A stretch of 38,122 nt of DNA. Source: Alphaproteobacteria bacterium (lineage in GTDB: Bacteria; Pseudomonadota; Alphaproteobacteria; GCA-2731375). Below, piece after piece: positions 1-38,122 of this stretch. Below the pieces are notes generated by a model. It saw nothing but the letters and a program-made list of their open reading frames with translations. It was not told the DNA's origin and ran no database searches. Both the position numbers and the translations under genes were made by a program. The stretch is taken from the NCBI GenBank assembly GCA_030747035.1, contig JASLLM010000012.1, forward strand, positions 1 to 38,122, in the 5' to 3' direction. Position 1 is the first letter of the stretch; each line of letters begins with the position of its first letter.

Positions 1-1101
1 ATCAATCCTTATGTGGATGAGTGGGAAAAAGCGGAAATCTATCCGGCCCACCAGGTGATGAAAATATTCGCCGAGGCCGGCCTGCTGGGGATCGGCAAAC
101 CGGCGGAATATGGCGGCCTGGATCTAGATTTCTCCTATGAAATGGTTTTCGCCGAGGCCTTGGGCAACATCCGCGCCAATGGTGTCTCCACCTCCATCGG
201 GGTGCAGACCACCATGTGCACCCCGGCCCTGGCGCAGCACGGCAGTGACGAGTTGAAACGGGAATACCTCGCCCCCACCATAGCCGGCGAGATGGTCGGC
301 TGCATTGGTGTTTCCGAGCTATCCGCCGGCTCCGACGTGGCACAGATCAAAACCACGGCGCGGCGGGACGGCGACGACTACGTCATCAATGGCTCGAAAA
401 TGTGGATCACCAACGGCGTGCAGGGCGATTGGATCTGCCTGCTGTGCAATACCTCCACCGAGGCCAAGCACCGCAACAAGTCCCTGATCATCGTACCCTT
501 GAAGGCCACGGGCGTCAGCGTCTCGCGCAAGCTGGACAAGCTGGGCCTGGTCTGTTCCGACACGGCGGAATTGTTCTTTGACGACGTCCGGGTCCCCGTG
601 GGCAACCGCATCGGCGAGGAAAACATGGGCTTCGTCTATCAGATGGAGCAGTTCCAGGAGGAACGCATGTTCGCCGTGGCCCGCGGCCTGCGCGTGCTGG
701 ACATGGTGATCGAGGACACCATCGAATACACCGGCCAGCGCGAGGTTTTCGATATGCCCGTACGCGACAACCAGGTGGTCTATCACAAGCTGGCGGAGCT
801 TCACACGGAGGTGGAGGCCTGCCGCGCCATACTGTATCAGGCGGCCGAGCGCTATTTGGCCGGCGAGGATGTGACCAAGCTCGCCTCCATGGGCAAGCTG
901 ATGATCGGCAAGCTGGCCCTGAAGGTGCCCACGGAATGCATGCAGTTCTGGGGCGGCCAGGGGGTGATGAACGAGAACTATGTCTCCCGCGCCTACCGCG
1001 ACATGCGGGTTACCGCCATCGGCGGCGGGGCCAGCGAAATCATGCTGGAAGTGATTGCCAAGTCCATGGGCATTCATCCCGGCAAGAGCACCAAGCGCTA
1101 G
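1..1101 (+). CDS. Acyl-CoA dehydrogenase, 5'-truncated by the window edge (citronellyl-CoA/isovaleryl-CoA dehydrogenase-like)
   Basis: Frame 1 is open from base 1 (INPYVDEWEKAE...). ACAD motifs: EYGGLDLDFSYEM, GSDVAQIKTTARRDGDDYVINGSKMWITNG, QFWGGQGVMNENYVSRAYRDMRVTAIGGGASEI. Confidence 0.93.
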   Translation: MNPYVDEWEKAEIYPAHQVMKIFAEAGLLGIGKPAEYGGLDLDFSYEMVFAEALGNIRANGVSTSIGVQTTMCTPALAQHGSDELKREYLAPTIAGEMVGCIGVSELSAGSDVAQIKTTARRDGDDYVINGSKMWITNGVQGDWICLLCNTSTEAKHRNKSLIIVPLKATGVSVSRKLDKLGLVCSDTAELFFDDVRVPVGNRIGEENMGFVYQMEQFQEERMFAVARGLRVLDMVIEDTIEYTGQREVFDMPVRDNQVVYHKLAELHTEVEACRAILYQAAERYLAGEDVTKLASMGKLMIGKLALKVPTECMQFWGGQGVMNENYVSRAYRDMRVTAIGGGASEIMLEVIAKSMGIHPGKSTKR

Positions 1102-1111
1102 GCGGCGGCCA

Positions 1112-2275
1112 ATGCAGCTAAGCCACGAACATCACGAAATGCGGCGCACCACGTTGCGGGTGATCGAGGATCATATTCACCCGGATCTGGATGAATGGGA
1201 GAAGGAGCAGATTTTCCCGGCCCATTACGTGATGAAGAAATTCGCCGAGGCCGGCCTGCTGGGCATTGGCAAACCGGAACAGTATGGCGGCCTGGATCTT
1301 GATTTCTCCTTCGAAATGGTCTTCGCCGAGAGCATGGGCAATGTCCGTTCCTCCGGCATTGGCAGTGCCGTTGGCGTGCAAACCACCATGTGCACCCCGG
1401 CCCTGGTGTCCCACGGCAGCGAAGCCTTGAAACAGGAGTTTCTGGTGCCCACCATAGCCGGCGATCTGGTTGGCTGCATCGGCATATCCGAGGCTCATGC
1501 CGGCTCCGATGTCTCCAAGATCAAGACCACCGCGCGCCGGGATGGTGATGACTATGTCATCAACGGTTCGAAGATGTGGATCACCAATGGGGTGCAGGGG
1601 GATTGGATCTGCCTGCTTTGCAATACCTCCCCCCAGGGCGGGCCGCACCGCAACAAGTCCCTGATTATAGTGCCACTGAAAAGCAAGGGCGTCAGCGTCT
1701 CGCGAAAACTGGACAAGCTGACACTACGCTGTTCCGATACCGCCGAGCTGTTCTTCGACGATGTCCGCGTGCCCGCCTCCAACCTGATCGGCGAGGAAGG
1801 CCAGGGCTTCATCTATCAGATGGAGCAATTCCAGGAAGAGCGCATGTTCGTCGTCGCCCGCGGCATGCGTGCCATGGAAATGGCCATCGAGGAAACCATT
1901 GCATATACCTCCCAGCGCCAGGTCTTTGGCCAATCGGTGTTGAGCAATCAATCGGTCTATCACAAACTGGCCGCCATGCAGACGGAGGTCGAGGCCGTGC
2001 GCTCGCTGCTCTATCGCGCCACCGATGCCTACATGGCGGGCGAGGACGTGACCAAGCTGGCCTCCATGGCGAAATACATGGTGGGTAGGATGTCCATGAG
2101 CATCCCCAGCGAATGCCTGCAATTCTGGGGCGGCCAGGGGGTGATGAACGAGAACTGGATTTCCCGCGCTTTCCGCGACATCCGCCAGACCGCCATCGGC
2201 GGCGGCGCCAACGAAATCATGCTGGAGGTGGTGGCCAAGTCCCTTGGCATCCACCCGGGCAGAAAAAACAGATAA
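1112..2275 (+). CDS. Acyl-CoA dehydrogenase, tandem paralog of the preceding gene
   Basis: ATG at 1112 (MQLSHEHHEMRRTTLRVIEDHIHPDLDEWEKE...), same frame as the 1055 ORF. Very similar to the upstream ACAD along its length; 10-nt gap after the upstream stop. Confidence 0.93.
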   Translation: MQLSHEHHEMRRTTLRVIEDHIHPDLDEWEKEQIFPAHYVMKKFAEAGLLGIGKPEQYGGLDLDFSFEMVFAESMGNVRSSGIGSAVGVQTTMCTPALVSHGSEALKQEFLVPTIAGDLVGCIGISEAHAGSDVSKIKTTARRDGDDYVINGSKMWITNGVQGDWICLLCNTSPQGGPHRNKSLIIVPLKSKGVSVSRKLDKLTLRCSDTAELFFDDVRVPASNLIGEEGQGFIYQMEQFQEERMFVVARGMRAMEMAIEETIAYTSQRQVFGQSVLSNQSVYHKLAAMQTEVEAVRSLLYRATDAYMAGEDVTKLASMAKYMVGRMSMSIPSECLQFWGGQGVMNENWISRAFRDIRQTAIGGGANEIMLEVVAKSLGIHPGRKNR

Positions 2276-2291
2276 TCGAGGAGGATAGGTT

Positions 2292-4079
2292 ATGAGTGAC
2301 AAAATTATCCGCATCGGCGGCGCTAGCGGCTATTGGGGCGACAGCGCCATGGCCACGCCGCAATTCCTGAAGGCCGGTGGACTGGACTACATCGTCTACG
2401 ACTACCTGGCCGAGATCACCATGTCGATCATGGCGCGGGCCCGGGCCAGGGATCCGAACGCCGGCTATGCCCGTGATTTCATCACCGCCATGCTGCACCA
2501 GAACCTGGTCGAGATCGCCGGCCAGGGTGTCAAGATCATCGCCAATGCCGGCGGCGTCAATCCCCGCGCCTGCGGCGAGGCGGCCCGCGCTCTAATCGCG
2601 GACCAGGGCCTGGACCTGAAGGTCGCGGTGGTTCTGGGCGATGATTTGATGGAGCAAAAAGACCGTCTGTCGCCGAAGGAAATGTTCTCGGGCGAAAGCT
2701 TCCCCGATCCGGAAAAACTGGCGTCCATCAACGCCTATCTGGGCGCCTTTCCCATCGCCAAGGCGCTGGACGAGGGCGCCGACATCGTCATCACCGGACG
2801 TTCGGTGGACAGCGCCGTGACCCTGGGCGCCTGCATCCATGAATTCGGCTGGGGCGCGGACGAATGGGACAAATTATCGGGCGGCACCCTGGCCGGCCAT
2901 TTGCTGGAATGCGGACCCCAGGCCACGGGCGGCAACTTCACCGACTGGCAATTGGTGGTCGATAGCATCGACAACATCGGTTATCCGATCGGCGAAGTCT
3001 CCGCCGACGGCAGTTTCGATGTGGTCAAGGCCGAGGGCACGGGCGGCATCGTCACCGTCGGCACCGTCTCGGAACAAATGCTTTACGAAATCGGCGATCC
3101 GCAAGCCTATATCGTGCCGGACGTGGTCTGCGATTTTTCCGATGTCAGGATCAGCCAGGTTTCCAAGGACCGGGTCAATGTTTCCGGCGCCCGCGGTTAT
3201 CCGGCCACGGACACCTACAAGGTCAGCGCCACCTATGGTGACGGCTGGCGCGCCGGCACCCTGATGTCGTTCTATGGCGTCGACGCGGACAAGAAGGCGG
3301 AGGGCTATGCCAACGGCACCTTCAAGCGGGCGCGGGCCGTATTGCGCGCCTCCAACCTTGGTGATTTCAGTGAAACCAGCGTCGAGGTGCTGGGCGCTGA
3401 AAGCCAGTTCGGCGAGGACCGGCAGATTGACGGCAGCCGCGAGGTGGTGCTGAAGATGGCCGCCAAGCATCCCGAACAGGCCGGTGTCGGCATCCTTTTG
3501 AAGGAGGCGACGGGCCTCGGGCTGGCGACGCCGCCGGGCCTGGCCACCTTCGTGGCGGGACGGCCCAAGCCGTCGCCGGTGGTGCGGCTGTTTTCCTTCC
3601 TGGTCCCGAAGGATGAATTGACCATCGAGATCGATTTCGGCGACCGGGAACTCACCTTCGAACGCCCCGTCACGGAGACCTTCGCAGACGGTATGATCGA
3701 ACGCCCGGGCCTGCCCGCCGCCCCCGCCAATGACGGCGAGATGGTGGAGGTGCCACTGATCGATCTGGCCTGGGGCCGCAGCGGCGACAAGGGCAACAAA
3801 GCCAATATAGGCATCATCGCCCGCGAGGCGGCTTATCTGCCCTATATCTGGGCCGGCTTGAGCGAGGATGTGGTCGCGAAGCGCTTTGCTCATTTCCTCG
3901 AGGGCGATACGCAACGCTTCCTGATGCCCGGTTCCAACGCCATCAACTTCCTGATGGACGAGGTGCTGGGCGGCGGCGGTGTCGCCTCGCTGCGCAACGA
4001 CGCCCAGGGCAAGGGCTATGCGCAAGTCTTGCTGGCCCAGCCGATTTCCATACCAAAGGACATGGCGGAGAAACTTTAG
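2292..4079 (+). CDS. atuA: AtuA-family (DUF1446) acyclic terpene utilisation protein
   Basis: 595 aa; N-terminus IRIGGASGYWGDSAMATPQFLKAGGLDYIVYDYLAEITMSIMARAR and IIANAGGVNPRACGEAAR are typical of the AtuA/DUF1446 family. RBS-like gaggagg upstream. Confidence 0.85.
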   Translation: MSDKIIRIGGASGYWGDSAMATPQFLKAGGLDYIVYDYLAEITMSIMARARARDPNAGYARDFITAMLHQNLVEIAGQGVKIIANAGGVNPRACGEAARALIADQGLDLKVAVVLGDDLMEQKDRLSPKEMFSGESFPDPEKLASINAYLGAFPIAKALDEGADIVITGRSVDSAVTLGACIHEFGWGADEWDKLSGGTLAGHLLECGPQATGGNFTDWQLVVDSIDNIGYPIGEVSADGSFDVVKAEGTGGIVTVGTVSEQMLYEIGDPQAYIVPDVVCDFSDVRISQVSKDRVNVSGARGYPATDTYKVSATYGDGWRAGTLMSFYGVDADKKAEGYANGTFKRARAVLRASNLGDFSETSVEVLGAESQFGEDRQIDGSREVVLKMAAKHPEQAGVGILLKEATGLGLATPPGLATFVAGRPKPSPVVRLFSFLVPKDELTIEIDFGDRELTFERPVTETFADGMIERPGLPAAPANDGEMVEVPLIDLAWGRSGDKGNKANIGIIAREAAYLPYIWAGLSEDVVAKRFAHFLEGDTQRFLMPGSNAINFLMDEVLGGGGVASLRNDAQGKGYAQVLLAQPISIPKDMAEKL

Positions 4080-5702
4080 ATGAGCGTTTTTGCTTCCAAA
4101 CTCAGCACCAACACGGAAACATTCGCGGCCAACCGCCAGGAAATGTTGTCCCTGATGGACGACTACCATGCGCTCAAGGAGCGGGCCCGGACATTATCGG
4201 AAAAACGTCGGGCCCGCTTCGAGGAACGGGGACAGTTGACACCAAGGGAGCGGCGCACCCGCCTGTTGGATCCGGGCATGCCGTTTCTGGAACTGTACAG
4301 CCTGGCCAATTATTGCGTGGATACCCCGGACCGGGAGAAATCGATACCGGGCGCCTCCTCCCTGGCCGGCATTGGTTTCATCTCCGGCGTGCGCTGTATG
4401 GTCTATGTGGATGACAGCGGCATCAATGCGGGTGCCTCGACCGCGAGATCCGGTGAGAAACTGCGCGCCTGCCTGGATGCGGCCCGGCGCCACAAGTTGC
4501 CGTTCGTGCACTTGGTGGAAAGTGCCGGTGCCAACCTGATGCAGTACCAGGTAGAATACTGGGCCCATGGCGGCGGTATCTTCTATCGCCGCGCCCTGTT
4601 GAGTGCCGCCGGTATTCCCACCATTACCGTATTGCATGGCCCGGCCACCGCCGGCGGTGCCTACATGCCGGGGATGAGCGACTATGTCATCTCCATCAAG
4701 GGACGCGGCCGGGCATCCCTGGGCGGGGCCGCCTTAACTCGGGCCGCCACCGGCGAGGTTTCAGATGAAGAGGAACTGGCCGGCACGGACATGCACGCGA
4801 CCATCTCGGGTCTGGTGGAATACACCGCCGAGGATGATGCCCATGGCTTGCTGATCGCCCGCAGTTTGGTCGCCAAGCTGGATTGGAACAAGGGCTGCCC
4901 GGCACCGAAGCCGAAATCGTTCACCGAACCGCTGTACAGCCCGGACGAGATCGCCGGTCTGGTGCCCCCCGACTACCGCAAGCCCTACGAAGTGCGGGAG
5001 CTGGCGGCGCGTTTTGTCGATGGTTCCGATTTCGAGGATTTCAAACCGCGCTATGGCGTCTCCACGGTCTGCCTGCAGGCCAGCATCTTTGGCAACGCCT
5101 GCGGCATCATCGGCAACAACGGCCCCATTGATCCCGCCGGTGCCACCAAAGGCGGGCAGTTCTTCCAGCTTTGCGATCAGGCCAATATTCCGATCATCTT
5201 CCTGAACAACACCACCGGCTACATGGTCGGCAAGGAGTACGAACAGGGCGGCATGGTCAAGCACGGCTCAAAAATGATCCAGGCTGTTTCCAACGTCCGC
5301 GTGCCGAAAATCACGCTCTACATCGGCGCCTCCTTCGGGGCCGGCAATTACGGCATGGGCGGTTTCGGTTACGAACCGGACTTCCTCTTTACCTGGCCCA
5401 ATGCCCTGACCGGCGTCATGGGCGGCGAACAGGCCGCCCTGACCATGGACCAGGTAGCCCGCGTCGCGGCCGAGCGGCGCGGCCAGGAGGTCGATGAGGC
5501 CGCCCTGCAGGCGCAGAAGGACAGCCTGATCGCCCATTTCGACAAACAATCCGACGCCTTCTACACCTCCGGCAGGTTGCTGGACCAAGGCATAATCGAT
5601 CCTCGCGACACCCGCCGGGTCCTGGGCTTTGCCCTGGAAACCGTCTGGGAAGCCCGTAACCGCCAGGTTCAGCCGAACTCGTTTGGTGTTGCCAGACTGT
5701 AA
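4080..5702 (+). CDS. Acyl-CoA carboxylase carboxyltransferase (beta) subunit; geranyl-CoA or methylcrotonyl-CoA carboxylase type
   Basis: 540 aa; LVESAGANLMQYQVEYWAHGGGIFYRRA, GPATAGGAYMPGMSDY, GASFGAGNYGMGGFGYEPDFLFTWPNALTGVMGGEQAA. ATG immediately follows the atuA TAG. Confidence 0.92.
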   Translation: MSVFASKLSTNTETFAANRQEMLSLMDDYHALKERARTLSEKRRARFEERGQLTPRERRTRLLDPGMPFLELYSLANYCVDTPDREKSIPGASSLAGIGFISGVRCMVYVDDSGINAGASTARSGEKLRACLDAARRHKLPFVHLVESAGANLMQYQVEYWAHGGGIFYRRALLSAAGIPTITVLHGPATAGGAYMPGMSDYVISIKGRGRASLGGAALTRAATGEVSDEEELAGTDMHATISGLVEYTAEDDAHGLLIARSLVAKLDWNKGCPAPKPKSFTEPLYSPDEIAGLVPPDYRKPYEVRELAARFVDGSDFEDFKPRYGVSTVCLQASIFGNACGIIGNNGPIDPAGATKGGQFFQLCDQANIPIIFLNNTTGYMVGKEYEQGGMVKHGSKMIQAVSNVRVPKITLYIGASFGAGNYGMGGFGYEPDFLFTWPNALTGVMGGEQAALTMDQVARVAAERRGQEVDEAALQAQKDSLIAHFDKQSDAFYTSGRLLDQGIIDPRDTRRVLGFALETVWEARNRQVQPNSFGVARL

Positions 5703-5717
5703 TTATTGGAGAGAGAG

Positions 5718-6527
5718 ATGACCACTTTACCCAAGACGGAAAATATTCTGCTGGAAGAAGACAATGGCTGGCTGACCATCTGGTTCAACCGCCCCGACAA
5801 CCGCAACGCCCTGTCCAAAGAGCTGACCACGGAGCTCAAGGCGGTGCTGAACGCGGTGCGCGACGACCGCGCGATCCGGGGCATCACCTTGCGCGGCAAG
5901 GGCGGCGTGTTCTGCGCCGGCGGCGATCTGAAGGGTTTCAAGAACAACTATCAGGGCGGCGGCCAGAGCGCCGAGGACATTGCCGCCTCGTCCCGCCAGG
6001 GCGGCGAGATGTTCGACCTGGTCAACGAGATGCCGCAAGTGGTGTTGATACTGGTGGAAGGCGCCGCCATGGCCGGCGGTCTGGGCATGGTCTGCACCGC
6101 CGACATCGTCGCCGTCACCAAGGACGCCAAGTTCGCCATGACGGAAACCGCCATCGGCCTGCCGCCGGCACAGATCGCGCCCTTTGTCGCACAACGTCTT
6201 GGCCTGCGCATAGCAAGGCGGCTGATGATCACGGCCTCGCGCTTCGATGGTGAGGAAGCCGGCCGTCTGGGTCTGGCCGACTATGTGGTCGATGATGCCG
6301 CCGGCCTGGATCAGATCCAGGCGGATGTGCAGAAATCGGTGATGCGTTGTGCGCCGAAGGCCAACGCCATCACCAAGGCAATCGTTCTGGCCACCCGCCA
6401 TCTGGACCGCGACGGCCAGCTTGATTTTGCCGCTCAGGGCTTCGCCGAATGCATGCTGAGTGACGAAGGCCGCGAGGGCGTTGCCTCGTTCATCGAGAAG
6501 CGCAAACCGATCTGGGCCGAGAAGTAG
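5718..6527 (+). CDS. Enoyl-CoA hydratase/isomerase family; AtuE-like (isohexenylglutaconyl-CoA hydratase)
   Basis: ATG at 5718 after gagagag. Crotonase motifs NRPDNRNAL, GVFCAGGDLKGF. PPAQIAPFVAQRLGLRIARRLMITASRFDGEEAGRLGLADYV and RCAPKANAITKAIVLA resemble AtuE as remembered. Confidence 0.85.
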   Translation: MTTLPKTENILLEEDNGWLTIWFNRPDNRNALSKELTTELKAVLNAVRDDRAIRGITLRGKGGVFCAGGDLKGFKNNYQGGGQSAEDIAASSRQGGEMFDLVNEMPQVVLILVEGAAMAGGLGMVCTADIVAVTKDAKFAMTETAIGLPPAQIAPFVAQRLGLRIARRLMITASRFDGEEAGRLGLADYVVDDAAGLDQIQADVQKSVMRCAPKANAITKAIVLATRHLDRDGQLDFAAQGFAECMLSDEGREGVASFIEKRKPIWAEK

Positions 6528-6531
6528 CAAT

Positions 6532-8529
6532 ATGAGAAAATTCGAGAGTATTCTGGTCGCCAACCGGGGCGAGATCGCGGTGCGGGTGATGCGTACCGCC
6601 CAGGCCCTGGGCTACCGGGCCATCGCGGTTTATTCCGAGGCCGACGCCCAGGCGCCGCATGTCAAGATGGCTGACGACGCCGTTTTGATCGGCCCGGCGC
6701 CGGTGGGTGAATCCTATCTGGACATGGACCGCATCCTCAAGGCCGTCAAAGAAACCGGCGCCCAGGCGGTGCATCCGGGCTATGGTTTCATGTCGGAAAA
6801 CGCCGCCTTCGCCGAGGCCTGCGACAAGGCGGGCCTGGTTTTCATCGGCCCGACCGCGGATGCCATCAACCTGATGGGCAACAAGGCCGAGGCCAAGCGC
6901 CGCATGATCGAGGCGGATGTCCCCTGCGTCCCCGGCTACGAGGGCGAGGATCAATCCGACGCGGCCATGTTGAAAGCCGCCGGCGGGATCGGCTTTCCCC
7001 TGATGGTCAAGGCCGCGGCGGGCGGCGGTGGGCGGGGCATGCGCCTAGTGGAGACGGCCGAGGATGTGGCCGATGCCTTGGCCGCGGCCCGCTCCGAGGC
7101 CTTGAATGCCTTTGGCTCCGACGAGTTGATCCTGGAAAAGGCCATCATCCAGCCGCGCCATGTGGAGGTGCAGGTTTTTGCCGACAGCCATGGCAACGTG
7201 ATCCATCTAGGCGAGCGGGACTGCTCGGTCCAGCGCCGCCATCAAAAGGTGGTGGAGGAAGCGCCCTGCCCCGTGATGACCGAAGAACTGCGGGCCCGCA
7301 TGGGCGCGGCGGCGGTGGAAGCCGCCCGCAGCATCGACTATCGCGGCGCCGGCACTGTCGAGTTCCTGCTTGATGGCGACGGCGAGTTTTATTTCCTGGA
7401 AATGAACACCCGCCTGCAGGTGGAACATCCGGTGACCGAAATGATCACCGGCCTGGATCTGGTCGCCCTGCAAATCCAGGTCGCCGAAGGCCGGCCCCTT
7501 GGCTTGAGCCAGGATGATATCACCCTGACCGGCCATGCCATCGAGGTGCGTCTGTATGCCGAGGATCCGGCCCAGGATTTCCTGCCCGTAACGGGCGGCA
7601 TCGATCTGTGGCAGCCGGCCACGGGGATGGGCGTGCGCATTGATGCCGGTATCGAGACGGGGTTGGAGATTTCACCCTTCTATGATCCCATGCTGGCCAA
7701 GGTCATCGCCTGGGGCGATACCCGGGAGATCGCCCGCCATCGGCTGATCACTGCCCTGAAGGACACGGCGCTGTTCGGCACCACCACCAACAGAAGCTTC
7801 CTGATCGATGTGCTGGGCCGGGAGGCCTTTGCCAAAGGTGAGGCCACCACGGCCTTCATCGCTGAGGAGTTCACCGACGCCGATCTGGCCGCCGCCGAGC
7901 CTACGTTCGCACAGGCAGCAATAGCGGCGGTGGTGCAGTTCACCAGCGAGCGGCGCCAGGCCTTCGCCAACAGCCTGAACGTCAGCCCGGCCTTGATGGA
8001 TTGGTCCAGCGGCGGTTCGCTGCTAACCCGCTACGTCTACACAGCGGGTGAGAACGAGATGGATCTGACGGTGGCGCCCGGCCATGACGGCATATATAGG
8101 GTGCGTCACGGTGACGATGAGATGCGGGTCGAAATGATCGAGTGTGGCGAGACCACGGCACGCCTGGCCGTCGATGGCCGGCGCCAGGAGGTGCTGTATT
8201 CGGCCCCCAGTCCCGGCGTGCTTGATCTGTCGGTGGATGGGCAGAGCCTGCACTTCCGCAACCGCATCGCCTTTGCCGCCGGCGCCGAAGAGGTTGTGGG
8301 CGGCGGCCATGTTGTCGCGCCGATGCACGGCAATCTGCTGGAGGTTCTCGTTTCACCGGGCGATGAGGTTACGATCGGCACCCGTCTGGCAGTGCTGGAA
8401 GCCATGAAAATGCAGCACGATATTCTGGCGGAAATCGACGGCACCGTAAGGGAGGTGGCCGCCGTCGCCGGCACCCAGGTCGCCGCCGACGATCTGCTTG
8501 TTGAAATCGAAGCGCCTGAAGGAGATTGA
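6532..8529 (+). CDS. Acyl-CoA carboxylase alpha subunit (biotin carboxylase + biotin carrier)
   Basis: ATG at 6532: MRKFESILVANRGEIAVRVMRTAQALGYRAIAVYSEADA. Also HPGYGFMSENAAFAEAC, EMNTRLQVEHPVTEMITGLDLV, and biotinylation motif VLEAMKMQHDI near the C-terminus. Confidence 0.95.
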   Translation: MRKFESILVANRGEIAVRVMRTAQALGYRAIAVYSEADAQAPHVKMADDAVLIGPAPVGESYLDMDRILKAVKETGAQAVHPGYGFMSENAAFAEACDKAGLVFIGPTADAINLMGNKAEAKRRMIEADVPCVPGYEGEDQSDAAMLKAAGGIGFPLMVKAAAGGGGRGMRLVETAEDVADALAAARSEALNAFGSDELILEKAIIQPRHVEVQVFADSHGNVIHLGERDCSVQRRHQKVVEEAPCPVMTEELRARMGAAAVEAARSIDYRGAGTVEFLLDGDGEFYFLEMNTRLQVEHPVTEMITGLDLVALQIQVAEGRPLGLSQDDITLTGHAIEVRLYAEDPAQDFLPVTGGIDLWQPATGMGVRIDAGIETGLEISPFYDPMLAKVIAWGDTREIARHRLITALKDTALFGTTTNRSFLIDVLGREAFAKGEATTAFIAEEFTDADLAAAEPTFAQAAIAAVVQFTSERRQAFANSLNVSPALMDWSSGGSLLTRYVYTAGENEMDLTVAPGHDGIYRVRHGDDEMRVEMIECGETTARLAVDGRRQEVLYSAPSPGVLDLSVDGQSLHFRNRIAFAAGAEEVVGGGHVVAPMHGNLLEVLVSPGDEVTIGTRLAVLEAMKMQHDILAEIDGTVREVAAVAGTQVAADDLLVEIEAPEGD

Positions 8530-8532
8530 ATC

Positions 8533-9675
8533 ATGGACAGCCGTATTTGCGATATGTTGGACATCGAGTTCCCCTTGTTTGCCTTTACCCATTGCCGCGA
8601 CGTGGTGGTGGAAGTCGGCAAAGCCGGTGGTTTTGGCGTACTGGGCGCCTCGACCATGACCCCGGAGCAGTTGGAGGTGGAGCTGTGCTGGATCGATGAG
8701 CATATCGATGGCAAACCCTATGGCGTCGACCTGCTGATACCGAACAAGTTCATTGGCAAGGACAAACGGCCGTCGGCGGACGAATATCTCGCCATGGTGC
8801 CAGAGGCGCACAAGAAATTCGCCGACGACGTTCTGGCTGCCCACGGTGTCGAGACCGGGGAAGCCGATGAGGCGATGCGGCTCGACGGCCTTGGCTTTGC
8901 CGACAACTTGTCCATGGAAGGCGCCATGGCGCATATGGATGTGGCCTTCAGCCATCCGATCAAACTGATCGCCAACGCCCTGGGCGTGCCGCCCAAGGAG
9001 ATGCTGGATAGGGGGCGCCAGCACGGTGCCGCCGTCGCCGCTTTGGTCGGTACGAAAGCTCACGCCATCGCCCAGGTGCAGGCCGGCGTCGATATCCTTG
9101 TGGTGGCGGGTGGTGAAGCCGGCGGCCATTGCGGTGCCGTATCCACCATGGTGCTGGTGCCCGAGGTCTATGAAGCCGTCCAGGAACACGGCGACACGCC
9201 GATCCTGGCGGCAGGGGGCATCGTCACGGGGCGGCAGATGGCCGCGTGCATGGCCATGGGCGCCGACGGCGCCTGGACCGGCTCGGTCTGGCTGACCACC
9301 GCGGAAGCGGAAACCGCGCCGGTGGTGAAGGAGAAGATGCTGGCGGCCAGTTCGTCCGATACCGTGCGTTCGCGCAGCCGCACGGGCAAACATTCGCGGC
9401 AATTGCGCTCAACCTGGACGGATGCCTGGGAGCAACCCGATGCACCGGAACCCTTGGCGATGCCACTGCAATCCATGGTCTCGGAACCGGCCTTGGCCAA
9501 GGTCGAGAAGCTGTCGGAAGGTGGCCATGCCGGCGCCCGCGACCTGGCCACCTATTGGGTCGGCCAAGGCGTGGGCTTGATGAATGCCAGCCAATCGGTG
9601 CGTAATGTGGTCTATGATTTCAAGGAGGATTTCCTCAACGCCCATGAGCGGCTGACAAAAGCCGTCGGTGGCTAA
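8533..9675 (+). CDS. Nitronate monooxygenase/2-nitropropane dioxygenase-like flavoprotein, copy 1
   Basis: 380 aa; VVEVGKAGGFGVLGAS, ILVVAGGEAGGHCGAVSTMVLVPEV, PILAAGGIVTGRQMAACMAMGADGAWTGSVWLTT. Starts 3 nt after the carboxylase stop. Confidence 0.88.
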   Translation: MDSRICDMLDIEFPLFAFTHCRDVVVEVGKAGGFGVLGASTMTPEQLEVELCWIDEHIDGKPYGVDLLIPNKFIGKDKRPSADEYLAMVPEAHKKFADDVLAAHGVETGEADEAMRLDGLGFADNLSMEGAMAHMDVAFSHPIKLIANALGVPPKEMLDRGRQHGAAVAALVGTKAHAIAQVQAGVDILVVAGGEAGGHCGAVSTMVLVPEVYEAVQEHGDTPILAAGGIVTGRQMAACMAMGADGAWTGSVWLTTAEAETAPVVKEKMLAASSSDTVRSRSRTGKHSRQLRSTWTDAWEQPDAPEPLAMPLQSMVSEPALAKVEKLSEGGHAGARDLATYWVGQGVGLMNASQSVRNVVYDFKEDFLNAHERLTKAVGG

Positions 9676-9702
9676 GAAGGGATAGACCTGGAGGACGGAA
9701 CC

Positions 9703-10845
9703 ATGGACAGCCGAATTTGCGAAATGCTGGGAATAGAATTCCCCCTGGTGGCGTTCAGCCATTGCCGCGATGTTGTGGTCGAGGTCAGTAAGGCCGGCGG
9801 CTTTGGCGTCTTCGGCGCCGCCACCATCTCGGCCGAGCAGTTGGAAATCGAGCTGAGCTGGATCGACGATCATATCGACGGCAAACCCTATGGCGTCGAT
9901 TTGATCCTGCCCAACACATACACCGGCAAGGGGGAAGAAAAATCGTCCCAGGATCTCCTCGCCATGCTGCCCGAGGGGCATAAGAATTTCGTCAATGAGA
10001 TCCTGGAATCCCACGGCGTGCCCGCCGATGACGTGAACGACGCGGCACGCCTGGAAAGCATGGAATTCGCCTCGAACCTGAGTATCGAGGGCGCGCAAGG
10101 CCATCTGGATGTCTGTTTCTCGCATCCCATCAAGCTGATCGCCAATGCCCTGGGCGTACCGCCGAAACCCATGTTGGCCATGGGCAAGCAGCATGGTGTC
10201 GCCGTGGCCGCCCTGGTCGGTGCCAAGTCCCACGCCATCAACCAGGTCCAGGCCGGCGTCGATATTCTGGTCGTCGCCGGCGGCGAGGCCGGCGGCCATT
10301 GCGGTGCCGTATCGACCATGGTGCTGGTGCCTGAAATCCACGAGGCCATTCAGGAGCATGGCGATACACCGATCCTGGCGGCCGGCGGCGTCGTCACGGG
10401 ACGGCAAATGGCGGCCTGCATGGCCATGGGTGCTTCCGGCGCCTGGACCGGATCGGTCTGGCTGACCACGGCGGAGGCGGAGACCAACCCGGTGGTCAAG
10501 GACAAGATGCTGGAGGCAAGCTCATCTGACACCGTGCGCTCCCGCAGCCGCACGGGCAAGTATACCCGCCAGCTCCGCTCCCCCTGGACCGATGCCTGGC
10601 AGCGCGACGATGCACCGGAACCCCTGGGCCTGCCCCTGCAGCGGATGCTGGCGCATCCGGCCCTGATGAAGGTGGATAAGCTGTCGCAAAGCGGCCACCA
10701 GGGCGCCAAGGACCTGGCGACTTATTATGTGGGCCAGGGCGTCGGCCTGATGAATGTCAGCCAATCCGCCGGCAGCGTGGTGCAGGATTTCAAGGAAGAT
10801 TTCATCAATGCCTACGAGCGGCTGTCCAAGGCCGTCGGCGCGTAA
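9703..10845 (+). CDS. Nitronate monooxygenase-like flavoprotein, copy 2
   Basis: Also 380 aa, closely similar to copy 1 throughout (MDSRICEMLGIEFPLVAFSHCRDVVVEVSKAGGFGVFGAA...). Confidence 0.88.
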   Translation: MDSRICEMLGIEFPLVAFSHCRDVVVEVSKAGGFGVFGAATISAEQLEIELSWIDDHIDGKPYGVDLILPNTYTGKGEEKSSQDLLAMLPEGHKNFVNEILESHGVPADDVNDAARLESMEFASNLSIEGAQGHLDVCFSHPIKLIANALGVPPKPMLAMGKQHGVAVAALVGAKSHAINQVQAGVDILVVAGGEAGGHCGAVSTMVLVPEIHEAIQEHGDTPILAAGGVVTGRQMAACMAMGASGAWTGSVWLTTAEAETNPVVKDKMLEASSSDTVRSRSRTGKYTRQLRSPWTDAWQRDDAPEPLGLPLQRMLAHPALMKVDKLSQSGHQGAKDLATYYVGQGVGLMNVSQSAGSVVQDFKEDFINAYERLSKAVGA

Positions 10846-10869
10846 ACCGGATTAGAGGGAGACGAGACC

Positions 10870-11670
10870 ATGTTGCAGCAGGCCCTAGACTTCAAGGCTG
10901 AAAACGATGCGCTTTACGAACTGCTGAAACCCCTAGGTGACGAGGACTTTGAACGCAAAACCCTGTTCAAGGATTGGACCATCAATGATGTCATGCAGCA
11001 TCTGCATTACTTCAACTATGCCGCCCATCTCTCCTTGGATGACGAGGACGGCATCCTGAAACTGCTGGCCGACCTGCGGGCGGCGGGCGAGGCGGGCGAG
11101 GAAATGGTGCCCTACACCGACCGCATGCTGGACGGCACCAAGGGCCAGGCCCTGCTGAAGCTGTGGCATGACTATTACAACAACATGATCGGCGACTATG
11201 AAGGCGTGGATCCGAAAAAGCGCCTGAAATGGGCCGGCCCGGACATGAGCGTCCTATCCTCCGTCACCGCCCGGCTGATGGAAACCTGGTCCCATGCGCA
11301 GGCGATCTACGATGTGCTGGGCGCGGTGCGCGAGGACAAGGACCACATCAAGAACGTGGTTGTGATCGGCAACAACACCTTTGGCTGGACCTTCATCAAC
11401 CGGGGCGAGGAAGTGCCGGAGGATCGGCCATATTTGAAACTAACCGCGCCGTCCGGCGAAATCTGGGAATTCAACGAGCCATCCGACAGTAACTACATTG
11501 AAGGCGCGGCCACGGAATTCGGCCAGGTCGTAACCCAATGCCGCAACATTGGCGACACGAACCTGAAGGTCGTGGGCGAGACGGCGAATAAATGGATGGC
11601 CGTGGCGCAATGTTTCGCCGGTCCGCCCCGTACGCCGCCCCCCGCCGGCGCCCGGCATATTCAGAAATAG
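10870..11670 (+). CDS. TIGR03084-like / mycothiol-maleylpyruvate-isomerase-fold family protein
   Basis: 266 aa; KTLFKDWTINDVMQHLHYFNYAAHLSLDD ... RLMETWSHAQAIYDVLG, a DinB/MDMPI-like metal-site pattern. RBS gagggagacgag before ATG. Confidence 0.7.
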   Translation: MLQQALDFKAENDALYELLKPLGDEDFERKTLFKDWTINDVMQHLHYFNYAAHLSLDDEDGILKLLADLRAAGEAGEEMVPYTDRMLDGTKGQALLKLWHDYYNNMIGDYEGVDPKKRLKWAGPDMSVLSSVTARLMETWSHAQAIYDVLGAVREDKDHIKNVVVIGNNTFGWTFINRGEEVPEDRPYLKLTAPSGEIWEFNEPSDSNYIEGAATEFGQVVTQCRNIGDTNLKVVGETANKWMAVAQCFAGPPRTPPPAGARHIQK

Positions 11671-11684
11671 AGAGGAAACCCATA

Positions 11685-12104
11685 GTGAAAACCAATAAAA
11701 TCAGTCACTTCGGCGTCTTGGTGCACGATGCGGATGCCGCCACCAAATTATGGACGGAATCTTTCGGCCTGCAAAAATTCGAGGATCGTAGGATCGAGGT
11801 GGAAGGCATTCGCAGCGTTTTTGTCTCCGTCGGCGGCACCTGGGACGAGATGGTCATCGAGATCATGGAACCCCTGGACAAATCCGACATGGACAACGCC
11901 CTGTCCAGGCGCCTGGCAAAGGTCGGCGAAGGCTTCTATCACGTCTGCCTGGAGGTCGAGGACGTGGAAGGCAGCGGCAAGGAGCTGGAAGCGCGCGGCA
12001 TGACCGTGCTGATGCGCGATCCCACCGAGCCCGGCGCCTCGGCCCGCTGGCTGGTGCATCCCAAGGATGCCAACGGCGTCATGGTGGAGTCCGTCAAGCG
12101 CTAG
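11685..12104 (+). CDS. VOC-family protein (methylmalonyl-CoA epimerase/glyoxalase-like)
   Basis: GTG start at 11685 after agaggaaac: VKTNKISHFGVLVHDADAATKLWTESFGLQ... GFYHVCLEVEDVEGSGKELEARG... WLVHPKDANGVMVESVKR. Confidence 0.8.
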   Translation: MKTNKISHFGVLVHDADAATKLWTESFGLQKFEDRRIEVEGIRSVFVSVGGTWDEMVIEIMEPLDKSDMDNALSRRLAKVGEGFYHVCLEVEDVEGSGKELEARGMTVLMRDPTEPGASARWLVHPKDANGVMVESVKR

Positions 12105-12118
12105 GCCCGGCAGATGCT

Positions 12119-12919
12119 TTAAGGCGCCGGCCACAGCGTATTGCTGCGGCCCCTGATGCGGTAGGCAAGCAGGCCAAGATATTCGTGCATGGCGGTGCCA
12201 ATGTATCGCAATCCAAGGCCGGGCTTGAAGCGCAGGGCAAAGCCGCCCTTGCCGGCAGACCTGGGCTGCGGCGGCGCGGCCACGACCGGCCAGCCCTGGG
12301 TTCGAAAGACCGCCATGGCCCGGGGCATGTGCCAGGCCGAGGTGACCAGCAGCCAACGCTCCCCTGCCGCCGGCTTCGCCAGGTCCCGGCCGAACACGGC
12401 ATTTTCATAGGTATCGAGGGAGGCGTTCTCCACCAGCAGACGGGACCGGTCGAAGCCCCGGCTGACCAGATAGTCGGCGATCAGCGGCCCCTCGCGCATC
12501 CCGTTCGCGCCCGCATTGCCGCCGCAGATCAACAGCCGTGCTTTTGGGTAGGCCCGGGCCAGTCGGATGAATTCAACCAATCTCGCAGCGGCGCTACCGG
12601 GCACCGCATGGCCGATTTGCCCGGAAATGTCGAGATTTACGGCTGAGCCCGAGAGCAGGACTATGCCGTCCACCGGCCCCGCCACGCCGGTCTCGATCGG
12701 TGCAAAACGATCGCTAAGGGGCGCCAGGGCCCATTCGCCGATGGGCAGAACCGCCACCGCCAGCAGAGCGAGCGTGACGATGCCCGTCAGCCAAGCGCCA
12801 AACCGGCGCCAACGTGACCATAGCAACAGGTTTGCCAGCAACAGCAGAATCAGTATCAAATTCAAGGGCTTGGCAATAATCCAGAAGATCTTTGCGGCAG
12901 TAAAAAACATTCTCTGCAT
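12119..12919 (-). CDS. DUF218 (YdcF/ElyC/SanA-like) membrane-anchored protein
   Basis: 266 aa; two N-terminal hydrophobic segments, then GIVLLSGSAVNL... YPKARLLICGGNAG... LVENASLDTYENAVFGRDL... WLLVTSAWHMPRAMAVFRTQGW. Confidence 0.85.
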   Translation of the reverse strand: MQRMFFTAAKIFWIIAKPLNLILILLLLANLLLWSRWRRFGAWLTGIVTLALLAVAVLPIGEWALAPLSDRFAPIETGVAGPVDGIVLLSGSAVNLDISGQIGHAVPGSAAARLVEFIRLARAYPKARLLICGGNAGANGMREGPLIADYLVSRGFDRSRLLVENASLDTYENAVFGRDLAKPAAGERWLLVTSAWHMPRAMAVFRTQGWPVVAAPPQPRSAGKGGFALRFKPGLGLRYIGTAMHEYLGLLAYRIRGRSNTLWPAP

Positions 12920-13090
12920 CTTTCCTTCGAATCACCCGGCGGCGGCCAATAATAGTGGAAACCCGGGCGCACATCTGCGTGTGAATGACGGGGCAAGAAT
13001 TCACATCGTCCGGCGGGCCGAAAAGGCTATGATGGCGGCGACATTTCTCCCCCATCCCGGACCCCACCGAAACAGAAAGTAAATTCCAGC

Positions 13091-14305
13091 ATGGCCGTTG
13101 ATGCCACCTCGGCGGAGCGCGAACCGCTTTACGCCTATCTGCGACTGGCGGCGGCGCTGACCCTGATGACCGTGGGAACGATTGGCATGTATGCCATCGT
13201 CGTCGCCCTGAAACCCATCGCCACGGAGTTCGGGGCGACGCGGTCCGCCGCCTCGGTTGCCTACGCGGTCACCATGATCGGTTTTGGCGCCGGCGGCATC
13301 ATGATGGGCCGCTGGTCAGACCGCGTCGGCGTGATGTGGCCCTGTCTTGCCGGCAGCCTCATGCTGGTGCTTGGTTTCGTGCTGGCGGCGTGGGCCGACA
13401 ACCTGTGGCAACTGTATCTGGCCCAGGGCCTATTGATCGGCGCGCTGGGCAACGCGGCGCTGTTCGCGCCCCTGGTTGCCGATACCACGTTGTGGTTTCA
13501 CCGCCGGCGCGGCATGGCCGTGGCCATCGTCGCCTCCGGCAATTACCTGGCCGGCGTGGTCTGGCCGCCCGTGGTGCAGTATTTCATCGACGCCTCGGAC
13601 TGGCGCGCCACCTATACCGGCATCGGTATATTCTGCCTGATCGTCATGCCGCCGCTTTGCCTGATGCTGCGCCGGCGGCCGCCGGCGGTTTTGGCGGCAG
13701 CAGCGGAGTCGGAGGTAACGGCGGCCCAGCCGCTTGGCCTGGCGCCCAACGGATTGCATGGACTGCTGTGTATCGCCGGCATCGCCTGTTGCGTCGCCAT
13801 GGCCATGCCCCAGGTTCATATCGTCGCCCATGCCACGGATCTTGGCCACGCGGCCCAGCGCGGGGCGGAAATGCTGGCCCTGATGCTGGCCACGGGGATT
13901 ATCAGCCGCCTGGCCTTCGGCTGGATTTCCGACCATATCGGCGGTTTGGCCACCTTGCTGCTGGGCGGCAGTTTGCAGGCGGCCATGCTGTTCCTGTTCA
14001 TGTTCGCCGAGGGTTTGAGCACGCTGTACCTGATGTCGGCGCTGTTTGGCTTGAGCCAGGGCGGCATCGTGCCCGCCTACGCCATCATCGTGCGGCGCTT
14101 TTTCGCCCCCGGCCAGGTCGGCTGGCGTATCGCCCTGGTGCTGTCCATGACCCTGCTGGGCATGGCCCTGGGCGGCTGGCTGGCTGGCCTGCTCTATGAC
14201 CTGACCGGATCCTACCGCATGGCCTTCATCAATGCGCTCGCCTTCAATCTGCTCAATATGGCGATCGCCGGGGCTCTGTTGCGGCGGGCCCGCCAGGCGT
14301 TATGA
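13091..14305 (+). CDS. MFS transporter (monocarboxylate/oxalate-formate-like)
   Basis: 404 aa, about 12 hydrophobic segments; GRWSDRVGVMWPCLAG, RRRGMAVAIVASGNYLAGVVWPPVVQYFID, SRLAFGWISDHIGGL. Confidence 0.88.
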   Translation: MAVDATSAEREPLYAYLRLAAALTLMTVGTIGMYAIVVALKPIATEFGATRSAASVAYAVTMIGFGAGGIMMGRWSDRVGVMWPCLAGSLMLVLGFVLAAWADNLWQLYLAQGLLIGALGNAALFAPLVADTTLWFHRRRGMAVAIVASGNYLAGVVWPPVVQYFIDASDWRATYTGIGIFCLIVMPPLCLMLRRRPPAVLAAAAESEVTAAQPLGLAPNGLHGLLCIAGIACCVAMAMPQVHIVAHATDLGHAAQRGAEMLALMLATGIISRLAFGWISDHIGGLATLLLGGSLQAAMLFLFMFAEGLSTLYLMSALFGLSQGGIVPAYAIIVRRFFAPGQVGWRIALVLSMTLLGMALGGWLAGLLYDLTGSYRMAFINALAFNLLNMAIAGALLRRARQAL

Positions 14306-14353
14306 TACGGGTCAACTGTCCATATCCTGGTGCCAATAGAAGGAGAATTCGCC

Positions 14354-14737
14354 ATGGCGGCTGAAAACGGTGTGCAGAAACTGGTTCTGGACCAGGTCGA
14401 GCTGGAACAGGTGGGCAAGGGCATGAGCCGTCGCCTGATCTGGGGCAGCGAGATGATGATGGCGCGGATCAGCCTGGCCGCCGGCACCTCCGTGCCCAAG
14501 CATCAGCATGCCAACGAGCAGATCACCTATCTGTTGGCGGGCGAGATGGATTTTCGCTTTGGCGAGGATGGCGGCGACCAGCGCCATATCGGCGCCGGAG
14601 AGATCCTGGTAATACCCGGCGACATGCCTCATGCGGCGGAGGTGCTGGCGGATGCGGAAGTGATTGAACTGTTTTCGCCGCCGCGTCAGGATTGGATCGA
14701 CGGCACGGACAGCTATCTGCGCAGCGCCGAGGACTAA
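14354..14737 (+). CDS. Cupin-domain protein
   Basis: ATG at 14354 after aaggagaattcgcc; AAGTSVPKHQHANEQITYLLAGEMDFRFG ... GEILVIPGDMPHAAEVLADAEVIELFSPPRQDW. Confidence 0.85.
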   Translation: MAAENGVQKLVLDQVELEQVGKGMSRRLIWGSEMMMARISLAAGTSVPKHQHANEQITYLLAGEMDFRFGEDGGDQRHIGAGEILVIPGDMPHAAEVLADAEVIELFSPPRQDWIDGTDSYLRSAED

Positions 14738-14764
14738 CGGCGCATTGCTTTTGGGGAGGCAAAG

Positions 14765-15298
14765 ATGATCAAGCCACAGCTTACGCACGTTGGCATCTAT
14801 GTTAACGATCTGGCCAACATGAAGCGCTTTTATACGGAAGTTTTCGGTCTTACGGTTACGGACCAGGGCGGCCCGCCGGACTTCCATCTGGACATGGTCT
14901 TCATGTCGGCCGATCCGGGGGAACATCATCAATTCGTCATGGTTGCCGACACCGAAAAGTCGGCGGCGAACATGGCACAGCAGATTTCGTTCCTGGTGCA
15001 ATCTCTGGACGAGATGCGCACCATGCACGATAGGATCGAGTCCGAGGGCCTGGCAATCAAGCGCATGGTCACGCACGGTAATGCCTGGTCGTTCTATTTC
15101 AACGACCCGGAAGACAATTATATTGAGGTCTATGCCCACACGCCCTGGCACATCCCACAGCCGGTGGGCGTGCCTTTTGATCTGAGCCAATCCGATCAGG
15201 AAATCATGGCCCAGACCGAGGCGCTGTGCCGGGACACCCAGGGTTTCACCAGCCGCGAGGAGCGGATCGCCGCCATGCGGGAGATGATCGGAAGTTAG
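14765..15298 (+). CDS. VOC-family (extradiol dioxygenase/glyoxalase-like) protein
   Basis: LTHVGIYVNDLANMKRFYTEVFGLTVTDQGG ... HQFVMVADTEKSA ... YFNDPEDNYIEVYAHTPWHI. Confidence 0.85.
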   Translation: MIKPQLTHVGIYVNDLANMKRFYTEVFGLTVTDQGGPPDFHLDMVFMSADPGEHHQFVMVADTEKSAANMAQQISFLVQSLDEMRTMHDRIESEGLAIKRMVTHGNAWSFYFNDPEDNYIEVYAHTPWHIPQPVGVPFDLSQSDQEIMAQTEALCRDTQGFTSREERIAAMREMIGS

Positions 15299-15339
15299 GA
15301 ACCAACTGAAGCTCGCACTGTTCGATGGGGGAATTGAAC

Positions 15340-16437
15340 ATGACAACGGTACTTTCTGATTTGGGGGAGTTCAGCGTGGATGCGGATGGGGGCGAAGGCC
15401 TGTGGCTGGGCGCCGGCGAGGCGGCGGCGGCGACGGGATGGAGCCTCAAACCCGAGGGACTATGCCGGGGCGACGTTTGCGTGCCCGTTCCCAACGACCG
15501 GGCGCAAGCTTTCGCCGCCGATGGCAAAGTCAATCTGGCCGCATTTTGGGACCATATGAGCATGCCCGCGGCGCATAGCCGGGAAGGCGACGTCTGGGCC
15601 CTGGGCGAAGCGTCGGCGGTCCGGGCCAATGACCTGCGTTCCCTGCAGGCTCCCGATTTCACCCTGCCGGACCTGAACGGCGTTGGACACAGCCTGTCGG
15701 ACCACCGCGGCAAGAAGGTTCTGCTGGCCACCTGGGCCTCCTGGTGAGGCTGCCGTAATGACTTGTCCGTGTGGCAAGAACTTTACAATGATCTGCAGGA
15801 GCAGGATTTCGTGGTCATCGCCGTGGCCATGGACAGCCGCGAGGATGCCGCCCGCCCCTGGATCGAGGCGGCGGCGCCGGCCTATCCGGCCCTGATCGAC
15901 CGGGATCACCGCCTGGCCGAACTCTACAACATGGTCAACGTACCCCAGGCGGCCTGGATCGATGAAAGCGGCCGCATTGTGCGGCCGGCGGAAAACGCCG
16001 GGGCCTACGAGGCCTTCCGCTCGCTGGATTTCGAAACCATGACGGTGCCGGAGGACAAGATGGCGACGGCGGCGGCGGCCAAGGCAACCTATGTCGACGC
16101 GGTTCGCGACTGGGTTTTGACCGGCCGGGACAGCAGCCATGTCTTCACCGCCGAGCAGGCCAGCGCCCGCACGGCTGTGCCCAGCGAGGAAATCGCCAGG
16201 GCCCATTGCCATTTCCGTCTGGGACAATTTCTGTTGCGTCATGACCGGGCGGAGGAAGGCAGGGAGCATCTGGCGGAGGCCTCGCGCCTGCACCCACGCT
16301 CGTGGAACATCTGGCGCCAGGCGGCGGAGGTCAACGACATGGGCCTGGCCGCCGGACCGGATTTCTGGGACCGGGTCAATGCCTTGGGCGATGACTATTA
16401 TTATCCGCCGGTGGATATGGCGGGCATGCCCAAATAG
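15340..16437 (+). CDS. Candidate selenoprotein: redoxin (TlpA/ResA-like) with WASW-U-GC active site; UGA at 15745-15747 read as selenocysteine
   Basis: Split into ORFs 15325-15747 and 15763-16437 in the track, both in one frame. Readthrough gives ...LQAPDFTLPDLNGVGHSLSDHRGKKVLLATWASW[U]GCRNDLSVWQELYNDLQEQDFVVIAVAMDSREDAARPWIEAAAPAYPALIDRDHRLAELYNMVNVPQAAWIDESGRIV..., a continuous thioredoxin-fold domain with UGA at the active-site Cys. ATG 15340 has RBS gggggaattgaac (alternative ATG 15325). Confidence 0.88.
15762..15778 (+). promoter_or_regulatory. Candidate bacterial SECIS hairpin of the redoxin gene
   Basis: CTTG-T-CC-GTGT-GG-CAAG: 4-bp stem, bulged U, 2-bp stem, GUGU loop, starting 15 nt after the UGA. 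Layout resembles the E. coli fdhF SECIS. Confidence 0.7.
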
Positions 16438-16463
16438 GGTCGCCCCCGGGCGCCGGGTGGCCT

Positions 16464-18569
16464 CTATCGTCCCTCGCGTTGCCAGGCCAGCATGGTCAGG
16501 CCAAGGAACAGCAGCAGCACCAACAGGCCCGGCAACAGGGGCGTCTGTTCCACGCCGCTGACGGTGTATTCACCGCTGGCGCGCAGGCCCAGCCAGCCCT
16601 GGCCGCGGTTGATCCGGTCCGGCTTGACCCGGCGAATATCGGGCATGCCGTCCGCCAACCAGAAGGCGCCGCCGCCGCTTTGCGCCAACAGCTCCTTGAA
16701 CTTCGCGGGCGAGGCGCGCATATCGGCATATTCCACGGGGTTGATGTCACCCACCGCGCTGATCGTCCGGTGCTTGCCGTCAGCGAGGCGGTACAGCCCC
16801 GGTTCAGCCACTGTCAGGCTGCCGGTCTCCAAGCCCCGGCCATTATCCTTCAAGGTAATGGGGCGGACTTCGCCGGATGGGGTGGTGACCTGGATCGTTG
16901 CGTTGTCCGGACTCAGGCTGCGCCGCTGGATCAACAATTGGTTGCCGTTGGCCCGGGCCCGCAGGTCTTCTTCCTCCAAGTCCGGTTCCTGCATCAGCCA
17001 ATGGGCGATGCGGCGCAGCAGTTCCGCCTGCGGCCCGCCGCCTTCAAAGCCACGGGTCCACAGCCAGGCATGATCCGACAATAGTTGCGCCACCCGGCCT
17101 TCGCCGATACGGGCCATGATCAACAGCGGCTTTTGGGCGGCACCGCGCAGCAGGATATCCCCCTTCACCCTGTTGACATCGATCTGGCGGAACCAGCGGC
17201 TCCAGGCGGGCGCTTCACCCTTGGCGCCAATGCCGCTGAGCGTGGCCGTCACCGGATGGCGGCGTCCCTTATCCGTGGGCAGGGGACGGAAGCCGATCTC
17301 CTGCACCGTGCCGGTGGGTTTGGAGGGCAGGATCGCACCCAGGGGGGTGCGCGACAAGCTTACCGGCGAGGCGAAATCAGGTCCCACGGCTGTCAGAACC
17401 GCACCGCCCCGGTGCACATATTCCGCAACGTTTTGCAGATAGATGCTGGGCAGCACACCCCGGCGGCGGTAGCGGTCAAAGATGATCAGGTCGAAATCAT
17501 CCAGCTTGTCCTGAAACAATTCCCGAGTCGGGAAGGCGATCAGGGAAAGCTCGTTGATCGGCGTGCCGTCCTGCTTGTGCGGCGGTCTGAGAATGGTGAA
17601 ATGCACCAGATCAACCGACGGATCCGATTTTAGAATATTGCGCCAGGTGCGCTCTCCCGCATGGGGCTCGCCGGAGACCAGCAGCACCCGCAGGCGTTCC
17701 CGCACGCCATTGACAATCAATACCGCGCGGTTGTTCTTCAGGGTCAGCTCGTCAGGGCCGGCATCGATCTCCAATTCCAGCACCGTGGCGCCACCATGGT
17801 TGAGGCGGAAGGGAAAGCTGCGGGTCTTGCCGACGGCGATGCTGCGGCTGTCCAGCGCACCGCCATCCCGGCGCAAGCGAAGTCGGGTGCGATCGCCGCC
17901 GCTTTCAACGCGCTGATCGCCGGCGCTGTCCTCCACCCGCAAGGTCAAATTCAAGGTCTCGCCGACGATGCCGTAGCTGGGCGCCTTTACCACCACCAGA
18001 CGGCGGTCCCGCTCACCCCGTTGACCACTCAAAAGTAAATGCACCGGGCCGCCCAAATCCACGCCATCGGTCTGTTTCGGTACATCGTGCACCTGGCCGT
18101 CGCTGATCACGATGATGCCGGCAACCCGGCGGTTGGGCACATCGCGCAGGGCCCGGCGGATGGCAGCGAACAGATGGGTGCCGTCGGGCAGCAGATTGTC
18201 GCCGCCTTTCGTCTGGCCAGCCAGGCCGGCGCGCAACACCCGCAGTTCCAGATCCGGGCGGCCGCGCAGTTTCTGTTCGACCCTTTCCAGGGCGGCCTCG
18301 GTCTGTTTCTGCCGCCCGCCGATCCGCTGGCTGATGGATTGATCCACCACCACCAGGGCAACATCGGGTACCGGATTGCGCTGTTCCTGGACCAGTGACG
18401 GATTGGCCAGGGCCAGCAACACCGCCGCCAAGGCCAGCAAGCGCCAGGTGGTGCCGCCCGAACGGCGCCAAAACGCCACCGCCAACAGGGCCGCGGCAAG
18501 CAGGGCCACGGCCGCCAACAGCCACCACGGCAGGCTTGGGTCGAAGCTGATGCGGGAAAAGCTGGTCAT
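16464..18569 (-). CDS. Large membrane protein with VWA/glutamine-amidotransferase-like region
   Basis: 701 aa; N-terminal TM segments, DVALVVVDQSISQRIGGRQKQ, VAGIIVISDGQVHDVP, C-terminal TM. Last gene of the moxR-DUF58 cluster. Confidence 0.75.
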   Translation of the reverse strand: MTSFSRISFDPSLPWWLLAAVALLAAALLAVAFWRRSGGTTWRLLALAAVLLALANPSLVQEQRNPVPDVALVVVDQSISQRIGGRQKQTEAALERVEQKLRGRPDLELRVLRAGLAGQTKGGDNLLPDGTHLFAAIRRALRDVPNRRVAGIIVISDGQVHDVPKQTDGVDLGGPVHLLLSGQRGERDRRLVVVKAPSYGIVGETLNLTLRVEDSAGDQRVESGGDRTRLRLRRDGGALDSRSIAVGKTRSFPFRLNHGGATVLELEIDAGPDELTLKNNRAVLIVNGVRERLRVLLVSGEPHAGERTWRNILKSDPSVDLVHFTILRPPHKQDGTPINELSLIAFPTRELFQDKLDDFDLIIFDRYRRRGVLPSIYLQNVAEYVHRGGAVLTAVGPDFASPVSLSRTPLGAILPSKPTGTVQEIGFRPLPTDKGRRHPVTATLSGIGAKGEAPAWSRWFRQIDVNRVKGDILLRGAAQKPLLIMARIGEGRVAQLLSDHAWLWTRGFEGGGPQAELLRRIAHWLMQEPDLEEEDLRARANGNQLLIQRRSLSPDNATIQVTTPSGEVRPITLKDNGRGLETGSLTVAEPGLYRLADGKHRTISAVGDINPVEYADMRASPAKFKELLAQSGGGAFWLADGMPDIRRVKPDRINRGQGWLGLRASGEYTVSGVEQTPLLPGLLVLLLFLGLTMLAWQREGR

Positions 18570-18575
18570 GCCGCC

Positions 18576-21344
18576 CTATTGCCCCAGCCGTTCAAGAATG
18601 GTCGGTATATGCACCTGATCGGATTTATAATTTCCGGTCAGGGCATACATCACAAGATTGACGCCGAAGCGGAAGGCCATTTCCCGCTGCCGCGCGCCGC
18701 CGGGCGTGGGCAGCACCAGGGGCTTGTGACGTTCATCCATGGCCCAGGCGGCGGCCCAGTCGTTGCCGCCGATGACCAGCGCCGAAACGCCGTCGTTCAA
18801 ACCGCCCGGGCGGCGTTCCACCCACACGGGACCACCCACATAGCGGCCGGGAAACCCCCGCAGCAGGTAAAATGACCGGGTCAGAACATGCTCCTCGGGA
18901 ACCGGCGCCAAGGGCGGCGTATCAAGCCGGGAGAGCAGTCGGCGCAGGCGTTCGCCGCTGCCGCCGCTATTGTTCAGGCCCAGACGGCGGCGTAGCGCTG
19001 GCAAACTGTTGCCGCCGTCGCGGCTGTCAAAGACGATGGTGCCACCGGTACGCATGAACTGCGAAATCCGCGCAATGGCCTGATCGCTCAAGGCCGGCTG
19101 GCTGGGCACGATCGGCCAATACAGGATGGGGAACAGCACCAGGGGATCCTGCTCCACATCCACCGCCATGGGCGCTTCCGGTTCGATCGAGGTGCGCAGA
19201 CGAAGAATATCGCTCAACCCTGTCAGGCCGGCGCGGCTCATCTCGTCAACCTGGGCATCGCCGGTCAACACATAGGCCAGACGGGTATCCAATGCCGCCG
19301 CCATGGCGAAGCGGTCGGCGGCGCTAAACTGCTGCGCCGATGCGCCGCCATCGGGCAACAGCAGAAAGAGCGCCAGGATCAGGCCGCCATCCCTTACGGT
19401 TCGGACGCCCGGCCGCAACAGGCCGCGCAGGGCCAGAACCGCCACCAGGTCCACCAGGGCCAGCAGCACCGCCGCCAGCAACAGCCACGGCTTCAGATCC
19501 ACTTCCCGGCCCTGCTGGTAGCTGCCCATGACCGCCGGCACGGACAATTGCTGGATCGGACGAAGGGCTTGCCAGGTCTGGCTCAGGTTCAGGGCCCGGC
19601 GGTCATCCTCCCGCCCGTAATAGCCCGGCGGGTTTTTCGGGCCCGCCTTGACCTGATCAAGCTGCGCCGCGTCAACCGGCTCGGCACCGGCGATGGGCGG
19701 ACCCAGGGTGCCGAAGCCGTCCAGGCTGGCCAGGGGCGGCAGCTCACGGCGGACCGCGGTTTCGCCAACGGCGGTGACGCCCCGCGACATCGCGGTCAGG
19801 CGGCGCATCATGTTCACGAATAGTCCCGACAGGGGCAGATTGGACCAGGATGCATTGGCGGTAATGTGAAACAGTACCAGCCAACCCTGCCCCCTGGGCC
19901 TTGCCGTGACCAGGGGCGTGCCGTCGGCCAGGCTGGCCCAGGTGCGCTGGGCCAGATCCTGGGACGGTTGCGCGAGGACCTGACGCTTTATCAGAACATC
20001 TCCCGGCACGGCCAGGCCGTGAAAGGGGCTATGCTTGGGAAAGGCGGCCAGGCCGGCCGGTTGTGACCAGGACAGGGAACCACCTAGGGCGCGGCCGCCC
20101 TGGCGCAGCGTAGTGGGAATAAGCTTGTCGGGTCCCTGCGCCAGATGCGGTCCGGCGAAGCGGATCAGCATGCCGCCGTCCGTCAGCCATTGCTCCAGGC
20201 TTTGCTGCTGGGCCTTGGGCAAACGGCCTATATCGGCCAGGACCAACACCGCCAGGGGCCGCCGCAAAAGATTCTCGATCTCTCCCCGGCGCAATTCGGC
20301 ATAGGGCTGCAGGGCCCTTTCCAGATAGTACAGGTTGGACAGCAGCGGCTGCGCGCGCTCTTCCACCGCGCCGCCGGAAACCAATCCCACGGGCCGGCGC
20401 CGCCAGCGTTCATCCAGCAGGACGCTGGCCGCGGCGGAGCCCGCACCGGCCAATTCCAGGCGCAAGGCCCGGTTGCGCAGTTCGCCGGGCAAGGCAATGT
20501 CGACCGTCGCGCGGTCCTGACCAATCAGGAATTGCGCCTGGCCTTGTCCCAGCACCCGGCCCCTTTCGCCCAAGGCACGCACCGTTGCCCGGGCCAGGCC
20601 CTGTTCCCCGGCCCGGAGAATGGTGGCGGTCAAACCCTTGCGGCCCAGAACCGGCGGCAGCAAGGCCATGGCCCGGCGTCCGGGTGCTTGTTGCAGCAGG
20701 TGCAGGGGACCCATGACGGCCAGCGTAGTGGCAAGATTCTTTCGCCCCACGCCATCGATACCGTCGCTTAGCCAATAGACCGTCGGTTTCTCATCAAAGC
20801 TCAAATCCTGGACGGCAGCGGCCGCGGCGGCGCGGTCCGTGGACCAGGGTTTCGGCTGCAGGGCGCGCAGGATCGGTTCCGCCTCGGCCGCCTGCAACAG
20901 GCCGCTGGTCCGCAGCTGACCGCCGCCGCCCGGCGGTGCCGTGGTCAGCACCAGCACCGGGCGCTGCTGCCGCTTGGCGCGCTCCACCAATGTCAGGGCG
21001 GTTTGCTGGCGCAGCGACCAGCCGGGCGCCGCGGCCCAGCCATCGTCGAGCACCAGCACGATGGGACCTTCGCCGGATAGATCGGCGCCGGGATGCAACA
21101 AAGGATGGGCCAGGGCAAATACCGCCAGAGCGGCCAGCAGCAGGCGCAACAAGGCCAGCCACAGGGGTGTCGCGGCCGGTGTCTCCTCCTCCGCCCGCAG
21201 GCCAAGCAGGATGCGGATCGGCGGGAAGCGCACCCGGCGCGGTGCCGGCGGCGTGATGCGTAGCAGCCACCAGATTATGGGCAGCGCCGCCAGGCCCAGC
21301 AACATCCAGGGCGCGGTCAGGGCAATGGGTCCGAGTGACAGCAT
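18576..21344 (-). CDS. BatA-N-terminal / DUF4159 membrane protein
   Basis: 922 aa; N-term PWMLLGLAALPIIWWLLRITPPAPRRVRFPPIRILLGLRAEEETPAATPLWLALLRLLLAALAVFALAHPLL; C-term YWPIVPSQPALSDQAIARISQFMRTGGTIVFDSRDGG ... HVLTRSFYLLRGFPGRYVGGPVWVE. Confidence 0.85.
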   Translation of the reverse strand: MLSLGPIALTAPWMLLGLAALPIIWWLLRITPPAPRRVRFPPIRILLGLRAEEETPAATPLWLALLRLLLAALAVFALAHPLLHPGADLSGEGPIVLVLDDGWAAAPGWSLRQQTALTLVERAKRQQRPVLVLTTAPPGGGGQLRTSGLLQAAEAEPILRALQPKPWSTDRAAAAAAVQDLSFDEKPTVYWLSDGIDGVGRKNLATTLAVMGPLHLLQQAPGRRAMALLPPVLGRKGLTATILRAGEQGLARATVRALGERGRVLGQGQAQFLIGQDRATVDIALPGELRNRALRLELAGAGSAAASVLLDERWRRRPVGLVSGGAVEERAQPLLSNLYYLERALQPYAELRRGEIENLLRRPLAVLVLADIGRLPKAQQQSLEQWLTDGGMLIRFAGPHLAQGPDKLIPTTLRQGGRALGGSLSWSQPAGLAAFPKHSPFHGLAVPGDVLIKRQVLAQPSQDLAQRTWASLADGTPLVTARPRGQGWLVLFHITANASWSNLPLSGLFVNMMRRLTAMSRGVTAVGETAVRRELPPLASLDGFGTLGPPIAGAEPVDAAQLDQVKAGPKNPPGYYGREDDRRALNLSQTWQALRPIQQLSVPAVMGSYQQGREVDLKPWLLLAAVLLALVDLVAVLALRGLLRPGVRTVRDGGLILALFLLLPDGGASAQQFSAADRFAMAAALDTRLAYVLTGDAQVDEMSRAGLTGLSDILRLRTSIEPEAPMAVDVEQDPLVLFPILYWPIVPSQPALSDQAIARISQFMRTGGTIVFDSRDGGNSLPALRRRLGLNNSGGSGERLRRLLSRLDTPPLAPVPEEHVLTRSFYLLRGFPGRYVGGPVWVERRPGGLNDGVSALVIGGNDWAAAWAMDERHKPLVLPTPGGARQREMAFRFGVNLVMYALTGNYKSDQVHIPTILERLGQ

Positions 21345-21347
21345 GCC

Positions 21348-22286
21348 CTAGGGTCCGGACCTGCCGCCCAGGCCGCCGCCCACATTGACGCGCAGATTGC
21401 CGGCCAAATTATTGCTGAGGGCATTGTACAATGCCAGCAACACCGTCTGCGGCGGCCGGTCCGTGCGGTGAGCGGCAAAGCCCCAACCGGCCCGGCGGGT
21501 GATGTCGCGCAGGCTTTGCCGCCGGGCGGCCATGCGCTGGAGATAGCCGTCACGCAGGCTTTCCACGCGGCCAATCAGCAGACGGCCTTCATCCTCGGGC
21601 CCTTCGAACTCGGTGCGGCCCAGAAACGGCAGATCTTCTTCCGCCGGATCCAGGATCTGCACCAGCTGGCCGCGGGCGCCCTGATCCGCGAAACGTTCAA
21701 CCATCGCCTCAACCTCATCCATGGGCGCCAGGAAGTCGCCGAACAGCACCAATTGGGCAAAGCGCGGCAGCCGGCCCGCTTCGGGCAGGCCCGATTGAGC
21801 CGGGGTAATGCCGCGGCGCGCCTGCAGATGTGCGCCCAGGCGGTTCAGGGTGGCGCGGCCGCCCGTGGCGGTATTGTCCTGTCCGTATAGTCCGACATGC
21901 TCGCCGCCGCGCAGCAGCAAGGATGCCAAGGCCAGCAGCAGCAGATCGGCGCGGTCCTGCTTGCGCTCCACCTCGGCCCCGGACTGATAGTCCATCGAGG
22001 CGGAGCGGTCCCGCCACAACCAGACGCTTTGCGCCGCTTCCCATTCGTTCTCCCGGACAAAGGTTTTCTGGCTTTTCGCCGATTGCCGCCAATCGATGGC
22101 CGAGGCGCTGTCGCCGCCCTGATAGCGGCGGTATTGCCAAAAGGTCTCGCCGCTTCCCACCCGCCGGCGGCCATGCACCCCCTGCACCACGGTCGCCGCG
22201 ACGCGTTCGGCCGCCACCAGCAAGGCCGGCAGGGCGGCGGCCAACTGTTCCGCCGCGGGGCCAATCCTGTTCGGGGCGGCCGCCAC
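21348..22286 (-). CDS. DUF58-domain protein
   Basis: VHGRRRVGSGETFWQYRRYQGGDSASAIDWRQSAKSQKTFVRENEWEAAQSVWLWRDRSASMDYQSG. Start assigned to GTG at 22286 (VAAAPNRIGPAAEQ), just inside the moxR 3' side; ORF track extends to 22364. Confidence 0.88.
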   Translation of the reverse strand: MAAAPNRIGPAAEQLAAALPALLVAAERVAATVVQGVHGRRRVGSGETFWQYRRYQGGDSASAIDWRQSAKSQKTFVRENEWEAAQSVWLWRDRSASMDYQSGAEVERKQDRADLLLLALASLLLRGGEHVGLYGQDNTATGGRATLNRLGAHLQARRGITPAQSGLPEAGRLPRFAQLVLFGDFLAPMDEVEAMVERFADQGARGQLVQILDPAEEDLPFLGRTEFEGPEDEGRLLIGRVESLRDGYLQRMAARRQSLRDITRRAGWGFAAHRTDRPPQTVLLALYNALSNNLAGNLRVNVGGGLGGRSGP

Positions 22287-22296
22287 AATTCCCCGC

Positions 22297-23304
22297 CTAG
22301 GCCAGGGGCTCGGCGAGGCGGCTGATAACCTGCGCCAGGGTAATGCCGTCGGCCCGGGCGGCAAAGGTCAAGGCCATGCGGTGGCGCAACACCGGGCCAG
22401 CCAGGGCCAGCACATCGTCGATCGAAGGTGCCAGGCGTCCATCCAGCAAGGCGCGGGCGCGAACCGCCAGCATCATCGCCTGGCTGGCCCGGGGACCCGG
22501 ACCCCAGGCGACCTGTTCGCTGATACCCTGCACCGGACTGTCCTCCGGCCGGCCGTTGCGGACCAGATTCAGGATCGCCTCGACCACGCTGTCGCCGACG
22601 GGAATATGGCGGATCAATTCCTGGGTGGCCCGCAGTTGTTCGCCATCCATTACCGCTTCGATGGGCGCCTGCTCACCACCCGTGGTAGCGATCAACATGC
22701 GCCGTTCCGCCTCCCGGTCCGGATAATCCACATCGATCTGCAACAGAAAGCGGTCCAATTGCGCCTCGGGCAGGGGATAGGTGCCTTCCTGCTCCAGCGG
22801 GTTTTGTGTCGCCAGCACGTGAAAAGGCTGCGGCAGGGGATGATGCTGTCCGGCGATGGTAACGAACTGTTCCTGCATTGCCTGCAGCAGGGCCGATTGC
22901 GTGCGCGGGCTGGCCCGGTTGATTTCATCCGCCATCAACAGTTGGCAGAACACTGGGCCGGGAATGAAGCGAAAGGTCCGCTTGCCGCTATCCGCCTCCT
23001 CCAGCACCTCGGAACCTAGAATATCGGCGGGCATCAGATCCGGGGTGAACTGCACCCGTTTCTCGGCCAGGCCGAAAACCGTCCCCAGGGTTTCCACCAA
23101 ACGGGTCTTGGCCAGCCCAGGCACGCCGATCAGCAGGCCATGGCCGCCCGCCAGCAGGGTAATCAGGGTTTCATCGACCACTGCCTCCTGGCCGAAGATG
23201 ACCCGGCCGATCATTTGCCGTACCCTGGCAATACGCTCGACGGCGGCCTCGATATCCGCAATCAATTTTTTGTCGGTTTCGCTGACGGATGCCATGTTGT
23301 CCAC
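22297..23304 (-). CDS. MoxR-family AAA+ ATPase
   Basis: VIFGQEAVVDETLITLLAGGHGLLIGVPGLAKTRLVETLG, PDLMPADILGSEVLEE, LLMADEINRASPRTQSALLQAMQEQFVTI, TQNPLEQEGTYPLPEAQLDRFLLQIDVDYPD. Confidence 0.95.
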   Translation of the reverse strand: MDNMASVSETDKKLIADIEAAVERIARVRQMIGRVIFGQEAVVDETLITLLAGGHGLLIGVPGLAKTRLVETLGTVFGLAEKRVQFTPDLMPADILGSEVLEEADSGKRTFRFIPGPVFCQLLMADEINRASPRTQSALLQAMQEQFVTIAGQHHPLPQPFHVLATQNPLEQEGTYPLPEAQLDRFLLQIDVDYPDREAERRMLIATTGGEQAPIEAVMDGEQLRATQELIRHIPVGDSVVEAILNLVRNGRPEDSPVQGISEQVAWGPGPRASQAMMLAVRARALLDGRLAPSIDDVLALAGPVLRHRMALTFAARADGITLAQVISRLAEPLA

Positions 23305-23434
23305 TATATTGAAGAGTCCCCTGTTTTGATCTAGCCGACAGGGTAACGTTTACGCGAGCGTAGGGCTAGCCGAACCATGGAGTCGCAGGGGACAAATCGC
23401 GGATAGATTTGGACCCCGCACGGGCAGGGCCAAC

Positions 23435-24031
23435 TTGAAAGAACCGATGCTGGACATGATGCCGGATATTCAGGCGATCGCGGCCCAGTTGCCGAAGGGC
23501 AAGCTGCCGCCGGTGGAAACATGGCAGCCGGATTTCAGCGGCGCGTTGGATATGCGCATTGACCGCGACGGCACCTGGCATTATCAGGGCTCCCCCATCA
23601 AACGGCCGGCCATGGTCAAGCTGTTCGCCTCGATCCTGCGCCGGGACGCGGATCAGACCTATTACCTGGTTACGCCGGTGGAAAAATTCTCCATCACGGT
23701 CGATGACGCGCCGTTTCAGGCCGTTGCGATGACGGTTCACGGCAGCGGGCGGGAACAGGTTCTGACCTTCCGCAGCAATGTGGATGACGAGGTCATGGCG
23801 GGGCCCGAGCATGCCATTCGGATGGAAATCGACCCGGAAACCGAAGAGCCCTCGCCATATGTACATATCCGCGGACGTTTGGAAGCGTTGATCAGCCGTG
23901 CCATCTTCTATGATCTGGTTGATCTGGCGGTTGAGGAGACGGTTGACGGCGGCAGCCAGCTTGGGGTCTGGAGCGCCGGCGTCTTTTTTCCCTTTGCTTC
24001 GCCTGACGGCGCATCTGGTGTAATATCATGA
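23435..24031 (+). CDS. DUF1285-family protein
   Basis: 198 aa; KLPPVETWQPDFSGALDMRIDRDGTWHYQGSPIKRPAMVKLFASILRRDADQTYYLVTPVEKFSITVDDAPFQA. Start TTG 23435 or ATG 23447. Confidence 0.85.
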   Translation: MKEPMLDMMPDIQAIAAQLPKGKLPPVETWQPDFSGALDMRIDRDGTWHYQGSPIKRPAMVKLFASILRRDADQTYYLVTPVEKFSITVDDAPFQAVAMTVHGSGREQVLTFRSNVDDEVMAGPEHAIRMEIDPETEEPSPYVHIRGRLEALISRAIFYDLVDLAVEETVDGGSQLGVWSAGVFFPFASPDGASGVIS

Positions 24032-24678
24032 GAGCCAAAGAGGAGCCGCAGTTGCGCGACCTTATTGTATCCAAGCTTCGACCCGTGGTGGATTCCCGCG
24101 CCTACGATGATCTGCGCCCCTCTACCGGCGACCATGATCTAAATCCCTTCATGCAGGATTGGGTGGATCCCGACGAACGCCTGAAACCCGCCGCCGTGCT
24201 GGTTCCCCTGATCGAGCATAACAGCGGTCTGACCGTGCTTTTGACCAAACGCACCGACCATCTGCATCACCATGCGGGCCAAGTGAGTTTTCCCGGCGGC
24301 CGGGTGGAGGAAGACGACCTGGATGTGGTCGACACCGCCCTGCGCGAGACCGAAGAGGAAATCGGTCTGGACCGCGCCTATGTGGAAATCGCGGGATATC
24401 TCGATGCTTACGAAACCGGAACGGGTTTTCACGTGACACCGGTTGTGGGTTTCGTGCGCCTGGGTTTCGATCTGAATGTGGATGATTTCGAGGTCGCGGA
24501 AGTCTTCGAGGTACCGCTGGAATTCCTGTTCGACCCAACAAACCATCAACGGCATAGCCGGGAATGGAATGGCCACAAGCGGCAGTACTACGCCATGCCC
24601 TATGGTGAATTCTACATCTGGGGCGCCACGGCGGGGATGTTGATGAACCTGTACCGGCGCGTCCACGATCTGCTGTAG
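24028..24678 (+). CDS. NUDIX hydrolase (CoA pyrophosphatase type)
   Basis: GQVSFPGGRVEEDDLDVVDTALRETEEEIGL is a NUDIX box preceded by the CoA-pyrophosphatase-like LLTKRTDHLHHHAGQVSFPGG. 4-bp overlap with DUF1285. Confidence 0.92.
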   Translation: MRAKEEPQLRDLIVSKLRPVVDSRAYDDLRPSTGDHDLNPFMQDWVDPDERLKPAAVLVPLIEHNSGLTVLLTKRTDHLHHHAGQVSFPGGRVEEDDLDVVDTALRETEEEIGLDRAYVEIAGYLDAYETGTGFHVTPVVGFVRLGFDLNVDDFEVAEVFEVPLEFLFDPTNHQRHSREWNGHKRQYYAMPYGEFYIWGATAGMLMNLYRRVHDLL

Positions 24679-24692
24679 CCCGGAGCACCAGC

Positions 24693-24968
24693 GTGATCCA
24701 CAAGATTCTCTACCACCTTATTCCATTTCTGCTGCCCTTCATCGCCTATGGCCTGTATCTGTTCGCCACGCGGCGGGCCCGGGCCCAGGAACGGAAGGAG
24801 GGCCGGGCATTTGACGAGACGCCCTGGTTTTGGCTTTTTGCATCCGGCCTGGGGTTCTTGGTCCTGTCATTGATCGCGGTTTGGCTGTTTACCGGCGCCC
24901 CGGCGGGCGGCAGCTATGTCGCGCCGCATGTTGAAGACGGCAAGATCGTGCCCGGCAAGTTCGACTAG
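24693..24968 (+). CDS. Small membrane protein (DUF6111-like)
   Basis: 91 aa, two TM segments, GTG start; MIHKILYHLIPFLLPFIAYGLYLFATRRARA ... FETPWFWLF-type region (read as FDETPWFWLFASGLGFLVLSL); sits between the NUDIX gene and cca. Confidence 0.7.
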   Translation: MIHKILYHLIPFLLPFIAYGLYLFATRRARAQERKEGRAFDETPWFWLFASGLGFLVLSLIAVWLFTGAPAGGSYVAPHVEDGKIVPGKFD

Positions 24969-24977
24969 CACGAAACC

Positions 24978-26132
24978 ATGACGCGGCTTGCCCAACAGCC
25001 CTGGTTGACATCCACCGCGTCCCGTTCGCTGCTGGCGGCCCTGGCGGGGGCGGGGGCGACCCCGCGCTTTGTCGGCGGCTGCGTCCGCGATGGCCTGTTG
25101 GGCCGCGCCAGCAAGGATCTGGACATCGCCATCGACCAGGCGCCCGAGGACAGCATGGCGTTGCTGGAGACGGCAGGGATCAAGGTCATTCCCACCGGTC
25201 TGAAACACGGGACCATCACCGCCCTGGCGGAGGGTCAACATTTCGAAATCACCACCCTGCGGGTGGATGTGGAAACCTTCGGGCGTCACGCCAAGGTCGC
25301 CTTCACGGACGACTGGCAAGAGGACGCCGCCCGGCGCGATTTCACCATCAACGCCATCTATGCCGATAGGGATGGCCAAATATACGATCCGGTCGGCGGC
25401 CAGGCGGATCTGGCCGCGGGCCGGGTGTGCTTTGTCGGCGACGCGGCACAGCGGATAGAGGAAGACAAGCTGCGCATACTGCGTTTTTTCCGCTTTTTCG
25501 CACTGTTCGGGCGGGGCGAACCGGATAGGGGCGCACTGGCCGCCTGTACCGCCGCCGCGCCCGGCATCGCGGGTCTGAGCGGCGAGCGGGTGCGCGATGA
25601 AACCTTCAAGCTGCTGGCCGCCGCCGACCCCCTGCCCAGCCTGCAACTGATGGCCGAGGCGCATGTGCTGCAGCAGATCCTGCCCGATGGCTTTGACCTG
25701 GAGCGGCTAGCTCGCACGGACGGCGATCCCCTGCGCCGCCTATCCGCCATCGCCACGACTGGCGCGGCGGCCATCGCGGAACGTCTGCGCCTGTCGAACA
25801 AGCAAACCGGCCGCCTGGGCTTCCTGATGGCGCCGCCCGCGAACCTGAGCGCGGACATTACCCGCCCCTCCCTGCGCCAACTGCTGTACGACCACGGCGC
25901 CGAGGGGATCGGCGATCTGGCCCTGCAACAGGGCCTGCCGGAACTGCTGCCCCGTATCGATGAGGCGAAGCCGCCGCCCTTCCCCCTCAAAGGCAGCGAC
26001 GCCCTGGCCCTGGGCATGCGCCCCGGCCCCAATGTCGGCCAGAAATTACGTGCGCTGGAAGAAGCCTGGCGGGCCGATGATTTCGTGGCCAGCCGGGATC
26101 AATTATTGGCCGAATTGGCCCGGCGCAAATAG
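24978..26132 (+). CDS. cca: CCA tRNA nucleotidyltransferase
   Basis: TPRFVGGCVRDGLLGRASKDLDIAID, GLKHGTITALAEGQHFEITTLRVDVETFGRHAKVAFTDDWQEDAARRDFTINAIYAD, EEDKLRILRFFRFFA. Confidence 0.94.
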   Translation: MTRLAQQPWLTSTASRSLLAALAGAGATPRFVGGCVRDGLLGRASKDLDIAIDQAPEDSMALLETAGIKVIPTGLKHGTITALAEGQHFEITTLRVDVETFGRHAKVAFTDDWQEDAARRDFTINAIYADRDGQIYDPVGGQADLAAGRVCFVGDAAQRIEEDKLRILRFFRFFALFGRGEPDRGALAACTAAAPGIAGLSGERVRDETFKLLAAADPLPSLQLMAEAHVLQQILPDGFDLERLARTDGDPLRRLSAIATTGAAAIAERLRLSNKQTGRLGFLMAPPANLSADITRPSLRQLLYDHGAEGIGDLALQQGLPELLPRIDEAKPPPFPLKGSDALALGMRPGPNVGQKLRALEEAWRADDFVASRDQLLAELARRK

Positions 26133-26174
26133 GCGGCGGCAATGGAGGCCGTCCCGCGAATGAGGGTATTTCCC

Positions 26175-26375
26175 ATGGCTGAAGATACAACACTATTCCG
26201 ATTTCACTGGCCGGACGGCGTCACGGCCGAGGGGCGCGGCCTGGATGTGGCCGATGCCCTGGAAAAGCTTGGCTTCGGCGCGGAGGCGGCGAAAACCCTG
26301 GTCTATTACGAGGTGTTGCAGGAAACCCCAGAAGATCAGGCGCGTAATGAAATGATCAAGGATGCCTATCGGTAA
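26175..26375 (+). CDS. Small hypothetical protein (66 aa)
   Basis: ATG at 26175: MAEDTTLFRFHWPDGVTAEGRGLDVADALEKLGFGAEAAKTLVYYEVLQETPEDQARNEMIKDAYR. Plausible coding composition; no family recognised. Confidence 0.55.
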   Translation: MAEDTTLFRFHWPDGVTAEGRGLDVADALEKLGFGAEAAKTLVYYEVLQETPEDQARNEMIKDAYR

Positions 26376-26381
26376 GAAAAA

Positions 26382-26406
26382 CCCTTCCGCGCGGGACGCG
26401 GAAGGG
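26382..26406 (-). terminator. Rho-independent terminator, oriented for the tRNA-Pro transcript
   Basis: Perfect 10-bp stem CCCTTCCGCG-(5 nt)-CGCGGAAGGG; on the minus strand it is followed by TTTTTCTT. Confidence 0.85.
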
Positions 26407-26441
26407 CATTTAAATGCTTGGTATTCTTGATCTTCTGTCAT

Positions 26442-26518
26442 TGGTCGGAGTGAGAGGATTTGAACCTCCGACCCCCGCCTCCCGAAGACGGTGCTCTACC
26501 AGGCTGAGCTACACTCCG
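26442..26518 (-). tRNA. tRNA-Pro (anticodon CGG)
   Basis: Minus strand: CGGAGTG-TA-GCTCAGCCTGGTAGAGC-A-CCGTC-TTCGGGA-GGCGG-...-GGTTCGAATCC-...-CACTCCG-A-CCA; anticodon loop TTCGGGA, CCA encoded, 77 nt. Confidence 0.95.
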
Positions 26519-26565
26519 GCAATTGCGCCCGGCACCAATCAATCTTGATCGCGGCGGACCGCGTG

Positions 26566-26594
26566 CTTATAGCGTCCATGAAGTGGCACGGCAA
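26566..26594 (-). promoter_or_regulatory. Sigma70-type promoter for tRNA-Pro
   Basis: Minus strand TTGCCG - 17 nt - TATAAG, upstream of the tRNA. Confidence 0.6.
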
Positions 26595-26704
26595 GATATC
26601 GATTTGATTTTTGAGGCCGCGACGGCGGCCCGGCGCTGATGCGCCGCCCACCCTATGTCTCTCGGGGAGCAGTGCGTTACTGCGCACTGCGTGAACGGCA
26701 AGAT

Positions 26705-27721
26705 TTAATAAGCCCGCTCGATACAGAAATCGACCACGTCGACCAGGGCGCGCTTGGCCTCGCCGTCGGGGAAGATGCCCAGGCCATCGCGGGCCATGGC
26801 GCCATAGTGGCGCGCCCGTTCGATGGAATCGTGCAGGGCGTCATGGCGCTGCAATAGCGCCATGGCGTGATCCAGGTCGCCGTCCTTTTGTTCGCATTTG
26901 CCGATGCAGCGGCTCCAGAAGGCGCGCTCGTCCTCGTCACCCCGGCGGTAGGCCAGCAGGACCGGCAAGGTTACCTTGCCCTCGCGAAAATCGTCACCCA
27001 CCGTTTTGCCCAGCGTGGCCTGTTGGGCCGAATAGTCCAGGGTGTCGTCGACAAGTTGAAAAGCGATACCAAGGTTGCGGCCAAAAGCCTCCAGGGCGTC
27101 TTCCTCGACCGCGCCGCGGCCGGCAATGACGGCGCCGATACGGCAGGCGGCGGCGAACAGCGCGGCGGTCTTGGCGGCCACGACGTCGAGGTATTTTTCC
27201 TCCGGTATCCCGACGTTGTTCAGGGTTTCCAGCTGCATCACCTCGCCTTCCGAGATCACGGCGGAGGCATTGGCCAGCACGCGCAGCACTTCCAGGCTGC
27301 CATCCTGAACCATGATCTGAAAGGCGCGGGAGAACAGGAAATCGCCGACCAGAACGCTGGGCTGATTGCCCCAAAGCACGTTCGCCGTGGCATCGCCCCG
27401 GCGCAAATTGCTTTCGTCCACCACATCGTCATGCAGCAGCGAGGCGGTATGGATAAACTCCACCGCCGCCGCCAGTCCGATCTGGCGTTCGCCCACGTAG
27501 CCGCAGAGCCGCGTGGTGGCCAGGGTCAGCATGGGCCGCAGGCGCTTGCCGCCTGAGGCGATGATGTGCCCGGCCAATTGCGGGATTAAGGGCGCCCGGC
27601 TGTGCATGCGATCCAGGATAGTATGGTTGACCTTGATCAGGTCATCGCCAACCAGCTGCATCAGCGGTTCCATCGAGGGCCGCCGGGGTGCTGTCCCTTC
27701 CAACTGTACTACATCCGCCAC
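26705..27721 (-). CDS. ispB: Trans-polyprenyl (octa/decaprenyl) diphosphate synthase
   Basis: HIIASGGKRLRPMLTLATTRLCGY, HTASLLHDDVVDESNLRRGDATANVLWGNQPSVLVGDFLFSRAF, GIAFQLVDDTLDYSAQQATLGKTVGDDFREGKVTLPVLLAYRRG. Confidence 0.94.
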   Translation of the reverse strand: MADVVQLEGTAPRRPSMEPLMQLVGDDLIKVNHTILDRMHSRAPLIPQLAGHIIASGGKRLRPMLTLATTRLCGYVGERQIGLAAAVEFIHTASLLHDDVVDESNLRRGDATANVLWGNQPSVLVGDFLFSRAFQIMVQDGSLEVLRVLANASAVISEGEVMQLETLNNVGIPEEKYLDVVAAKTAALFAAACRIGAVIAGRGAVEEDALEAFGRNLGIAFQLVDDTLDYSAQQATLGKTVGDDFREGKVTLPVLLAYRRGDEDERAFWSRCIGKCEQKDGDLDHAMALLQRHDALHDSIERARHYGAMARDGLGIFPDGEAKRALVDVVDFCIERAY

Positions 27722-27828
27722 CGAGCGTTCCTCTGGTTACCCGCGACTTGCCGCCGCTAGCTCTATAGACTGCATTCATGGGTCATAATGCAAGGGCGCA
27801 ATGACGGCTATTGCAAGACGAGGGTCCG

Positions 27829-28050
27829 ATGATCGAACTGCTGCGCAGCAATGACATGGTGTTACTGTCGTGGGTGGAGGTCTATTTGCGCGACGCCGGC
27901 ATTGAGAGCGTGCTGCTGGATCAGCATATTTCCGTCGTCGAGGGCTCCATCGGCGCCTTCAACCGGCGCCTGATGGTGCTGGACGAGGATGAGGCGCGGG
28001 CCCGCGGCCTGCTGGCGGAGGCGGATATCGATGCCTACGAACCCCGATAG
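27829..28050 (+). CDS. DUF2007-family protein (putative signal transducing protein)
   Basis: MIELLRSNDMVLLSWVEVYLRDAGIESVLLDQHISVVEGSIGAFNRRLMVLDEDEARARGLLAEADID; ATG at 27829. Confidence 0.85.
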   Translation: MIELLRSNDMVLLSWVEVYLRDAGIESVLLDQHISVVEGSIGAFNRRLMVLDEDEARARGLLAEADIDAYEPR

Positions 28051-28795
28051 CGCGGTTGCCATTACCCAGGACGGCCTGCTCGACCGGCGTATTACATTGC
28101 GCCAGCCGCGCCACGGCTACCGGGCCGGTGACGACGCGGTCCTGCTGGCGGCGGCGGTACCGGCCAAAGCGGGACAGGCGGTGCTGGACGCCGGCGCCGG
28201 TGTTGGCGCGGTTTCCCTTTGCCTGGCCTGGCGCTGTCCCGATCTGACGCTGCACGGCCTGGAACTGCAGCCCGAACTGGCGCGCCTAGGCGGGGACAAC
28301 ATCGCCGGCAACGGGCTGGCGGACAGAGTTGCCATCCTGCAGGGCGACATCCGGCAGCCGCCGGCGGAGATCGGCCAAACCGTATTTGCTCACACGGTCT
28401 GTAATCCGCCGTTCCATGTGGCGGGCCGCGCCTCCGCCCCGCCCGACCGGAGCAAGGCTATCGCCCATGGCGAGGGCGAAACGCCCTTGCAAGACTGGCT
28501 GGCGTTTTGTTTGCGGCGAACCGTATCGGGGGGCAGCGTCACCATCATCCACCGCAGCGAGCGCCTGTCGGCGGTCCTGGCCGGTTTACGCCAAGGCGCC
28601 GGCGATATTGTGGTCTTTCCCCTTTGGGCCCGGCCCGGCCGCCCGGCCAAGCGGACCATCGTCCAGGCTAGGGTCGGCGCAAAGGGTCCGGATGTCATGC
28701 ATCCCGGTCTGTGCCTGCTGGACGCCGACGGCAACGACAGCGAAGCGGCCAGAAAGGTACTGCGCGACGGCGCGGCCCTGGATCTGTCTAGCTGA
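28031..28795 (+). CDS. tRNA1(Val) adenine N6-methyltransferase (TrmN6/YfiC)-like
   Basis: ATG 28031 (MPTNPDSAVAITQDGLLDRRITLRQPRHGYRAGDDAVLLAAAVPAKAGQAVLDAGAGVGAVSLCLAWR ... TVCNPPFH). 20-nt overlap with the DUF2007 gene. Confidence 0.85.
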   Translation: MPTNPDSAVAITQDGLLDRRITLRQPRHGYRAGDDAVLLAAAVPAKAGQAVLDAGAGVGAVSLCLAWRCPDLTLHGLELQPELARLGGDNIAGNGLADRVAILQGDIRQPPAEIGQTVFAHTVCNPPFHVAGRASAPPDRSKAIAHGEGETPLQDWLAFCLRRTVSGGSVTIIHRSERLSAVLAGLRQGAGDIVVFPLWARPGRPAKRTIVQARVGAKGPDVMHPGLCLLDADGNDSEAARKVLRDGAALDLSS

Positions 28796-29849
28796 CGGTG
28801 ATAAGCGGCTCGCCGGCACCGCAATGGCCAATGACGGCAGCGGCATCGAAGCCCCTGCCATGGAACAGCGCCAGGACCTCGTCCGCGCCCGACGGCTCGA
28901 CGGCCACCAGCAGGGGACCGGCGGTCTGTGGGTCGTGCAGCATATTGTCGCGCCAGTCGGGCAGATCGCCAGGCAGCCGCACGCCATCGGCGAAAGCCAC
29001 CCGGTTGCGGCCCGCCGCACCTGTGTTCAGGCCCGCCTCGGCCAGCTCCCGCCCCACTTCCAGCATGGGAATTGCCGTCAAATCGATGTGGGCGGCAACA
29101 GCGGAACCCTGGCAAACCTCGCTCAAATGGCCCAGCAGGCCAAAACCGGTGACATCCGTCATGGCATGCACATCCCCACGGGCGCCCAGCTCGGCGCCGA
29201 TATCGTTCAGCTTGGTGGCGCAGGCGAGCATTTCCTCATAGCCGGCATCGGATAGGGTGCCCTTTTTCATGGCGGCGGACAGAAATCCGGTGCCCAGGCC
29301 CTTGCCCAGGATCAGCACATCGCCGGGCCGGGCGCCGACATTGCGCTTGATATTGGCGACATCCACCATGCCGATCGCGGCCAGGCCATATATGGGCTCC
29401 AAGGTATCGATGGAATGACCGCCCGCGATGGGCACGCCGGCGGCCTTGCAGACCGAGGCACCCCCCGCCAGGACCCGCTGAATGGTATCGGTGGAAACCT
29501 TGTCGACGGGCATGCCGACGATGGCCAGGGCCAGGACCGGGCGGCCGCCGACCGCGTAAACATCCGAGAGCGCATTGGTCGCCGAAATGCGGCCGAAATC
29601 GAACGGATCATCAACCACGGGCATGAAAAAGTCCGTCGTCGCCACCATCGCACGGGTCTCGTCGATGCGATAGACGGCGGCGTCATCACCAGTGTCATTG
29701 CCGACCAGCAGATCCGCATTCGGATCAGGCTTGGGCAAGGTCGCAAGCAGCTCCCGCAGCACGGCGGGGGCAATCTTACAGCCTCAACCGCCGCCGTGGG
29801 CCAGGGCGGTCAGCCGCACGGGCTCACCTCCCAAGTTGTCCTTGTTCAT
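28788..29849 (-). CDS. selD: Selenide, water dikinase (selenophosphate synthetase) with in-frame UGA at 29784-29786 read as selenocysteine
   Basis: Full reading: MNKDNLGGEPVRLTALAHGGG[U]GCKIAPAVLRELLATLPKPDPNADLLVGNDTGDDAAVYRIDETRAMVATTDFFMPVVDDPFDFGRISATNALSDVYAVGGRPVLALAIVGMP... The ORF track starts only at 29762 because of the UGA. Alternative in-frame ATG at 29864. Confidence 0.95.
29753..29768 (-). promoter_or_regulatory. Candidate bacterial SECIS hairpin in selD
   Basis: Minus strand CCCGC-CGTGCT-GCGGG: 5-bp stem, 6-nt loop with GU, beginning 16 nt after the UGA. Confidence 0.65.
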
Positions 29850-29947
29850 CCTTGCCTCGTTCATCAATTGTCATTGCCGCGAGGGCGAAAGCGACGATAC
29901 AGGTTTCCGGGATTGGACCGCGATCACTTCTTATTGACTGCCGGCGC

Positions 29948-30943
29948 CTAGGCGTTGACGTCGATTACCGTCCGCCCGCGCACCTGGCCTTTCAGAATGT
30001 CGGCGGTAATGGCGGGAACGTCCGCCATGGCCTTGACCTCTGTCATCGCATCCAACTTGTCCAGGGGCAGGTCCGTGGCCAGACGGGCCCAGGCCTGGGC
30101 CCGCCGTTCGGCCGGGCAATAGACGGAATCGATGCCCCAGATCCGCACGCCACGCAGTATAAACGGCAGCACCGTACCCGGCAGATCGGGACCCGCCGCC
30201 AGACCGCAAACAGCGACCGTGCCCAATGATTTCGTCGCCGCCAGAACGTTGACCAGAATCTGGCTGCCAACCGTGTCGATGCCCCCGGCCCAGGTCTCCC
30301 GGCCCAGGGGACGGCCCGGCTCGCTCAATTCCGAGCGCGGCACGATGGAGGAGGCACCGAGGCCGCGCAGATAGTCATGCTCGCTCTCCCGGCCCGTGGA
30401 GGCGGCGACGGAGTAGCCCAAATTGGCCAGCACCGCGACCGCGACCGAGCCGACACCGCCCGCCGCACCGGTTACGATAATATCGCCGTCGCCGGGTTTG
30501 ACGCCGGCGTCTTCCAGGGCCAGGACGCTCATCATGGCGGTAAAGCCGGCGGTCCCAATGGCCATGGTTTGCTGCAGGCTCAATCCATCGGGCTTTTTCA
30601 CCAGCCAGTCGGCCTTGGCCCGGGCCCGCTGTGACAGACCGCCGGAGACCGCCTCGCCGACGCCCCAACCGGTCAGCACAACCTCGTCACCAACAGCGAA
30701 TTTATCCGAATCCGAGGCCTCCACCACGCCGGCATAATCGATGCCCGGCGCCATGGGCATGGAACGCATGATCTTGGACTTGTTGCCTTGTACGGCCAGG
30801 CCGTCCTTGTAGTTGATGGTGGAGTATTTCACGCCAACGGTCACTTCATCCGCCGGCAGATCCCCATCCGCCACGTCGCACAATTCCACATTCGCCTTGC
30901 CATCGACTTCCGTCGCCCACCAAGCCTTGAAGGTACCGCTCAT
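29948..30943 (-). CDS. MDR-family quinone/acrylyl-CoA reductase (YhdH/YhfP/AcuI-like)
   Basis: KYSTINYKDGLAVQGNKSKIMRSMPMAPGIDYAGVVEASDSDKFAVGDEVVLTGWGVGEAVSGGLSQRARAKADWLV, IVTGAAGGVGSVAVAVLANLGY. ATG 30943 with ggaaat upstream. Confidence 0.9.
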   Translation of the reverse strand: MSGTFKAWWATEVDGKANVELCDVADGDLPADEVTVGVKYSTINYKDGLAVQGNKSKIMRSMPMAPGIDYAGVVEASDSDKFAVGDEVVLTGWGVGEAVSGGLSQRARAKADWLVKKPDGLSLQQTMAIGTAGFTAMMSVLALEDAGVKPGDGDIIVTGAAGGVGSVAVAVLANLGYSVAASTGRESEHDYLRGLGASSIVPRSELSEPGRPLGRETWAGGIDTVGSQILVNVLAATKSLGTVAVCGLAAGPDLPGTVLPFILRGVRIWGIDSVYCPAERRAQAWARLATDLPLDKLDAMTEVKAMADVPAITADILKGQVRGRTVIDVNA

Positions 30944-30999
30944 AACTATTTCCAATCACATTGAACCGCATGAAATATTTAGCCGGATCATAGCGCCTG

Positions 31000-32340
31000 T
31001 TACTGGCCCGGCAAGGTCTCACCGAAACATAGCAGCCGCCCGCCGGCGCGGCCCGGCAATGTCCCTTCCCGCATGACAACGTTGCCCCGGATGATGGTGG
31101 CGATGGGCCAGCCCGTGACCTCGCGGCCATGAAACGGCGTCCAGCCCGAGCGGTTGGCCATGTCATCGTCCAGGATGCGGCGCTTGGCGGCCAGGTCGAC
31201 CAGGGTGAAATCACCGTCATAGCCGACCGCGATACGGCCCTTGCCCACGATGCCGAACAGCCGCGCCGGCCCGGCGCAGACAAGATCCATCAGGCGCAGC
31301 AAACTCAAGCGGCCCGCCGCCACATGGTCCAGCATGATCGGCAGCAGGGTCTGCACCCCCGGCATGCCGGAGGGGCTGGTCGGATAGGTTGCCGCCTTTT
31401 CCTCCAAGGTATGGGGAGCGTGGTCGGAGCCGATGACGTCGACGACGCCCTGGTCCAGGCCCCACCACAATCCCTGGCGGTGGCCTTCGTCACGAATGGG
31501 CGGGTTCATCTGAGCCCGTGTGCCCAATTCCGTATAACAATCAGGCGCCGCCAGGATCAGATGCTGGGGCGTTGCCTCAACCGAGGCGACGTCCTTGTTT
31601 TCAGCCAGAAAATGCATTTCCTCCGCCGTGGTGATATGCAGCACATGAACCCGGGCCCCGGTTTCCCGCGCCAGGGCGATCAGTCGCTTGGTCGCGCGCA
31701 GGGCGGTCTCCGGGTCCCGCCACAGGGGATGGGCGGCAGGGTCGGTGGCCTCTTCCGCCAGGTGCTGGCGTTCCTTCAGGCGCGGTTCATCCTCGGCATG
31801 TACGGCACAGCGGCGGTTGATGGACTTGAGAATCCGGCGCAGGGTGGGGTCATCCTCGGTCAACAGGTTGCCGGTGGATGAACCCATGAAAATCTTCACC
31901 CCGCAACAGCCCGGCAGACGCTCCAGCTCGCCCAACTGTTCCGCGTTCTCTCCCGTACCGCCCATATAGAATGCATGGTCGCACCACATCCGGTCCCTGG
32001 CGCGGGCCAGTTTATCGGCCAGGGCCTCCGGATTGGTGGTCAGGGGCGCGGTATTCGGCATCTCGAACACCGCTGTGACGCCGCCAAGGACGGCGCCGCG
32101 GGAGCCTGCCTCCAGATCTTCCTTGTGCTCGTTGCCCGGCTCCCTGAAGTGCACTTGGGTATCGATCACGCCGGGCAATACGTGCAACCCGGCGGCCTCT
32201 ACGGTCTCCGCCGCCGAGGCGCTCGCCAGATCGCCGATGGCCGCGATGCGCCCGTCCCGGACGCCGACATCGCCCAAGCCGATACCGTTGTGGGTAACCA
32301 AGGTGCCGCCGCGTAACAGCAGATCAAAGGTTTCCGCCAT
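31000..32340 (-). CDS. pyrC: Dihydroorotase
   Basis: ATG at 32340 (MAETFDLLLRGGTLVTHNGIGLGDVGVRDGRIAAIGD); LPGVIDTQVHFREPGNEHKEDLEAGSRGAVLGGVTAVFEMPNT, VIGSDHAPHTLEEKA. The track ORF extends falsely into asnB. Confidence 0.9.
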   Translation of the reverse strand: MAETFDLLLRGGTLVTHNGIGLGDVGVRDGRIAAIGDLASASAAETVEAAGLHVLPGVIDTQVHFREPGNEHKEDLEAGSRGAVLGGVTAVFEMPNTAPLTTNPEALADKLARARDRMWCDHAFYMGGTGENAEQLGELERLPGCCGVKIFMGSSTGNLLTEDDPTLRRILKSINRRCAVHAEDEPRLKERQHLAEEATDPAAHPLWRDPETALRATKRLIALARETGARVHVLHITTAEEMHFLAENKDVASVEATPQHLILAAPDCYTELGTRAQMNPPIRDEGHRQGLWWGLDQGVVDVIGSDHAPHTLEEKAATYPTSPSGMPGVQTLLPIMLDHVAAGRLSLLRLMDLVCAGPARLFGIVGKGRIAVGYDGDFTLVDLAAKRRILDDDMANRSGWTPFHGREVTGWPIATIIRGNVVMREGTLPGRAGGRLLCFGETLPGQ

Positions 32341-32356
32341 GGTGATCTCCCCTTTT

Positions 32357-34126
32357 TTAAACGGTCGCCGCCAGGGTCTCGAAGACATCGCCCTGGGGTG
32401 CCGCGCCCAGAATATGCCGCCGGTGCCACAAGGCATAGAACAACAAGGTCCAGCAGGCAAAACCCTGCCGCTTGCCGCCATTCTGAAACAACGCTTCCAC
32501 CTTGTCCGGCCGTGCAATGGCATCGATCCCCGGTTGCCTGGCCACCAGCGGTCCCAGCTCGGTACCCCGACCCCTGATCCATTCCGCCACGGGCACCGTA
32601 AAGCCTCGTTTGCGCGCGAATGGATTGGCCATGGGCGTGTTGTTGGCCAGCCAGCGGCGCAGCAGGTACTTGCCCTTGCCATCGCGCAGTTTTAGCTCAT
32701 CAGGCAGGCGATAGGCAAAATCAGCCACCTCTTCATCCAGGAACGGCGTCCGGCCCTCCACGCCATGGGCCATCAGACAGCGGTCCAGCTTGATCAACAG
32801 ATCGTTGGGCAGCCAGTCGGCGCAGTCCACCGCCTGGGCTAACTGCAGGCGGCTCAGATCGGCCGCGCCCAGGGTGCTTTCCGCCGCCCGGATGCCGTCC
32901 CGCCAGGTATCGGATGCCTGGCGCAAAACGCCAAGGCGATCGAAACGACCGGTCCGGCGCATGGTGCGCGGACCGCCCACCCACCAGGATCGTTGCGCAT
33001 CGCGGTAGCGGCCGTAGCCGGCAAACAGTTCATCCCCGCCCTCGCCGGACAAAACCACTTTCAGGCCCGCTGCCTTGGCGGTGGCCGCCAATTTGTAGGT
33101 CGGCAAAACCGCGTAATCGGCCGCCGGATCATCCAGGGCGGCGGCGACCTGGGGCAGCAGGCACCAGAAGTCGGCCTCGCCGAATTCGACTTCGTGATGT
33201 TCGGCGCCCAACTGCCGGGCCAGGGCCCGGGCCTGTTCCCGTTCGTCATGCGCCCCGGTGCCGCTGAAGCCGGCGGTAAAAGCGCGCACGGGCTGTTCGT
33301 TCAAACGGGCCATCAAGGTCAATAGGGCCGAGCTGTCGATGCCGCCCGAAAGAAACATGCCATAGGGCACATCGGCGCGCTGGTGTATCTCGACACTATC
33401 CAGCAAAACCTGTTCCAATTCCGTCAGTGCCTCGGTTTCACTCAATTTGCGGGGGCGCTCCAGGGGCAGGGCGCCGCGCCGGCGGCGGTCGACGATCCGG
33501 CCCTGGGCGATCACCAGGGTTTCGCCCGGCAGCACCCGGTGGATCTGCGGCTGAATACAGCGCCGGCCGGTGGTGAACTGGATTTGCAACAATTCATGCA
33601 TGGGCTGTTCGACCAGGCCGGGGGATACCAGACCGGCGGCGATCAGGGCGTTGGGTTCGGAAGCAAAGGCGAAACCGAAATCACCCTCCACATAGTAGAT
33701 CGGCTTGATGCCGAAAGGATCGCGGCTCAACAGCAATTGCCCTTCGCCCGGGTCATGGATGGCGATGGCATACATGCCACGCAGCAGATTGGCGAAATCG
33801 ACGCCATGGCGGCGATACAAATACAATGCCGGTTCACAGTCGGACTTGGTTTGCAGCGGCGCCTCACCCAGGTCCTGGCGCAATTCCAAATAGTTATAGA
33901 TCTCCGCATTGGCGATCAGCACGGCGCCATCGGCACTAAACAGGGGCTGGTCGCCAGTTTCCAGATCAATAATGGCCAGCCGGGTATGAACCAGACCGAC
34001 GCCCTCGCCCAAATACCGTCCGTCGCCGTCGGGGCCCCGATGGCGCAAGGCCGCCTGCAAGGCATCAAGGGCGCCTTGATCCGGCGCCGTGCCGTCCGCC
34101 GTCATAATCCCCGCGATACCGCACAT
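32357..34126 (-). CDS. asnB: Asparagine synthase (glutamine-hydrolysing)
   Basis: MCGIAGIMTADGTAPDQGALDALQAALRHRGPDGDGRYLGEGVGLVHTRLAIID ... MFLSGGIDSSALLTLMAR ... VVLSGEGGDELFAGYGRYR. Confidence 0.95.
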   Translation of the reverse strand: MCGIAGIMTADGTAPDQGALDALQAALRHRGPDGDGRYLGEGVGLVHTRLAIIDLETGDQPLFSADGAVLIANAEIYNYLELRQDLGEAPLQTKSDCEPALYLYRRHGVDFANLLRGMYAIAIHDPGEGQLLLSRDPFGIKPIYYVEGDFGFAFASEPNALIAAGLVSPGLVEQPMHELLQIQFTTGRRCIQPQIHRVLPGETLVIAQGRIVDRRRRGALPLERPRKLSETEALTELEQVLLDSVEIHQRADVPYGMFLSGGIDSSALLTLMARLNEQPVRAFTAGFSGTGAHDEREQARALARQLGAEHHEVEFGEADFWCLLPQVAAALDDPAADYAVLPTYKLAATAKAAGLKVVLSGEGGDELFAGYGRYRDAQRSWWVGGPRTMRRTGRFDRLGVLRQASDTWRDGIRAAESTLGAADLSRLQLAQAVDCADWLPNDLLIKLDRCLMAHGVEGRTPFLDEEVADFAYRLPDELKLRDGKGKYLLRRWLANNTPMANPFARKRGFTVPVAEWIRGRGTELGPLVARQPGIDAIARPDKVEALFQNGGKRQGFACWTLLFYALWHRRHILGAAPQGDVFETLAATV

Positions 34127-35166
34127 TAGGCTGTCACCTTGGCAAAAAATTCCAGATACCGTTGCACCACTGCCGCCTCGCTATAGTCGGCCAGATAATC
34201 CTGATGGCCGGTCCGGGCCAGGTTCTCGGCGGTATTCGGATCGCGCAGCACCTGACCGATTCCGTCCGCCAGGGCCTCAACATCATCAATGGGCGTCAGC
34301 AGGCCATTTTCGCCGTTTCTGATCAGCTCCACGGGCCCGTCCGCGGCGGTGGCGACGATGGGCTTTTGCCGGGCCCAAGCTTCCAAAACCACGTTGCCCA
34401 GGGGTTCGATCCGGGACGGGCAGGCGACCAGATCGGCGGCGGCGTAGAGCGGGCCCGGATCCTGCCGCCAGCCGAGGAAGCGGATACGCGGCGCCACTCC
34501 AAAATGCACCGCCGACTTGCGCAGCTCAGCCTCCAGCGGCCCTTCGCCCGCCAGCCACAGGTAGACATCCGGCAGTCGCTGCATGGCCTGTATCAGAACA
34601 TCGTAGGCCTTGTTCTGGTGCAGCCGGCCCAGGGCCAACACCACGGCCGCATCATCGGGGGTGGAGAGTTCCCGGCGCGACACTGGCGCCACCGGCGCGG
34701 CGGAGACAAAATTGGGCAGATAATGCGCCCGTTCCGCCGGCCAGCCCTGCTCGATCAGATAGGCGACAATGCCATGGGTGTTGCCAATCAGATGATCGCA
34801 GGTGCCATAGTATTTCAGATCGTAGTAACCGCCCAAACGGCCGCAATGGACGTACCGGCCCCAGGGATACGCCTTGGACTTTGGGCAAAACGCGGCGGCG
34901 CGGCTCATCCAGCTCAAAACAACGTCCGGTTCGAACCGGGAGACCTCCCGGCGCAGGCCGATGCGCGTGGAGATATCCAATTTTCCACCGAAAGGCAGGG
35001 TCACGGCGGCGACGCCGCCATCAGCCAACTGGCGTTCCCGGTCAACATCCGGGCGCAGCACCACCCGCTGGTCCAGACCGGCGCGATGCAGGGCCAGAAC
35101 CAAGCGGGTGAAAAAGGCCTCCGCGCCGCCATAGCGGGCCCCCGCCATGCATTGCATGACCCGCAT
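34126..35166 (-). CDS. Glycosyltransferase (GT4-like)
   Basis: MQCMAGARYGGAEAFFTRLVLALHRAG ... VLALGRLHQNKAYDVLIQAMQRLPDVYLWLAGEGPLEAELR ... CPSRIEPLGNVVLEAWARQKPIVATAADGPVELI. Overlaps the asnB start by 1 nt. Confidence 0.93.
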   Translation of the reverse strand: MRVMQCMAGARYGGAEAFFTRLVLALHRAGLDQRVVLRPDVDRERQLADGGVAAVTLPFGGKLDISTRIGLRREVSRFEPDVVLSWMSRAAAFCPKSKAYPWGRYVHCGRLGGYYDLKYYGTCDHLIGNTHGIVAYLIEQGWPAERAHYLPNFVSAAPVAPVSRRELSTPDDAAVVLALGRLHQNKAYDVLIQAMQRLPDVYLWLAGEGPLEAELRKSAVHFGVAPRIRFLGWRQDPGPLYAAADLVACPSRIEPLGNVVLEAWARQKPIVATAADGPVELIRNGENGLLTPIDDVEALADGIGQVLRDPNTAENLARTGHQDYLADYSEAAVVQRYLEFFAKVTA

Positions 35167-35169
35167 CGC

Positions 35170-35961
35170 CTAGTCACCCTCCAGGTCTTTGTTCGGGTCG
35201 TGCTCCAACCGGGCCTTGAGATGGGAGAGGATCGGGTACAGCCCGGCCATCAAGGCGATCAGGAAACCATAGGCGCCTTCGCGGTAGCCCTTGCGGGAGA
35301 GGTAGCATTTGAAGAAGCGCGAAAATATCCGCCGGATATTGCCGGCCAGTCCGCCAATGTCACCCGATGCCCGCAGATCCGCCGCCCGGGCGCTCGAATA
35401 GCGGTCCAGGCGGCGCAGCATGTCGGAAATGTCCCTATCCACATTGTGCCGGATTGGCGTGCGCAGCCAGCGCCGTGGGCCGTTCAGGGTCAGCGCGGGG
35501 TGGATGCGCTGTTCGCCCCAACGCTTGGCGCCTTTCGCGGACAGCCGCGGCGCCGCCGAGACACCCCACGACGCACCCCAGCCGTGGCGCACCAGACGGT
35601 CGCCGATGTAGTTGTCGAAGGGCAGCAGAAAATAGCCCTCATCCAAGCCGGCGATGACGCTTCGGATCTCTTGGCCCAGGGCCTCGTTGGCCCGTTCATC
35701 GGCGTCCACTTCCAGGATCCAGGCGCCCCGGCAGGCGTCCAGGCCGGCGTTGCGGCGATGGCCCTCGATCTCCCAGGCGCCTTCCAGCAGGCGGGCGCCG
35801 AATTTTTCGGCGATCGCCTTGCTGCCGTCGGTACATTTATCCAGCACCACCACCAGTTCGTCGGCAAATGCCAGGGCTTCCAGACAATCGGCCAACTGCC
35901 CTGCTTCATTGTGGACAACCACCAGGGCCGAGAGCGCGGGTTCGGACGCGGGCGCGCTCAC
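35170..35961 (-). CDS. Glycosyltransferase family 2 (KdtX/WaaE-like)
   Basis: GTG at 35961 overlapping the upstream TGA (GTGA): VSAPASEPALSALVVVHNEAGQLADCLEALAFADELVVVLDKCTDGSKAIAEKFGARLLEG...WILEVDADERANEAL. Confidence 0.9.
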   Translation of the reverse strand: MSAPASEPALSALVVVHNEAGQLADCLEALAFADELVVVLDKCTDGSKAIAEKFGARLLEGAWEIEGHRRNAGLDACRGAWILEVDADERANEALGQEIRSVIAGLDEGYFLLPFDNYIGDRLVRHGWGASWGVSAAPRLSAKGAKRWGEQRIHPALTLNGPRRWLRTPIRHNVDRDISDMLRRLDRYSSARAADLRASGDIGGLAGNIRRIFSRFFKCYLSRKGYREGAYGFLIALMAGLYPILSHLKARLEHDPNKDLEGD

Positions 35962-36929
35962 CCCGCCGCCTCCCCGGACTGGGAAATACGGGCCATCAGG
36001 GCGCGCGCCGCCGCTTCCACCTTTTCTACCGGCAATGTGGTCATCCAACTATCCTGCTTGCGGTAATCGTATGCCGGATCGTTGCGGATGTCGTCAAAGG
36101 CAAGATCGGTGCGAACCGAGGCCGCCTTATCGCCCCAGGGGCCGTACAATTCCTCGCGGCTGGGACCGAACAAGCCCAGGGTCGGAATATGGGCGGCGGC
36201 GGCCATGTGCATCAATCCCGAATCGTTGCCCACGAACAGATCGCTCCGCCGCAGACAGGCCAACACCGTCGGCAGATCGATCCGTCCGATCAGGTCGATG
36301 CACTGTTCGGGCGGCAGTTCCGCCAAAAGCGGTTCCGCGGCCGGCCGTTCGCCCGCCGCGCCAAACACCGCGATACGGCCACCGGGCAACAGACCGTCAG
36401 GGCCGGTCAGGTCGCGGGCCAGGCGGGAAAACCGGTCGATGGGCCATTGCTTGCCGCCCCAGTTGGCCGTAGGACCCAGGGCCAGAACAGGGCCGCCGGG
36501 GGGCAGTTGCGCCGCCGCCGCCTGTTCGTGTTCCGGGCGCAGCCACAATTCCGGCGCCGGCGGTTCGGACAGCTGCAGGACCTCCGCCGCATGCCGCACG
36601 CTGTGCAGGCTGGCCACGTTGCGCCGCAGCACCCGGCGTTCTTTTGCCGGCAACAGCCAGGCCAGCAGCGAGGCCCGCAGGTCCACCACCAGGTCCCAGC
36701 GCCGGCTCACCGTTTGTTGCCACAGCCGCAGCCAATGGCCGGCCAGGGGGGCTTTTTCCATCACCACCACGGCCTCCACATTGGGGCCCAGCGCCAGCAG
36801 GGGCGCGGGCACCGGGCCGCAGGCGATGGTGATCCGCGCCTGAGGATGAAGGCGCGCCAAATGGGCCAGCAGTCCGGTCGAAAGGACGGCATCGCCAAGG
36901 CGGTTGTGGGAGATAAACAGGATTTTCAT
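35958..36929 (-). CDS. Glycosyltransferase family 9 (heptosyltransferase-like)
   Basis: ATG at 36929 (MKILFISHNRLGDAVLSTGLLAHLARLHPQARITIACG); LALGPTANWGGKQWPIDRFSRLA, DLFVGNDSGLMHMAAAAHIPTLGLFGPSREELYGPWG. Confidence 0.92.
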   Translation of the reverse strand: MKILFISHNRLGDAVLSTGLLAHLARLHPQARITIACGPVPAPLLALGPNVEAVVVMEKAPLAGHWLRLWQQTVSRRWDLVVDLRASLLAWLLPAKERRVLRRNVASLHSVRHAAEVLQLSEPPAPELWLRPEHEQAAAAQLPPGGPVLALGPTANWGGKQWPIDRFSRLARDLTGPDGLLPGGRIAVFGAAGERPAAEPLLAELPPEQCIDLIGRIDLPTVLACLRRSDLFVGNDSGLMHMAAAAHIPTLGLFGPSREELYGPWGDKAASVRTDLAFDDIRNDPAYDYRKQDSWMTTLPVEKVEAAARALMARISQSGEAAG

Positions 36930-37049
36930 CGCCGCTCCGGCGGGTCCCTGTGGATTGGCGGCTGGCCAGGGCCATGGCGGGGTTAAAGGGCGCGCATGAG
37001 CCCTTGCCAAGGCCTCATGACAAGGGCATGTATACCCAGTGTGGTGCGA

Positions 37050-37961
37050 ATGATGGAAGCGAATTATTGTCTTTTGCCAGGGCGCGCCGTGCTGCGCCTG
37101 TCGGGCGCGGATGCGGTACCGTTCCTGCAGGCCCTGATCACCCGTGATCTGGACAGCCTGTCGCCGGAACGGGCGGTCTACGGCGCATTGCTGACGCCGC
37201 AGGGCAAGTATCTGTTCGACTTTTTCCTCTGCCTGCAAGGCGATGATCTGCTGCTGGAGTGCGAGGCCGGGCGCCTTGAAGCCCTGGCTAAACGTTTGAA
37301 CATGTACCGTCTGCGCGCCGATGTGACCATCGAAGCGGTCGCGTGGGAAGTTCATGCCGCATTCGGCGGCGGCGCGGCGGCGTACCTGGAGATGGATGGT
37401 CCCGGCGCGGCCAAGGAATTCGCCGGCGGCGTTGCCTTTCTGGACCCGCGCCTTGGCGGTGCCGGGGCGCGCATTATCGCGCCACCGGGCCAGACGGAAG
37501 AGGCCCTGACGGCGGCCGGCTTGGCACCGGCGGCGGCGGGCGATTACGACTATTTCCGCCTCGGACTGGCCCTGCCCGACGGCAGCAAGGATCTCGTCGT
37601 GGACAAATCCCTGATGCTGGAAAGCAATTTCGAGGCGCTCAATGGCGTCGATTTCGACAAAGGTTGTTTCGTCGGGCAGGAATTGACGGCACGAACCAAA
37701 TACCGCGCCCTGGTGCGCAAGCGGCTGCTGCCCATCCACATCGATGGTCCCGTCCCCGCACCCGATACACCGCTGTTGGCGGGCGAGCGCGAGGTCGCCA
37801 ACATGCGCTCCGGCCAGGGCGACCGTGGCCTGGCCCTGGTGCGTCTGGACCGGTTGGCCGAGGCCGGCGGTTTGGCGCAGCCACTCAGCACCGGCGCGAC
37901 GACGCTGACCCTGCGGGTGCCCGATTGGGCGGAGATTGAATTGCCAGAGGCGGCCACATGA
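37050..37961 (+). CDS. ygfZ: Folate-binding YgfZ/GcvT-like protein
   Basis: LSGADAVPFLQALITRDLDSLSPERAVYGALLTPQGKYLFDFFLC and the signature NGVDFDKGCFVGQELTARTKYRALVRKRLLPI. Confidence 0.92.
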   Translation: MMEANYCLLPGRAVLRLSGADAVPFLQALITRDLDSLSPERAVYGALLTPQGKYLFDFFLCLQGDDLLLECEAGRLEALAKRLNMYRLRADVTIEAVAWEVHAAFGGGAAAYLEMDGPGAAKEFAGGVAFLDPRLGGAGARIIAPPGQTEEALTAAGLAPAAAGDYDYFRLGLALPDGSKDLVVDKSLMLESNFEALNGVDFDKGCFVGQELTARTKYRALVRKRLLPIHIDGPVPAPDTPLLAGEREVANMRSGQGDRGLALVRLDRLAEAGGLAQPLSTGATTLTLRVPDWAEIELPEAAT

Positions 37962-38122
37962 CCATCCGCCACCAGGACGGTTTGATCCGCTGTGCCTGGT
38001 GCGGCGACAAGGATCCGCTTTACATCGACTATCACGACAGCGAATGGGGCGTGCCCGAATGGGACGACCGGGCGCTGTTCGAAAAGTTGATCCTGGACGG
38101 ATTTCAGGCCGGCCTTTCCTGG
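37958..38122 (+). CDS. tag: DNA-3-methyladenine glycosylase I, 3'-truncated by the window edge
   Basis: Not in the ORF track (open at the edge). ATG 37958 overlapping the ygfZ TGA: MTIRHQDGLIRCAWCGDKDPLYIDYHDSEWGVPEWDDRALFEKLILDGFQAGLSW, matching the Tag N-terminus. Confidence 0.92.
   Translation, partial: MTIRHQDGLIRCAWCGDKDPLYIDYHDSEWGVPEWDDRALFEKLILDGFQAGLSW

Follow-up and report, generated by a model that had tools for sequence, protein, structure and literature searches.

The 38,122-nucleotide stretch analysed here (the window) carries on its forward strand a single reading frame that runs from an ATG at 15340 to a TAG at 16435-16437, and the only internal stop in this frame is a TGA at 15745-15747. 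The preliminary description had read two adjacent ORFs as one frame split by this TGA, which was confirmed: readthrough gives a continuous, thioredoxin-fold product of 365 amino acids (...KKVLLATWASW-U-GCRNDLSVWQ...) in which the TGA corresponds to residue 136. It had also expected that a gene caller would truncate the gene, and indeed the ORF list gives two separate pieces, 15325-15747 and 15763-16437. The start at 15340 is favoured over the in-frame ATG at 15325 because the sequence GGGGGA (15327-15332) is suitably spaced upstream of the former. The features of the locus and of the selD gene found in the same window are collected in Table 1.

Table 1. Position and basis of the features discussed in the text (window coordinates)
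Feature	Position	Strand	Basis
Predicted selenoprotein gene, WAxxUGC / ResA-like family, 365 aa with Sec136	15340..16437	+	NF041054 (302 bits), UGA conservation, purifying selection
GGGGGA, probable ribosome-binding site for ATG 15340	15327..15332	+	Sequence reading, inference
N-terminal domain, aa 1-102; invariant Cys42 (15463-15465) and Cys47 (15478-15480)	15340..15645	+	N-terminal alignment
Thioredoxin-fold AhpC-TSA/ResA-like domain, approx. aa 103-216	15646..15987	+	Pfam, AlphaFold, fold comparison
In-frame UGA, predicted Sec136, N-terminus of active-site helix 137-155	15745..15747	+	Conservation, AlphaFold
Cys138 in the UGC motif, presumably resolving	15751..15753	+	Alignment; Ala in L066 only
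Predicted bSECIS hairpin: stem CUUGUC (15762-15767) / GGCAAG (15773-15778), apical loop CGUGU (15768-15772)	15762..15778	+	Alignment, covariation
C-terminal all-helical region, aa 238-365; weak TPR-like repeat, approx. aa 289-330	16051..16437	+	Profile match, AlphaFold
selD (selenide, water dikinase), in-frame UGA 29784-29786 (GGG-U-GCK)	28788..29864	-	SelD models, sequence

The N-terminal domain (residues 1-102) has no match in Pfam, and a fold search against the PDB gave no match for it either (best E value 1.3). The Pfam matches of the protein are AhpC-TSA and Redoxin, PF00578 being found at 70.2 bits, and its nearest solved folds in the PDB are crystal structures of thioredoxin domains, ResA being among the best. 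In the AlphaFold model (pLDDT 95) residue 136 comes after strand 126-132 and stands at the start of helix 137-155. Pro202 (15943-15945) is invariant in the alignment and presumably occupies the place of the cis-proline of thioredoxins.

The active site had been described as TlpA/ResA-like. This holds as far as the UGA falls on the first active-site position, but the WCxxC motif of ResA, TlpA and DsbE is absent from the window protein, which has W-U-G-C at this place, i.e. a UxC motif that is one residue shorter than the CxxC of ResA, TlpA and StoA. The thioredoxin fold is common to all of these proteins, and ResA is also the best NCBIfam match after the family described below. Nevertheless, the window protein has extra N- and C-terminal domains and, in contrast to the ResA/TlpA/StoA proteins, no evident export signal, signal peptide or anchor. 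It misses the cut-offs of the corresponding ResA, TlpA and DsbE models by a wide distance (NF002854, 69.9 of 170 bits; NF047696, 51 of 230 bits; TIGR00385, 24.2 of 123 bits).

A family name of the NCBIfam type had been suggested in the preliminary description. The name exists, as NF041054, 'ResA-like WAxxUGC motif-containing protein' (WAxxUGC_long), and the window protein passes its cut-off by a narrow margin (302 bits, cut-off 300), with residues 25-359 covering profile positions 10-353 of 354. The UGC motif, the overall length, the architecture and the full-length match are thus shared with this family. Relatives that have the same TGA score between 245 and 500 bits. The WAPYUGC subfamily reaches much higher scores with the model (500 bits for L116), whereas the window protein belongs to the WASWUGC subfamily and lies at the edge of the cut-off. 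The same gene in a genus-mate (L023, 1483-2577, reverse strand) has 293 bits and falls below it. We note that several true relatives with the same TGA (L023, L021, L042, L065, L101 and L135, 245-295 bits) are under the 300-bit cut-off, so automatic annotation probably truncates them. In other words, the present cut-off of NF041054 excludes close relatives of the window protein.

A 'Prx-like (UGC-containing)' selenoprotein was listed in the 2008 GOS ocean survey (PMC2398784, Table 2), and later reviews list it under the name 'UGC-containing TlpA disulfide reductase family protein' (PMC9312934, PMC13188914). The GOS family is one of marine and aquatic bacteria, its Sec residue was deduced from the UGA, and the Pfam00578 domain and the UGC motif occur in the window protein as well. 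Judging by this description, the two are probably the same family. For its Prx-like (UGC-containing) group, a wider family, the survey gave 855 Cys homologues (PMC2398784), whereas none close to the window family was found here. Neither 'WAxxUGC' nor 'NF041054' occurs in any paper of the library searched. The family as such is already catalogued, both as NF041054 and as a UGC-type Prx-like/TlpA selenoprotein known since at least 2008 (PMC2398784); the additions made here are a SECIS element based on covariation, the finding of no close Cys form, an orphan N-terminal fold with a CX4C motif, and the problem of the NF041054 cut-off.

The conservation of the UGA codon was investigated in a homologue set that was compiled by scanning a single genome for each species, together with relative-wide and class-wide searches, and that comprises 111 loci with 97 distinct proteins. 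The bins are labelled Alpha-, Beta- and Gammaproteobacteria, Deltaproteobacteria/Myxococcota, SAR324, Chloroflexota, Rokuibacteriota and, in one case, Rubrobacter; as these are MAGs, some of the names are doubtful. The codon at the Sec position is TGA in 111 of 111 loci and in 97 of 97 distinct proteins, and Cys is found there in none of the 97, a result that covers the best 80 of at least 463 named-genome loci and about 780 whole-genome picks. More distant Cys forms may exist beyond this range. No pattern used for the named genomes covered the UGA codon, and a Cys stood at this site in the query, so the uniform presence of TGA is not an artefact of the search. The family members found among 385 genomes of the same class have one TGA each.

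Decay of the gene in close relatives had been named as an observation that would speak against a selenoprotein; in the close relatives this codon is TGA as well, and no decay is seen. Between orthologues of the same genus, omega (dN/dS) is 0.13-0.25 in the part before the TGA and 0.11-0.19 in the part behind it, i.e. purifying selection acts on both sides. Chance is excluded by the omega values downstream of the TGA together with the presence of TGA at the same codon in every locus.

The UGC motif is present in all members examined except one. This protein, L066 from a SAR324 bin, has U-G-A (alanine) at approximately residue 138, i.e. the presumed resolving Cys is lost and the UGA is kept. Another example of variation within the family is the occurrence of two divergent, UGA-bearing copies per genome, which was seen in three genomes (L116 and L135 in G104, L117 and L133 in G136, L132 and L134 in G239). 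A single stronger match without a stop codon came up in the phylum scan (L136, genome G635) and was considered as a Cys form; it was rejected as an ordinary thioredoxin-like protein with a WCGPC motif.

The region behind the UGA was folded with RNAalifold using 94 aligned sequences. A single hairpin was obtained, with six base pairs and a 5-nt loop, 17-33 nt past the first base of the UGA, and its energy is -7.46 kcal/mol as compared to -0.63 (sd 0.90) for column shuffles. The full 6-bp stem is found in 70 of the 94 sequences, as against 22.5 (sd 3.6, maximum 33 in 500) under synonymous recoding, where codons were exchanged for synonyms according to each gene's own usage. The stem also shows compensation, in that the third base of an Asp codon changes together with the first base of codon +11. 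Of the 17 sequences in which codon +11 starts with A, 16 have GAT for this Asp, and of the 55 in which it starts with G, 46 have an Asp codon ending in C (p = 7e-9, and p = 1e-3 in a set of 46 sequences thinned to less than 65% identity). Likewise, where a CAA Gln codon stands opposite Leu, it is paired with TTG in six cases out of six and never with CTG. The second loop position is always a G. Synonymous variation is suppressed at codons +6 to +8 (ratios 1.8, 2.4 and 2.5; gene mean 1.16, sd 0.26), which would be weak as sole evidence because a few other columns of the gene reach similar values.

The published model of bSECIS elements has a stem of 4-16 bp, a loop of 3-9 nt, a G in the first two loop positions and a distance of 16-37 nt from the UGA (PMC13188914). 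The window hairpin agrees with this model in its 6-bp stem, its CGUGU loop with G at position 2 and its spacer of 20 nt between UGA and loop; its energy, -7.3 kcal/mol for 48 nt and -8.2 for 54 nt, is borderline with respect to the model's limit of -7.5. Folded alone, the window sequence is no better than its shuffles (z between -1.16 and 0.30), and Rfam at the gathering threshold reports no SECIS in the window. The element emerged solely from the alignment, and single-sequence folding is uninformative here. An initial candidate, UGCCG...UGGCA with the apical loop ACUUGUC, was abandoned for the covarying hairpin. We take this hairpin, as defined by covariation, to be the putative SECIS of the family, which is an addition to what was known before.

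The source genome is a MAG broken into 351 contigs (85% complete), so the sel genes other than selD are found on contigs other than this one. The presence of selA, selB and selC had been proposed as a check, and all three are in the genome: selA (583 bits) and selB (433 bits) are adjacent on one contig (C295), and tRNA-Sec(UCA), i.e. selC, is on another (C315). The selD with a Sec codon of its own that had been noticed in the window proved to be real. It scores 393 and 461 bits with two SelD models, and both its start and its in-frame UGA lie upstream of the start given by the ORF list. A strong hairpin comes after this UGA, and its loop, CGUGCU, has the CGUG core in common with the loop at 15768-15772.

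The gene and the Sec pathway also occur together among related genomes. Ten of the 11 gene-bearing relatives have selA, and the gene is absent from 42 of the 43 genomes that are devoid of selA (Fisher p = 4.6e-6, a value that ignores shared ancestry; by genus, selA is present in three of three gene-bearing genera). In the gene-bearing relative G003 selA was not found, possibly because that genome is incomplete. The formate dehydrogenase-like genes of the source genome have no in-frame stop, so they provide no second visible Sec user.

In principle, an isolated stop codon in a MAG may be erroneous, and the TGA might then be a misread TGC or TGT, or else a nonsense mutation in a pseudogene. This explanation has to cope with the same TGA in all 97 distinct homologues, which come from independent assemblies, with the low omega that same-genus orthologues show past the TGA, and with a conserved and covarying hairpin behind this codon; the conserved TGA and the purifying selection downstream already refute it, and we assign it practically no probability. 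The mechanical ORF list yields exactly the two ORFs that would be expected if there were two genes here, one for an N-terminal protein that stops at the TGA, the other starting at TTG 15763. However, the boundary would then fall inside a single thioredoxin fold, after strand 126-132 and before helix 137-155, the NF041054 profile covers both halves in register, and conservation is unbroken through the UGC motif, so that two genes are extremely improbable.

It could further be supposed that readthrough puts another residue at the UGA, by Trp or Cys suppression or by a general change of the code. Readthrough as such is well supported, and it is the identity of the inserted residue that has to be deduced. 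Against a residue other than Sec stand the use of TGA as a normal stop in 5 of the 30 window genes taken as real, the full Sec pathway in the genome, the location of the codon at a catalytic chalcogen position and the bSECIS-type hairpin next to it; we consider this alternative very unlikely.

The selenoprotein reading, put forward as probable in the preliminary description, is strongly supported, since the computed evidence from the Sec machinery, the conservation of the TGA, selection, the co-occurrence with selA and the SECIS-like hairpin agrees, and gene structure and predicted fold are likewise computational observations. Judging from sequence data, the gene at 15340-16437 is, with a probability of about 0.96, an intact bacterial selenoprotein gene in which Sec is inserted at position 136. 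We would thus have a predicted functional selenoprotein where a gene caller gives a truncated gene or two ORFs.

As to the mechanism, SelB with Sec-tRNA(Sec) would recognise the hairpin 17-33 nt past the UGA, and Sec would be inserted at residue 136. By homology with thioredoxin-fold selenoproteins, Sec136 would be the nucleophile and Cys138 its resolving partner, with UxC in place of CxxC. The selenolate may attack a disulfide, a peroxide or another electrophile, and the intermediate would be resolved by Cys138. A further thiol would re-reduce the Sec136/Cys138 site; that Cys42 and Cys47 act as this relay is a guess. The product is most likely a thiol/selenol oxidoreductase or peroxidase, its catalytic cycle being deduced from the sequence.

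To our knowledge, nearly all selenoprotein families have close Cys forms. We tentatively suggest, as a possibility that is rather against the odds, that the present family is Sec-only, without a close Cys form, and that the UxC site together with a CX4C shuttle disulfide in an undescribed N-terminal fold makes up a self-contained selenol relay. Should the family truly be Sec-only, it would be a good model for chemistry beyond the reach of cysteine.

No gene neighbours are conserved beyond the genus, so the genomic context gives no indication of a substrate. Within the genus, the upstream neighbours encode a VOC protein, a cupin and an MFS transporter. Elsewhere in the window, positions 2292-8529 are taken up by consecutive genes for an AtuA family protein, a carboxyltransferase, an enoyl-CoA hydratase-like protein and a biotin carboxylase-like protein, which form a degradation cluster of the acyl-CoA or terpene type.
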